From the NCBI GenBank assembly GCA_016757515.1, contig JAERIN010000002.1, positions 40,656 to 104,655 of the forward strand: a DNA stretch of 64,000 nucleotides. Reading direction: 5' to 3'. Below are positions 1 to 64,000 of this stretch, in pieces. Below the pieces are notes generated by a model that saw only the letters and a program-made list of their open reading frames with translations, had not been told where the DNA came from and did no database searches. A program made the position numbers and the translations under genes. The DNA is from Alphaproteobacteria bacterium. Lineage in GTDB: Bacteria > Pseudomonadota > Alphaproteobacteria > Micavibrionales > Micavibrionaceae. Position 1 is the first letter of the stretch. Each line of letters begins with the position of its first letter.

Positions 1-679
1 AGCGCTCCTCAATCAACACACCGTCGGCCATGGCAAAAACCTCCCCCGCAGGCAGACGTTGCCAAGGTCTCCTCACGCGCTCTATAGGCCGGCCCCTGTC
101 ATAAATTGCATAGACCATATTGCCCAGAGAATCCGTGCGGAGCGTGCCGTCGTCTCTTAATCGGACATCGGCCATGATCACCCGCCCCACGCCGGCGGAG
201 TCCAAAAGGTCCTTGCATTCTTTGAAGCAGTCCGGGTTGGCGCTGGCGCGCAAAATCACGGTCTGTCCACCACCAGCCTGCGGCTCCCACCCCGGCGGCG
301 GGGGCATGTCCCCTGCCGTAAGGGCGTTAACCTGCCCCAGGATATGCGCGTTGACGATGATGGGCGGGATGGCGAGCGCGATCAGGGTCAGAGATCCGAC
401 CACAAATACCTTGGTCGCCTTGCCTGTAGCGGACCAGAAGGAGGTAAGGCCGAGACTGGCCCAGATAACCCTGGCCAGAAGGAGGACCGGGAAGGTGGGT
501 ATCACGATATAGGACAGCAATATAGCAAGAATGCCGCCGATGCCGAGGGTGACAAAGAACAAAACAAGGACAATAAAAGAGCCAATCGGCCCCTGGAGCA
601 GAAAGAACAAGGCACCCCAGACGATGAGGAACACGTCGTAGCGCGTGAGTTTATAGGGCTTGCGCTCTATGCGGTACAT
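1..679 (-). CDS. Membrane protein, partial (runs off left edge)
   Basis: I do not recognise this gene. About 226 codons are visible, starting at an ATG at 679 (MYRIERKPYKLTRYDV); the C-terminus lies outside the window. The N-terminal 100 or so residues are very hydrophobic and look like three to four membrane helices. A Pro-rich linker (MPPPPGWEPQAGGG) follows, then a soluble part with a CFKEC segment. The coding bias is consistent through the frame, and the frame opens opposite the AIM24-family gene, so a divergent promoter probably lies near 680-790. It is probably an inner-membrane protein with a soluble tail; no function is inferred. Confidence 0.7.
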   Translation of the reverse strand, partial: MYRIERKPYKLTRYDVFLIVWGALFFLLQGPIGSFIVLVLFFVTLGIGGILAILLSYIVIPTFPVLLLARVIWASLGLTSFWSATGKATKVFVVGSLTLIALAIPPIIVNAHILGQVNALTAGDMPPPPGWEPQAGGGQTVILRASANPDCFKECKDLLDSAGVGRVIMADVRLRDDGTLRTDSLGNMVYAIYDRGRPIERVRRPWQRLPAGEVFAMADGVLIEER

Positions 680-797
680 GGCAGCGGCGAGCCTACCGCC
701 CGCGTGGGCTCGTAGCAAGCGCGCGCCCTTGACTCCGGTGCGGGCGCGCTGGCACGCTGAGATCGCACTGAGACGCAACGCAGATAAGGAGATACCC

Positions 798-1598
798 ATG
801 ACAAAAACGGACGAGGTGGACTACGCGATCCACGGCGATGACACGCAGTTTGTGGAGATCGAGCTGGACCCAGGTGAGTCCGCCGTGGCCGAGGCGGGGG
901 CCATGATCTACATGGACCAGGCGATCGAGATGACCACGGTCTTTGGCGATGGCTCCCACCAGGAGTCTCAGGCCGGGGTCTGGGGGGCCCTTGTGGGCGC
1001 GGGCAAGCGCCTCCTGACGGGCGAGAGCCTGTTTACAACCGTGTTCACCCACAAGGGCTCTGGCAAGGCCCGCGTGGCGTTCTCCGCGCCCTACCCCGGA
1101 AAAATCGTGCCCATGGACCTGGCCCGGCTGGGCGGAACCCTAATCTGCCAGCGCGACGCCTTCCTGTGCGGGGCCAAGGGCGTGGCTATAGGCATCGCGT
1201 TCCAGCAGAAGATCATGACCGGCCTGTTCGGGGGCGAGGGCTTTATCATGCAAAAGCTGGAGGGCGACGGCCTGTGCTTTGTTCACGCGGGCGGGGCCGT
1301 GGTGGAGCGGCGCCTGGAGCCGGGCCAGAGCCTGGCCGTGGACACGGGCTGCGTCGTGGCCTACGACCCCGGGGTGCACTTTGACATCCGCATGGTGCGC
1401 GGCGTGAAGAGCGCCATTTTCGGTGGCGAAGGTCTGTTTCTGGCCCACCTGGAGGGCCCCGGGCGCGTGTGGCTCCAGTCCATGCCCTTTGCCCGCCTGG
1501 CAGCGCAGATCGCGGGCCGGGCCCTGGCCAACGTCGGTCCCTCCGGCGGCGCGAACAACCCCCTGGAGGGGGCCTTGAACACGCTCTTGAGCCGCTAG
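798..1598 (+). CDS. TIGR00266/AIM24 family protein
   Basis: A 266-residue protein of the TIGR00266 (AIM24-like) family of beta-rich proteins, whose biochemical role in bacteria is unknown. The frame opens upstream, but the ATG at 798 is preceded by AAGGAG at proper spacing and begins MTKTDEVDYAIHGDDTQ, the usual family start. Diagnostic stretches are the N-terminal QFVEIELDPGESAVAEAGAM, Gly-rich turns (GLFGGEGFIMQKLEGDG, FGGEGLFLAHLEGPG) and WLQSMPFARLA near the C-terminus. There is no signal peptide or membrane helix. It converges on the next gene, 60 bases away. Family membership is secure; function is not. Confidence 0.9.
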   Translation: MTKTDEVDYAIHGDDTQFVEIELDPGESAVAEAGAMIYMDQAIEMTTVFGDGSHQESQAGVWGALVGAGKRLLTGESLFTTVFTHKGSGKARVAFSAPYPGKIVPMDLARLGGTLICQRDAFLCGAKGVAIGIAFQQKIMTGLFGGEGFIMQKLEGDGLCFVHAGGAVVERRLEPGQSLAVDTGCVVAYDPGVHFDIRMVRGVKSAIFGGEGLFLAHLEGPGRVWLQSMPFARLAAQIAGRALANVGPSGGANNPLEGALNTLLSR

Positions 1599-1658
1599 AC
1601 TAGAGGGTGCACCACACCCGCGCGGGCAATAACGGGTACAGCCGCGCCTCGTGCTCCG

Positions 1659-2939
1659 CTACGGTGTCTCCTGGGCCAGGGCCGCGATGGCCCGCCGCAG
1701 GTCTTGCGCGTCGGCGTGGTATCGGTGGGCGCTGTCCACCAGAGCCGTGCCCATGCTCACGCCGCTGTACAGGAGGTATGCCACCACATTGGGTGCACCC
1801 CCACCTGGCGCGAAGAGCAGGGGCGCGACGCTGAACAAGCCGAACGCATCCGGGTCGTCTACGGATATCTTCAAAAAGGGCGCGCAGTCAAAGTCCGGTG
1901 CCATCGGTCCTGGCGCGCGGAGCGCAGCGCGAAACGCCCCCACACACGCGGCCATGTCCCGCATGGCGGCGGTGGGGTAGGTGCCAAAGGTCTCGCGGAT
2001 GCTGCCGACCATCATCCCGTGCGAGGCCGCCAGGTCGTCCGCGAGCATCCGGTCCGCGCGCAGGAAGGCCACCGGCTCCGTGCCCGCCAGGGCGGCCTTC
2101 AGCCGCGCCGCGTGGCGGCGGACGGCCGCAGGGTCCGCGCGGATAAGGGCCCGCAGCGCCGTCAGGTGCTGGCGCAGCAGAACCATGGTCACGGCCCGGT
2201 CCACCAGGGTTCCCGGTGCGGCGGCCATGCGGCGGTAGAGGCCCTGGAAGCGCAGCCACTCCGTCACCGACGCGTCGCCTTGGCCCGCGCGCGCGGCCAG
2301 GATAATCTGCGCGGCTTTCATCTGCCCGAGGGTCATCAGGTCGGACCCACCATAGAACGTCCAGAAGTCAGGGTCTTGGTCCTGCGGCCACGTCACCCAC
2401 CGCCCCTTTGTCACCCCAAAGGACAGGACGGGCGCGAATCGGGGGTAGTCGGGCAGGCCCTCGAATCGGTCCCACAGGGTGCGGTTCCGGGCGATGGCCG
2501 CGTTCAGGCTCGCGGGCGTGGCGCAGGGGGTCTTGCGCGCCTCGGGGTCATAGAGGCACTGGACCTCGCCCAGCCCTTGCGTGTCCAGGGTCAGAAGGGG
2601 ACGGGTCTGCGCACCCGGGTCGGCGTCCCAGTCGTACGGGGGCAGGCCCAGGCGGAACTCCGGCGCTACGCCGGCCTCTGCCTTGCGGGCCTCTTGCAGG
2701 TGCGCCTCGCGCAGGGCCCGCGCGCGGCCCCAGGCGTAGGGGTCGGCGGTGGCGCCCGGCGCACCCAGGCCAGCGAGGACGAAAAAGGCGTTGCCATCGC
2801 CCCAGTCCACGCGCGGCAGGTCCGCGTACAGCTGCGCCTCGTACCCCGGCACGGGGCGGCCCAGGTACGGCGCGGCCAGGGCCCAGGCCACAGCCCCAAG
2901 GCCAGCGCAAAACACAAACAAGAAAAAGCGCTTAATCAC
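1659..2939 (-). CDS. Uncharacterised membrane-anchored protein
   Basis: A 426-residue protein starting MIKRFFLFVFCAGLGAVAWA, a single N-terminal membrane anchor or signal sequence. The body is soluble, with a DGNAFFVLAGLGAPG segment resembling the N-terminal region of a poorly described proteobacterial family of anchored envelope proteins (my recollection, not tested). I see no catalytic motif. It starts 9 bases after the stop of the upstream minus-strand gene, so the two probably form an operon. Function unknown; the likely location is the periplasmic face of the inner membrane. Confidence 0.75.
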   Translation of the reverse strand: MIKRFFLFVFCAGLGAVAWALAAPYLGRPVPGYEAQLYADLPRVDWGDGNAFFVLAGLGAPGATADPYAWGRARALREAHLQEARKAEAGVAPEFRLGLPPYDWDADPGAQTRPLLTLDTQGLGEVQCLYDPEARKTPCATPASLNAAIARNRTLWDRFEGLPDYPRFAPVLSFGVTKGRWVTWPQDQDPDFWTFYGGSDLMTLGQMKAAQIILAARAGQGDASVTEWLRFQGLYRRMAAAPGTLVDRAVTMVLLRQHLTALRALIRADPAAVRRHAARLKAALAGTEPVAFLRADRMLADDLAASHGMMVGSIRETFGTYPTAAMRDMAACVGAFRAALRAPGPMAPDFDCAPFLKISVDDPDAFGLFSVAPLLFAPGGGAPNVVAYLLYSGVSMGTALVDSAHRYHADAQDLRRAIAALAQETP

Positions 2940-2948
2940 GAGGGCACC

Positions 2949-3971
2949 TTAGCGCGGGGCACCCGCAAGCTGGCGCTCCAATGCTGCGATCTTGGCCTCA
3001 TACCGCGCGCGGGCGCGTTCGGCCTCCGCCTTTGTCTCCTCCAGCTGTCGCTCCAAATCGGCCAGCTTGGCCAGTTGGCGCTGCTCCGTCACGGCGGGGT
3101 CAAACAGCAGGGCCTCCAAGTCCTCCTTGTCCTTCTGGCAGGCCAGGCGCTCGCGCTCAATCTGCTCACCCAGGCGACGCACCTGCCGCTCAGATTCCTC
3201 ATACCGCGCGCTCGCCTCCTCCAGGGACCAGTCCTTGCCCCCCAGGCCCCCCCGGCGCTTGGCAGCCGCAAGGTCCGCGCGCACGGCCTCAAGCGTCTTT
3301 TCCAGGCGAAGGTTCTTGGCCGAGAGCGCTTCTATATCCCGGCGCAGAGCCACCGTTTGGGGCGCACCTTGCGCAGCGGCCACATTGCGGGCCAAGGACT
3401 CAGGCGCAAAATCTGGCTTTGGTGTGTTGGCCCTATTGGTTTTGGAGGAATCCACAACGATGGGCTTAGGATTCTTGGGTTTTGGCCCCAACATAGGCTT
3501 TTTCATAGGCTCTGGCACAGGTTTTGGCGCATCTCTACAGGCAGAAAAGTCCGCAAACATCTCCGGCAGGCCGGGCAGAGCGAAGGTGAAGGCGTTGCCT
3601 TCCACGTCCAGGGCCATAGAATCGCGCGGACGGAAGGCCCGCGACAGGGGGATTGCCAAGACCGAGGGGCTTATACCCTGGGCCAGGACGCCGCCGCCGC
3701 CCAGGCGGGTGGCATAGTTCTGGCCGGCGGAGAACACGCCCTGGCGGAAGTCCACAGATAGGCGCTGCGGCACGGGGGTGCCCTTGGGGCCAGAGAAGGC
3801 CAGGATGAAGCCGTTGCTCATCTCTATGCGTCCAACGCACAGCCCCCCCTGCTCATAGACCTTCCAGCCCCCCGCAGGCTGAAGGGCCACGGCAGCCCAG
3901 GCCGGTGTAGCGAGAACGGCCAAGGCGGCAAGGGTCAACAGGAGAGCCTGAATGCGTGTGTATGTTGTCAT
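2949..3971 (-). CDS. Secreted coiled-coil protein, unknown function
   Basis: A 340-residue protein with a clear Sec signal peptide (MTTYTRIQALLLTLAALAVLATPAWA). Residues of about 30-150 form a globular domain containing QGGLCVGRIEMSNGF. A Pro/Lys-rich linker (PKPVPEPMKKPMLGPKPKNPKP) follows, and from about 200 to the end lies a long Glu/Arg/Ala-rich coiled coil (for example LADLERQLEETKAEAERARA). This layout suggests a periplasmic scaffold or stalk. It leads a two-gene minus-strand operon and is divergent from nuoL. The 5' flank holds a short direct repeat of GGTGCCTTTAT near 3979-4000. I recognise no family. Confidence 0.75.
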   Translation of the reverse strand: MTTYTRIQALLLTLAALAVLATPAWAAVALQPAGGWKVYEQGGLCVGRIEMSNGFILAFSGPKGTPVPQRLSVDFRQGVFSAGQNYATRLGGGGVLAQGISPSVLAIPLSRAFRPRDSMALDVEGNAFTFALPGLPEMFADFSACRDAPKPVPEPMKKPMLGPKPKNPKPIVVDSSKTNRANTPKPDFAPESLARNVAAAQGAPQTVALRRDIEALSAKNLRLEKTLEAVRADLAAAKRRGGLGGKDWSLEEASARYEESERQVRRLGEQIERERLACQKDKEDLEALLFDPAVTEQRQLAKLADLERQLEETKAEAERARARYEAKIAALERQLAGAPR

Positions 3972-4140
3972 CGGTCTGGTGCCTTTATGGTGCCTTTATG
4001 GTGTGAGGTCAATGCAGGAACGACCAAACTCCTTTTGACCCTTTATATCCGCTTTCACAACCCAGGAACACCTCCCTGTTGCGCTCTGCCCACAGGCCCG
4101 CTTGGCCACGGCCAGGGGGCGTGCTAGGCTCCACCTCGCC

Positions 4141-6078
4141 ATGGAGGTTTTGGCTGTTTTTCTGCCCCTTGCCGCCTTCCTCGCCGTCGGGGCGGGGAGT
4201 CAGCGGGGCCTGCCCGACGCTGGCGCGGCCTTCCTCGCCTGTGTTGCTGTCCTGGCCAGCGCAGCGATTTCCACGTGGCTCTTCCTGGACATCGCGATTG
4301 GCGGCAATGACGGGCGAATCGTATCTCTGGCCCCGTTTATAGAAGTCGGTGTTCTGCGCGTGGACTGGACCCTGCGCGTAGATGCCCTGTCTGTGACCAT
4401 GATGGCCGTAGTGACGGCGGTGAGCGCGGCGGTGCACATCTATGCCATAGGGTATATGCGGGGGGACCCCGGCTTCGCGCGCTTCATGGCGTACCTGTCC
4501 CTGTTCACCTTCGCCATGCTGGCCCTGGTCACGGCGGACAACCTGGTGCAGCTGTTTTTCGGGTGGGAGGGCGTAGGCCTGGCCTCATACCTCCTGATCG
4601 GGTTTTACAACGCTAAGCCCAGCGCGAACGCAGCGGCCATAAAGGCGTTTGTAATGAACCGCGTAGGGGACCTGGGCCTGGTCCTGGCCATGTGCTGGGC
4701 CTTTGCGGCGTTTGGGACCCTATCCTTTGACGGGATTTTCGCGGCGGCGCAGAGTGTGCCAGGCTGGGCGCTGAACGGGATGGCCCTGCTCCTGCTCATC
4801 GGCGCGGCGGGCAAGAGCGCGCAGTTGGGCCTGCACACGTGGCTCCCGGATGCGATGGAGGGGCCGACGCCGGTCTCGGCCCTCATCCACGCGGCGACGA
4901 TGGTGACGGCGGGGGTGTTCCTCCTGGCCCGGATGTCCCCCCTCCTCGCGCACGCGCCCGAGGCCCTCATGATCGTCACTGCCCTGGGCGCGGCCACGGC
5001 CTTTGTGGCGGCGACGATCGCCCTGGTGCAAACAGACATAAAACGGGTGATCGCGTATTCCACGATGAGCCAGCTGGGCTATATGGTCCTGGCCATAGGC
5101 GTTGGGGCCTACGGCGCGGCGGTGTTCCACCTCGTCACGCACGCGTTTTTCAAGGCGCTGCTGTTCCTGGGGGCGGGGGCGGTCATCCACGCCATGGGCG
5201 GGAAGCAGGACATGCGCCGGATGGGCGCGCTGCGGGGCAAGCTGCCCTGGACATATGCCCTCATGTGGGTTGGGGTCTTGGCCCTAGCAGGCGTGCCGCC
5301 GCTCGCGGGGTATTTCTCCAAAGACGCGATTTTGGAGGCCGCGTTCGCCGGGGCGTGGCCGGCCTTTGCTGTGGGGATTGCGGCGGCGGTGATGACCGCG
5401 TTCTACGGCGCGCGGGTGATGATTCTGACCTTCCACGGGAGCGCGCGTTGGGCGGAAGGCGCGCATCCGCACGAGGCCCCGCCAGTCATGCTGGGGCCCC
5501 TGTGGTTCCTGGCCGCGGGGGCGGTGGTGGCGGGCATTCTATTTTATGATGTACTTGTAGGGACTGGTCCTAACGAGTGCGATACCCTAAAGGGACATGT
5601 TGGAAACTTCATATCGACTGGTTGCCTTTGGCGCGCAGAAAGGTTCTGGGACGGCACCCTGGCTCAAGCGATGCCCGAGGGCGCGCACCATGTTGCATTC
5701 TGGGTTAAGGCCCTGCCCACCGCCGCAGCCCTGCTGGGCCTGGGCCTGGCCGTGTGGCTCTATCAAACCGCAGGCGCGCGGGCCGCCCGCGTGGCCGTGG
5801 CCGCGCCCTGGCTCTACCGCCTGTTCCTGCACAAGTGGTATTTTGACGAGGCCTGGCGGGCCGCCTTCCTGCGCCCTGCCCTGCGCCTAGGCGCGGCGTT
5901 CGCGGGACCGGGGGACCGGGGGACGATTGACCGCTTCGGCCCAGACGGCGCGGCGGCGGCGTCGCACCGGGGGGCCTTGTCCCTGTCCGCCGCGCAGAGC
6001 GGGGTGCTGTCCCACTACGCCCTGACCATGGTCGTGGCCCTGGCCGCCCTGCTCGCCTGGACACTGCTAGGGGGTTAA
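4141..6078 (+). CDS. nuoL: NADH-quinone oxidoreductase subunit L
   Basis: A 645-residue antiporter-like membrane subunit of respiratory complex I, which translocates protons as NADH reduces quinone. Conserved elements are visible: FFGWEGVGLASYLLIGFY (with the TM5 glutamate), GAAGKSAQLGLHTWLPDAME (with the TM7 lysine), the HAATMVTAG helix and a late YFSKDAILEA segment. The length matches the family. I use the ATG at 4141; an upstream TTG in frame is less likely. nuoA-K are not upstream, and a small membrane gene separates it from nuoM, so the usual nuo cluster has been broken up here. Confidence 0.97.
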   Translation: MEVLAVFLPLAAFLAVGAGSQRGLPDAGAAFLACVAVLASAAISTWLFLDIAIGGNDGRIVSLAPFIEVGVLRVDWTLRVDALSVTMMAVVTAVSAAVHIYAIGYMRGDPGFARFMAYLSLFTFAMLALVTADNLVQLFFGWEGVGLASYLLIGFYNAKPSANAAAIKAFVMNRVGDLGLVLAMCWAFAAFGTLSFDGIFAAAQSVPGWALNGMALLLLIGAAGKSAQLGLHTWLPDAMEGPTPVSALIHAATMVTAGVFLLARMSPLLAHAPEALMIVTALGAATAFVAATIALVQTDIKRVIAYSTMSQLGYMVLAIGVGAYGAAVFHLVTHAFFKALLFLGAGAVIHAMGGKQDMRRMGALRGKLPWTYALMWVGVLALAGVPPLAGYFSKDAILEAAFAGAWPAFAVGIAAAVMTAFYGARVMILTFHGSARWAEGAHPHEAPPVMLGPLWFLAAGAVVAGILFYDVLVGTGPNECDTLKGHVGNFISTGCLWRAERFWDGTLAQAMPEGAHHVAFWVKALPTAAALLGLGLAVWLYQTAGARAARVAVAAPWLYRLFLHKWYFDEAWRAAFLRPALRLGAAFAGPGDRGTIDRFGPDGAAAASHRGALSLSAAQSGVLSHYALTMVVALAALLAWTLLGG

Positions 6079-6082
6079 GTCT

Positions 6083-6478
6083 TTGGACGCCCCAGAGCAC
6101 AACCAGGACAAGACTCTCACGCAGTTGCGCGCAAGCGCACAGAACGCAAATGCCCGCGACAAAAGGGAGCGGCGCAAAGCGCCCGCCCGCTGGGGTTATG
6201 CAGGCACGATTATCGTGGTTGTTTTTGGCGTCCTGTGGATATTCGGGGCTGTATCCCGCTTTTCGTGGTGGGAAGAAGCGCGCAGCCAAACAGGAAGGTG
6301 CGCCGCTGTTTGCATCGCAGGAGGGCGCGGACCCCATGTCCTTGTCGGGCTCGCGATCGTGGCCCTCATGGGCCGAATTATCATGGGCCCTGATGGGCTG
6401 GACAAAACACGACTGGCCCAGGGTACACTTGTCTTTGTTGTGCTAGGATCTCTGATATTGGCCGACTGGCTCACCTAA
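6083..6478 (+). CDS. Small three-helix membrane protein between nuoL and nuoM
   Basis: A 131-residue protein that probably starts at a TTG 4 bases after the nuoL stop, since no ATG precedes the hydrophobic part. Residues of about 1-35 are polar and basic (NARDKRERRKAP). They are followed by three predicted membrane segments: YAGTIIVVVFGVLWIFGAV, VLVGLAIVALMGRIIMG and LVFVVLGSLILADWLT. I recognise no complex I subunit. Its position inside a nuoL-nuoM unit suggests co-transcription and perhaps a link to the membrane arm, but that is inference. Another frame is open here, but it lacks this membrane-protein pattern. Confidence 0.6.
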   Translation: MDAPEHNQDKTLTQLRASAQNANARDKRERRKAPARWGYAGTIIVVVFGVLWIFGAVSRFSWWEEARSQTGRCAAVCIAGGRGPHVLVGLAIVALMGRIIMGPDGLDKTRLAQGTLVFVVLGSLILADWLT

Positions 6479-6521
6479 ACACCCTTCAAAACCCCGGCCG
6501 GGCCCGCTAGAACGGGGGGCA

Positions 6522-8003
6522 ATGACCGACTTTCCCCTCCTGACCCTTTTGACCTTTCTGCCCCTGCTGGGCGCGGCGCTCATCGCGACCATACGTGGGC
6601 CGGCGGAGGACGTAGCGCGGGGCGCGCGGGCCATGGCCCTGTTCGTTGGCCTGTGCACCCTGGCCCTAGCCGCCTTCGCCTGGGCCGCATTTGACCCCGC
6701 ACAGCCCGGCTTCCAGTTCACGGAGCGGCATGCGTGGTTCCCGGCCCTGGGCCTCACCTACGCCATGGGCGTGGACGGCGTCTCCCTGCCCTTCATCCTG
6801 CTCACGGCCCTCCTCATCCCCGCCTGCGTCGTGGCCTCCTGGCGCTCCATCACCCAGCGCGTGCGGGAGTACATGATGGCCTTCCTGGCCCTGGAGACCT
6901 GCATGATCGGCGCCTTCTGCGCTCTGGACACGGTCCTGTTCTATGTCTTCTTTGAGGCCACGCTCATCCCCATGTTCCTCATCATCGGGGTGTGGGGCGG
7001 GCCGCGCCGAGTCTACGCCGCGTATAAGTTCTTTCTCTATACCCTCGCGGGCTCTGTCCTTATGCTGGCCGCGCTCATCGCCCTGTACGCTCTGGCCGAC
7101 GGGCAGACCTTTATCCCCGCCCTCATGGCCGCGCCCCCTGCCCTGCCCCTGGCCGTGCAGTGCGCCCTGTTCGCCGGGCTGTTCGCCAGCTTCGCGGTCA
7201 AGATGCCCCTGTGGCCCCTGCACACCTGGCTGCCCGACGCGCACGTAGAGGCCCCGACGGCGGGCTCGGTCATCCTGGCCGGGGTCCTGCTGAAGATGGG
7301 CGGGTATGGGTTCCTGCGCCTCGCCCTGCCCGTCCTGCCCGAGGCCAGCGCGTTCCTGGCCCCCGCACTGTTCGCCCTGGGGTGCGTGGGTATCGTGTGG
7401 ACCTCCCTCATCGCCCTCACGGCGCGGGACATGAAGGTCCTCATCGCGTATTCCTCTGTGGCGCACATGGGGTTTGTGGTCATCGGCCTGTTCTCCGGCA
7501 CGCAAGAGGGCCTGGAGGGCGCAGTGTTCCAGATGGTCTCTCACGGCCTGGTCTCTGCGGCGCTTTTCCTGTGCGTCGGCGTGCTCTATGACCGCCTCCA
7601 TACGCGGGAGATCGCCCGCTACGGCGCGATCGCGGGCAACATGCCCCGCTTCGCCGTCCTGGCGATGGTGTTCACCCTGGCCGCCGTGGGCCTGCCGGGC
7701 ACAAGCGGGTTTGTGGGAGAGATCCTGGTGCTCCTGGGCGCGTGGGCCGCCGCACCCGTGGTCGCCGCCGTGGCCGGGCTGGGGCTCATCCTGAGCGTGG
7801 CATATATGCTGCGCCTGTACAACGGTGTGTTTTTTGGCCCGCGGGAGAACCTGGACGCCGCATGCATGCGGGACCTGACCAAGCGTGAGGCCTGGGTCCT
7901 GGGCATCCTGGCCGCCCTCATCCTGGCCCTGGGGGTCCAGCCCGCGCTCCTTACACACGTCACCGGCCCGGCGGTGGCGGCGCTCCTCGCACAGCCCGGG
8001 TAG
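6522..8003 (+). CDS. nuoM: NADH-quinone oxidoreductase subunit M
   Basis: A 493-residue proton-pumping membrane subunit of complex I. Family signatures are present: YVFFEATLIPMFLIIGVWGG (essential glutamate), AVKMPLWPLHTWLPDAHVEA (TM7 lysine), VILAGVLLKMGGYGFLR and SSVAHMGFVVIGLF. Length is normal. The ATG at 6522 follows a weak purine-rich site. It comes after nuoL and the small membrane gene. nuoN, normally next, is absent; the following gene is an unrecognised reading frame with its own promoter-like sequence. Confidence 0.97.
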   Translation: MTDFPLLTLLTFLPLLGAALIATIRGPAEDVARGARAMALFVGLCTLALAAFAWAAFDPAQPGFQFTERHAWFPALGLTYAMGVDGVSLPFILLTALLIPACVVASWRSITQRVREYMMAFLALETCMIGAFCALDTVLFYVFFEATLIPMFLIIGVWGGPRRVYAAYKFFLYTLAGSVLMLAALIALYALADGQTFIPALMAAPPALPLAVQCALFAGLFASFAVKMPLWPLHTWLPDAHVEAPTAGSVILAGVLLKMGGYGFLRLALPVLPEASAFLAPALFALGCVGIVWTSLIALTARDMKVLIAYSSVAHMGFVVIGLFSGTQEGLEGAVFQMVSHGLVSAALFLCVGVLYDRLHTREIARYGAIAGNMPRFAVLAMVFTLAAVGLPGTSGFVGEILVLLGAWAAAPVVAAVAGLGLILSVAYMLRLYNGVFFGPRENLDAACMRDLTKREAWVLGILAALILALGVQPALLTHVTGPAVAALLAQPG

Positions 8004-8063
8004 CCGGCCCGGCACCAAGCGCACCTTCCGACCCCACGCACACCCGCGACGCAGGCCGGAAAT

Positions 8064-8092
8064 TTGCGATATTTTTGGTAAACCGATATCAT
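8064..8092 (+). promoter_or_regulatory. Candidate sigma-70-type promoter
   Basis: TTGCGA (8064-8069) and TATCAT (8087-8092) are separated by 17 bases in an AT-rich patch just before the next gene. Transcription would begin near 8099. That would leave out an in-frame ATG at 8091 and fits the GTG start at 8118. Judged by eye only. Confidence 0.45.
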
Positions 8093-8117
8093 GGGGTTGA
8101 GGAAGGAGGTGCAAGGC

Positions 8118-12785
<4,668 letters not shown>

Positions 12786-12795
12786 GGAGGCCCCT

Positions 12796-13989
12796 ATGTC
12801 GGACACGTTTACCGAGGTCACGCGCATATCCTGGATGAAAAGGAGCCAAAGCGCCCTTGTGGGGGCCCTTTTGGGCCTGGCCCTGTTTTTTGGCGCCTTC
12901 TTTGTGCTCGCGTGGAACGAGGGCCGCTCCGTGGAGCGCATACGCACCCTGGACGCGGGCCTGCGGGCCGTTGTGGAGGTGGACCCGGCCAACCCCGGCG
13001 CGGCCCCCGATGGGGCCCTGGTCCACTTCTGGGGCCAGGCCACCACCGCGCAGACGGTGCGCGACCCCGTGTTTGGCCTGGCCCTGCCCGGGGACCTGCG
13101 CCTGCGCCGAAAGGTGGAGATGTACCAGTGGCAAGAGACCAAGCGCAGCCGCACCGAGGAGCAGCTGGGCGGAGATCAGGTCACGCGCACGACGTACAGC
13201 TACCGCAAGGACTGGTCCCAGGAACACGTGGACTCCGGCCGCTTTCGCCGCCCCCAGGGGCACGAGAACCCCAGCGCGATGCCCTATGCGGGCGCGACCT
13301 TCACCGCGCAGCCCATCACGGTGAGCCGCTTGACCCTGGATAAGGCGATCGCGGAGAAGATCGGGGGGTGGGAGGCCTACCCCCTGTCCGAGGGCGCGGC
13401 GGCGTCCATGCGGCCGCCGCCCGGCTTTCGGCTCGCTGGGTCGTGGCTCTACCGGGGCCAAAACCCGGACAGCCCCCGCGTGGGCGACGTGCGCGTGCGC
13501 TTTGCGCACGTTGCGCCCGGGCCCGTGAGCGTCGTGGGCCAGCTCTCCGCCGGGCGCGTTACCCCCCACACGATGCCCACAGGCACCATCGCCCTGGTCG
13601 AGAGCGGACAGGTGGACGCGGCGGCCATGTTCGCCCACGCCAAGAGCGCCAACGCCTTTCTCACGTGGCTCATGCGCCTGGGCGGTTTTGTGATGATGTG
13701 GGTTGGCCTGGTCCTGGTCGTACGCCCCTTGCGCGTTCTGTGCGCGTTCGTGCCCCTTTTGGGGCAGATCGTGGGCGCGGGCGCGGGCCTGCTCGCGGGC
13801 CTTGTGGCTCTGTGCCTGAGCCTTGTGACCATAGCCCTGGCGTGGCTGGCCTTTCGGCCCGTCCTGGCCGTGGTGCTCCTGGCGGTAGGGGGGCTTTGCC
13901 TTCTTGCCGGAGGCCGGGTCTTGTACGCCCGGGGCTCCCGGCGTGTACAGGCCGCCCCCAGCGCAGAAGGCCAGGCCGCACGCCGGTGA
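12796..13989 (+). CDS. TMEM43 family membrane protein
   Basis: A 397-residue membrane protein of the TMEM43/LUMA (DUF1625) family. The start at 12796 has AAGGAGG 7 bases before it. A first membrane helix is at about residues 20-40 (ALVGALLGLALFFGAFFVLA) followed by WNEGRSV, typical of the family. A long extracytoplasmic domain of about 240 residues contains EMYQWQE. Three or four C-terminal helices finish the protein. The bacterial function is unknown. It is probably co-transcribed with the reductase upstream. Confidence 0.88.
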   Translation: MSDTFTEVTRISWMKRSQSALVGALLGLALFFGAFFVLAWNEGRSVERIRTLDAGLRAVVEVDPANPGAAPDGALVHFWGQATTAQTVRDPVFGLALPGDLRLRRKVEMYQWQETKRSRTEEQLGGDQVTRTTYSYRKDWSQEHVDSGRFRRPQGHENPSAMPYAGATFTAQPITVSRLTLDKAIAEKIGGWEAYPLSEGAAASMRPPPGFRLAGSWLYRGQNPDSPRVGDVRVRFAHVAPGPVSVVGQLSAGRVTPHTMPTGTIALVESGQVDAAAMFAHAKSANAFLTWLMRLGGFVMMWVGLVLVVRPLRVLCAFVPLLGQIVGAGAGLLAGLVALCLSLVTIALAWLAFRPVLAVVLLAVGGLCLLAGGRVLYARGSRRVQAAPSAEGQAARR

Positions 13990-14109
13990 TGGGTGCGCTC
14001 TATGCTGCACCGCAGCACAATCTCCACCCCAAAGCGCCCAAGAATGTTGTATACTCAAAACCTTAGACCCCCGCCTCACACGCGGGCCACGGCCACAATG
14101 TACTGCACG

Positions 14110-14197
14110 GTGATACCGCCGTGCCACCACCCAGATACCGTCGTGACACCGCCCAGCCACCGCCCAGATACCGTCGTGACACCGCCCAGATACCGCG
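14110..14197. repeat. GC-rich tandem repeat, dispersed family copy 1
   Basis: A 27-base unit beginning CCCAGATACCGTCGTGACAC occurs identically at 14130-14156 and 14163-14189, a period of 33 bases, with degenerate flanking partial copies. The 26 bases at 14147-14172 recur as an exact reverse complement at 56763-56788, so this is a dispersed intergenic family rather than a local slip. Confidence 0.85.
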
Positions 14198-14404
14198 AAA
14201 ATCTCTGCGCCCCCCTGGCCTCGCATCGTTGGATTTCTGGTTTAGAGCCGTTGCTTTTTTGTCTATGCCTTGCTACATTGGGAGCTATGACCCTGGCCAA
14301 CGTGCCCCAGCCGCGCCTTGCGCGCCTCCTTCATCGCCCCTAGGCGGGTATGGGGCGTCCTCTTGCCGCCCACACCTAGGGGAAAATCTGTACAAAGCAT
14401 GTCA

Positions 14405-14468
14405 CCCCGGCGAAGGCCGGGGCCGGTTCACAGGGGGGCCACGCCCCCATCCCGGCTTGCGCCGGGAT
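14405..14468. repeat. Three-hairpin REP-like element upstream of leuA
   Basis: Three perfect hairpins lie in a row. One is at 14405-14422 (7-base stem, loop GAAG). One is at 14434-14448 (6-base stem, loop CAC). One is at 14449-14468 (8-base stem, loop TTGC). The first and last resemble the CCCCGGCGAAGGCCGGGG and ATCCCGGC...GCCGGGAT repeats found between genes in many alphaproteobacteria (from memory). There is no U-tract, so it is not a classic terminator. It ends 18 bases before the leuA start. Confidence 0.75.
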
Positions 14469-14485
14469 TCCATACGAGGGAGGAT

Positions 14486-16027
14486 ATGATGATGCAAAAG
14501 CGCATTATTATTTTTGATACGACGTTGAGAGACGGGGAGCAGTCCCCCGGGTGCTCCATGAATCTGGAGGAGAAGTGCCGCATGGCCGCGGTTCTGGAGG
14601 CCCTGGGCGTGGACGTTATAGAGGCGGGCTTCCCCGTCGCCTCCCACGGAGACTTTGAGGCCGTGCACGCCGTGGCCCAGATCGTCAAGAACGCCACAGT
14701 GTGCGGCCTGGCCCGCGCCAAGCCCGCCGATATAGAGGCCGCAGCCAAGGCCATCGCCCCCGCCCCGCGCCGACGCATACACACCTTCATCGCCACCAGC
14801 CCGCTGCACATGAAGCACAAACTGCACATGGAGCCATGGCAGGTGCTGGAGGCCATCACGGCGAGCGTCACCCTGGCCCGCTCCTTCACGGACGACGTGG
14901 AGTGGAGCGCGGAGGACGCCGTGCGCACCGAGCCGGACTTCTTGTGCCGGGCGGTGGAGGCCGCGATCAGGGCGGGTGCGCAGACCATCAACATCCCAGA
15001 CACTGTGGGCTACGCGCTGCCCACGGAGTACGGGTCGATTTTCGCCATGCTGTTGGCGCGCGTGCCGGGTGCCGACAGCGTCACCTTCTCCACGCACTGC
15101 CACAACGACCTGGGCCTGGCTGTGGCGAACTCTCTGGCCGGTGTTGCCAATGGCGCGCGTCAGGTGGAATGCACCATAAACGGCATAGGCGAGCGCGCGG
15201 GTAACGCGGCCCTGGAGGAGGTCGTGATGGCCATCCGCACACGGAATGACCTGCTGCCCTTCGCCACAGGCGTGGACACCACGCGCATAACGGGCGCCTC
15301 CCGGACGCTCTCTGCCATCACGGGATTTTCCGTGCAGCCAAACAAGGCCATCGTGGGGGCGAACGCCTTCGCGCACGAGAGCGGCATCCACCAGGACGGA
15401 GTCCTGAAGCACGCGCAGACATATGAGATCATGACCCCCGAATCGGTGGGCCTGGCACGCAGCGACATCGTGCTGGGCAAGCACTCGGGCCGGCACGCCT
15501 TCCGCGCGCGTCTGGGCGCACTGGGCTACACCCTGGACGAGGTCGCAGTGGGCGCCGCGTTCGCCCGGTTCAAGGCCCTGGCAGACCGCAAGAAGGAGGT
15601 GTTTGAGGAGGACATCATCGCCTTGGTAGATGATGAAATCGCCGCGTCTGGAGAGGCCCTGCAACTGGCCGAGATGGAGGTCCGCGCGGGCACTGAGGGG
15701 CCACAGGTCTGTACGCTCTCTATGCGTGTGGAGGGGCAGCGCCGCGAGGCCCGCGCAGAGGGCAACGGCCCCGTGGACGCCATTTTCAAGGCGATAAGAC
15801 AGATTGTGGCCCATCCTGGTGCGCGCCTGACGCTGTATCAGGTCCACGCCGTGACGGGCGGAACGGACGCGCAGGCGGAGGTGACGGTGAAGCTCGCCGA
15901 AGAGGGCCGCACCGTCGTGGGCCAGGGCGCAGACCCAGACACCCTGGTCGCCTCCGCCCGGGCGTATCTGCACGCCCTGTCTAAACTGTTGGTGAAAAGG
16001 GGCCGCGCAAACCTTAACGAGGCTTGA
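14486..16027 (+). CDS. leuA: 2-isopropylmalate synthase
   Basis: A 513-residue enzyme of the first committed step of leucine synthesis, condensing acetyl-CoA with 2-ketoisovalerate. The start at 14486 follows GAGGGAGGA. The DRE-TIM metallolyase signature is FDTTLRDGEQSPGCSM. Metal and base residues are visible in HCHNDLGLAVANSLAG and GERAGNAALEEVVMA, and the linker carries HESGIHQDGVLKH. The C-terminal LeuA dimer regulatory domain is complete, so leucine feedback is likely. No leuBCD is nearby. The upstream hairpins and possible leader peptide could add transcriptional control (inference). Confidence 0.96.
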   Translation: MMMQKRIIIFDTTLRDGEQSPGCSMNLEEKCRMAAVLEALGVDVIEAGFPVASHGDFEAVHAVAQIVKNATVCGLARAKPADIEAAAKAIAPAPRRRIHTFIATSPLHMKHKLHMEPWQVLEAITASVTLARSFTDDVEWSAEDAVRTEPDFLCRAVEAAIRAGAQTINIPDTVGYALPTEYGSIFAMLLARVPGADSVTFSTHCHNDLGLAVANSLAGVANGARQVECTINGIGERAGNAALEEVVMAIRTRNDLLPFATGVDTTRITGASRTLSAITGFSVQPNKAIVGANAFAHESGIHQDGVLKHAQTYEIMTPESVGLARSDIVLGKHSGRHAFRARLGALGYTLDEVAVGAAFARFKALADRKKEVFEEDIIALVDDEIAASGEALQLAEMEVRAGTEGPQVCTLSMRVEGQRREARAEGNGPVDAIFKAIRQIVAHPGARLTLYQVHAVTGGTDAQAEVTVKLAEEGRTVVGQGADPDTLVASARAYLHALSKLLVKRGRANLNEA

Positions 16028-16085
16028 CCGCCTGTGCGCGCGACGTACGCGGGCCTGGGTGTAGGGGGCGCGTTGCCGAAAAATT

Positions 16086-16115
16086 TTGGCGATTTTGCGC
16101 AAAGTGCGATATACT
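16086..16115 (+). promoter_or_regulatory. Candidate promoter of the giant pilin gene
   Basis: TTGGCG (16086-16091) and TATACT (16110-16115) are spaced by 18 bases, about 145 bases before the pilin start. This would give a 5' leader of about 140 bases containing a GGGAGA/TCTCCC inverted repeat near 16118-16135. Judged by eye only. Confidence 0.4.
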
Positions 16116-16259
16116 GGGGAGAGGGGGGTCTCCCGTTTGCTGGGAGGGGTGCCACTCTTTGCGCGGCGTGCTACGCGGCGCAGGCGCGGTACGGCAGGGA
16201 TACAGCACAGCAAGGACTATGATAGCATATTTGTCGCACATTTAGAGAAAGGTTTTGCC

Positions 16260-19148
16260 ATGTCACGCGCTCTTTGTTCGGTTCTCCCCACGTCTTTCCG
16301 CGGCCAGCGGGGCTTTACGCTCATAGAGCTGTCCATTGTTCTGGTGATTGTGGGCCTTCTGCTCGCGGGGATTCTCGGGGGCTTTAGGATCTATATAAAG
16401 CAGAAAAAGTTCAACGACACGCAAAACCACATTGAAGAGGTGCGCACGGCCCTCTCGGAGTATGTGCGGAACGAGAATCCGCCGGGGGCGGACCCGAGCG
16501 AGGCCACAAACCCGAACGCGGACCCGGTGCGCTTCCCGTGCCCGGCGAGCCTGACGGTGGGCGAGCGCGCGAATGGCTATGCGCAGGAGGTCTTGGCCTG
16601 CCGGACGATGGCGGCGGGCACGAACGCGGGTGGCGTCTGGGCCAGGACCGGGGCCGGGGCCAGCGGGGGTAGCGACGTTGTGGTCATAGGGTTTGTGCCC
16701 ACGGCCACGCTGGGCATCCCGGCCAAGTACGGCTACGACGGCTATGGCAACCGCCTGGTCTATGCCGTGACGCAGGACCTGACGCAGAACATGGCCCTGA
16801 TGCAGACGGGCGCGGGGCGGCCCCCTGGGCAGGTGGGCATGACTCACACGGACTCGGGTGGAAGCCCGGTGACAGAGGCCGTGGACTTTATGGTGCTCTC
16901 GCCCGGCCAAGCCCGGCACGGGGCGTACACTGCGGCGGGGGTGATGGTCCGGCCCTGCAACGCGACGGCGAGTCTGGGGGACGGGGCGAACTGCGCCTGG
17001 CAGGGCGCGGGCAACGCGAACTTTGTGGACGAGCGGGTCTTTAGTCTGGCCACCACGGGCGCGGGCGCGGTGGAGTACTACGACGACAAGATAACCTATG
17101 CCCTGGGCACGGACAACGACGACCGCTGGTGGGGGCCCACGCAGCCGCGCACCTCTGTGGACATCTTCAACAAGTCCAACACGGACAATGTGATCATCAA
17201 GGGCACCGAAAACCGCAGCCAGCTGATCGTGAACCACACGGGGGACGACGCCGTGGAGGAAGCCGAGCAGGGGGCCAATGGGGTTGCCATGGTGCTTGTG
17301 GCGGGGCCGGAGCCCTCGCTGTCCTTTGAGGAGTGGACGACGGGCCAGGGGAGCGCTGAGCAATCCCGCTGGATCACGGGCAACCCGATGAACGGGAACG
17401 ATCATCTCGTGTTCTGGTATTCGGGGCCCAACGGCTCGGGCATCCTGAACCGGTCGGCCCTGGAGCTCCGCGAGCCCAGTGGGGCGAATGAGCCCACTGC
17501 GGTCCTCCTGGGTGCCATCAATGATCCGTACTCCACCACGGGGTGGGGCACAAGACTGGTGTTTGCCGGCGCGCAAGACCTTAACACAGACCTCATGTCC
17601 ATCGCGCGGTTCAATGTCGATGCCGATATCACTGAACTGCGCGTGCGCATCGGGGACAACGCGGGCGCGGCTGCTGGCGCCAAAAGAGATGCCCTGGTCA
17701 TTGGCGGCACGGACTTTGACAACGGCGATGCCTGGGTGGACCTTATGCGGGTCCGGTCTGATGGTGCGGTTATGATATCGGGGCAAAAGGACTACAGCGG
17801 AAACGTCAACGATGCCTCCAATGCTCTGGTTTTTCCCGAGGCAGGTGGGCACGACTACTTCCAGATTTTCCGTGATGCCCCAGATGCAGACAGAAGTGGC
17901 CTGTGCGGCGAGGGGCAATTTGGATGCCTTGTGTTCAACGCTGTTGATACCAATCAAGCGCCCACGGATGCAGACTTCCTCTTTGGGAGCACAAATCCGC
18001 AAGATGGGTTCAGGGGCAACATGATTATCAAGGGCAACACGGGCTTCGTCGGGCTCGGGACGAACGCACCGAGGGCTCGCCTACATGTGATGAGCTACAT
18101 GTATCCCCCGGGCATTGACCGGACCATTGTTTTGCAAGCATCTGAAGACGCTCAAGGTGACGCGGAAAAGAACAGTGCCCCGGGCATCAATTTCGCGGAC
18201 AGCACAGGGGGCTCTCGGGCTGTCCTTGGTCTTGCGGGTGCTCCTGGGCACTTTTCGCCCGATAGCCAGGCCGGGAATATCGTCTTGCGTACCCTGGGGG
18301 AGGATGTGCGCCTGGCCACATCTCCCACCCCTCTTGACGAACCAATCACACGTCTGATTGTGAAGAACAATGGCCGCGTGGGGATTGGCACTGCAACGCC
18401 AGAGGTCAAGCTGGACGTGGCGGGCGGCGTCCGCCCCGGCAACGAGGGCCAGGCCACCATCTGCGCCAACGGCACCATCCGGTACAACACGGCAGGCTTC
18501 ATGGAGTTCTGCCACGCGGCGGCGTGGCGGCCATTTGGGCGGTATGATGTTGCCGGCATCTATATGAAGGGCGGGGAGGGAGACGACAATGCCTGCCGCT
18601 ATCATAACCCCTATACGGGCGCCTGCTCGTGCCCCGACGGGTACGAACCGTCCCTGTTTTGGGAGTATTCCGGATGGGGTGAGGCGTATAATGATGGCGT
18701 TGCGGGGCGAAAGTTGATGGTCACACTGTGGCAGTGCGTCTTGCCAACAAGCAATATTCTTGGCGCACAGCCCCAACGCCCAGGCGATCCCCCAGGCGAT
18801 CCCCCGCAGGACACGGGATTCTGCACAGGGGGCAATCTTGGGCCATGCTCCGTATCTACAAAACGCGTTGGAGAAATAGGTTCTTGCAACTATGCCAGCC
18901 CCACCGGTGTAGGGATAAGCACATGTACAGCCACGTGCAGTGCTGGCGGCAAATGGACAAACCTTAAGAACTGTTTCATAGGCTTCTGTGCGCCACGGAA
19001 TTTTCCGGGAGCATGCACCCTAAGCCGAACAAGAATCGGACAATCAGATTCTTGTACCTATGTCAATAGGAACTTCGGGATGTCGAGGTGTACAGCCACT
19101 TGTGGTCCTAGCGGCAACTGGACAAACGTTACGGACTGTGCTCTGTAG
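16260..19148 (+). CDS. Giant type IV pilin-like protein with adhesin-type body
   Basis: A 962-residue protein starting at 16260 after an AAAGG site. The class III prepilin signal is textbook: a basic leader ending RGQRG, then FTLIELSIVLVIVGLLLAGI with Glu at +5, so cleavage is expected after Gly18. A pilin-like N-domain follows, then several hundred residues of polar beta-rich sequence. Two tail-fibre-like motifs, VGLGTNAPRARLHV (near 595) and VGIGTATPEVKLDV (near 706), come next, with CANGTIRYNTAGFMEFC in between-fibre style. Two six-cysteine repeats close the protein (about 853-905 and 907-962). Pilins are usually 130-200 residues, so this is more likely a minor tip or adhesin pilin. A prepilin peptidase and PilT/PilU lie 3-8 kb away. 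Confidence 0.88.
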   Translation: MSRALCSVLPTSFRGQRGFTLIELSIVLVIVGLLLAGILGGFRIYIKQKKFNDTQNHIEEVRTALSEYVRNENPPGADPSEATNPNADPVRFPCPASLTVGERANGYAQEVLACRTMAAGTNAGGVWARTGAGASGGSDVVVIGFVPTATLGIPAKYGYDGYGNRLVYAVTQDLTQNMALMQTGAGRPPGQVGMTHTDSGGSPVTEAVDFMVLSPGQARHGAYTAAGVMVRPCNATASLGDGANCAWQGAGNANFVDERVFSLATTGAGAVEYYDDKITYALGTDNDDRWWGPTQPRTSVDIFNKSNTDNVIIKGTENRSQLIVNHTGDDAVEEAEQGANGVAMVLVAGPEPSLSFEEWTTGQGSAEQSRWITGNPMNGNDHLVFWYSGPNGSGILNRSALELREPSGANEPTAVLLGAINDPYSTTGWGTRLVFAGAQDLNTDLMSIARFNVDADITELRVRIGDNAGAAAGAKRDALVIGGTDFDNGDAWVDLMRVRSDGAVMISGQKDYSGNVNDASNALVFPEAGGHDYFQIFRDAPDADRSGLCGEGQFGCLVFNAVDTNQAPTDADFLFGSTNPQDGFRGNMIIKGNTGFVGLGTNAPRARLHVMSYMYPPGIDRTIVLQASEDAQGDAEKNSAPGINFADSTGGSRAVLGLAGAPGHFSPDSQAGNIVLRTLGEDVRLATSPTPLDEPITRLIVKNNGRVGIGTATPEVKLDVAGGVRPGNEGQATICANGTIRYNTAGFMEFCHAAAWRPFGRYDVAGIYMKGGEGDDNACRYHNPYTGACSCPDGYEPSLFWEYSGWGEAYNDGVAGRKLMVTLWQCVLPTSNILGAQPQRPGDPPGDPPQDTGFCTGGNLGPCSVSTKRVGEIGSCNYASPTGVGISTCTATCSAGGKWTNLKNCFIGFCAPRNFPGACTLSRTRIGQSDSCTYVNRNFGMSRCTATCGPSGNWTNVTDCAL

Positions 19149-19198
19149 CAACCAGACCGCGCAGACCGCCCAGGTGCTGTGCGGGTACCACCATAGAG

Positions 19199-19225
19199 CC
19201 CCACGCGTTACGGCAGCGCGTGGGG
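19199..19225 (+). terminator. Stem-loop after the giant pilin gene
   Basis: CCCCACGCG (19199-19207) pairs perfectly with CGCGTGGGG (19217-19225) around a 9-base loop, 50 bases past the pilin stop and before tRNA-Leu. The tail TCCTTCCTGCTTTC is only moderately T-rich, so termination may be partial. Confidence 0.6.
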
Positions 19226-19292
19226 TCCTTCCTGCTTTCGTGCGCTTCACCCCTTGCGTCCTGGTCCGTTTTGCTGTTTGCTCCGCCGGGGC

Positions 19293-19379
19293 GCGGGTGT
19301 GGCGGAATGGTAGACGCGCTGGGTTTAGGTCCCAGTGGGCCGTAGGCCCTTGGGGGTTCGAGTCCCTTCACCCGCACCA
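19293..19379 (+). tRNA. tRNA-Leu (UAG anticodon)
   Basis: An 87-base class II tRNA. The acceptor stem GCGGGTG pairs with CACCCGC. The D-arm is GGCGGAATGGTAGAC. The anticodon stem CTGGG/CCCAG encloses TTTAGGT, giving anticodon TAG. A long variable arm (GTGGGCCGTAGGCCCTT) is typical of leucine tRNAs, and the T-loop is GTTCGAGTC. Discriminator A is followed by an encoded CCA at 19377-19379. It lies just upstream of tig. Confidence 0.97.
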
Positions 19380-19412
19380 TCCGCGGACATCTTAAAGGGG
19401 AAAGGAGCACGC

Positions 19413-20687
19413 ATGGCGCAGGCAGTTGAGGTGAGGCGGGACGGGCCCCAGTGCACGGTGGCCGTGACGGTTCCAGGGTCGGAGATAAAAGCGCGGTTCT
19501 CCGCGCGTCTGGCCGACGCCGCGCGGCAGGCCAAACTCCCGGGCTTTCGCCCCGGAAAGGCCCCGCCCAAGCTGCTCCGCAAGCGCTATGGCGCCTCCTT
19601 TCTGGTGGAGACCCTGCGCGCGGCCATAGATGAGAGGGCGGACAAGGCCATGGAGGAGGCCGCGCTGCGCCCCTCAGATCGCCCCGTCCTGGACACGCCG
19701 GGGGAGGCCTATGACCTTGCCGCGCTGGACGCCGGGCGGGACTTTTCCTTCACCCTGACCTTTGAGCCCCTGCCGGAGGTTGCGCTGGCGGACCTCAAGG
19801 CTATGGCGTTTGAGCGCCTGGTGGCTGCGCCCGCAGAGAAGGACGTGGACGAGGCGATGGCAAACCTGGCCAAGAGTCAGGCGGGGGAGGGCGCGGAGCC
19901 GCCAGAAGTGGACGAGGCCTTCGCCAAGTCCGTGGGTGCCGAGGGCCTGGCGCACCTGCGGGCCGAGGTGACAAAGCGTCTGGGGGCCGAGTTAGCCGAG
20001 GCGGCCCTCACGCGCCTGAAAATGCAGGTTATGGATGCCTTGGACGCGGCGCACACCTTTGATGCCCCACCGGGCCTGGTGGAGCGGGAGTATGCGGAGA
20101 TACAAAAAGACCCCCTGGCCGAAAAGCAGCGCGCCGAGGCCGGGGCGCGGGGCGTGGACCTGGACGACGACGCGGCGATGGGGGCTGTGGAGGTGGCGCT
20201 CACGGAGGAGGAAGAAGCGGAGTACAGGGCCATAGCCGCGCGGCGGGTGCGCCTGGCCCTCATCCTGGCAACGATCGCCGAGCAGAAAAAACTGGCCGTG
20301 TCCAACGAGGAGCTGGGCCAGGCCGTCCTGGCCCGCGCGCGGCGCTGGCCCGGGCAGGAGAAGGCCGTTTTTGATATGATCGTGAAAAACAAGCCGCTCT
20401 TGGAATCTATCCGCGCAAGCCTGTTGGAGGACAAAGCCGTGGACTTTGTGCTGGAGATGGCCACAGTGACGGAGCGGGAGGTGACGCCAGAGGCGCTGTT
20501 TGCAGACGAGGGTGAGGAGAAGCCCGCCGAGGAGAGCCCAAAAAAGGCGAAGAAAAAGGCTCCGGCCAAAAAGAAGGCCAAGGCCGGGGCGGAGCCCGAG
20601 TCCAAGCCCAAGTCTGATGCTAACAAGCCGAAGGCCAAACCCAAGCCCAAAGCCAGAAAACCGGTGCAGGGTGAGGATGCGACGTGA
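19413..20687 (+). CDS. tig: Trigger factor lacking the PPIase domain
   Basis: A 424-residue ribosome-associated chaperone. The start at 19413 follows AAAGGAG. The N-terminal ribosome-binding domain is intact, with PGFRPGKAPPKLLRKRYG at 43-60, and runs to about residue 130. The FKBP-type PPIase domain that normally follows (about 90 residues) is missing: NLAKSQAGEGAEPP (151-164) joins directly to VDEAFAKSVGAEGLAHLRAEV, which matches the start of the C-terminal substrate-binding domain. The last 60 or so residues are a Lys/Pro/Ala tail (KKAKKKAPAKKKAKAG...). The frame is uninterrupted, so the loss looks stable. clpP lies 32 kb away rather than next to it. Confidence 0.93.
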   Translation: MAQAVEVRRDGPQCTVAVTVPGSEIKARFSARLADAARQAKLPGFRPGKAPPKLLRKRYGASFLVETLRAAIDERADKAMEEAALRPSDRPVLDTPGEAYDLAALDAGRDFSFTLTFEPLPEVALADLKAMAFERLVAAPAEKDVDEAMANLAKSQAGEGAEPPEVDEAFAKSVGAEGLAHLRAEVTKRLGAELAEAALTRLKMQVMDALDAAHTFDAPPGLVEREYAEIQKDPLAEKQRAEAGARGVDLDDDAAMGAVEVALTEEEEAEYRAIAARRVRLALILATIAEQKKLAVSNEELGQAVLARARRWPGQEKAVFDMIVKNKPLLESIRASLLEDKAVDFVLEMATVTEREVTPEALFADEGEEKPAEESPKKAKKKAPAKKKAKAGAEPESKPKSDANKPKAKPKPKARKPVQGEDAT

Positions 20688-20724
20688 TGCGCCTGGGCCC
20701 TTGCCCCGCTCCGGAGGGCGTTTG

Positions 20725-20759
20725 GTTGCCCTGGTGGCAACACAGCCCTAGCTAGGGCT
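20725..20759 (+). terminator. Hairpin plus 16-base perfect palindrome after tig
   Basis: A stem-loop GTTGCC-CTGGT-GGCAAC (20725-20741) is followed at 20744-20759 by the perfect palindrome AGCCCTAGCTAGGGCT. They lie between tig and ruvC. They may act as a terminator, although no T-run follows, or the palindrome may be an operator. Confidence 0.45.
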
Positions 20760-20792
20760 TGACCCTTGGCATGGCCCCCGGCGCGGGGCACC

Positions 20793-21275
20793 ATGCGGCC
20801 CATGCGCATTATCGGCATAGACCCGGGCCTGGCCCGGACGGGGTGGGGGGTGATTGCGGCCCTCTCGCCGCAGCGCATGCGCTTTGTGGCTTGCGGCGTG
20901 GTGGCGACCGACGCGGGCGCGGATCTGGCCGTGCGCCTGGCTGCCCTGGACGCCGGACTTGCGGCGGTGCTGGCCGCGCACACCCCGGCCGTGGCGGCGG
21001 TGGAGGAGACGTATGTAAACCGCAACCCAGCCAGCGCGCTGAAGCTCGGCCAGGCCCGGGGCGTGTGCGTCCTGGCCCCCGCGCGGGCGGGCGTGCCGGT
21101 GCGGGAGTTCGCGCCCGCAGTCATCAAAAAGGCGCTCACCGGAACGGGCCGCGCCGAAAAGGGACAAATCGCCCTGATGGTCCGCCGCCTCCTGCCCGGG
21201 TGTGGGGAGCCAAAGGAGGACGCGGCGGACGCTCTGGCTGTGGCCCTGACCTGCGCGTTTCAGGGGATGCCATGA
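20793..21275 (+). CDS. ruvC: Crossover junction endodeoxyribonuclease RuvC
   Basis: A 160-residue Holliday junction resolvase acting with RuvAB. Acidic active-site residues are visible in RIIGIDPGLARTGWGV (Asp), VEETYVNRNPASALKLGQARG (Glu) and KEDAADALAVALTCA (two Asp). The start could be the ATG at 20793 or at 20802; neither has a strong ribosome site. ruvA and ruvB are not adjacent. Its stop overlaps the coaE start (ATGA), indicating translational coupling. Confidence 0.94.
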   Translation: MRPMRIIGIDPGLARTGWGVIAALSPQRMRFVACGVVATDAGADLAVRLAALDAGLAAVLAAHTPAVAAVEETYVNRNPASALKLGQARGVCVLAPARAGVPVREFAPAVIKKALTGTGRAEKGQIALMVRRLLPGCGEPKEDAADALAVALTCAFQGMP

Positions 21276-21889
21276 TCACCCTCGGTCTCACGGGCTCCAT
21301 GGCGGCGGGGAAGTCCACGGCGGGCGCGCTGTTGGAGGCCATGGGCGTGCCGGTGCACGAGGCCGACGCCGCCGCGCGGGCCGCAGCGCACCTTCTCCCG
21401 GCGGCCTTCCCGGCGGCACGCTATCCCAGCATTTACAGGCGCGGTACCCTGGACCGCCGGGCTCTGGCCCGCCTGGCGCTGACTGACCCAGCTGAGGCCG
21501 CGCGGCTGGAGGCACTCATTCACCCACATGTGCGCGCGGCGCAGGCCCGCTTCCTCGTGCGCCACCGGCGGGCCGGCGCGCGGATGGTGGCTCTGGACGT
21601 TCCCCTCTTGTTTGAGACGGGGGCAGACGCCCTGGTGGACGCGACTGTGGTCGTCACGGCCCCGCCGTTCCTGCGCCGGGCCAGAGCCCTGGCGCGCCCC
21701 GGCGTGGATGCGGCCTTGTTCGCGGCTGTGGAGGCCCGACAGATGCCTGAGCGAACCAAGTGCGCCCGCGCGGACTTTGTTGTGCCCAGCGGTGCCGGGC
21801 GCGCGGCCCTGGCGCGGGGCCTTGCGGTCCTTGTGGGCAGGCTTACGCGGGAAGAGACAGGCGCCCTTCCACTATTCCCGTTCTGCTAA
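21272..21889 (+). CDS. coaE: Dephospho-CoA kinase
   Basis: A 205-residue enzyme of the last step of coenzyme A synthesis, phosphorylating dephospho-CoA. The P-loop is GSMAAGKST near residue 8. The following VHEADAAARAA and VALDVPLLFETG match the CoA-binding and lid regions. The ATG overlaps the ruvC stop codon. The 3' end runs 18 bases into the convergent pilU gene. Confidence 0.94.
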   Translation: MITLGLTGSMAAGKSTAGALLEAMGVPVHEADAAARAAAHLLPAAFPAARYPSIYRRGTLDRRALARLALTDPAEAARLEALIHPHVRAAQARFLVRHRRAGARMVALDVPLLFETGADALVDATVVVTAPPFLRRARALARPGVDAALFAAVEARQMPERTKCARADFVVPSGAGRAALARGLAVLVGRLTREETGALPLFPFC

Positions 21890-23017
21890 CGCCAGGAAGG
21901 AGGTGTCCATAGCGCGCAGGACGTCCTTGCTCCCCCGCATTTTGACCTGCTGCAGCTTTATCTTCAGGTCTGCGGCCCTGTCCGCGTGACTTATCGCAGC
22001 CTCCTCGGTGATGAGGCCGCGGGCATAGAGGTCCAAGATAGACTGGTCAAAGGTCGCCATGCCCTGGGAGGTGTTGCGCTCCAGAATGGAGGTGATTTTG
22101 TGCAGGTCGCCCTGCAAAATGATCTCCCGCACCAGGCCCTCGTTCAGCAAGACCTCCACAGCGGGCACGACCCCTCTCGCGCACGCGGGGATGAGGCGCT
22201 GGGAGACGATTGCCCGGAGGTTCAAGGACAGGCCCAGGCGGATCTGGTCCTTTGCCTCTTCGGGGAACAAGTTGATGATGCGCTCAATGGCCTGATAAGC
22301 GTTGTTTGTGTGCAGCGTGGCCAAGCACAGGTGGCCGGAGGAGGCGATGGTCAGGGCTTGCTCCATGGCGTGCCGGTCCCGAATCTCCCCCACCAGGATG
22401 ACGTCAGGGCGCTGGCGCAGGCAGTTGCGCATGGCCTCATAGAAAGACTCCGTGTCCACGCCAACCTCGCGCTGCGAGACGATGCATTTCTTGTGTTCGT
22501 GGTAATACTCAATCGGGTCTTCAATGGTCAGGATATGCCCTGGCGTGCGTTCATTGCGGTAGTCAATCATGGAGGCCAGTGTTGTGGTTTTGCCAGATCC
22601 TGTGCGGCCTGTCACCAGGACCAGGCCGTTGTGCTCCATAGCCAGGCGGGCCATAATGGGCGGTAGGCGGAGGGCGGAGAAGTCTGGGATATTGGAAATA
22701 ATCCGCCGGATGACCAGGGCGGGCTGCTGTTTTTGCCGCAGAACGTTTACGCGGTAGCGGCCTAGGGGCCCTGCGTCCAGGGCGGTGTTCAGCTCCAATT
22801 TCACCGCGAACTCCCGCAGTTGCCGCCGCGTGAGAATGGCGTTCATCACCAGGTCTAGGTCATCTAGGGTGAGGGGCTCATCCGACAACGTCTCGGTTAC
22901 GTCGTCACCCCGGAGGAGGGGGGGGAAGTCGAGGGTAAGGTAGAGGTCCGTGGCCCCCCGTTCCCCCATGGTCCGGAGGTAGCCCATCACAACATTTATG
23001 CCCTGAATCCCAGTCAA
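21872..23017 (-). CDS. pilU: Type IV pilus retraction ATPase PilU
   Basis: A 381-residue hexameric secretion-type ATPase of the PilT/PilU subfamily. Walker A is GRTGSGKTTT near 137-146. The Asp box is EDPIEYYHEHKK, Walker B is DVILVGEIRD, and the His box is SSGHLCLATLHTNNA. The C-terminal tail after LDLYARGLITEEAAISHAD is longer than in PilT. It follows pilT with a 4-base ATGA overlap, the usual pilTU order. It would assist PilT in depolymerising pili at the inner membrane. Confidence 0.95.
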   Translation of the reverse strand: MTGIQGINVVMGYLRTMGERGATDLYLTLDFPPLLRGDDVTETLSDEPLTLDDLDLVMNAILTRRQLREFAVKLELNTALDAGPLGRYRVNVLRQKQQPALVIRRIISNIPDFSALRLPPIMARLAMEHNGLVLVTGRTGSGKTTTLASMIDYRNERTPGHILTIEDPIEYYHEHKKCIVSQREVGVDTESFYEAMRNCLRQRPDVILVGEIRDRHAMEQALTIASSGHLCLATLHTNNAYQAIERIINLFPEEAKDQIRLGLSLNLRAIVSQRLIPACARGVVPAVEVLLNEGLVREIILQGDLHKITSILERNTSQGMATFDQSILDLYARGLITEEAAISHADRAADLKIKLQQVKMRGSKDVLRAMDTSFLALAERE

Positions 23018-24165
23018 AACGCGTAGTCCTCTTCGCTCTGGGAGGTTTCTTTTGCAGGGGACTTGCCCGTGCCGCCCAGGGCGGCGGGCATGCGCTCTGC
23101 TGGCTCCGACTTCGCGTCGAAGGCTGTGTTCTCGTCTGAGACCTCCAGCAGAACCCGGCGCATTTCGTCCTCGTTGATGATACCGCTCTCCAGAAGGCGC
23201 ATGACGGCATCCTCCATGGTCACCATGCCATAGCGCATCCCGGTCTGCATCATGGAGAAAAGCTGCACAATCTGATTTTCCCGTATGAGGTTGCGCACGG
23301 CGCTTGTGCCCACGAGGACCTCAAATGCCCCGATACGCCCCGAGCCGTCCGCCCGACGCAAGAGGGTCTGCGCCACTACGCCCTGCAAAGATCCCGCAAG
23401 CATGGTGCGGACCATGGCTTTATCCTGGGGCGGGAAGACGTCTATAACCCGGTCTATGGTCTTGTATGCGCTGGAGGCGTGGAGGGTGCCAAACACCAGG
23501 TGCCCGGTCTCCGCAGCCGTGAGGGCCAGGGATATGGTCTCATAGTCCCGAAGCTCCCCCACAAGGATAACGTCCGGGTCCTCACGCAGCGCGCTTTTGA
23601 GGGCCATCTTAAAGTCCTTTGTGTCCACCCCGACCTCCCGGTGTGAGATCAGGGCCCGCTTGGAGCTGTGGAAAAACTCCACCGGGTCTTCAATGGTCAA
23701 GATGTGCTTGGGCTTCGTCAGGTTGATGTGGTGGATCAGGGCCGCGAGCGTTGTGGACTTCCCAGACCCCGTGGGACCCGTGACAAGGACCAGCCCGTCC
23801 TCCAGCTCCGCAAAGCGGCGCATGATGGGGGGAAGCTCCAGTTCGTCAATCGTGGGCACTTCTGTCGGTATAGACCGAAAGACCGCGCAGGTGCCCAAGC
23901 GCGTGGTGAAGGCGTTCACGCGGAAGCGGGCCTTTTCCCCCATGGCAATGGCGAAGTCCAGCTCCCAATCCTTCTCATACGCGGAGCGCTGTTCCTCGCT
24001 CATCACAGAGTAGATCATCCTCCTGATGTCGTCGCTGGACAGGGCCTCAGCCTTCACACGGCGCAAGATACCGTTCACGCGGATGACAGGCGGGCTTCCT
24101 GCGCTGAGGTGCAGGTCCGAGGCCTTGTTCTGCAGGGCAAAGGCCAAAACTTGGGTAAGGTCCAT
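23014..24165 (-). CDS. pilT: Type IV pilus retraction ATPase PilT
   Basis: A 383-residue ATPase that retracts type IV pili and drives twitching. I choose the ATG at 24165 (MDLTQVLAFALQNKASDLHL), which matches the family start; an in-frame extension upstream overlaps the peptidase gene and is unlikely. Walker A is GPTGSGKSTT near 130-139, Walker B is DVILVGELRD, and the His box is AETGHLVFGTLHASSA. It lies 10 bases after the prepilin peptidase gene, so pilD-pilT-pilU reads as one operon. Confidence 0.96.
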   Translation of the reverse strand: MDLTQVLAFALQNKASDLHLSAGSPPVIRVNGILRRVKAEALSSDDIRRMIYSVMSEEQRSAYEKDWELDFAIAMGEKARFRVNAFTTRLGTCAVFRSIPTEVPTIDELELPPIMRRFAELEDGLVLVTGPTGSGKSTTLAALIHHINLTKPKHILTIEDPVEFFHSSKRALISHREVGVDTKDFKMALKSALREDPDVILVGELRDYETISLALTAAETGHLVFGTLHASSAYKTIDRVIDVFPPQDKAMVRTMLAGSLQGVVAQTLLRRADGSGRIGAFEVLVGTSAVRNLIRENQIVQLFSMMQTGMRYGMVTMEDAVMRLLESGIINEDEMRRVLLEVSDENTAFDAKSEPAERMPAALGGTGKSPAKETSQSEEDYAF

Positions 24166-24175
24166 GGCCCGGAGT

Positions 24176-24880
24176 TTACGGCCAGAGGAGAAGAACCGCA
24201 AGAGCCGCGATGAGGGCAGGACCAAAGGGAAATGCCGCGCCGCGCCCTGCCCAGCGCCAGGTTGCGCCCAGGGCGATGCCAGCCACTCCCGCCACAACAA
24301 AGAACCATGGCAGGGGACCAAGACCCAGCCAGGCCCCCGCCGCCGCGCAAAACTTTACGTCCCCCAGGCCCAGGGCATCTTTTTTCAAGACCCTGGACAT
24401 GGCCCAGCCCACGGCCCAGGGCAGGGCCGCGTACAGGGCTGCGGCCGCGATATGTTCTAGGCCTGGGTTGAGCCATAGGCCCATGAGCCCGATCGGCATT
24501 ACCAGAATATCCGGCAACAGGTACGCCCGCAGGTCCACAAGGAGGAGGGCCGCCAGAAGGGGCAGCGCGGCCATGAGGAGGGCCGATTCCAGCGTCGCCC
24601 CGTGGGTGGCGTAGATGGCCAGCGCGGCCAGGGCGCAGCCAACCTCCGTGGCGGGGTAGGCCGGGGAGATGCGCGCGCCGCAGTGCCGGCACCGGCCCCT
24701 GGCGAGGAGCCAGGACAACACCGGCACCAGGTCGCGCGCCGTGAGAGTGGTCCCGCACGCCGGGCATGCCGAGCGGCCCGTGAACATGGTCCAGGTGCGC
24801 CCCGCTTCCGCCCGCGCGGCCAGCGCCGTGGCGAAAGAGCCCAGCGCGAGACCCAGGAGGAGAAAGAGCACAAACCACAT
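24176..24880 (-). CDS. pilD: Prepilin peptidase / N-methyltransferase
   Basis: A 234-residue inner-membrane aspartyl protease that cleaves type IV prepilin leaders and methylates the new N-terminus. It has the cytoplasmic zinc domain with two CxxC pairs (CPACG and CRHCG). The catalytic aspartates lie in LVDLRAYLLPD and ALGLGDVKF (the GxGD motif). About six to eight hydrophobic helices follow. It heads the pilD-pilT-pilU operon. The giant pilin-like protein is an obvious candidate substrate. Confidence 0.94.
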   Translation of the reverse strand: MWFVLFLLLGLALGSFATALAARAEAGRTWTMFTGRSACPACGTTLTARDLVPVLSWLLARGRCRHCGARISPAYPATEVGCALAALAIYATHGATLESALLMAALPLLAALLLVDLRAYLLPDILVMPIGLMGLWLNPGLEHIAAAALYAALPWAVGWAMSRVLKKDALGLGDVKFCAAAGAWLGLGPLPWFFVVAGVAGIALGATWRWAGRGAAFPFGPALIAALAVLLLWP

Positions 24881-24988
24881 GACGTGAAGGAGTATAACGG
24901 GCCTGACCCGATTCGGCGAGTTGACTTCCGGAGGCAGGTGTGGTTCTCACGGGGTGGGCAGCCAACCACAGCAAAGGAGACTGACACC

Positions 24989-25447
24989 ATGAAACGTTTT
25001 GCCATCACACTTTTGGCCGCCTGCGCCCTGGCCGCACCGGCCCTGGCCACGGACGAAAAGCGGCCTGTCGTGGTCCGGGACCACTATGTCATCACAACCC
25101 CCATCACGGGGTGCGCGCGGGACATGAACCGCTGGTGCCGGCACGTTACGCCCGGCGCGAATCGGCCCCTTTTGTGCCTCCTGGCGCATGAGGACAAGCT
25201 GACCGAGCGGTGCGAACTGGGCATTCTTGAGGCCGCTCTGGCCAATGAGGTCGCCTCGGGGACCCTGGGCAACGCCTATGGTGCGTGCGAGACGGAGCGG
25301 GCCACGCTCTGTGGGAACGTGGAGGTGGGCGAAGGCCGACTGGCCCGCTGCGTGCGCGAGAATGAGGCCAAGATCAGCGCTGCCTGTACGGCGGAATTGA
25401 AGCGCACGGGCCTGTGGGACCTTCTCCACGCGAACATGGCGCACTAG
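24989..25447 (+). CDS. Secreted cysteine-rich-repeat protein
   Basis: A 152-residue protein with a signal peptide (MKRFAITLLAACALAAPALA), started by an ATG at 24989 after AAAGGAGA. The mature part has regularly spaced cysteines: GCARDMNRWCRHVTPG, LLCLLAHEDKLTERCELG, ACETERATLCGNVEVGEGRLARC and AACTAELKRTG. This is the pattern of the Golgi-type cysteine-rich repeat family (PF00839). It is probably periplasmic with disulfides. Function unknown. It is divergent from pilD. Confidence 0.85.
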   Translation: MKRFAITLLAACALAAPALATDEKRPVVVRDHYVITTPITGCARDMNRWCRHVTPGANRPLLCLLAHEDKLTERCELGILEAALANEVASGTLGNAYGACETERATLCGNVEVGEGRLARCVRENEAKISAACTAELKRTGLWDLLHANMAH

Positions 25448-25457
25448 GCCAAAGACC

Positions 25458-26255
25458 GTGCCCCAGGCCGTGGCCCCCGTTCCCTTCCTGAAGATGCACG
25501 GCCTGGGCAACGACTTTGTGGTCCTGGACCTGCGTAAGGGGGGGGAGGTCCCCCCGCAATCGGCGCTTGCTGCCCTGGCCGATCGGCGGCGGGGCGTGGG
25601 CTGCGACCAGGTCGTGCTCCTCTTGCCCCCCCGCAGCCCCGGCGCAGACGCCTTTGTGCGCAATTTCAACGCGCCCCACGCCACGGAGATCGAAGCCTGC
25701 GGCAACGCCACCCGCTGCGCCGCCCGCCTCATCGCTGAGGAAAGGCGCCGCCCCGAAGTTCTTCTGGAGAGCGTGGCGGGCCTGCTGCCCTGCACACTGG
25801 AGGCGGACGGGCGCGTGACGGCGGACATGGGCCCCGCGCGAGTGGAGGCTCTGACCCTCCCCCTGCCGGGTGGGCCCGCTGCCGTGAACGTTGGCAACCC
25901 CCACTGCGTCCTTTTTGTGGACGACCTGGAGGCCACAGACGTGGGCAGGCTTGGCCCCCGGTATGAGCGGGACCCGGCCTTCCCAAAGCGGGCGAATGTC
26001 TCTTTTGTCCAGGTCACGGGCCCTGCCACCATCCGCCTGCGCGTGTGGGAGCGGGACACGGGCCTCACCCCCGCCTGCGGTTCCGCCGCCTGCGCCACTG
26101 TGGCCGCCGCCGCCGCCAGGGGCCTCGTTGCCCGTCGCGTTCGTGTCACCCTGGACGGCGGAGATCTGGACATCCACTGGCGCGAGGCAGATGACCACGC
26201 CCTGATGACCGGTCCAGCGGCGTACGTCTTTTATGGGGCGTACAATCCCCGCTAG
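25458..26255 (+). CDS. dapF: Diaminopimelate epimerase
   Basis: A 265-residue cofactor-independent racemase converting LL- to meso-diaminopimelate for lysine and peptidoglycan. The GTG at 25458 is the likely start, with FLKMHGLGNDFVVLDL soon after. The two active-site cysteines are in EACGNATRCAA and TPACGSAACATVAAA. MtaB, common next to dapF in this class, is absent; rsmE follows instead. Confidence 0.95.
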   Translation: MPQAVAPVPFLKMHGLGNDFVVLDLRKGGEVPPQSALAALADRRRGVGCDQVVLLLPPRSPGADAFVRNFNAPHATEIEACGNATRCAARLIAEERRRPEVLLESVAGLLPCTLEADGRVTADMGPARVEALTLPLPGGPAAVNVGNPHCVLFVDDLEATDVGRLGPRYERDPAFPKRANVSFVQVTGPATIRLRVWERDTGLTPACGSAACATVAAAAARGLVARRVRVTLDGGDLDIHWREADDHALMTGPAAYVFYGAYNPR

Positions 26256-26328
26256 ATCCACAGGCGGGGCAGGGGCCTTACATATCGGTCTCTGGCGAGG
26301 CTCCGCCGTCCACGCGTATAGTGGGTGT

Positions 26329-27084
26329 ATGCCCACTGCGCCTCCGGATCTCCACACCCTGCCTCGGGTATATACAGACGCCCCGCTCGCGCCGGGGGCC
26401 GTATTGCCCCTGGCACCTGGGCAAGCCCGGCACTTGCGCGGTGCCCTGCGCCTGCGTGACGGGGCTATGGTCCGGGCGTTCAACGGACGGGAGGGGGAGT
26501 GGCTCGCGCGGCTTGAGTCCTCATCCCTTGTGGCCGACCGCCAGGTCCGCTCGCAGCCCGCGCGGGCCCCCGGCCCCGCCCTTTTGTTCGCGCCCATAAA
26601 GCGGGAGCGCTGCGCCGCCCTGGTGGAAAAGGCCGTGGAGCTGGGGGCCACAGATCTCGCGCCCGTGCGGACGGCGCGGACGTTGGGCCAGGCTTCAGCC
26701 ACCCTTACGCCCGAACGCCTGACTGCCTGGGCACTGGGCGCGGCAGAGCAGTCCGAGCGCCTCCTCCAGCCCGCTCTGCACGCGCCAGCGTCTTTGCACG
26801 CCGCCGTGGCGCGCTGGTCGCAGAGGCCGGGGCCGTTGTACGTGTGCCTTGAGCGCCGGGAGGCGGGGTCTGTGCCTTATATTGGCTCTGTTGCGCTCTC
26901 AACGCCTTGCGCTTTTCTTATCGGGCCCGAGGGCGGCTTTGATGCGGCGGAGTTGGCGTTCCTGGAGCGCCTGGCGGCGGACCACCCGAATGTCCGCGCC
27001 CTGTGGCTGGGGCCTGAAGTCCTGCGCTCTGAGACCGCTGCAGCCTTGTGCCTGGCGGGGGTGAAGCTGAGGACGCAACCATGA
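26329..27084 (+). CDS. rsmE: 16S rRNA (uracil1498-N3)-methyltransferase
   Basis: A 251-residue SPOUT-class enzyme that methylates U1498 of 16S rRNA. The start at 26329 (MPTAPPDLHTLPRVYTD) suits the family. It has an N-terminal PUA-like domain (HLRGALRLRDGAMVRAFNG), KRERCAALVEKAVELGATDL and the knot region FLIGPEGGFDAAEL with LWLGPEVLRSETAAAL. Length is normal. Confidence 0.95.
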   Translation: MPTAPPDLHTLPRVYTDAPLAPGAVLPLAPGQARHLRGALRLRDGAMVRAFNGREGEWLARLESSSLVADRQVRSQPARAPGPALLFAPIKRERCAALVEKAVELGATDLAPVRTARTLGQASATLTPERLTAWALGAAEQSERLLQPALHAPASLHAAVARWSQRPGPLYVCLERREAGSVPYIGSVALSTPCAFLIGPEGGFDAAELAFLERLAADHPNVRALWLGPEVLRSETAAALCLAGVKLRTQP

Positions 27085-27185
27085 CCACAGGCGGTTTTTG
27101 TGGATAAAATTTGCGTGGCCGGGTTGGCAGGCCGCGCGCAGTGGGTTAAGGTGCGGGGAGAAAAAACTAAGCGCACGCAATATCC

Positions 27186-27725
27186 ATGATAGCCCCCCTT
27201 AAACACATGCCCCGCAAGCCTTTTGTCACTCTGGTCTGCTTGGCGGCTCTATGCATGTCTTTTGCCTCCACGGCCTACGCCGAGTCGCCCCGGTTGCTGG
27301 GGACGTTCGGCTCCTGGGCCGCCTTTATGGCCGAGGCCCCGGGGGGCAAAGTCTGCTACATGGTATCCGAGCCCGCGCGGGCCGAGGGGAAGTACACCCT
27401 TCGGGGAGACATACGGGCCTTTGTGACGCACCGTCCGGCAGAGGGCGCGCGGGACGTGTTCAGCTACCAAACGGGCTACCCCTATAAAGACGGCGCTGCT
27501 GCCTCGGTCACGATTGATGGGATTGTCTTCCCCCTGTTTACGGACGAGAACATGGCTTGGGCTGAGGTCGGATCAGACATGGACCTGGCCCAGGCAATCG
27601 CCAAGGGCGTAACCATGGTTGTGCGGGGGACCTCGTCACGTGGGACTCTGACAACAGATACGTTCAGCCTTAAAGGTTCTGCCAAGGCGTATAGGGCCAT
27701 ATCGCGGGCCTGCCCCGCGCGTTAG
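27186..27725 (+). CDS. Invasion-associated locus B (IalB) family protein
   Basis: A 179-residue secreted protein. The start is the ATG at 27186 or the one at 27207, which gives a cleaner signal peptide (MPRKPFVTLVCLAALCMSFA...AYA). The mature part matches IalB-family proteins of alphaproteobacteria: WAAFMAEAPGGKVCYMVSEP, FVTHRP, SVTIDGIVFPLFTDENMAWA and a C-terminal AYRAISRACPAR, with two conserved cysteines. It is periplasmic. In Bartonella the family is linked to erythrocyte invasion, but it is widespread in free-living relatives, so no virulence role is inferred. Confidence 0.85.
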   Translation: MIAPLKHMPRKPFVTLVCLAALCMSFASTAYAESPRLLGTFGSWAAFMAEAPGGKVCYMVSEPARAEGKYTLRGDIRAFVTHRPAEGARDVFSYQTGYPYKDGAAASVTIDGIVFPLFTDENMAWAEVGSDMDLAQAIAKGVTMVVRGTSSRGTLTTDTFSLKGSAKAYRAISRACPAR

Positions 27726-27750
27726 AGCAAACAGACGGGTTTGGGGGCTT

Positions 27751-29271
27751 ATGCCGATGTGTAGGTTGCGGGAAGCGGTGGGGATTCTGCAGGAGGCTGT
27801 GGCAACCCGCTGCGCCCTGCGCTCCCGCCACTGGCGGGCCCCCTCAGGGGCTCTGCGCCTGCGCTATCTGGCCACCCTGGCCTTGACCTTGGGTGCGGGG
27901 GTCCTCACCGCTGCGCAGACTTTGGTGGCTGCAGGCCCCGCTGCGCACGCCCCCGCTTTGCTGCAGGCCAAGGTCGAGGGCACACCGCTTGCCGTTGCGC
28001 TGCCCAGGCCAACCCAGACTCACGCCCCTTCAGGGCCAGGTGCGGCCCTGAAGCCCGCCGAGGCCCTGCTCAGGTCTGCCGCTGCGCCCACGGAGATGAA
28101 AAGCGCGGGGCGCTTCGCTCTTCTGGCACCCCCGGAGCCAACTGCCCCGCAGGTTGTCACAATCGCCCAGGGCGGCACCCTTTCTGGCGCTCTGACCGGC
28201 GCAGGGCTCTCTGCCGCCCAGGCGTATAAAGCCGTGGAGGCGGCCCGGGCACACATAAACCTCCGCCGCATCCGCCCCGGCCAGACCATAGCCCTAGAGC
28301 TCGACCGCTCCGGCGGGCCCGACGCCCCAGCCCGCCTTGTCCAGGCCTCCATCGCTGTGGACCCGGTCAAGACCGTGGTTCTGCGTGGGCAGGAAGACGG
28401 GGCTGTGGCCGCACAGGTGGAAACAGCCAAAGTGACAGAGGTCCGTCGCGCGGAAGGGGGAGTCATTAACGGCTCCCTCTATGGCGCGGCGCAGGCTGCG
28501 GGGGTGCCCATTCCGGTCATCGGGCAGCTGATTCACGTCTACTCTTGGGATGTGGATTTTCAGCGGGACATCCAGCCTGGAGACCGGTTTGAGGTTCTCT
28601 ACACCGTGCGCCGCACAGAGGGGGGCGCGGTGGTGGGCGCGGGGGAGGTGCTGTACGCCGGCCTGGAGGTGGGAGGGCAGGTCATTCGCATGTACCGCTT
28701 TGTGGGGGAAGACGGGGTGGCTCGGTACTACGGGCCGGACGGGCAGGGGGCCAAGAGGGGCCTTATGCGCACGCCGGTGGACGGCGCGCGCATTTCATCT
28801 GGCTTTGGGATGCGCAAGCACCCGATTTTGGGGTATTCCAAGATGCACAAGGGGATGGACTTCGCCGCGCCCACGGGCACACCGGTCTACGCCGCTGGGG
28901 ATGGGGTTGTGGAGAGGGCAAACCGGTTCAGCACTTACGGCAACTACATCCGCATCCGGCACAACGCAAGCACAAAGACCGTCTATGCGCACCTGAAGGG
29001 CTTCGCCAAGGGCGTGAAGGCCCGCGCTCGCGTGGAGCAAGGGCAGGTTATCGGGTATGTGGGCTCCACGGGCCGCTCCACGGGCCCGCACCTGCACTAT
29101 GAGGTGATTATAAACGGGACGCAGGTCAACCCCGCAAAGGTGCGGCGCACGGGGGGCGAGCGCCTCGCCGGGGCCGACCTTCGGCGCTTTAAAGACGGTG
29201 TCGCCGCATTGGACAAAGAGTTTGCTGCCTTGTCCCAGGAGGGCGAGACGCGCCTTGCTGCGGCCCAATGA
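27751..29271 (+). CDS. M23 family metallopeptidase (peptidoglycan endopeptidase)
   Basis: A 506-residue envelope peptidase. One membrane helix is at about 37-60 (LATLALTLGAGVLTAAQTLV). An OapA/LysM-like middle follows (VTIAQGGTLSGALTGAGLS and RIRPGQTIALEL). The C-terminal LytM domain is SGFGMRKHPILGYSKMHKGM, with zinc ligands in HxxxxxD-like MHKGMD and in GPHLHYEV, so it should be active. It would cut peptide cross-links during growth or division. The upstream IalB gene ends 25 bases before it. Confidence 0.93.
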   Translation: MPMCRLREAVGILQEAVATRCALRSRHWRAPSGALRLRYLATLALTLGAGVLTAAQTLVAAGPAAHAPALLQAKVEGTPLAVALPRPTQTHAPSGPGAALKPAEALLRSAAAPTEMKSAGRFALLAPPEPTAPQVVTIAQGGTLSGALTGAGLSAAQAYKAVEAARAHINLRRIRPGQTIALELDRSGGPDAPARLVQASIAVDPVKTVVLRGQEDGAVAAQVETAKVTEVRRAEGGVINGSLYGAAQAAGVPIPVIGQLIHVYSWDVDFQRDIQPGDRFEVLYTVRRTEGGAVVGAGEVLYAGLEVGGQVIRMYRFVGEDGVARYYGPDGQGAKRGLMRTPVDGARISSGFGMRKHPILGYSKMHKGMDFAAPTGTPVYAAGDGVVERANRFSTYGNYIRIRHNASTKTVYAHLKGFAKGVKARARVEQGQVIGYVGSTGRSTGPHLHYEVIINGTQVNPAKVRRTGGERLAGADLRRFKDGVAALDKEFAALSQEGETRLAAAQ

Positions 29272-29329
29272 CGCGCCGGGCCGCTCAACGGGCCTGCGCA
29301 GACAGGCACCCCTAGAAAGGACAACCTGC

Positions 29330-30190
29330 ATGACCTACACCGGAGCGCAGACGCTTAAGGCTTGGTGCGATTCCCTGGAAACGCGCATTCCTCTGCCCAT
29401 CCGCCGGTTTGTCCGAAGGCGCCTGTCTCCCACCGTCAGGTTCATGCGCTTTTTGCGCGAGACCGACGCGCCGCCGGAGGCCATAGAGGCCTTTGCCACG
29501 TATATCGCCCGCAAGGCCGAGCGCAGGGCAGCCTACGCCGACCAGGTGCGCGCCTTTCGGGCCCAAGTCGCCGCACTGGACGTCTCCTCGGACTTCTTCA
29601 CCGGCAACATCCCCCAGTGTATTCCGGCCCTGGAGCCTCTGGCGCAGTCCGGTGACCCTGTACGCATTTTGGAGATCGGCTCTTGGGAGGGCATGTCCAC
29701 TGTGTTTTTTTATGTCTTTCTTCCCCCAGGCGCACATCACCTGCGTGGACACCTGGGCCGGATCTGACGAACACGCCGGAACCCCGGAAGTGCACGCCAT
29801 AGAGCAGCGGTTTGACGCAAACACCGCGCCCTTTTCTGGCAGAATCACAAAGCGCAAGGGGCCTTCCTCTGACTTTTTCCACGCGCACAGGGCCCATTCC
29901 ACGCGCACAGGGCCCAGCAGGCCTTTGACGTTGTCTATGTGGACGGCTCTCACTATGCCGACGACGTGATGCTGGACCTGGTCATGGGCTTTGACGCCCT
30001 CAAGACCGGCGGCGTTATGCTCATGGATGACTACCTGTGGAAGTTCTACGCCCGCCCGCGCGACAATCCCGCCGGGGCCATAAACGCCTTCTTGCGCATG
30101 AAGGCGGGGCTCTACCGCATCCTCCACGTCGGTTGGCAGGTCCACATCCAAAAGACCGGGCAGAGCGAGAGGGCGGTAAGCAAAGGGTAG
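29330..30190 (+). pseudogene. Class I SAM methyltransferase, two frameshifts
   Basis: The reading frame begins at 29330 after AGAAAGGA and reaches the SAM motif VRILEIGSWEGMSTVFF, then loses frame in a run of seven Ts at 29705-29711. Removing one T restores FFMSFFPQAHITCVDTWAGS. A second break is caused by a perfect 20-base tandem duplication (TTCCACGCGCACAGGGCCCA, about 29877-29916). Deleting one copy restores FHAHRAQQAFDVVYVDGSHY and the rest of the domain (GGVMLMDDYLW). With both repairs one coherent methyltransferase of about 285 residues appears. The T-run could be a sequencing error; the duplication is harder to dismiss. Confidence 0.85.
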
Positions 30191-30289
30191 ATTTGCCGCA
30201 GCGCAGCAGGCAATCTGGGCGAAGACCCCTTCACTCCCTGCCCTGACGCGTGTACCCTGCCCGCAGCAAAAACGAGAAGGAGGACCCTC

Positions 30290-32986
<2,697 letters not shown>

Positions 32987-32994
32987 GGGCCCCC

Positions 32995-33150
32995 GTGCGC
33001 ATCGCGCGCCTGGACGCGGCCGGTTTCGCCGACGCCCTGCCCTTCGTCCGGCCTATCGTGGCGGCGGGGGAGACCTACGCGCTGGTCCGCGGCTTCGCCT
33101 ACCCCACGCTGGGGCAGGTGGACGTCCTCATTCTCCACCGGTTCTTGTGA
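32995..33150 (+). pseudogene. Truncated GNAT acetyltransferase remnant
   Basis: A GTG-started frame of 51 codons begins 8 bases after acnA: VRIARLDAAGFADALPF, then PIVAAGETYAL. This resembles the N-terminal strand of GNAT N-acetyltransferases, where an AAGETYALP stretch is common. The sequence then diverges (VRGFAYPTLGQVDVLILHRF) and stops without any acetyl-CoA-binding motif. It is either a decayed fragment or a short unrelated gene. Confidence 0.4.
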
Positions 33151-33160
33151 GGGCGCGGCC

Positions 33161-34057
33161 ATGGCGCGGGCCCCCGGGCGCACTCCCAGCTTTGCCACCC
33201 GCGCCGCCTGGGCGTGCGAGGGGGCCGCCCTGACTGCGCTTTTCTGGGCCCTGTCTCTCCTGCCCGTGGCCTGGGCGTCAGGCCTTATCGGGGGCCTGGC
33301 CCGCACCTTCGGCCCTTGTCTGCCCCAGAGCCGCCGGGCCGCAGCCCACATGGCCTGGGCCATGCCAGACCTCCCCGAAGGGGGGCGCAACAAGGCCATC
33401 GCGGACATGTGGGACAATCTGGGCCGCGTTATCGCGGAGTACCCCCACCTGCGTACCATCGTGGAGAGCCGGGTGACCGTGGAGGGGGCCGAGATTGCCC
33501 GCGCCGCTTTGGCCAGTGGCCGAGGGGCACTGTTTGTTTCTGGGCACCTGGCAAACTGGGAGGTTCTTGTGCCCTTCTTTATTCATATGACCGGTGCGCA
33601 AATGGCCCTGACGTACCGGAAGCCGAACAACCCTTGGGTTGCGCGCCTCTTGGCGCGCGCGCGCTGGACCTCTGGGGTGGAGCAGGCACTGTCCAAGGGC
33701 GACAGAGTTACCGCTCCCCGCTTGGTCCAGACCCTGAGGAATGGGGGCGTGGCGGGGATGCTGGCGGACCAAAAGTACAACGAGGGGCCCGATGTCCCCT
33801 TTTTTGGCCGCCCTGCGCGGACCAACCCAGCGCCCGTGCGCCTCGCGCGGCGGTATGGCGCGGCTCTTATTCTGGTGTCCATCCGCCGGTTGCCCTGCGC
33901 CCGGTTTGTGATTACCATCGCCGAACCTCTGGAGGTGGCGGGCCGCAGCGATGAGTCTGTTTTGGCAGACATCAACGCACACATGGAGAGGTGGATACGG
34001 GCCGAGCCGGGGCAGTGGCTCTGGCTTCACAGGCGGTGGGGGCGCAATGGATTTTGA
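33161..34057 (+). CDS. Lipid A biosynthesis acyltransferase (LpxL/HtrB family)
   Basis: A 298-residue inner-membrane acyltransferase that adds a secondary fatty acyl chain to Kdo-lipid A. An N-terminal hydrophobic segment (ALTALFWALSLLPVAWASGL) precedes the HX4E catalytic motif in FVSGHLANWEVLVPF. YRKPNNPWV, MLADQKYNEGPDVPFFGRPA and a C-terminal WLWLHRRW, typical of the family, are also present. Whether it is LpxL or LpxM cannot be told. It overlaps gor by 11 bases. WaaA is also encoded in the window. Confidence 0.93.
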   Translation: MARAPGRTPSFATRAAWACEGAALTALFWALSLLPVAWASGLIGGLARTFGPCLPQSRRAAAHMAWAMPDLPEGGRNKAIADMWDNLGRVIAEYPHLRTIVESRVTVEGAEIARAALASGRGALFVSGHLANWEVLVPFFIHMTGAQMALTYRKPNNPWVARLLARARWTSGVEQALSKGDRVTAPRLVQTLRNGGVAGMLADQKYNEGPDVPFFGRPARTNPAPVRLARRYGAALILVSIRRLPCARFVITIAEPLEVAGRSDESVLADINAHMERWIRAEPGQWLWLHRRWGRNGF

Positions 34058-35393
34058 CCTTTTTGTTATGGGTGGGGGCAGCGGAGGCGTGCGCGCGGCG
34101 CGTATAGCAGCGCAGCACGGTGCCCGCGTGGCGCTTGCGGAGGCCTCTGCCTTGGGCGGGACGTGCGTGAATCTGGGCTGCGTTCCCAAAAAGCTGTTTG
34201 CTTATGCGGCGGACATGTCCACAGAGTTCGCTGCCGCGCCCGGTTTTGGCTGGGCTGTCACAAAGTGCCCCGCTTTTGACTGGCCCACTCTGCGGGATAA
34301 CAAAGATGCGGAAATCGCGCGGCTGAACGGTCTGTACCGTAAGGGCCTGGAGTCGGCGGGCGTACAGATTGTCAAAGGTTTTGCGCGCTTTGCCGGGCCC
34401 CATGCCATAGAGGTCGGCGGGAAGACCCACACGGCGCAAAACATAATAATTGCCACGGGCGGCTATCCCCGCCGCCTGGGCATCCCTGGTGGAGAGCACG
34501 CCAAGACCTCTGACGATATGTTCCACTTGGACGTCTTGCCCCAGACCGCCCTGATCCTGGGCGGCGGGTACATCGCTGTGGAGTTTGCGCATATCTTGTC
34601 CGGACTGGGGGTCAAGGTGGACCTCATGTACCGCAGATCCCTGTTTTTGCGCGGCTTTGACGACGATATCCGCTCTGCCCTGGCAGAGGAAATGGCGCAG
34701 CAGGGCATCACCCTGCATTTCGGGCGAAACATAACGGAAATCTCAAAGACAAGCGATGCGTATCGCGTCCTAGACACGCAAGGGGACGAACGCGACTACG
34801 GCGTGGTCTTGGCCGCTATTGGGCGCGATGCCGCACTAGACATCGGCCTGGAAAACGCGGGCCTATCTGTTAACGCCAAGCGCATGCTGGACGTGGACGA
34901 CCATTATCGCACACCCCAAAAGCACATCTTCGCCGTGGGGGACATCTCCAGCCGCTATGCCCTGACCCCCGTGGCCATACGCGAGGGGCACGCCGTGGCG
35001 GACTTCCTGTTCGCGCCGGGCAACCCCACGCCGTCTGTGAACTATGAGAACCTCGCCACCGCCGTGTTCTCTGCCCCGCCCATCGGCACCGCGGGCCTGA
35101 CGGAAGAGCAGGCGAGGGCGCAAGGGTTGGATATCGCGATATACAAGACCCGATTCCGCCCCATGAAGAACACCCTGTCCGGCGCTCCGGAGCGCACGCT
35201 CATGAAGCTGATCGTAGACCGCGCCACGGACCGCGTTGTGGGCATTCACATGCTGGGCGCGGATGCGCCAGAAATGCTCCAGTGCCTGGCCGTGGCCCTG
35301 ACCGCCGGGGCAACCAAGGGCGACTTTGACCGCACCATGGCCGTCCATCCCACGGCGGCGGAGGAGTGGGTGACCCTGCGCACGTCTGCGTAA
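34047..35393 (+). CDS. gor: Glutathione-disulfide reductase
   Basis: A 448-residue FAD enzyme reducing GSSG with NADPH. The start at 34047 lies inside the end of the acyltransferase gene (MDFDLFVMGGGSGGVRAARI). The redox pair is Cys40/Cys45 in GGTCVNLGCVPKKL. The NADPH-binding region is LILGGGYIAVEFAHIL with downstream MYRRSLFLRGFD, and the C-terminal interface carries MAVHPTAAEEWVTL. Trypanothione or mycothiol reductase is less likely given the alphaproteobacterial context. Confidence 0.93.
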   Translation: MDFDLFVMGGGSGGVRAARIAAQHGARVALAEASALGGTCVNLGCVPKKLFAYAADMSTEFAAAPGFGWAVTKCPAFDWPTLRDNKDAEIARLNGLYRKGLESAGVQIVKGFARFAGPHAIEVGGKTHTAQNIIIATGGYPRRLGIPGGEHAKTSDDMFHLDVLPQTALILGGGYIAVEFAHILSGLGVKVDLMYRRSLFLRGFDDDIRSALAEEMAQQGITLHFGRNITEISKTSDAYRVLDTQGDERDYGVVLAAIGRDAALDIGLENAGLSVNAKRMLDVDDHYRTPQKHIFAVGDISSRYALTPVAIREGHAVADFLFAPGNPTPSVNYENLATAVFSAPPIGTAGLTEEQARAQGLDIAIYKTRFRPMKNTLSGAPERTLMKLIVDRATDRVVGIHMLGADAPEMLQCLAVALTAGATKGDFDRTMAVHPTAAEEWVTLRTSA

Positions 35394-35434
35394 GCCCTTG
35401 CCAGCCTGCGCGCGTGCGCGTAGGCTTGCGGACC

Positions 35435-35848
35435 ATGGAGAATACTGCGCAAAGGCCCCTGTCCCCCTTCTGGTCCGTTATCAACCGGCAGAGGATGACC
35501 TCTGGCCTGTCCATCCTTCATCGCGCTACGGGCGTGTGGCTGGGCTACGGCCTTGTCATGTTTGCCTGGTGGCTCATCGCCGCAGCGCTGGGGCCGGGGT
35601 CATACGCCGTGTTCACTTGGTACTGCGGCTCACTCTGGGGCTTGGCCACCCTGGCCCCCTTGACGGCCATAGGGGCCTATCACGCCCTCAACGGCGTGCG
35701 GCACCTTATCTGGGACTGCGGGGGCCTCTTAGACCTAAAGGCCGCAAAACTGGGGGGCGTTGTGGTTTTGGCCGCCACGGCTCTTGTGACGCTTGGCCTG
35801 TGGGCGTACCTTATCCCGGTCTATTACCTGCCGAACCTCTATTACTAG
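35435..35848 (+). CDS. sdhC: Succinate dehydrogenase cytochrome b556 subunit
   Basis: A 137-residue membrane anchor of complex II. The start at 35435 (MENTAQRPLSPFWS) is preferred over an upstream in-frame ATG inside gor. The family motif is SGLSILHRATGVWLGYGL, and the haem-ligand region is YHALNGVRHLIWD. Three membrane helices are visible. sdhD, sdhA and sdhB, normally directly downstream, are missing; recJ follows after 8 bases. The subunit must therefore assemble with products encoded elsewhere. Confidence 0.93.
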   Translation: MENTAQRPLSPFWSVINRQRMTSGLSILHRATGVWLGYGLVMFAWWLIAAALGPGSYAVFTWYCGSLWGLATLAPLTAIGAYHALNGVRHLIWDCGGLLDLKAAKLGGVVVLAATALVTLGLWAYLIPVYYLPNLYY

Positions 35849-35856
35849 GAGGGGCC

Positions 35857-37653
35857 GTGACTCCAGCCCTGTTCAACGTGGAGCGCTCGCTCGCCGGCGC
35901 GCGCTGGGTTTCGCCCCCCGTGGACGCGGGCGCGGCGCAGGCCATCATGCGTGCCCACGGCGTGCCGGAGGTGATAGCGCGCCTTCTGGCCGCGCGGGGC
36001 GTCGCCCCCGGCGCGGTGGACAGCTTCCTGGCCCCTACGCTCCGCCGAGACTTCCCAGACCCTTTCACCCTGGCCGGCATGGCCGAGGCCGCTGACCTCA
36101 TGGCCGAATCGGTCATCGCCGGTCAGGCCATAGCCCTGTTCGGGGATTTTGACGTGGACGGAGCTACGTCCAGTGCTTTGCTGTGCCGGTTTCTGCGGTC
36201 CCTGGGCGTGGAGGCCCCGGTCTATATCCCTGACCGGCTGTCCGAGGGCTACGGCCCCAACGCCAAGGCCTTGCGGACGCTGCGTGCGCAGGGGGCGGAC
36301 CTGGTGGTCCTCATGGACTGTGGCACCACGGCCGTCCAGGCCCTCCAGGCCGGGAAGGACGCGGGCCTGGCCCTCATCGTCCTAGACCACCACGACGCGA
36401 GCGGCCCCCTGGCCCCGGCGGATGTTATCGTTAACCCAAAGCGGGCGGACGACGCCTCGGGCCTGGAGATGCTGGCCGCTGTGGGCGTCACCCTCTTGTT
36501 CTGCGTGGCGGTGAACGCACAGCTGCGCCGCAGAGGGTTCTATGGGGGCCGCGCAGAGCCGCCCCTGCGCGACTGGCTCGACTTGGTGGCTCTTGGGACA
36601 GTGTGTGACATGGTGCCCCTCAAGGGCCCCAACCGCCTCCTCGTGCGCAGCGGGCTGGAGCGCATGGCGCGGACGACCAACCCGGGACTAAAGGCCCTGA
36701 TGGAGGTCTCGGGCCTGTCAGAGGCGCCGACTGTCCGCGACCTGGGCTTTGCCCTGGGCCCCCGGATCAATGCCGGGGGGCGCGTGCACGAGTCAGACCT
36801 GGGTGCGCACCTTTTGGCCACCGACGATGCGGGCCAGGCGCTGGACATTGCGCATGCCCTGAACGACTGCAATGCCAAGCGGCGGAGCCTGCAAACAGCC
36901 ATGGAAAAGGAGGCAGCGGCGAAGGTGCGCGCGCTGGGCCTGGACGGCGACCCGGTGATCGTGGTGGAGGACGAGGGGTGGCACCCTGGCCTTGCGGGCC
37001 TGGTGGCTGGGCGGCTGAAGGACCGGTACGCCCGCCCGGCGTGCGTTGTCACCTACGCCAAAAATGGGGAGGGCATAGTGGAGGGCCGGGGGTCGGCCCG
37101 CTCCGTGCCCGGCGTGCATATCGCCCGGGCCTTGGCGGCCGCAGTGGAGGCCGGTGTCCTGATCAAGGGTGGCGGGCACGCGGCGGCGGGCGGGTTCACG
37201 CTTGATCCCACCAAGGTGTCGGACTTGCGGGATTTTTTGTGCGCCTGTGCGCAAGAGAACGTGGCGGAGGAGGGGGGCCCGGAGGAGACCACCATTGCCG
37301 GGGCACTCTCTGTCCGTGGTGCGGGGCCGGACCTGGTGGCCCTGGTGCATGACCGCATAGGCCCCTTCGGGCAGGGACATGCAGAGCCCCTGTTCGCCCT
37401 GGGGAACGTGCGCGTCTGGGCGGCGGACGTCGTGGGCTCTGGCCACGTGCGCGTGCAGGTGGCAGACGCAGAGGGCGGGCCCCGTATGAAGGCCATTGCC
37501 TTCCGGGCCGAGGACACAGCGCTGGGCCAGGCCCTGCTGACCGCGGGCTCCCGCCCTATGCACATCGCTGGTGCCCTGGCCCGCAACGCCTGGGGCGGAC
37601 GCGTGACGGCCGAGATGCACATCGCAGACGCGGCATTTGCGGGGCAAGCCTAA
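35857..37653 (+). CDS. recJ: Single-stranded-DNA exonuclease RecJ
   Basis: A 598-residue 5'-3' exonuclease of recombination and mismatch repair. The GTG at 35857 has AGGAGG before it. DHH-superfamily motifs are [24 protein letters not shown] and [10 protein letters not shown]. The DHHA1 domain has [15 protein letters not shown] and [12 protein letters not shown], and a C-terminal OB fold carries the RecJ extension. The TAA stop overlaps by CTAA the TAG of the convergent carB fragment. Confidence 0.95.
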
Positions 37654-39275
37654 CTTTCATAACACCCATACATATACGCCGTGGCGGAGGGGATTTCTCC
37701 GGCGCAGGAGTCTACGCGCTTGTACACCGGGCGCACGCCCGCGGCGTGGCGCGCGGTGCGGACCTGGGCCTCGTCCTGGCCGGTCAGGGCGGCAAGGCGC
37801 TTGTCTGAAAAGCCCAGGCGCTTGACCTCCTCCCAAGAATGAGGTTCGACCGGTAGGCCGCTGTCTTGTATGCGCTTTTCTTCCGATACAATACGTTCTA
37901 TCCGCGCCAGGAACCACGGGTCCACACTGCATAGGTCGTGCACCTCTTCCAGTGAAAAACCCTCCCTAAACCCCTGGGCAATATAGAGAATTCTTTGCGG
38001 TGTGGGCTTGGCGATGGCCGCGCGGAGATTGTCTGCTGATACGGGGTCCAGGCCTGTCAGGCCCGTTTCCAGAGACCGCAGGGCTTTGTGCAGTGATTCC
38101 TCAAAACACCGCCCTATAGCCATGACTTCGCCCACGGATTTCATAGCGGTGGTCAGGACCGGGTCCGCGCCGGGGAACTTCTCAAACGCGAAGCGGGGGA
38201 TTTTGGTCACCACATAGTCAATCGTGGGCTCAAACGACGCCGGCGTCCGGCCCCCGGTGATGTCGTTGCCCAACTCGTCCAGGGTGTACCCCACGGCCAG
38301 CTTGGCCGCCACTTTGGCGATCGGGAAGCCCGTCGCCTTGGAGGCCAGCGCGCTGGAGCGCGAGACACGCGGGTTCATCTCAATCACGATCATGCGCCCG
38401 TCGGCAGGGTTCACGGCGAACTGGACATTGGAGCCCCCGGTCTCCACCCCCACAGCGCGGAGGACTTCCAGGGACGCCGTGCGCATAATCTGATATTCCT
38501 TGTCTGTAAGGGTCAGAGCCGGGGCGACGGTGATGGAGTCCCCCGTATGGACGCCCATGGGGTCTATGTTCTCAATGGCGCAGATGATGATGCAGTTGTC
38601 GGCGCGGTCGCGCACGACCTCCATCTCAAACTCCTTCCAGCCCAGGAGGGATTCTTCTATAAGCACCTGGTGCGTGGGGGAGGCGTCCAGGCCCTCCTTG
38701 ACGATGCGGGCGTACTCCTCCCGGTTGTACGCCACGCCGCCGCCCGTGCCGCCCAGGGTGAAGGAGGGGCGGATGATAGCCGGGAGGCCCACGGCGTCCA
38801 TCATCTCGTGCGCCTCGCGTAAGGACGTGACCATGACGCTCTTGGCGGAGGCGAGGCCGATGCGGTCCATGGTGGCGCGGAACTTCTCCCGGTCCTCGGC
38901 GCGGTCAATCACGTCCGCCTTCGCGCCGATGAGCTCTATGGATAGGCGCGCGAGGGTCCCGTCGCGCTCCAGGGCCAGGGCGGTGTTCAGCGCCGTCTGC
39001 CCCCCCATGGTGGGGAGCAGGGCGTCGGGCTTTTCCTGTTCTAAGATCTTGGCCACCATGGCCGGGGTGATGGGCTCAATGTACGTCGCGTCGGCCAGGT
39101 CCGGGTCCGTCATGATCGTGGCGGGGTTGGAGTTGATGAGGACCACGCGATAGCCCTCCTCCCGCAGGGCCTTACACGCCTGCGCGCCGGAGTAGTCAAA
39201 CTCGCACGCCTGGCCGATGACGATGGGCCCCGCGCCGATGATGCAAATGGAGTGTATGTCAGTGCGTTTGGGCAT
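37650..39275 (-). CDS. carB: Carbamoyl-phosphate synthase large subunit, N-terminal half only
   Basis: A 541-residue protein; the usual large subunit is about 1,070 residues. Present are the carboxyphosphate ATP-grasp domain ([54 protein letters not shown]) and the oligomerisation domain ([18 protein letters not shown]), ending at [20 protein letters not shown] then CYES and a stop. This is the boundary where the second half normally begins. The carbamoyl-phosphate ATP-grasp and MGS allosteric domains are absent, and recJ occupies the space. Split carB genes exist in Aquifex and Methanocaldococcus, so a second gene elsewhere would restore function. Otherwise this is a truncated gene. Confidence 0.92.
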
Positions 39276-39277
39276 TT

Positions 39278-40294
39278 TTATGTGGCGTTACTCTTAGTTC
39301 TTCTAAATGGAATTTCAGACTTTATGACGTTTGCTTTACAGCCAGAATTTAAAAGCCAATTATAAATCCAGTCTCTGTCATTTAAATTGTTTGGACCAAC
39401 AATAAAATCTTCAATAATTGAAGAATTATTATCATTGTATTGTATTTTAAATTTAGAATTTATAATATTGTTTTTTATATCAAAAAATTTATTTTTATGA
39501 TTTTTTTCTCTTGAGTAGATTAGAAACAGGCGCCACTCGTCCTCATGGGAAAAAAATGAGTTTTTATATGATACTACAATCATAATCATGTAATCTACAG
39601 CAAGAGAGAAAAAATATCTATTTTTTGCCAGCCCTGACATGCTTCGGTTTTCTTTCTTGGTATTTATAATAAACTTATAAAGTTTTTCAAAATAATTTTT
39701 TATTATTGTTTTATACTTTTCTGTTTTATAGACAACCTTTATAAAACCAACGTTTGGAAATATATTGTGTTTAAGGGCAAGGTGTCTCTTTATTAAATTA
39801 TTTCCATTAAATCCTATATTAACCCCATTTGCAGAATCTGCATACATGTTCCACATAGGCAAAGAATCTATTGATTTTTCTCCGGAAAAACACGAAACAA
39901 ATATATCCCTTGGCCTTAAATCGCGAAATATACAAAACTGACTGTTTTGCGTCACAGAAAGCTGGTTCTCAAGTTTTTTTAAAAGCTGCTCTCTTTCTTC
40001 TCTTTCCTCAAAAACCAAGACACAAACATTTGCTAAGCAGTAGAAAAACATGGCTATATCGCCATTTTCTTCAGTGTCACATCTATGCCAAAATTCCTCC
40101 AGAATTTCCCAAGCAATTTCAAGTCCGCTTTTTATTTCTTTGGAATCGTTCATAAAATGAGCGTTTGTAAACCATATTTCATTTCCCTCTACTATGCTTT
40201 TTGCGGAATCCATTCCTGTATAGTGATAGAGTTTCTTGGGGATGGGGGGCGATTTGACACATTCTTTATGAATTCTCTTAAATAAAGCATTCAT
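39278..40294 (-). CDS. DUF2971-like protein, AT-rich, probably acquired
   Basis: A 338-residue protein starting at an ATG at 40294 with GGAG 6 bases upstream; a longer frame to 40363 would only add a translated repeat. The N-terminus [20 protein letters not shown] and [16 protein letters not shown], plus a later [10 protein letters not shown], match the DUF2971 pattern. The opening YHYT...SI element recalls ADP-ribosyltransferase-like toxins such as DarT, but that likeness is only my reading. The DNA is strikingly AT-rich against its neighbours, with many AAA/ATT codons, a strong sign of transfer. It sits between the carB fragment and an ORF6N gene. Confidence 0.8.
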
Positions 40295-40300
40295 ATCAGG

Positions 40301-40330
40301 CTCCGTGCTCTCCGTGCCCTCTGTGGTGAA
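40301..40330 (-). repeat. ACAGAGGGCACGGAGAGCACGGAG-type repeat
   Basis: Read on the minus strand this is TTCACCACAGAGGGCACGGA continuing with GAGCACGGAG. In frame it would give FTTEGTESTE, a string I recognise at the N-termini of many misannotated bacterial genes next to acquired DNA. It lies directly upstream of the DUF2971 start and supplies its GGAG ribosome site. Confidence 0.6.
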
Positions 40331-40390
40331 AATCCTGTTCATCGGTCCCCCGTATAGTGCCACACGCCCCCCGTGCCCACAATCCGGCCT

Positions 40391-40909
40391 TCAGTCCTCC
40401 TCCTGCTCATACAACCGGAACCCGATAGGGTTTTTCGCGGGCTCCGGCAACCGCAAAAGGCGCTCCACGTGCGCATACAGGTTCGCAATCTGCCGATCGT
40501 GCTCGGCCACCTTGCGTGCCAGGTCCTCGTTTGTGGCCAGCATCTGGCGCAGGCGCACGAAGGTGCGCATAACGGCGATATTGACCTGCACGGCCCGGGG
40601 GCTGCGCAGAACGCTGGAGAGCATGGCAATACCCTCCTGCGTGAAGGCCAGGGGAAGCGCGCCGCCCAGCACCTGCCGCGAAGGTATCACATTTTGTGAT
40701 ACCAGGGCGCCCACCTCCGCCTCGTTCAGTTGAAACATGAAGTCCGGGGGGAAGCGGTCCGGGTTGCGCCGGACCTGCTGCCGCAGGGCGATGGCCTTGA
40801 CGCCGTATATGTCCGCAAGGTCCCGGTCCAGCATCACTTTCTCCCCACGGATGAGGTAGATGGACGCCGCGATGCGCTCTATGGGGATGGAGACGGTGTC
40901 TTTGGGCAT
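40391..40909 (-). CDS. ORF6N domain DNA-binding protein
   Basis: A 172-residue protein with an ORF6N domain in its first 90 or so residues: GEKVMLDRDLADIYGVKAIA, QVRRNPDRFPPDFMFQLNEA and LPLAFTQEGIAMLSSVLRSP. A helical or coiled C-terminal part follows (LARKVAEHDRQIANLYAHVE). ORF6N proteins occur in phage antirepressors and as solitary chromosomal genes of unknown role. Base composition matches the host. It is divergent from slt by about 38 bases, leaving little room for separate promoters. Confidence 0.88.
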   Translation of the reverse strand: MPKDTVSIPIERIAASIYLIRGEKVMLDRDLADIYGVKAIALRQQVRRNPDRFPPDFMFQLNEAEVGALVSQNVIPSRQVLGGALPLAFTQEGIAMLSSVLRSPRAVQVNIAVMRTFVRLRQMLATNEDLARKVAEHDRQIANLYAHVERLLRLPEPAKNPIGFRLYEQEED

Positions 40910-40947
40910 GTGGGGGCTCTCGCTGGGTATAGCCCCACACCCCCCCC

Positions 40948-42921
40948 ATGTCCACCGCCGGGTGGGGCCTTGAAACGGCCTGCGGAGTTGTGGTGTTTGG
41001 GCCCGTGCGCGCGGCTGTGCTCCTCTTTTTTTGCCTGCTGGCCCCCGCTCTGACGCGGGCGGATGGGGGGCAGATCGCCCTGGCCCTGGCGGCCAAGGGG
41101 GCGTGGGCCGAGGCGCGCGCGGCCTCTATGCGGGCGGCGGACCCTCTGGGCAGCCGGGTGTTCTATTGGCTCATCTGCACCCAGAAGGGGGATGTCATCA
41201 CCTGGCGGCCTGTGGATTTCACCAATCTTTCGGCCTTTGTGAAGGCCTCCCCCGGCTGGCCCCGCCTGGCGGAGATTGTCCTGATGGCCGAGGAGGCGAT
41301 GCCCGATTCCCTCGCGCGGGCGGAGGTCTTGGCCTGGTTTGGGCAACACCCGCCACGGACGTCGCGGGGCATGGCGCGGTACGTGGACGCGCTCTTGGCC
41401 ACGGGGCAGGGGGCCAAGGCCCGAGAGGTCTTGCGCACCTGGTGGGGTTCGGCCCTGCTCCCGCCGGAGGATCAAAAGGCCATATACGCCCGCTATGGGC
41501 GGCATCTGGACGCGGGGGCCCATATGGCGCGGCTGGACGCCCTGCTCTTCGCTGGGTATGACCAAAGTGCCCTGGCCCTGGCGAACTGGATGGGGCCGGG
41601 CTATCGGGCCCTGGCAGAGGCGCGTGTGGCCCTCGCGCGTGACAAGGCGGAGGTAAACGCCCGGATAGACCGTGTGCCGAAGGCCCTGCGCGGTGACGCG
41701 GGCCTGGCGTATGAGCGGCTACGATGGCGGCGGACGCGGGGGCTGGACGACGGGGCGATGGCGATTTTGGCAAACCCGCCCCCGGCGGACCAAATCCGCA
41801 ACCCGGCCGCGTGGTGGAAGGAGCGGCACATTATGGTGCGCCGCCTTCTGGAGCGCCGGAACTACAGGGCCGCCTATGCCCTGGCCAAGGCCCACGGGCA
41901 GGCCCCGGGCTCTGGCCTGGCTTTTGCGGAGGGGGAGTTCCTCGCGGGCTGGCTGGCCCTGCGCTTCCTTGCGCGTCCAAGGGCGGCTTTTGAGCACTTT
42001 GAGCGGCTCTACTACGGGGTGTCTACGCCGGTCTCTCGCTCCCGTGGGGCGTACTGGGCGGGCCGTGCGGCGCGCGACATGGGGGCAGAGCCTGTGGCGC
42101 AGGCCTGGTTTGCCGTGGCGGCGGACGTGCCCATGCGCTATTATGGTCAGCTGGCTGCAGCCGAATTGGCCGCCGCGCGCGGGGCCCGGGCTGCGCCGAA
42201 GTTTTCCGTGCCGGAGGTCACGCGGGCCGAGGCGGCCCATTTTGTCCAGGATGACCGGCTGCGCGCGGCCCGGATGCTGCATACTGCTGGCCTGAACGGC
42301 CCTGCGGGGGAGTTCCTCCTGTCCTTTGCCAAGGCCCAGAGCGGGGCCGCCGCGCACCTGTATGCTGCTGACATGGCCGGGCAAATGGGCCTGCCCGCCG
42401 TGGCCATCGCCATCACCAAGCAGGCGGAGAGAAAGGGCCTGGCCATGGGTAAGAAGGCCTGGCCCGTGCTGCGCGGCGCCCGTGGCGGCGGGGTGGACAG
42501 AGCCCTCATCCACGCCATCATACGGCAGGAAAGCGCCTTTAACATCAGGGCTATAAGCCCTGCGGGCGCACGCGGCCTTATGCAGCTCATGCCCGCAACA
42601 GCGCGGGAGACCGCGGGTAAGGTTGGCCTATCTTACAGCGTGCGCCGCCTGACCACGGACTCCGCGTACAACATCGCCCTTGGCACTGGCTACCTGGCCC
42701 AGATGCTCCGCCGGTACGACGGCTCTGTGCCCTTGGCCGCAGCGGCTTACAACGCTGGGCCCGGCAATGTGGACAAATGGCTCAAGACCTTTGGCGACCC
42801 CCGCGCTGGCGCAGTGGGCATGATCGATTGGATAGAACTGATTCCCATCGCGGAGACCCGAAATTACGTCCAGCGTGTCCTGGAGAATCGCCACGTTTAT
42901 CGCGCCCGGCTGAAAGAGTAA
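40948..42921 (+). CDS. slt: Lytic transglycosylase (Slt70-like)
   Basis: A 657-residue periplasmic murein hydrolase that cleaves MurNAc-GlcNAc with 1,6-anhydro product. A signal sequence ([20 protein letters not shown]) lies near the N-terminus; the true start may be a GTG a few codons inside. A long alpha-superhelical U-domain of about 450 residues leads to the catalytic domain. The catalytic Glu528 is in IIRQESAFN, followed by [18 protein letters not shown] and [16 protein letters not shown]. The layout is the family's. Confidence 0.93.
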
Positions 42922-42926
42922 CGTAT

Positions 42927-42962
42927 CCCCCCCTCCCAGCAATTCCCCCCCCTCCCAGCAAT
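42927..42962. repeat. Tandem C-run/TCCCAGCAAT repeat after slt
   Basis: Two copies of a poly-C run followed by TCCCAGCAAT occur back to back (period 18). The reverse-complement core TGCTGGGAGGGG also occurs near 16138-16150 upstream of the giant pilin gene. The rest of the 272-base gap before pntAA shows no gene. Confidence 0.6.
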
Positions 42963-43193
42963 CTGTCTTTAGTGGCCCGCTTCTGTGTCCCGATGCGCTG
43001 TGGATGCTCGCGCCATCCCCTCGTCTCAGCGCAATCGGCGACACGAAGCCGCACACCAAAAAACCAGGGTGCAGGCCGCGATCTTTGGAGGCTGCACAAA
43101 AACACGCGCGGCCCCGTTTACAGGCGCAGCAAAATGGGGCAACCTGCGCGGGCATTCGCACCGATTCTCGTCCAAACAGGAGGCTTGAAGCCC

Positions 43194-44387
43194 ATGGCCC
43201 TATCCGTTGCCGTCCTCGCCGAAACCGCAAAGGGGGAGGCCCGCGTGGCCGCCACGCCGGAGACTGTGAAGAAGTTGACAGCACTGGGCTGCGCCGTGAC
43301 GGTGGAGGCCGGGGCAGGGGCGGGCTCCCACATTGCGGACACCCTATACAAGGACGCTGGCGCGAAAATCGCCAAGGATGCTACGGGCGCCGTGAAGGGC
43401 GCGGACATCATTTTGCGTGTCGCTGCCCCGGGCGCGACGGAGGTTGAGGATTACCCAAAGGGCGCTCTCTTGTGTGCCCTGATGGCGCCACACGCGAACG
43501 CGGACGTTGTGGGGGCTGCAGCCAAGGCCGGGGTGAATGCCCTGGCTATGGAGTATATGCCCCGAATCAGCCGCGCGCAGGCCATGGACGTGCTTTCGTC
43601 CCAGGCGAATCTCGCGGGGTATAAGGCCGTTTTGGAGGCTGCGAACGCGTATGGCCGTGCGATGCCTATGATGATGACGGCGGCGGGGACGGTCCCCGCA
43701 GCGCGCGTGTTTGTCATGGGTGTGGGCGTGGCGGGCCTTCAGGCCATCGCCACAGCCCGCCGCCTGGGCGCGATTGTGAGCGCTACGGACGTCCGGCCCG
43801 CCACGAAGGAGCAGGTGGCCTCCCTGGGCGCGTCGTTCATCGCCGTGGAGGATGAAGAGTTCAAGGCCGCTGAGACCGCCGGGGGCTACGCAAAGGAAAT
43901 GTCCGCAGAATACAAGAAAAAACAGGCCGAACTTGTGGCTTCGCACATCGCCAAGCAGGACATCGTCATCACCACAGCCCTCATCCCCGGTCGCCCCGCA
44001 CCGCGCCTGATTACAGGGGACATGGTTAAGACTATGCGCCCCGGCTCCGTCATCGTGGATATGGCCGTGGAGAGCGGAGGGAACTGTGAGGGCTCCCAGG
44101 TCGGCAAGGCCGTGGTGAAAAATGGCGTCACCATCCTGGGTTATGCCGATTTGCCCAGCCGCCTGGCCGCCAACGCGTCGTCCCTCTACGCCCGCAATGT
44201 GCTGAACCTGTTGAAGCTGTTCATAGAGGAGGGGGGCACGCTGAACCTGGACAAGGACGAGGAGATCGCCAAGGCGACCCTCTTGACTCGCGACGGGCAG
44301 GTTGTGCACCCCAACCTGATAACGGAACAGAAAGAGTCCTCGCCAGAGGACAAACCTAAGACAACCCGCAAGAAAAAGGAGGCCTAG
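43194..44387 (+). CDS. pntAA: NAD(P) transhydrogenase alpha subunit, part 1
   Basis: A 397-residue NAD(H)-binding domain I of proton-translocating transhydrogenase. The start at 43194 follows AGGAGG (MALSVAVLAETAKGEARVAA). The dinucleotide-binding fold VPAARVFVMGVGVAGLQAI and IVSATDVRPATKEQVASLGA is clear, as is DIVITTALIPGRPAPRLIT. The enzyme uses the proton gradient to make NADPH from NADH. Splitting the alpha subunit into two genes is typical of alphaproteobacteria. pntAB starts 3 bases after the stop. Confidence 0.96.
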   Translation: MALSVAVLAETAKGEARVAATPETVKKLTALGCAVTVEAGAGAGSHIADTLYKDAGAKIAKDATGAVKGADIILRVAAPGATEVEDYPKGALLCALMAPHANADVVGAAAKAGVNALAMEYMPRISRAQAMDVLSSQANLAGYKAVLEAANAYGRAMPMMMTAAGTVPAARVFVMGVGVAGLQAIATARRLGAIVSATDVRPATKEQVASLGASFIAVEDEEFKAAETAGGYAKEMSAEYKKKQAELVASHIAKQDIVITTALIPGRPAPRLITGDMVKTMRPGSVIVDMAVESGGNCEGSQVGKAVVKNGVTILGYADLPSRLAANASSLYARNVLNLLKLFIEEGGTLNLDKDEEIAKATLLTRDGQVVHPNLITEQKESSPEDKPKTTRKKKEA

Positions 44388-44390
44388 GAC

Positions 44391-44804
44391 ATGACCAACG
44401 CAATCCAATATGGGGCCGAGGCCCTGGCCGCGCAGGCGCAGGCCCTGGCGGACAACGCTGCCACCCTGGCCGCCCAGGCCGGTCATATGGCCGTGGAGGC
44501 CGGGGCCCATGCGGGGCCAGGCTTCCTCGTCACGGGCCTGACGGTCTTTGTGCTTGCCTGCTTCGTCGGCTACCACGTCGTGTGGCGCGTCACGCCCGCG
44601 CTGCACTCGCCGCTCATGGGCATCACCAACGCCATCTCCAGCGTCATCGTCGTGGGGGCCATCCTCGCCGCCGGCGCCCTGGAGGGCGGGTTCTTTGACC
44701 GCGCTCTGGGTTTCGTCGCCGTCGTGCTCGCCTCCGTCAACATCTTCGGCGGTTTCATGATCACGCACCGCATGCTGCATATGTTTAGGAAGAAGGGGGG
44801 GTAG
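44391..44804 (+). CDS. pntAB: NAD(P) transhydrogenase alpha subunit, part 2
   Basis: A 137-residue membrane part of the alpha subunit. An Ala/Gln-rich leader precedes three to four helices; [40 protein letters not shown] and [18 protein letters not shown] are typical. It sits in the inner membrane with PntB to form the proton channel. The ribosome site AAGGAGG overlaps the end of pntAA. In most genomes pntB follows at once; here two tiny AT-rich reading frames intervene. Confidence 0.95.
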
Positions 44805-44809
44805 GCGGC

Positions 44810-44974
44810 GTGCTTTTTCTTTTTCCAGAGGATGGAGGGTGGTACGTCCAGTTTGGCTATGCAGAAAGGGATTATCCGAAAGATGCCCTTTTAGGGCGCT
44901 TTCTGGGTCGGGGGCGTGTCCCACTGGAAGAACTGGTTGAAATAGAAAAAAAAAAGTTTTGGAAAGAGTTTTGA
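44810..44974 (+). CDS. Tiny unknown protein inserted in the pnt operon (1)
   Basis: A 54-codon frame starting at a GTG 5 bases after pntAB: LFLFPEDGGWYVQFGY, then a Lys/Glu-rich end (EIEKKKFWKEF). I do not recognise it. The DNA becomes much more AT-rich across it, with an A10 run at 44946-44955. Its TGA overlaps the ATG of the next frame (TGATG), the mark of translational coupling. That arrangement and the foreign composition argue that the pair is real and arrived together. Confidence 0.5.
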   Translation: MLFLFPEDGGWYVQFGYAERDYPKDALLGRFLGRGRVPLEELVEIEKKKFWKEF

Positions 44975-45180
44975 TGGTAGTAGAGGTGAATGATATAGAA
45001 GCCATAGAGTTTCGTCAAGACCCCGTAAGTAACGGGTACTATTTGTTGGCATTTTTAAATCAAGATCAGAAAAAACAGATAAAAATCTCTCAATATGCTT
45101 TGGAGTTTAGCGGTTGGCATGATGTTGAAGAATATTACAGGAATCTAGAGCAACAAGAACAAAAAAATGAAATTTCATGA
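44974..45180 (+). CDS. Tiny unknown protein inserted in the pnt operon (2)
   Basis: A 68-residue acidic protein (MVVEVNDIEAIEFRQDPVSN; later EFSGWHDVEEYYRNLEQQEQ) coupled to the previous frame by TGATG. A TTG 15 bases upstream is an alternative start. It is AT-rich against the GC-rich pnt genes on both sides. I recognise no family. Two small coupled genes could be a toxin-antitoxin or an immunity pair, but nothing in the sequence proves it. Confidence 0.55.
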   Translation: MVVEVNDIEAIEFRQDPVSNGYYLLAFLNQDQKKQIKISQYALEFSGWHDVEEYYRNLEQQEQKNEIS

Positions 45181-45235
45181 GAAGCTTAGTGTTTATTTAT
45201 AGGGACCATTCCATATCTGAAGAGGAGTTCAAATC

Positions 45236-46630
45236 ATGGAAACCATAGCCACCCTGGCCTACCTCGTGGCCTCTGTCTGCTTCATCCTGGCCCTGCGCGG
45301 CCTGTCCAACCCCGAGAGCGCCCGCGCCGGGGTCTTGTTCGGCATGGGGGGTATGGCCCTGGCCGTCCTGGCCACCTTGGGCCTGCCCCACGTGTCGTGG
45401 AGCGGCTGGGCCCTGGTGGCGCTGGCCATGCTCCTTGGGGGCTCTATCGGGACCATCATCGCGCAGCGCATCGCCATGACCGCCCTCCCGCAGTTGATGG
45501 CCGCGTTCCACTCTCTGGTTGGTCTTGCGGCGGTCCTGGTGGCGCTGGCCGCGTTCTATAACCCGGAGGCCTATGGTATCGGAGAGGTCGGGGACATCCA
45601 CCTGCAGAGCCTGATTGAGATGGCCTTAGGGTTGGCCATTGGGGCCGTCACCTTCACCGGGTCCGTCATCGCCTGGGGCAAGCTGGACGGCAAAATCACG
45701 GGCAAGCCCGTGATCTTCCCAGGGCAGCACCCCCTGAACGCCGGTCTGGGCGTTGCCATGCTGATCCTGCTCGTCCTGTTCTGCGCCACGGGCTGGGCGG
45801 TGTGGCTGTGGCTCATCATGGGCATAGCCCTGGCCCTGGGGATTTTAATGATCATCCCCATCGGGGGCGCGGACATGCCCGTTATCGTGTCTATGCTGAA
45901 CTCCTACTCCGGCTGGGCCGCAGCGGGCATCGGCTTTACGCTGCACAACAACCTGCTCATCGTCACCGGGGCCCTGGTGGGCGCGAGCGGGGCTATCCTG
46001 TCCTATATCATGTGCAAGGGCATGAACCGGTCGTTTCTTAACGTGCTTTTGGGCGGTTTTGGCGGGGAGCAAGCGGGGCCCGCAGCCGGGGAGCACGGTG
46101 ACCGCACGGCCAAGATTGGCGCGGCGGAGGATGCGGCGTACCTGATGAAAAACGCGGAGCGGGTGATCATCGTGCCAGGATACGGCATGGCCGTGGCCCA
46201 GGCGCAGCACGCCCTGCGGGAAATGGCTGACGCGCTGAAGCACGCAGGGGTGGACGTAAAGTACGCCATCCACCCCGTTGCCGGGCGCATGCCGGGGCAC
46301 ATGAACGTCCTGCTGGCCGAGGCGAGCGTGCCGTACGACGAGGTGTTCGAGATGGAGGACATAAACCGCGACTTTGCGCAGGCTGATGTGGCGTACGTCA
46401 TCGGGGCGAACGACATCACCAACCCGGCGGCGAAGAACGACCCGTCCTCGCCCATTTACGGCATGCCCGTGCTGGACGTGGACAAGGCCAAGACCGTCCT
46501 GTTCGTGAAGCGGTCCATGGGCTCTGGCTACGCGGGGATCGACAACCCCCTGTTCTACGCCGACAACACCTATATGCTGCTTGGCGACGCCAAAAAGATG
46601 ACCGAGAGCATTGTGAAGGCGATGGAGTAA
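45236..46630 (+). CDS. pntB: NAD(P) transhydrogenase beta subunit
   Basis: A 464-residue subunit with about nine membrane helices (domain II), then the NADP(H)-binding domain III. Typical elements are NSYSGWAAAGIGFTLHNNLL, VIIVPGYGMAVAQAQHAL, YAIHPVAGRMPGHMNVLLAE, VIGANDITNPAA and VKRSMGSGYAGIDNPLFY. A ribosome site of its own (GAAGAGG) lies 10-15 bases upstream, so expression need not rely on the inserted frames. Confidence 0.97.
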   Translation: METIATLAYLVASVCFILALRGLSNPESARAGVLFGMGGMALAVLATLGLPHVSWSGWALVALAMLLGGSIGTIIAQRIAMTALPQLMAAFHSLVGLAAVLVALAAFYNPEAYGIGEVGDIHLQSLIEMALGLAIGAVTFTGSVIAWGKLDGKITGKPVIFPGQHPLNAGLGVAMLILLVLFCATGWAVWLWLIMGIALALGILMIIPIGGADMPVIVSMLNSYSGWAAAGIGFTLHNNLLIVTGALVGASGAILSYIMCKGMNRSFLNVLLGGFGGEQAGPAAGEHGDRTAKIGAAEDAAYLMKNAERVIIVPGYGMAVAQAQHALREMADALKHAGVDVKYAIHPVAGRMPGHMNVLLAEASVPYDEVFEMEDINRDFAQADVAYVIGANDITNPAAKNDPSSPIYGMPVLDVDKAKTVLFVKRSMGSGYAGIDNPLFYADNTYMLLGDAKKMTESIVKAME

Positions 46631-46679
46631 ATGGAGAGGGGGGCGACAGGCCCCTCCGACGGGCGTATAGTAAACCCCC

Positions 46680-47546
46680 ATGGCGCAGGCGGAGCCCAGT
46701 TTAGGTCCCGACATTCCCGACCGCTCGCAGCAGGGAGGGCGTGAGCCGCAGGTCAACCTCCCCGGAGAGCACCTTGCGGCAGACTGGGCCACGCTGGGCG
46801 GCCTCTTGTGCGCCATGGGCCTCATCGTTGCGGCCATAGGCATGGGGGCTGGGGGCGCCTCTTTCTTTAATCTTCCGGCTCTGCTTATCGTCCTCTTGGG
46901 CACCGCCGCCGCAACGGCAGTCTCCTACACGGGGCGGGAGATCTCCGGAGCCTGGCGCGTTATCGCGCGCAGCATCTTCAGCCGCATTCGCCGTGCAGAC
47001 TTCCTGGCCCGCGCCCTCATGGACTTGGCCATCATCGCGCGCAAGAAGGGGCTTTTGGCCCTCATTGCACACGAGCGGGATCTGAAGCGGGAGCCCTTCC
47101 TGGCCCGTGCGGTGCAGCTGGTCGTGGACGGCTATCCGCCCAAGGACATAGAGGAGATTCTTGGGCAAGAGACGTATGCCATGGCCCAGCGGCACCGCCG
47201 CGCGGCCTCCATAACCCGGCGCGCGTCTGAGATAGCGCCCGCCATGGGCCTCATCGGGACTCTTGTCGGCCTCGTGCAAATGCTTGCGAACCTGACGGAC
47301 CCGGATGCCATAGGCCCAGCAATGGCGGTGGCCCTGCTGACGACCTTTTATGGCGCGATTTTGGGGACGGTTGTGATGGGGCCTCTGGCCATAAAGCTGG
47401 AAAAGCGCTCGGACGACGAGGTGCTGCTCCGAACCTTGGTCACCACAGCCGCGCTGTCCATCGCGCGGCAAGAAAACCCCAGGCGGCTGGAGATGCTGCT
47501 TAATGCCATCCTTCCTCCGGCGGAGCGGATACGGTATTTTGATTGA
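46680..47546 (+). CDS. MotA/PomA-type stator protein, orphan
   Basis: A 288-residue membrane protein of the MotA/TolQ/ExbB family, closest to PomA-like MotA. It has two N-terminal helices (LLCAMGLIVAAIGMGAGG, ALLIVLLGTAAATAV), a large cytoplasmic loop, and the diagnostic GLIGTLVGLVQMLANL and GPAMAVALLTTFYGAILGTV followed by a tail with IARQENPRRLEMLL. MotA works with MotB as a flagellar proton or sodium channel, but no motB follows; trkH does. Either MotB is encoded elsewhere or the protein has been repurposed. Confidence 0.82.
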   Translation: MAQAEPSLGPDIPDRSQQGGREPQVNLPGEHLAADWATLGGLLCAMGLIVAAIGMGAGGASFFNLPALLIVLLGTAAATAVSYTGREISGAWRVIARSIFSRIRRADFLARALMDLAIIARKKGLLALIAHERDLKREPFLARAVQLVVDGYPPKDIEEILGQETYAMAQRHRRAASITRRASEIAPAMGLIGTLVGLVQMLANLTDPDAIGPAMAVALLTTFYGAILGTVVMGPLAIKLEKRSDDEVLLRTLVTTAALSIARQENPRRLEMLLNAILPPAERIRYFD

Positions 47547-47645
47547 CCGCGCGCCCACCCAGCTCTTGCGGGGTATTGGGCGACGAGTTCCTTTGCGATT
47601 CCGTACCGGCTTACAAAGGTGTGATCATAGTGCAAGACTGCGCCC

Positions 47646-49091
47646 ATGGACCTCCGCCCCGCTCTTTGCATTCTCGGTCTCTTGCTCTTGACCCTAGCGG
47701 GCGGCATGGCCGTACCGGCACTTGCGGACGCGGCCACGGGCAACGCGGACTGGCAGGTCTTCGCCGCGTGCGCGGGCCTGGCCGGGTTTTGCGGGGGTGC
47801 CCTGGCCATCGCCAACGCCGGGAGCGGCCTGACCCTTTCCATCCGGCAGGCCTTCCTCCTCGTTCCCTTGGCCTGGGCCACCGTCGCTGCTTTCGGCGCG
47901 CTGCCTTTCGCCCTGTCCAGCCTCGCGCTCTCTCCCATGGATGCCCTGTTTGAGTCCACAAGCGGCATCACCACCACCGGTGCCACCGTCATCACCAACC
48001 TCGACCAAGCCCCGTCGGGGATTCTCGTTTGGCGGGCCCTGCTCCAGTGGCTGGGAGGGATAGGCTTCGTCCTCACGGCTGTGGCCCTTTTTCCCTTCCT
48101 GAACGTGGGGGGGATGCAGATGTTTCGGTCTAATCTGGGGCAGAGCGAGGGCACAATGCCCCGGGCGGGCAGTTTGCTGCTTTCCCTGGTCGTGGTCTAC
48201 GCGGCCCTCACGGCGGCCTGCGCCCTGGGCTATGCGGTCCTGGGCGGCATGGGGGGCTTTGACGCCGCCCTTCATGCCATGACCACGGTTTCCACTGGGG
48301 GCTTCTCCACCTCTAGCGCCTCCCTGTCTGCGTGGGGAAACCTGGGCACGCAGGCCGTGGCTGTGCTCTTCATGCTGGCGGGGAGCCTTCCCCTCCTTTT
48401 GTTGCTGAAGGCCGCGCGAGGACAGCCAGGGGCCTTGATCTCGGACCCTCAGGTGCGGGCCTTCTTGGCCACGGCGCTGTTCTGTTCTCTGGCCCTCGCG
48501 ATCTGGTGCGTCTTTCACGAGGGGGCATCCCTTCCCAATGCGCTGCGCACAGCCGTCTTTCATACGGTCTCGGTCTTCTCCGGAACGGGCTTTGCCGTGG
48601 AGGCCGCCGGACCCTGGGGACCCTTTCCCGCGGCCCTCTTCTTTTTCCTCATGGCCCTGGGGGGCTGCGCGGGCTCCACCGTCTCGGGGGCCAAGGTCTT
48701 CCGCCTCCAGATCTTAACCGCTGTCGCCCGGGCCCAGGCCCGCCGCTTGCTTCACCCCCACGGCGTATTCCACCCGCACTATGGGCATCGTGTCGTCCCC
48801 CCGGATGTTCCTGCGGCCGTTATGGGCTTCCTATTTCTCTACGCCGGAACCTTTTTGGCTCTGGCTCTGGGCCTGTCCTTCCTGGGCTTGGACTTCGTGA
48901 CCGCTGCCTCCGGCGCACTTGCCTCTGTGTCGGGCAGCGGCGTGGGGCTCGGCCCTGTCATCGGCCTGGGCGGGTCCTTCGCCCCCCTCCCAGAGGCCGC
49001 AAAGGGACTCCTGACTGTGGGCATGATACTGGGGCGCTTAGAGGTCTTGCCTGTCCTTGTTTTATTTGCCCCGCCATTCTGGCGCAGGTAA
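47646..49091 (+). CDS. trkH: Trk system potassium uptake protein TrkH
   Basis: A 481-residue K+ channel subunit with the four-fold MPM pore repeat. Filter-like segments are FESTSGITTTGATVITN, MTTVSTGGFSTSS, VFSGTGFAVEAAG and LASVSGSGVGLGP. The N-terminal helices and the QWLGGIGFVLTAVALFPFLN stretch are family-typical. TrkA, the cytoplasmic regulator, is not adjacent. The ATG at 47646 is the likely start. Confidence 0.93.
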   Translation: MDLRPALCILGLLLLTLAGGMAVPALADAATGNADWQVFAACAGLAGFCGGALAIANAGSGLTLSIRQAFLLVPLAWATVAAFGALPFALSSLALSPMDALFESTSGITTTGATVITNLDQAPSGILVWRALLQWLGGIGFVLTAVALFPFLNVGGMQMFRSNLGQSEGTMPRAGSLLLSLVVVYAALTAACALGYAVLGGMGGFDAALHAMTTVSTGGFSTSSASLSAWGNLGTQAVAVLFMLAGSLPLLLLLKAARGQPGALISDPQVRAFLATALFCSLALAIWCVFHEGASLPNALRTAVFHTVSVFSGTGFAVEAAGPWGPFPAALFFFLMALGGCAGSTVSGAKVFRLQILTAVARAQARRLLHPHGVFHPHYGHRVVPPDVPAAVMGFLFLYAGTFLALALGLSFLGLDFVTAASGALASVSGSGVGLGPVIGLGGSFAPLPEAAKGLLTVGMILGRLEVLPVLVLFAPPFWRR

Positions 49092-49130
49092 CGCTTTGAC
49101 GGCCAAAGCGGGCTGTGCTACTCCACGCAC

Positions 49131-50672
49131 ATGAGCATACGGGCGCTGCGCACAGGGATGGGAGCGGGAGTGAGCAAGGTCATCCTCTCGGCCTTTGTCG
49201 TCCTTATGATCGCAGGCCTGGTGCTTATGGATGTGGATTCCCTCTTTTCTGGACGGGGGCCTGCGTCTGGGCCGGGGATGGTCTTGGCCCGCGTGGGGGG
49301 CGAGCCGATCACGGCGGCGGACCTTGCGCGCGCCATGGGCCCTGCCCTTGCACAGACGGGACTCACGCAGCAGCAGGCCCACGCCTTCGGCCTCAGCCAG
49401 ACCATGCTGAACAACATGGTGGCTGATCGCTTGGCCCAGCGTGCGGCCCGGCGTGTGGGCATCACCGTGCCGGACGCCGTGGTGGCTCGCGTCGTGGCGG
49501 AGCAGATCCGCACCGCCGCGCCGGGGATGAGCGAGAAGGCCGCGCTGGAGGCTCTGTTGCGCCATATGGGTCTTACAGAGGCCGCGTTTACGGACGCCCT
49601 CCGGGCGGACATAGGGGTGCGTCTCCTGGGCGCGGCCCTTATCGCGCCGCAGGTAAACACCCCGCCAGAAGCGCTGGTGCGGGGCCTTTACGCCCACGCG
49701 CACGAGGCTCGGGACATAGACCTTGTGCCTTTCCGAACTGCCGGCGCAGCGGAGCCTGGCCCCCCGCCAGAAGGGGCGCTGGAGGCGCTTTATGCCGCGC
49801 GCAAGGGGACCACGTTTGCCGTGCCCGAGCGGCGGGCGCTTCTCCTTGCGGAGGTCAATGCGCCGGAAGAGGGAGGCGTAGAGGCTCTCGTCGCGCGTGC
49901 GGATGCTCTGGATGACGCGATTGTGGCCGGTCGTGCTTTGCCCGATGCGGCTAAGGACGTGCCTCTGGCCCTTAGGGAGATTGCCCCAGTGGACGAGAGG
50001 GGCGAGGGCCCAGGGGCCGAGGCGCTGGATGCAGCGCTTGGGCCCGGCGCGGCAGATATCTTATTCACAGCCTTTGCCCTGACGCCGGGGGAGGCGTCGG
50101 CGGTCTTGGAGCTGCAGGACGACAAGGGAACCCCGCGCTTTGTGGCTGTATCGGTGGAAGAGGTCATCCCCCGTGGCTCTCAGCCCTTCGCGGAGGTTCA
50201 GGATGTGTTGGAGGCACAGTGGGCAGAGGATGCGCGCCGGGCCACGGCAGAGGCCGAAGCCCAAAAGGCCCTGGCGGCTCTGCGCGCGGGGGAGGTGACC
50301 CTGGAGGGGGTCTACAGAACCAGGGGCAACGGCGCGGGCGCGGTGAAGGCGATTCGGGGGCTCGAGCGGTCTTCACCGGCCCTGCCCCTGCCCCTTGTGC
50401 CCGAGGCCGTGCCGGCGGTGTTCGCCGCGCCGGTGGGGGGGTATGTGCTCCTGGACTTACCCCAAGGCCCAGCGGTGGCACACGTCCTTGATGCGCGTCT
50501 GCCGACGCAGGAGGACATACAGGGGGCTGACCTGGCCCCTGTGCGCGCACGGTTGGCCGAGGAGATGGCTGCCGAGACTCTGGCCATGGCCATAGAGGCA
50601 GAGCGGGCCAGAACCAGCGTGCAGACTTACCCCGGCCGCCTGGACGCGCTCTACGCGCCAGAAGGTCGCTAG
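49131..50672 (+). CDS. PpiD-like SurA_N domain protein
   Basis: A 513-residue protein with one N-terminal membrane anchor (VSKVILSAFVVLMIAGLVLM) and a periplasmic body. The SurA_N/PpiD-type helical region reads VGGEPITAADLARAMGPALA and VADRLAQRAARRVGITVPDA. A degenerate parvulin-like part and further helical segments follow. It fits the PpiD-type periplasmic chaperones of alphaproteobacteria that help newly exported proteins fold. PPIase activity cannot be judged by eye. glmM begins 4 bases after the stop. Confidence 0.82.
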   Translation: MSIRALRTGMGAGVSKVILSAFVVLMIAGLVLMDVDSLFSGRGPASGPGMVLARVGGEPITAADLARAMGPALAQTGLTQQQAHAFGLSQTMLNNMVADRLAQRAARRVGITVPDAVVARVVAEQIRTAAPGMSEKAALEALLRHMGLTEAAFTDALRADIGVRLLGAALIAPQVNTPPEALVRGLYAHAHEARDIDLVPFRTAGAAEPGPPPEGALEALYAARKGTTFAVPERRALLLAEVNAPEEGGVEALVARADALDDAIVAGRALPDAAKDVPLALREIAPVDERGEGPGAEALDAALGPGAADILFTAFALTPGEASAVLELQDDKGTPRFVAVSVEEVIPRGSQPFAEVQDVLEAQWAEDARRATAEAEAQKALAALRAGEVTLEGVYRTRGNGAGAVKAIRGLERSSPALPLPLVPEAVPAVFAAPVGGYVLLDLPQGPAVAHVLDARLPTQEDIQGADLAPVRARLAEEMAAETLAMAIEAERARTSVQTYPGRLDALYAPEGR

Positions 50673-50676
50673 AGCC

Positions 50677-52038
<1,362 letters not shown>

Positions 52039-52203
52039 GCAAAGCCAGTCTTGCGCAACGTGCAAGAGGTGCGGGCGCTTTCCTGGCGCGCGTGGCGCTG
52101 GCCGCGCAGCGCCTGCAGGCCGGGCGCACGGCCTACCCGCACCTAAACGGCTCTCCAGTTGAGGAGCGGGCCCATACCGCCGCAGAGGCGCTGGAGGCCT
52201 GAC

Positions 52204-52854
52204 CTATGTCTTGGCTGTATCGTCTGTCCCGGCGATCTCGCTGGCCTTTTCCACGACCTTGTCGATCAGGCCGAACTTGAGGGCCTCGCCCGCGTCCATC
52301 CAGCTGTCGCGGTCCATGGCCTTCTCCACGGCGGACATCTTCTGCCCCGTGTGGTGGACGTACAGCTCGTTCAGGCGGTGGCGCAGGCGGATGATCTCAC
52401 GCGCCTGTATCTCTATATCTGCGGCCATCCCGCGCGCGCCGCCCGAGGGCTGGTGGACCATGATGCGGGCGTTGGGCAGGGCGAATCGCTTGTCCTTCGC
52501 GCCGGCCATGAGGAGGAGGGAGCCCGCGCTCGCGGCCTGGCCGATGCAGACGGTGGAGACCTCGGGCCGGATGTACTGCATGGTGTCGTACATGGCCAGG
52601 CCCGCGGTCACGACGCCGCCGGGGGAGTTGATGTAGAACGAGATGTCCTTTTTGGGGTTTTCCGACTCCAGGAACAGGAGCTGCGCGCAGACGATGGAGG
52701 CCACGTCGTCGTGGATCTCGCCGGTGAGGAAGATGATGCGCTCCTTCAGCAGGCGGGAGTAGATGTCAAACGCGCGCTCCCCGCGCCCGGTCTGCTCAAT
52801 GACCGTGGGGACGAGGTAGCCGTTGTAGACGTCTATGGGGTCGCGTTCGGTCAT
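52204..52854 (-). CDS. clpP: ATP-dependent Clp protease proteolytic subunit
   Basis: A 216-residue serine protease that forms the barrel of ClpXP/ClpAP. Catalytic Ser109 lies in [16 protein letters not shown], His134 in [11 protein letters not shown], and the Asp in the MDRDSWMDA region. Length matches ClpP1-type enzymes. Neither clpX nor lon is beside it, and tig is 32 kb away, unlike the usual tig-clpP-clpX order. Confidence 0.97.
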
Positions 52855-52937
52855 GCCAAGACCTTACTAAGGCTATCCGCACGGAGCGTCCAGAGCAAAC
52901 CCCCTTATCCCCAGCCTATCCACAGAAATTGGGCGCG

Positions 52938-54113
52938 TCATTGCTCTCTCGCCCGCACCCGCGCGCTGCGCAGGATCAAGAACCCGGCTGTACCGGCCAC
53001 CAGGGAGCCCACGAGGACCGCCAGGCGCACCTGCTGCCCCAGGGCAGGGTCGTCGCCGAAGGCGAGGGTGCCGATGAACAGACTCATGGTGAAGCCCACG
53101 CCGCACAGGAAGCTCATGCCTAGAATGTGCCACCACGACACCCCCTCGGGCAGCCTTGCGAGGCCCGACCGTGTGGCCAGGAACGCCATAGCCATGATTC
53201 CCAGCGGATTGCCGAAGACGAGGCCCATCACGATGCCCAGCGGCAGGGGCTCCGCGAGCAGGCCGCCGCCCAGGCCCGCAAGGGGCACCCCGGCGTTCAC
53301 GAAGGCGAACAGGGGCAGGACAAGCCAGGTGACCCAGGGGGCCAGGCCGTGCTCCACCCGCTCCAGGGGGCAGGGGCCGGGGCCGGCGCAGCGCATGGGG
53401 ATGACTGCGGCCAGAAGAACGCCGGCCAGAGTCGCGTGCACGCCGGACTTCAGGACGCAGACCCACATGATGACACCCAGGACGATATACGGAGAGATCT
53501 TTTGCACCCTGGCCTTGTTCAGCGCCAGGGCGAAGAAGAACGCCGCCGCAGCCAGGCCTAGGCCCACGGGGGCCAGGTTGTCGGTGTAGAACACGGCGAT
53601 GATGGTGATGGCCCCGACATCGTCTATGATGGCCAGCGACAGCAAGAGGGCCTTCAGCGCCGCCGGCGCGCGGGGGCCCAGGAGGGCCATGACCCCAAGG
53701 GCGAAGGCGATGTCTGTGGCGACGGGCACGGCCCAGCCCTTGATGACCACAGGGTCCGCGTAGTTCAGGGCGGTGTAGATAAGAGCCGGCGCGGCCATGC
53801 CTCCCACAGCCAGGAGCAGGGGAAGCGCGGCCCGGCGCGGGGTGCCCAGCACGCCCCCCAGGACCTCCCGCTTCACCTCCAGCCCGATGAGCAGAAAGAA
53901 CAGGGCCATCAGGCCGTCGTTCACCCACAGGAGGAAGTGCTTGTCCAGGGTGAGCGCGCCCACCTGCACAACCACGGGTATGTGGAGCAGCCACTCATAC
54001 GCCGGGTCCAGGGGGGAGTTGGCGACGAACAGCGCCGCCACCACCGCCGCGAACAGCGCCGCGCCCGCCCGGACTTCCGGGTCCTCCAGCGCGCGTATGT
54101 GGGGCCAGGGCAT
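52938..54113 (-). CDS. nhaA: Na+/H+ antiporter NhaA
   Basis: A 391-residue inner-membrane antiporter exchanging Na+ for protons in pH and salt homeostasis. I take the ATG at 54113 (MPWPHIRALEDPEVRAGAAL), which gives the family length; the frame continues to 54275 with no membrane-protein character. Essential residues are in VATDIAFALGVMALLG and AIIDDVGAITIIAVFY (the paired aspartates). About 12 helices are visible. Confidence 0.96.
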   Translation of the reverse strand: MPWPHIRALEDPEVRAGAALFAAVVAALFVANSPLDPAYEWLLHIPVVVQVGALTLDKHFLLWVNDGLMALFFLLIGLEVKREVLGGVLGTPRRAALPLLLAVGGMAAPALIYTALNYADPVVIKGWAVPVATDIAFALGVMALLGPRAPAALKALLLSLAIIDDVGAITIIAVFYTDNLAPVGLGLAAAAFFFALALNKARVQKISPYIVLGVIMWVCVLKSGVHATLAGVLLAAVIPMRCAGPGPCPLERVEHGLAPWVTWLVLPLFAFVNAGVPLAGLGGGLLAEPLPLGIVMGLVFGNPLGIMAMAFLATRSGLARLPEGVSWWHILGMSFLCGVGFTMSLFIGTLAFGDDPALGQQVRLAVLVGSLVAGTAGFLILRSARVRAREQ

Positions 54114-54267
54114 CACGGGGGGTAGCGTTGCACAGACCCCGCAACCCCACAAGGGCCCAAAGTGGGCCGCACACTGTTTGGTGCTGGCAGTGTAGGGCAC
54201 CCCGCCCAGGGCAAACGGCCCCCCCGCGCCCTTGCCGGCCCCCAGGGATGGGGGGTAGGGTGGGGCC

Positions 54268-55407
54268 ATGCGCACCTTCGCCCTCGCCCTCCTGTCCCTC
54301 CTCGCCCTCGCCGCGCCCGCGCGGGCGGAGGATGTGGATCCCTTGGACCCCTGCTTCGCGGTATACGACGTCGGGGACTACGCCGGTGCCGTTTCTTGTG
54401 TTCACCCCCTGGCCGAGGAGGGAAACCCTTGGGCGCAAGGGGCTTTGGGTGAGATGTATGCCAATGGCCGCGGTGTGCCTCAAGACTACGCCCAGGCGGT
54501 GGACTGGACCCGCAAGGCGGCGGAGCAGGGGAATGCTTGGGCGCAAGCCATTCTGGGTGAGATGTATCGCAAGGGCCAGGGCGTGGCGCAGGATTATGCG
54601 GAGGCCGCGGCCTGGACCCGCAAGGCGGCGGAGCAGGGCTATGACGTGGCGCAGAACAATTTGGGCGCGATGTATGCATTGGGCCAAGGCGTGCCGCAGG
54701 ACTATGCGGAGGCCGCGGCCTGGACCCGCAAGGCGGCGGAGCAGGGCTATGACGTGGCGCAGAACAATTTGGGCGCGATGTATGCATTGGGCCAAGGCGT
54801 GCCGCAGGACGACGCGCAAGCAGTGGAGTGGTACCGCAAGGCGGCCGAGCAGGGGCATGCCCAGGCGCAGAACAATCTGGGCTCGAGGTATTACAATGGC
54901 CAGGGCGTGGCGCAGGACTATGGGGAGGCCGTGGTCTGGTACCGCAAGGCGGCCGAGCAGGGGAATGCTTGGGGGCAGTATAATCTGGGCGTGATGTATC
55001 GGGATGGGCAGGGCGTGCCGCAGGATTATGGGGAGGCCGTGGTCTGGTACCGCAAGGCGGCCGAGCAGGGGCTGGCAGAGGCGCAGGTCAATCTGGGCTG
55101 GATGTATCTCCATGGCCAAGGTGTACTCCAAGACTACGCGCAGGCTGTGGCCTGGTACCGCAAAGCGGCGGAGCAGGGGAACGCTTGGGCGCAGCTCAGT
55201 CTGGGCGTGATGTATTACAAAGGTGAAGGCCTACCGCAGAACTATGAAGAGGCCTATGTGTGGTGGTCTCTGGCTGCCGCGCAGGGGCATGCGGATGCAA
55301 CAAAGCGGCGGGATGTGGCGGCAAGCCGCCTGACCCCCGAAGCCCTCTCCCGCGCGCAGGCGCGGGCGGCGGCGGAGCATGAACGGCTGAAGGAGCCGGC
55401 GCTCTGA
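54268..55407 (+). CDS. Secreted Sel1-repeat protein
   Basis: A 379-residue protein with a signal peptide (MRTFALALLSLLALAAPARA) and about eight 36-residue Sel1-like repeats from near residue 45 to 340. The consensus is close to GxAxAQxNLGxMYxxGQGVPQDYAEAVxWYRKAAEQ. Such alpha-solenoids act as binding scaffolds, often in envelope stress or host interaction. Two of the repeats are identical at the DNA level. It is divergent from nhaA and precedes secE by 54 bases. Confidence 0.93.
   Translation: MRTFALALLSLLALAAPARAEDVDPLDPCFAVYDVGDYAGAVSCVHPLAEEGNPWAQGALGEMYANGRGVPQDYAQAVDWTRKAAEQGNAWAQAILGEMYRKGQGVAQDYAEAAAWTRKAAEQGYDVAQNNLGAMYALGQGVPQDYAEAAAWTRKAAEQGYDVAQNNLGAMYALGQGVPQDDAQAVEWYRKAAEQGHAQAQNNLGSRYYNGQGVAQDYGEAVVWYRKAAEQGNAWGQYNLGVMYRDGQGVPQDYGEAVVWYRKAAEQGLAEAQVNLGWMYLHGQGVLQDYAQAVAWYRKAAEQGNAWAQLSLGVMYYKGEGLPQNYEEAYVWWSLAAAQGHADATKRRDVAASRLTPEALSRAQARAAAEHERLKEPAL
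54595..54809 (+). repeat. Perfect 108-base tandem repeat inside the Sel1 gene
   Basis: The Sel1 units starting near 54595 and 54703 are identical over about 107 bases (from TATGCGGAGGCCGCG to GTGCCGCAGGAC), while other units of the gene differ at many positions. This points to a very recent duplication by slippage or unequal crossing over. Confidence 0.85.
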
Positions 55408-55461
55408 CCCCCCATTTCCCCCTTCCCTTTTGCCGCGGGGGCGTGTAGAGGTGTGCTCCTT

Positions 55462-55698
55462 ATGGCGACACGAGACAAACCACCCGTACCCGCACCGCCG
55501 CGCGCCCTTGCCCGCGCCCGCGCCTACGCCGCCGGCGTGCGGGCCGAGGGGCGGAAGGTGACATGGCCCAGCCGGTCTGAGACTCTGGCCACCACGGGGG
55601 CCGTGTTTGTGATGATCCTCATCATGACGCTGTTCTTGTTCGCGGCGGACCAGGCCATGGCCTGGGCCGTGCGGTGGGTTATCGCCCTGGGGATGTAG
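55462..55698 (+). CDS. secE: Preprotein translocase subunit SecE
   Basis: A 78-residue SecE with one C-terminal membrane helix (TTGAVFVMILIMTLFLFAAD) preceded by the conserved amphipathic GRKVTWPSRSETL. It stabilises SecY in the translocon. The ATG at 55462 suits better than a GTG 9 bases upstream. nusG follows after 14 bases, the normal pair. Confidence 0.93.
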   Translation: MATRDKPPVPAPPRALARARAYAAGVRAEGRKVTWPSRSETLATTGAVFVMILIMTLFLFAADQAMAWAVRWVIALGM

Positions 55699-55712
55699 CA
55701 AGGAAGGACACC

Positions 55713-56288
55713 ATGGAAGACAGCGCACAACAAGAAGAGCAGGCATACGACGAGACCAAGCGGTGGTACGTCATCAACGCCTATACCAACTTTGAAAACA
55801 AGGTCGCCGAGGCCGTGGAGCGGGAGGCCGCGCGCCTGGGCCTTACTGACCAGGTGGGGCAGGTCGTGGTCCCGACGCAGAAGGTGACGGAGGTTAGGCG
55901 CGGCCAGCGCGTGGAGGGCACGCGCAAGTTCTTCCCCGGCTATGTCCTCGCGCAGCTGGACATGGACGACGCGCTCTGGCACATGATCAAGGGCATCCCG
56001 AAGGTGACGGGCTTCCTGGGCGGCGGCGGGCAAAAGCCCATCCCCATCTCTAACGCAGAGGCCGAGCGCATTCTGGGCCAGATGGCCGGGGCCGCGGAGG
56101 CGGGGGCCAAGCCCGTCTTGCTCTACCAGGTGGGGGAGGAGGTCGCGATCATAGACGGCCCCTTCGCCTCCATGACCGGCGTGGTGGAGGAGGTGGACGA
56201 GGACAAGGGCCGCCTGAAGGTCTCTGTCTCCATCTTCGGCCGCGCCACGCCCGTGGACCTGGAATACACCCAGGTGGAGAAGGCGTAA
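55713..56288 (+). CDS. nusG: Transcription termination/antitermination factor NusG
   Basis: A 191-residue factor that binds RNA polymerase and couples it to Rho or ribosomes. The start at 55713 follows AAGGAAGGA. The NGN domain (RWYVINAYTNFENKVAEAVE, KFFPGYVLAQLDMDD, VTGFLG) and the C-terminal KOW domain (GEEVAIIDGPFASMTGVVEE, ending VDLEYTQVEK) are complete. The ribosomal protein cluster rplKAJL, which normally follows, is not here. Confidence 0.96.
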   Translation: MEDSAQQEEQAYDETKRWYVINAYTNFENKVAEAVEREAARLGLTDQVGQVVVPTQKVTEVRRGQRVEGTRKFFPGYVLAQLDMDDALWHMIKGIPKVTGFLGGGGQKPIPISNAEAERILGQMAGAAEAGAKPVLLYQVGEEVAIIDGPFASMTGVVEEVDEDKGRLKVSVSIFGRATPVDLEYTQVEKA

Positions 56289-56303
56289 GGGGGGTCTTGC
56301 TTA

Positions 56304-56705
56304 GTGCGTTTTCTGTTCCTGGTTATGTTCCTGCTTCTCGCGCCTCTTGCGGTCCAGGCCGCGGAGCCCCCGGCACACATCAAGCCGGAGCCTATTACAG
56401 TGGACAACCCCGCGGATCTCGAGGACCTGAACGCTCTGCGGGCCGTCATCGCAGAAATATCGCAGTCTGTGACGGCCTGCATGGACGCCGGCGGCAATCC
56501 ACAGGACTGTCAGTGTCAGAACTATAATAATATCAAAAATTTTAACGTTCTTTATCTTCAAACACTCGCGGCCCATCCCGAGTGGGAGGGGAAGATTGTA
56601 TTTCAGAACAGTGTAAGCGAAGACGGCTATGCTATGGGTATAAGTACATCTTTCGCTGGTTTGCAGAGCCAGTATGAAGCCAATCACTTGCTGAAGTGCC
56701 CGTGA
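56304..56705 (+). CDS. Small secreted protein, unknown
   Basis: A 133-residue protein with a signal peptide (LFLVMFLLLAPLAVQAAEPP) beginning at a GTG 15 bases after nusG. The mature part has four cysteines (TACMDAGGNPQDCQCQNYNN and a terminal LLKCP). The middle is more AT-rich than the flanks. I do not recognise it. The cysteine pattern suggests a disulfide-bonded periplasmic protein. Confidence 0.65.
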   Translation: MRFLFLVMFLLLAPLAVQAAEPPAHIKPEPITVDNPADLEDLNALRAVIAEISQSVTACMDAGGNPQDCQCQNYNNIKNFNVLYLQTLAAHPEWEGKIVFQNSVSEDGYAMGISTSFAGLQSQYEANHLLKCP

Positions 56706-56762
56706 GGGATATGAGGATTTACCCCACATTGCCCTGCCTGTGAGCGACAGCGCCACCAAAAT

Positions 56763-56857
56763 GGTATCTGGGCGGTGGCTGGGCGGTGGCCCAGCGGTAT
56801 CCCGGTGGTGGCTGGGTGGTAGCAGGGCGGTATCACGGCGGTGGCTGTGCGGTGGCG
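56763..56857. repeat. GC-rich tandem repeat, dispersed family copy 2
   Basis: A run of imperfect units built on GGTATCTGGGCGGTGGCTGG, GCGGTATC and GGTGGCTG fills most of the gap between the small secreted protein and the TPR gene. Bases 56763-56788 are the exact reverse complement of 14147-14172. The remainder of the 323-base gap (56706-57028) holds no gene I can support. Confidence 0.85.
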
Positions 56858-57028
56858 TGTTTTGGGCACGTACGGCTAGCTATGCTTTTGACTATACACC
56901 ATTTTTCTTCTGGAGGCAAGGGAAAAAGCTGCGGCGCAGCACGGATTTTGGGCCACGCACGCACGCCGCATTCGCGCGCCTCATCTTTTGCCCGCGCGTT
57001 GGTTGTGGCACTGTGGGGGGCCACGCCC

Positions 57029-59920
57029 ATGACTCGCCTCGCCCTTGTCCTTTTGGCTCTGCTGCTCGCTGCGCCCCCGGCGTGGGCCGTGGAGGTGCGC
57101 CAGAGCCGTGGGGAGGGCTACACCCGTACAGTCTTCGCGTGGGGGGAGCGCGTGGCGTATGAGGCCGCGCGCGGGCCTGGCGGCCTGGAGGTGGCGTTCA
57201 ACCGCGCGGCGGACTTGTCCCCAGCGCCGGGCTTTTCGGTCTCAGCCACGGACCCTTTGCGGGTGCTGTTCCCCCTCGCGCCGGAGCAGGAAGCGCGGCA
57301 CTTCCGCCTGGGCGACCGGGTGTTCGTGGATATTTACGGTGATTCGCCGCCAGTGCCAGAGGTGCGGCCCACCAAGGAGCCAGAGCGGCCCTTGCCACGC
57401 GAGGTGCCCGCGCAGGCACCCCAAACACAGGACAGCGCGGCCACAAAGCCGCCTGGCACCGCAGAGCCGGCCTCTGTGCGGACGCAGCCGATTTTGCCTC
57501 ACATTCTCTCCGTAGCGGCGACGCAGGCCCTGACCCTTGCGGTCTTTGCGGACGCGGGCACGCTGTTTGTCCTGGCTGAGCCACCGGGGGCCCTTATAGA
57601 GCCGCGAATGATTCCGCCCAGGGGCCAGCCCTCGGCCCTTCCGGAACCCAAGGCTACTGACCCGCCGCCGCCCGGCGCGCGGGCGTGGCGCCTGCCCCTC
57701 CCGCCCCCGGTTCCGCGCGTGCGGGTCCGGGGCGAGGGGATGTCGTGGGAGATTATCTTGGGTGCGGGCACGCCCCCACAATCCGAAAAACCCCCCACCC
57801 CTGGCCCCACGGCGGGGCCGAGCGGCGGTTTGGCTCTTCTTTGGCCCATGCCGGGGGAGTCTGCGGGTAGGCCCACCCGCCTTCCTGACACGCGAACGGG
57901 GGGGGCGGACCTCCTGATTGTGCCCGTTGCGGGCTCAGCGTGGCGCGTCCCTGCGGTGTGGGAACACCCACAGTTCACTGTCTTGCCCAGCGCCGTAGGC
58001 CTTGTGATTCGCCCGAAGGTGGACGACCTGGCACTGACCGTGACGGAGGAGGGGGTTGTTATCGCCCGTCCGGGGGGCCTGGCCCTCACCCCTCCAGGAG
58101 ATAAGGCGGCCAGACCGGCTGCTTCCCCGTCGCTTGACGCGGAGGCCGAAAAGGGCCCCGTGCTGTACAACCTGTCCGCCTGGCGGGGCGGGACACCTGA
58201 GGATCTGGCTCCGGCCAGGATCCTTATCCTCGCGGGCACCCACGATGCGCCGGAGGCCGCGCGCGTAGGGGGCGTGCTCACCCTGGCCCGGATGCACCTG
58301 GCCCATGGGCGCGGGGCTGAGGCCCTGGGCCTTTTGCGCTATGCGGCGGCGCTGTCTCCAGGCCTGACCAACGCGCCGGACTTTTTGGCCTGGCGGGGCG
58401 CGGCTCTGGCTCTCACGCGGCGGAGCGCTGCAGCCTTTGCGGACCTCTCCACCCCGGCGCTGGACGGCTTCCCGGAGGTGGATTACTGGCGCGCCTTCGC
58501 CCTTGCGGACCTGGGGGATTGGCACCAAGCTGCGGCCCTGCTTCCCGCGCCGCCAGGCCCACTCCCACGCTATCCAGAGCCGGTGCGAACACGGCTTGCC
58601 CTGGCCCTGGCAGAGGTTTCTCTGCGTGCCGGTGCAGTGGATGAGGGGCAGGCCTTCCTCGCTCTGGTCCAAGTTCCAGAAGAGGGCCCTCTTGCGCATC
58701 CCTTTGGGGCGGCAAAGGCGTATCTTGCGGGTGAGGCTGCCCGGCAGCGGGGGGACGCGCGCGCCGCCCAGGAGGCTTGGGCTCCCGTCTTGGCGGGCGC
58801 GGACACGCTCTATCGGGTCAAGGCCACGCTCGCGGCCACGCGCCTCCTGCGGGAGGAAGGGGTACTTTCCTCCGGCCAGGCGATAGATCAGCTGGAGCGC
58901 GTGCGCTACCTCTGGCGCGGAGATGGGCTGGAAGCGCAGATTCTCCTCGCCCTAGGCGGGCTGTATTGCGATCAAAGCCAGTACGCCAAGGGCCTGACCC
59001 TTATGCGCAGGGCGGCGGCGATCGCCGCACACACGGACCTGGGGCAGGAAATTGTGGCGGAGATGGAGGCCCGGTTCACGGGCCTGTTTGGGAACAAAGA
59101 GCGTTTGGCGGCCCTGCCCCCACCGGAGGCTGCGGCGCTCTATGAGGCCTTTGGAGAGTTGGTCCCCGCCGGGCCAGAGGGTGATGCCCTGACCGCGGAC
59201 CTGGCCGGGCACCTCATTGATGCGGGCCTGCTGGATCAGGGTGCGGCCCTCTTGGCCGGCCAGGTGGATCGGGGTGCGGCGGGCGAGACCGCCAGGCGCC
59301 TGGCGGCGGTGTACCTCATGGCGGACAAACCCGCCGAGGCCCTGGTGGTGCTGGATGGGGCGGATTGCGGCGGGGCACAGACCTGCGCGCGCGAGGTGGC
59401 CCTGCTCCGGGCCAAGGCACTTTCGCAGCAGGGCAGGCCTTCCGAGGCCTTAGCGAGCCTGGCGTCCCTACCCGACGGAGGGCAAGGGGAGGACGCAGCC
59501 CGCGCCCGAGTGGACATTGCCTGGCGGAGCCAAGACTGGGCCTCCGCTGCTGGGGCGCTGGATGACCTCCTGCGAGCCCTCTCGGCGCAGCCCATTCCGG
59601 GGCCAGAGCCCCCTGCGCCTGCGCCCGAGACTGCGAACCTGGTCTTGCGCCGCGCGGTGGCTCTGCGCCTTTCCGGGGAGGAGGGGAGGAGAGAGCTTGC
59701 GCAATGGCGGGCATCCTGGGGTCCGGCCATGGCGGGCACCGAGGAGGGCCCCGCCTTTGGCGTTGTCACTGACCCTGGCGTTCTGCCTGGCTCGGGATCT
59801 GTGCCTGGGCCCAGTCCGGCGGAGGATGCACGACTATGGCAGGAGACTCTCCAGGGGGCCGATCTCTTTTCGACCTTTCTGGAGCGGTATAAAAAACGGC
59901 AGCCGCCCCCGCCTCCCTGA
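57029..59920 (+). CDS. Large secreted TPR protein with AMIN-like N-terminus
   Basis: A 963-residue protein. I take the ATG at 57029, which opens a signal peptide (MTRLALVLLALLLAAPPAWA); the open frame upstream crosses the repeat and is unlikely. Residues 20-110 (RQSRGEGYTRTVFAWGERVA...LGDRVFVDIY) look like an AMIN-type peptidoglycan-targeting domain. A long Pro-rich region follows to about 370. From about 400 to 930 come Ala/Leu-rich helical repeats of TPR type (for example LARMHLAHGRGAEALGLLRY). It ends KKRQPPPPP. It is probably a periplasmic scaffold for envelope or motility machinery (inference). Confidence 0.82.
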   Translation: MTRLALVLLALLLAAPPAWAVEVRQSRGEGYTRTVFAWGERVAYEAARGPGGLEVAFNRAADLSPAPGFSVSATDPLRVLFPLAPEQEARHFRLGDRVFVDIYGDSPPVPEVRPTKEPERPLPREVPAQAPQTQDSAATKPPGTAEPASVRTQPILPHILSVAATQALTLAVFADAGTLFVLAEPPGALIEPRMIPPRGQPSALPEPKATDPPPPGARAWRLPLPPPVPRVRVRGEGMSWEIILGAGTPPQSEKPPTPGPTAGPSGGLALLWPMPGESAGRPTRLPDTRTGGADLLIVPVAGSAWRVPAVWEHPQFTVLPSAVGLVIRPKVDDLALTVTEEGVVIARPGGLALTPPGDKAARPAASPSLDAEAEKGPVLYNLSAWRGGTPEDLAPARILILAGTHDAPEAARVGGVLTLARMHLAHGRGAEALGLLRYAAALSPGLTNAPDFLAWRGAALALTRRSAAAFADLSTPALDGFPEVDYWRAFALADLGDWHQAAALLPAPPGPLPRYPEPVRTRLALALAEVSLRAGAVDEGQAFLALVQVPEEGPLAHPFGAAKAYLAGEAARQRGDARAAQEAWAPVLAGADTLYRVKATLAATRLLREEGVLSSGQAIDQLERVRYLWRGDGLEAQILLALGGLYCDQSQYAKGLTLMRRAAAIAAHTDLGQEIVAEMEARFTGLFGNKERLAALPPPEAAALYEAFGELVPAGPEGDALTADLAGHLIDAGLLDQGAALLAGQVDRGAAGETARRLAAVYLMADKPAEALVVLDGADCGGAQTCAREVALLRAKALSQQGRPSEALASLASLPDGGQGEDAARARVDIAWRSQDWASAAGALDDLLRALSAQPIPGPEPPAPAPETANLVLRRAVALRLSGEEGRRELAQWRASWGPAMAGTEEGPAFGVVTDPGVLPGSGSVPGPSPAEDARLWQETLQGADLFSTFLERYKKRQPPPPP

Positions 59921-60161
59921 GGCCCTGGACCCTTGGCGGGTCCTCGGTCTCTTGGCCGACTGCTATGGCAAGCCACTTTTCCAGCCCCCGCAAGTCGCTG
60001 TCCAGAGAAACCAAGACCCGGGCCGCAGCGTCTCGCGCGGCTTCTAGGCTCTCTTCGTCCATGGTGTGCAAGATGGCACACAGACGCGTCACCTCTGCCC
60101 GGCACCCTTGGGCGATGATCTGGCAGATGGCATGGATATTATTGTTAGGTGCGTGCTTCAT
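59766..60161 (-). CDS. Small unknown protein overlapping the TPR gene antisense
   Basis: A 131-codon frame starting MKHAPNNNIHAICQIIAQGC at 60161 with GAAAGGA before it. A possible promoter (TTGCTT 60252-60247, TATAGA 60231-60226, 15-base spacer) lies in the AT-rich patch upstream. The first 80 or so residues (EEARDAA-type helices, KWLAIAV) look like a real small helical protein. The last 50 run antisense through the end of the TPR gene and read as low-complexity shadow. I do not recognise it. Confidence 0.45.
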   Translation of the reverse strand: MKHAPNNNIHAICQIIAQGCRAEVTRLCAILHTMDEESLEAARDAAARVLVSLDSDLRGLEKWLAIAVGQETEDPPRVQGLREAGAAAVFYTAPERSKRDRPPGESPAIVVHPPPDWAQAQIPSQAERQGQ

Positions 60162-60326
60162 AGCGTCCTTTCTTCTGCGATGTCGGCTGGCTTCGCTTGC
60201 AGGTAAAAAATAAGCCCCATTAACTTCTATACAATGCAGGGGCAAAAAGCAAGAGATTTTAACGCGATTTAGAAGCGCATAATTTTTTATTGCACAAACC
60301 GTTTTTTATTCTGCATAACTGTGTCT

Positions 60327-60419
60327 ATGATCGCCCTAGAGCAGCGCCGGGCCGGGCGGGCACTTCTGGGCTGCGCGCAGCAGACATTGGTCCGCGCTGC
60401 GGAAAGGGGAGCGGCCTAA
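60327..60419 (+). pseudogene. Truncated XRE-type helix-turn-helix remnant
   Basis: A 30-codon frame, MIALEQRRAGRALLG, then CAQQTLVRAAERGAA. This strongly recalls the first helices of XRE regulators of the form ...EQIRAARALLGWSQQELA. It stops before the recognition helix. Its TAA overlaps the waaA TAG by CTAA. It sits after an AT-rich patch (60200-60320) that could have been its promoter. Likely a gene fragment left by deletion. Confidence 0.5.
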
Positions 60420-61699
60420 CCCTCCCTGTCTGGAGGCACAAACAGATCCCGAATTGCCGCGAGAGCCTCGGCCAGGCCCCCCTCTTGGGTTTTTGCGAAG
60501 GCGCGGGCGCGGGCGCGGGCGGCGTCCAGGGCCTGCGAGTCTGACAAAAAGCGCTCTAGGGCCCGGACCAGGGCAGACTCATTCGGGACTTCCAGCGCGG
60601 CACCCGCCGCGTCCATAGCCGCGTAGATCGCCGCAAGGTTTTCTACCCTGGGCCCGTGCAGGGGGAAGGCCCCCAGGTGCGCGGCCTCCAGGGGGTTGTG
60701 CCCCCCGCCCCCGTCTGTGGACAGGGACCGCCCCACAACAGTCACGGGCGCAAGGCGGAACCACAGGCCCATTTCTCCCAGCGTATCGGCGATGTACAGG
60801 GCGCTACCTGGGTCCGGCGGCGCACCGTCTTTCCCGCGAAAGTGGCAGGACAGGCCACTTGCGGCGAGGTCGCGCGCTATGGACGCCCGCCGCGCTGGGT
60901 GCCGGGGGGCGACAATAGTCAGCAGGCCGGGCAGGCGTGGCGCAAGCGCGGCATGAGTGCGGGCGGCTATGGCCTCTTCTCCGGCGTGGGTGGACGCGTA
61001 GAGCCACACGGGCCTGTGCCCTATGGCCCCCTGAAGCGCCGAGAGGGCCGCTGGATCTGCGGGCAGGGCGGCGGCGGCGTATTTGAGGTTCACCCCGGCG
61101 CGGACGCACGCTGCACCCAGGCGACGTAGGCGCTGCGCCGCGGCGTCATCCTGCGCGAGGACAATGCGGAATGCGGACAGGGAGCGGGCCGCAAGGCCTG
61201 GGGCCCAGCGGGCCCAGCGGTCACAGCTTCGCTGAGAGAGGCGCGCGGACAAAAGGGCGGCGGGCACGCGGCGGGCGGCCAGAGCGGCGAGGGTGGCGGG
61301 CCACACCTCGGACTCCAGGAAGACGGCCGCGTCGGGCCGCCAGTGGTCCAGGAAGCGCCCAGCCCACCTGGGCACGTCCAGGGGGGCGTACTGGTGGACA
61401 GCGCGGCCCCTTGGCAGGCGTGGGGCCAGGGCCTGCGCTGCGGCCACCGTCCCTGTGGTGAGAAGGAAGGACAGGTCCGGCTCTTCCCCGGCCAGGCGCT
61501 CTATCAGCGTCAAGGCCGCTGTGCCCTCTCCCACGCTGGCCCCGTGCAGCCACAATAGGCGGCCAGGCGGGCGCGGGGTAGAGGGCACCCCCCGGCGCTC
61601 GGCCAGACGTGAAGACTCTTCCTTTCCGCAGGCCGCCCGGGCGCGGAGCCAGGCCCTAAGGGGCACCCCCGCCGCCGCCGTGAGGAGGGGGTACAGCAA
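60416..61699 (-). CDS. waaA: 3-deoxy-D-manno-octulosonic acid transferase
   Basis: A 427-residue GT-B glycosyltransferase that adds Kdo to lipid A at the inner membrane. Motifs are LLWLHGASVGEGTAA, VFLESEVWPATLAALAARRV, LLSARLSQRS, YASTHAGEEAIA, TIVAPRHPARR, VVGRSLSTDGGGGHNPLEAA and PLHGPRVENLA. Length matches the family. It starts 9 bases after the Cys-rich secreted protein gene, suggesting co-transcription. Confidence 0.95.
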   Translation of the reverse strand: MLYPLLTAAAGVPLRAWLRARAACGKEESSRLAERRGVPSTPRPPGRLLWLHGASVGEGTAALTLIERLAGEEPDLSFLLTTGTVAAAQALAPRLPRGRAVHQYAPLDVPRWAGRFLDHWRPDAAVFLESEVWPATLAALAARRVPAALLSARLSQRSCDRWARWAPGLAARSLSAFRIVLAQDDAAAQRLRRLGAACVRAGVNLKYAAAALPADPAALSALQGAIGHRPVWLYASTHAGEEAIAARTHAALAPRLPGLLTIVAPRHPARRASIARDLAASGLSCHFRGKDGAPPDPGSALYIADTLGEMGLWFRLAPVTVVGRSLSTDGGGGHNPLEAAHLGAFPLHGPRVENLAAIYAAMDAAGAALEVPNESALVRALERFLSDSQALDAARARARAFAKTQEGGLAEALAAIRDLFVPPDREG

Positions 61700-61708
61700 G
61701 GCGCGCGC

Positions 61709-62449
61709 TCATCCCCTCCCGCGCGGGACGCACGTATCGCCTTTAGGCTTACACGAAAAGTGTCCGCAGGCCACGATGCTTTTTTTGATTAGGGGCTTTT
61801 TGACGCAGGCCGGATCACCGCAGTTGTCCTTCGTGCACACGACAAAGTCAGGGTCTGACTCCACAAGCTTGCATACGCTGTCGCAGGACGACCCACCACC
61901 ACCCGCGTTTCCACCAGCGTTTCCACCGCTGCAGCCAAAATTTGGTATGGGGAGATCGTAATTCGTAACGAAATCAAGACCCAAATCCTGAGAGTTTATG
62001 CATTTGGTCATCCCAGAGAGTTGTCCTATAGCATCGTTGTTTATTTTGAGCCCAAACAGGCTGCCCGCAAGCTGCTTTATAACGCCCCCAAGAATCCCCC
62101 CTATCAGAGTCGACGGGTTCGTCAGGGCGGTTCCAAAGTCCGCAATGCTTTTGAATGTAGGGGTCAAGACAAGAGGCAGGCCAGGCTGCGGAAAGGCATT
62201 TGGGTTATTGGCAAAACTTGCGATGTTCCCCGGTACATCCGCAAAAAGGGCTACAGATCCTGTTCCTACAAGCTCGTTTGCCTTCCCATGCGCGGCCATG
62301 TAGCGATTGAATGCTTCCTCCGCAAGGCACTCCTGGCAAGCCTTCACGCTATCCGCAACGGGGCTCGGGGCAATGGCCGGCACAGCCTGGGCGGGCCCTG
62401 CGAGGCAGAGCGCGGCCAGGAGGGGCAATACAAACACGCGGTATAGCAT
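61709..62449 (-). CDS. Secreted protein with cysteine-rich C-terminus
   Basis: A 246-residue protein with a signal peptide (MLYRVFVLPLLAALCLAGPA). The middle is Gly/Leu-rich and moderately hydrophobic (TLIGGILGGVIKQLAGSLFG). A Gly-rich linker (GGNAGGNAGGGGSS) leads to a C-terminal domain with nine or ten cysteines (CDSVCKL, CTKDNCGDPACVKK, CGHFSCKPKGDTC). There are two more near the N-terminus (CQECL). I do not recognise it. Probably an exported, disulfide-rich surface protein. It lies between tRNA-Thr and waaA on the same strand. Confidence 0.72.
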   Translation of the reverse strand: MLYRVFVLPLLAALCLAGPAQAVPAIAPSPVADSVKACQECLAEEAFNRYMAAHGKANELVGTGSVALFADVPGNIASFANNPNAFPQPGLPLVLTPTFKSIADFGTALTNPSTLIGGILGGVIKQLAGSLFGLKINNDAIGQLSGMTKCINSQDLGLDFVTNYDLPIPNFGCSGGNAGGNAGGGGSSCDSVCKLVESDPDFVVCTKDNCGDPACVKKPLIKKSIVACGHFSCKPKGDTCVPRGRG

Positions 62450-62484
62450 CAGCAGGCCCTCCTATCGTGCAGCCAAAGGCGCGG

Positions 62485-62556
<72 letters not shown>

Positions 62557-62675
62557 CTACACCGGGTTGAGAGAATAGGCAAACCTGCACACCTTTGTCC
62601 ACGCCAGATTTTGGCCCTTGACGGGGGCGGGCTTTGGGGGCTACAAAGCCCGGCTTTAGGGAAGGAGCGCAGACC

Positions 62676-63062
62676 ATGACGGGCTTTGCCATCATCCGCA
62701 CAGGGGGGAAGCAGTACCGCGTGAAGGCGGGGGACCGCCTGCGTGTGGAAAAACTGCCCGCGGAGAGCGGGGAAATCACCTTTGGGGACGTGCTATACCT
62801 GGCGCCTGAGGGAGGGGCAGCGGTTGTCGGTGCGCCGACCATACCGGGCGCAGCCGTCACGGCAAACATTCTTGGCCCCGTGCGAGGGCCCAAGATCACC
62901 GTGTTCAAGAAGAAGCGGCGGCAGAATTACCGCCGGAAAAAGGGCCACAGGCAGGACCTGACCCTGGTGGAGATTGTGGGCCTAAGTGGGGCCGCGCCTA
63001 AAGCCAAGACAGAGGCGAAGAAGACGGTGCAGAAAAAGGAGGGCACAGGCGATGGCGCATAA
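62676..63062 (+). CDS. rplU: 50S ribosomal protein L21
   Basis: A 128-residue L21. The start at 62676 ([20 protein letters not shown]) follows AAGGAG. The core fold ([17 protein letters not shown], then [23 protein letters not shown]) is intact, with a Lys/Ala-rich tail ([18 protein letters not shown]) often seen in alphaproteobacteria. It overlaps rpmA by 11 bases. Confidence 0.97.
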
Positions 63063-63309
63063 AAAGGCCGGCGGGTCATCCAGGAACGGGCGCGACACGG
63101 CGGGCCGCCGCCTGGGCGTGAAGCTCTATGGCGGTCAGGCCGCGCGCGCGGGCAGCATCATCGTGCGGCAGCGCGGCACCAAATACCGCCCAGGGCGCGG
63201 CGTGGGTCTGGGCAAGGACCACACAATCTATGCCCTTATGGACGGCGCGGTGCGCTTCACCCGCGCAGGCGATGGGCGCGCCGTGGTGCATGTTGTGGCC
63301 GCACATTAA
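63052..63309 (+). CDS. rpmA: 50S ribosomal protein L27
   Basis: An 85-residue L27 with the conserved start [20 protein letters not shown] and the core [17 protein letters not shown], then [18 protein letters not shown]. There is no N-terminal extension that would need cleavage, unlike Firmicutes L27. The start lies inside rplU. obgE, which often follows, is not next. Confidence 0.97.
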
Positions 63310-63887
63310 AAGGCCAAAAAAAGGACAAATGCACTGCGACCGAAATGGCGCTGGTCTTGTTCCAGTGTCACGGCTTATGCGGATGACGTGCGCCGCCTCT
63401 CTAGCGGCCTACCTCCAGAGCGTTTGCGCAGACCCGTGACGGCAATAGCGGAACCATCATAGCGCGCGCCCTATGCCTATGTGTCCGGCGGTAGGGGCGG
63501 TTGACGCTGTGGCCACGTCGGCCCCAGGTCTGCCTCGCTGCGGGCAGCTGCCCCGGCTTGCGCATGCCTCACATATATATATCGACCAAAACACCTCCGG
63601 TTGTAGGCACTATGCACTCAGTTCGCCCCCCCGGATGGGTGTGAAGAAATTTGTCTGCATCTCAGAAAACGGCCAAAAACAAGGCGTCGGCCCAGGCAGA
63701 CTGTGACAAAAAGCCCACGGTGCACAAAAAATGTGGGGCTGCGGCGGTGTTTTGGGTTTTGGGGTATTGCGCTGCGCGCGTTGTGTGCGCACAATCACCA
63801 ATTGTGAAAGGCGCGGTGGCCGCACCTCGCTCGGACGCGACACGCAGGTGCCCTTCAAATAGCGAAAACGGTGAGCACAGGATTCCG
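63310..63887. other. 578-base region with no supported gene
   Basis: I find no gene with consistent coding character here. A 34-codon frame (MHCDRNGAGLVPVSRLMRMT..., 63338-63439) and longer low-complexity frames are probably chance. Local features are an alternating TATATATAT run near 63572-63580, an A/T-rich stretch near 63640-63740 and a GCGCGC/GTGTGTGCGCAC segment near 63770-63792. It could hold the promoter of the following gene or a small RNA, but I see no recognisable RNA fold. Confidence 0.5.
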
Positions 63888-64000
63888 ATGAAACACATTC
63901 TTATAGCGCTTTTGAGTGCAGCACTGGTTCTGGGTTGGGTGCAGACGTCGGAGGCGGCCTCCGGAAAAGACCTAGAGGTTTTGGCCAAGGCTGTGGGATT
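63888..64000 (+). CDS. Secreted protein, partial (runs off right edge)
   Basis: A frame opening at an ATG at 63888 with a good signal peptide: MKHILIALLSAALVLGWVQT, then SEAASGKDLEVLAKAVG before the window ends. Only 37 codons are visible. The mature start resembles small exported proteins of several families, so no assignment is made. Confidence 0.6.
   Translation, partial: MKHILIALLSAALVLGWVQTSEAASGKDLEVLAKAVG

Follow-up and report, generated by a model that had tools for sequence, protein, structure and literature searches.

An oversized type IV prepilin with phage-fibre-like motifs in a Micavibrionaceae bacterium and its relatives

Introduction

A 64,000-nucleotide stretch of an alphaproteobacterial genome (the window hereafter) holds a gene for a 962-residue protein that starts as a type IV prepilin and continues far beyond the pilin, which raises the question of what such a pilus subunit carries and where it may be displayed. 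The protein resembles an oversized type IV pilus subunit, of which the first third is pilin and the rest is similar to phage tail-fibre material. The host genome, of the family Micavibrionaceae in the order Micavibrionales, is a 1.75-Mb draft (98.9% complete). Here we describe the two parts of the protein, their distribution in related genomes and the pilus machinery that accompanies them, and weigh the possible roles of the composite. The features of the locus are listed in Table 1.

Table 1. Features of the prepilin gene and of the neighbouring pilus genes, in window coordinates.
Feature	Position	Strand	Evidence
Modular prepilin CDS, 962 aa	16260..19148	+	ORF translation; Pfam N_methyl
Leader peptide, residues 1-18, predicted cleavage G18/F19	16260..16313	+	Sequence; TIGR02532
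Mature N-terminal alpha helix, residues 19-70, hydrophobic in first half	16314..16469	+	AlphaFold, helix 2-52 of mature chain, pLDDT 85-91
Pilin module, residues 19-291: helix, FPCPA, YDGYGNRLVYAVT, SPGQARHGAY, C233/C245 pair, YDD, WW	16314..17132	+	53 conserved sequences; AlphaFold; stand-alone prepilins elsewhere
Degenerate capping-loop motif VIIKGTENRSQLIV, residues 311-324, at module junction	17190..17231	+	VGIG...L.V position in relatives
Fibre motif 1, VGLGTNAPRARLHV, residues 597-610	18048..18089	+	Exact VGxGTxxPxxxLxV match
Fibre motif 2, VGIGTATPEVKLDV, residues 707-720	18378..18419	+	Exact VGxGTxxPxxxLxV match; PHROG
Short Cys-containing element CANGTIRYNTAGFMEFCHAAAWRPFG, residues 735-760	18462..18539	+	Common to L044, L046 and L054 after last fibre segment
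Cysteine-rich repeat 1, residues 855-905	18822..18974	+	Internal DNA repeat
Cysteine-rich repeat 2, residues 910-960	18987..19139	+	Internal DNA repeat
212 bp identical to end of another contig (G000:C49:9322-9533)	19017..19228	+	Self/genome comparison
Hairpin CCCCACGCG-TTACGGCAG-CGCGTGGGG 3' of stop codon, terminator-like, without T run	19199..19225	+	Sequence
PilT/PilU-family retraction ATPase	21872..23017	-	TIGR01420, 1.1e-121
PilT/PilU-family retraction ATPase	23014..24171	-	TIGR01420, 6.4e-139
Prepilin peptidase (PilD type)	24176..24880	-	PF06750, 4.6e-24; PF01478, 2.6e-11

Results

A conserved pilin module

The gene starts with an ATG, immediately preceded by a ribosome-binding-like stretch (GAGAAAGG). 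The class III prepilin signal with a glutamate at position +5, on which the original prediction was founded, was borne out by Pfam N_methyl (residues 14-39, E = 4.3e-7) and by TIGR02532 (E = 3e-7), both matching the N-terminus. All the elements of a type IV prepilin signal are indeed present, namely the class III leader, the glycine at -1, the hydrophobic helix and Glu +5, and the predicted mature protein begins with F19-T-L-I-E23.

Of 58 related genomes, 51 contain homologues of residues ~12-320. Their identity is mostly 25-42%, and they lie in frames of mostly 330-1400 residues that occur singly or in runs, often in tandem. In an alignment of the pilin module (n = 53 sequences), PCPA, G144, P147, D160, Y168, G216, G221, G227, C233, N244/C245, D275-D276 and W291 are invariant or nearly so. 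Beyond the N-terminal signal, the module had no match in Pfam, NCBIfam or PDB sequences, including a PDB sequence profile search. An AlphaFold2 model of the module built with 17 sequences (mean pLDDT 72, pTM 0.70) presents a helix of 52 residues followed by a core, many blocks of which reach a pLDDT around 90; the region that follows the N-terminal helix forms a confident globular arrangement of strands and helices. A pilin fold for residues 19-291 is plausible from this model, and unproven by comparison since Foldseek yielded no solved or viral counterpart (no match at E<=1e-3 in PDB or BFVD). Structure prediction thus gave a core behind the helix, but neither a matching PDB fold for it nor a usable model of the remainder, residues 290-962 having a pLDDT of 33.

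Scanning genome contigs with the single protein recovered no relative, and a five-row alignment was used instead, a 20-row one being too diverse. In an independent, class-wide profile search, 29 of 289 genomes were positive for the module. Most of the homologues inspected from outside the order are prepilins of ~240-300 residues ending where the graft of the present protein starts. Another alphaproteobacterium encodes a tandem set of three pilins with this module, all on the minus strand (L106: 1-1101, 1089-1823 and 1756-2472), one of them without Glu5 and one with an unclassified C-terminal extension. These stand-alone prepilins argue that the region is a self-sufficient pilin module, to which the fibre part would have been added.

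The fibre-like graft

Two VGxGTxxPxxxLxV motifs had been noticed in the body of the protein, and both proved to be exact matches (from residues 597 and 707), for a chance expectation of ~2e-5 in a protein of this composition. They also conform to the VG....P...L capping-loop consensus of MAT- and S74-type fibres. PHROG tail-fibre profiles match residues ~695-747, the hit to phrog_9942 covering 698-747 (E = 1.2e-5). A third, degenerate copy of the motif (VIIKGTENRSQLIV) lies shortly 3' of the conserved WW, and in many members of the order a VGIG...P...L.V.G element directly follows the pilin module. The strict form VG[VIL]G is found at this junction in 18 of 53 sequences, compared to 0.4% in shuffled sequence, and a relaxed form in 36 of 53. 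Two or three capping-loop motifs are similarly present in the homologues L044 (678 aa), L045 (1007 aa), L047 (633 aa) and L054 (486 aa).

In L045, three motifs precede a C-terminal Peptidase_S74 domain (1.9e-8) with SDARLKDD, then a heptad-like stretch and a hydrophobic segment; this is the only frame joining the prepilin module and S74 among the 58 genomes. Neither the protein under study nor any other part of its genome matched the Peptidase_S74 profile, and an S74 domain in the protein was ruled out. Several genomes of the order, including G007 and G010, harbor S74 domains within very long frames (up to ~5000 aa), which are possibly MAT-like surface fibres.

Past the fibre motifs, the tail with its cysteine-rich repeats, of which the DNA is repeated internally (18924-18974 against 19089-19139, 82%), matched no known family and shows no receptor-binding domain in Pfam, NCBIfam or PHROG profiles. 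The AlphaFold run on residues 290-962, performed as a single chain with six sequences, is uninformative for or against a trimeric intertwined beta-prism, and its low confidence is what one would anticipate when a fibre is modelled under such conditions. As this part could not be modelled, the trimer and the fibre fold rest on the motifs and on the profile hits.

Copies, mosaics and the 3' end

Genomes carry from one to ~7 genes with the module, of which the C-terminal modules diverge. The genes of two tandem modular pilins in one relative (G005) show no DNA difference over 300 codons; they start to diverge at the module junction, past which identity ranges from about half to nine tenths per 30-codon window; the last 48 residues of both proteins are again identical. 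This is the sequence pattern to be expected of a constant carrier whose displayed part changes. Recent exchange between paralogues was considered as a general rule and rejected, since among 23 loci examined the pattern was clear only in G005, a draft assembly.

The repeated 212 bp correspond to the last 43 codons of the gene and the hairpin, and the copy on the other contig adjoins a pdxT-like gene. This exact repeat of the 3' end suggests either that another copy went unassembled or that the assembly is at fault.

Neighbourhood and pilus machinery

As read from the open reading frames, the gene is surrounded by a leuA-like gene, a tRNA-Leu and a trigger-factor-like gene. Membership in a pilus operon was rejected; pilT, pilU and pilD lie 3-6 kb downstream on the opposite strand. 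A scan for sigma-70 promoters near the gene gave matches at chance level.

Elsewhere in the window, self-comparison revealed tandem direct repeats at 54411-55292 (108-bp register, ~70-81% identity, within ~0.9 kb). A short TACCG-rich repeat is dispersed in direct and inverted orientation in or near intergenic DNA (14110-14218 and 56763-56905 of the window; 8525-8657 of L034). The region 38001-41000 has a GC content of ~0.47-0.52, compared to ~0.65 around it, and is possibly a recent acquisition.

Besides the two retraction ATPases and the prepilin peptidase, the MSHA-like type IVa machine encoded in the genome comprises PilB, which carries an MshE-type c-di-GMP motif, together with a PilC/GspF protein and an MshL-like secretin. 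No family match was obtained for the three genes that follow pilC. Other prepilin-like genes of the assembly encode a 267-aa protein on contig C1 and a GspH-like 197-aa protein on contig C64. In genome G001, the prepilin-S74 gene (L045) adjoins a PilC/GspF gene in convergent orientation. PilY1 was found neither in the host genome nor in 56 of the 58 related genomes, and the protein itself lacks a PF05567 beta-propeller.

Discussion

A probable displayed fibre on a pilin carrier

We read the protein as most likely a modular minor pilin, which would display a fibre-like binding module, probably at the tip of the pilus. The prepilin peptidase would remove the 18-residue leader, and by its ~270-residue pilin module the protein would join the MSHA-like type IVa pilus. 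The grafted ~670 residues, with a cysteine-rich end and with the capping-loop motifs known from trimeric fibres of phage type, would be displayed outside the pilus. The tip appears the most likely position because so bulky a graft would clash within the filament, and in view of published modelling of bulky modular pilins (PMC8179133) and of the CofB/TcpB precedent. The displayed part would probably trimerise into a stalk with a binding end and serve as a device for attachment, possibly to prey or surfaces, which retraction by PilT/PilU could pull. The adhesin role is what we infer from the whole, and prey recognition is put forward as a hypothesis. Against this reading weigh the negative fold searches with the pilin module, the low-confidence model of the graft, the negative S74 and binding-domain results for the protein, the position of the gene outside a pilus operon and the single prepilin-S74 frame in 58 genomes.

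Under the main alternative, which we consider unlikely, the protein would be a minor pilin with a structural or initiating role, similar to TcpB/CofB or GspK, and its C-terminal module would prime assembly or recruit a secreted effector instead of itself binding a target surface. It has precedents, the trimeric tip minor pilins CofB and TcpB binding secreted CofJ and TcpF and TcpB initiating pilus assembly; moreover, few other prepilins are present in the assembly, so that the protein may be essential. However, one to ~7 copies with diverging C-terminal modules speak more for display than for a core role in assembly. More doubtful still is a surface fibre outside any pilus, membrane-anchored or released, for which the helix would only serve insertion or export. 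The hydrophobic stretch past the chaperone domain of the S74 homologue suggests a processing route of its own, and a trimer would have three pilin heads to place, but the module has stand-alone prepilins among its homologues, retains Glu5 and occurs in a genome encoding a type IVa machine. Despite the copy of its 3' end at a contig end elsewhere, it is very improbable that the gene is an assembly or gene-call artefact fusing a short prepilin to an unrelated fibre gene, an assembly-error fusion being ruled out and the continuity of the frame supported because homologues of the same layout, sought as a check in related genomes, occur in many genera, each as one uninterrupted frame, and because the contig (C2) continues on both sides.

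Comparison with known systems

The display of a fibre-like module by a pilin thus remains the preferred reading, and the presumption that it would be a new way of display did not hold as such: the pilin module is joined to phage-fibre-type sequence across the order, in the presence of a type IVa machine, but modular pilins are established. Indeed, 264 architectures have been catalogued, such as PilB of Streptococcus sanguinis, including a prepilin-S74 pair (IPR012902-IPR030392), and tip placement has been modelled for bulky modular pilins (PMC8179133). Like these, the present protein has an N-terminal pilin module followed by a C-terminal module that is not specific to pili; its pilin module, however, forms a distinct alphaproteobacterial family without Pfam or NCBIfam model, and its graft consists of fibre motifs and cysteine-rich repeats. 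S74 is a self-cleaving trimerisation chaperone. This activity is more likely for the S74 domain of prepilin-S74 pairs than that of the predicted peptidase by which it was described (PMC8179133).

The published type IVb minor pilins CofB and TcpB, which form trimers at the pilus tip, are likewise large and combine an N-terminal pilin domain with C-terminal modules, which are beta-rich in their case. On the contrary, the host studied here has MSHA-like type IVa machinery, the fibre motifs are of phage type, and PDB sequence searches gave no match to the solved CofB/TcpB structures. The PilV shufflon adhesins of IncI plasmids also combine a constant pilin part with a variable C-terminal part, and one relative (G005) exhibits a comparable mosaic, whereas the present analysis, short of an in-depth search, showed neither an invertase nor an array of inverted-repeat cassettes. 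In its capping-loop consensus, the graft resembles the mosaic adhesive trimers (MAT) of Bdellovibrio, surface fibres of a predator with S74 and non-S74 members, in which a VG....P...L-type consensus marks the capping loops of trimeric beta-prism fibres (PMC10769870). The MAT N-terminus is made of a signal peptide and a conserved beta domain of ~130 residues (PMC10769870), whereas a prepilin module is found instead in the present protein.

Modular pilins as a class, the prepilin-S74 pairing and the trimeric tip minor pilins CofB/TcpB were hence already established. The new elements are an order-wide family, a pilin module without library profile, a phage-fibre-type graft without S74, and the co-occurrence of these with a missing PilY1.

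Significance for the order

The analysis defines a pilin module that has no profile in the main family libraries, and prepilin-S74 pairs, read so far as predicted peptidases, may be self-chaperoned pilus fibres. In M. aeruginosavorus, three operons and eight prepilin-like proteins were reported, with pilus genes expressed in the attack or attachment phases (PMC3189940). A broader proposal, possible though doubtful, is that this order, which includes known epibiotic predators, replaced the PilY1 tip adhesin by pilins with trimeric phage-fibre-type modules, a constant pilin module bearing a diverging display; these would be retractable prey-recognition fibres, the pilus-borne counterpart of the Bdellovibrio MAT. 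The fibre-bearing pilins occur throughout the order in genomes that mostly lack PilY1, and the recurrence of the same design would fit an attachment device displayed on the pilus. Prey recognition by Micavibrio-type epibiotic predators is poorly understood, and the fibre-bearing pilins provide specific genes to test.
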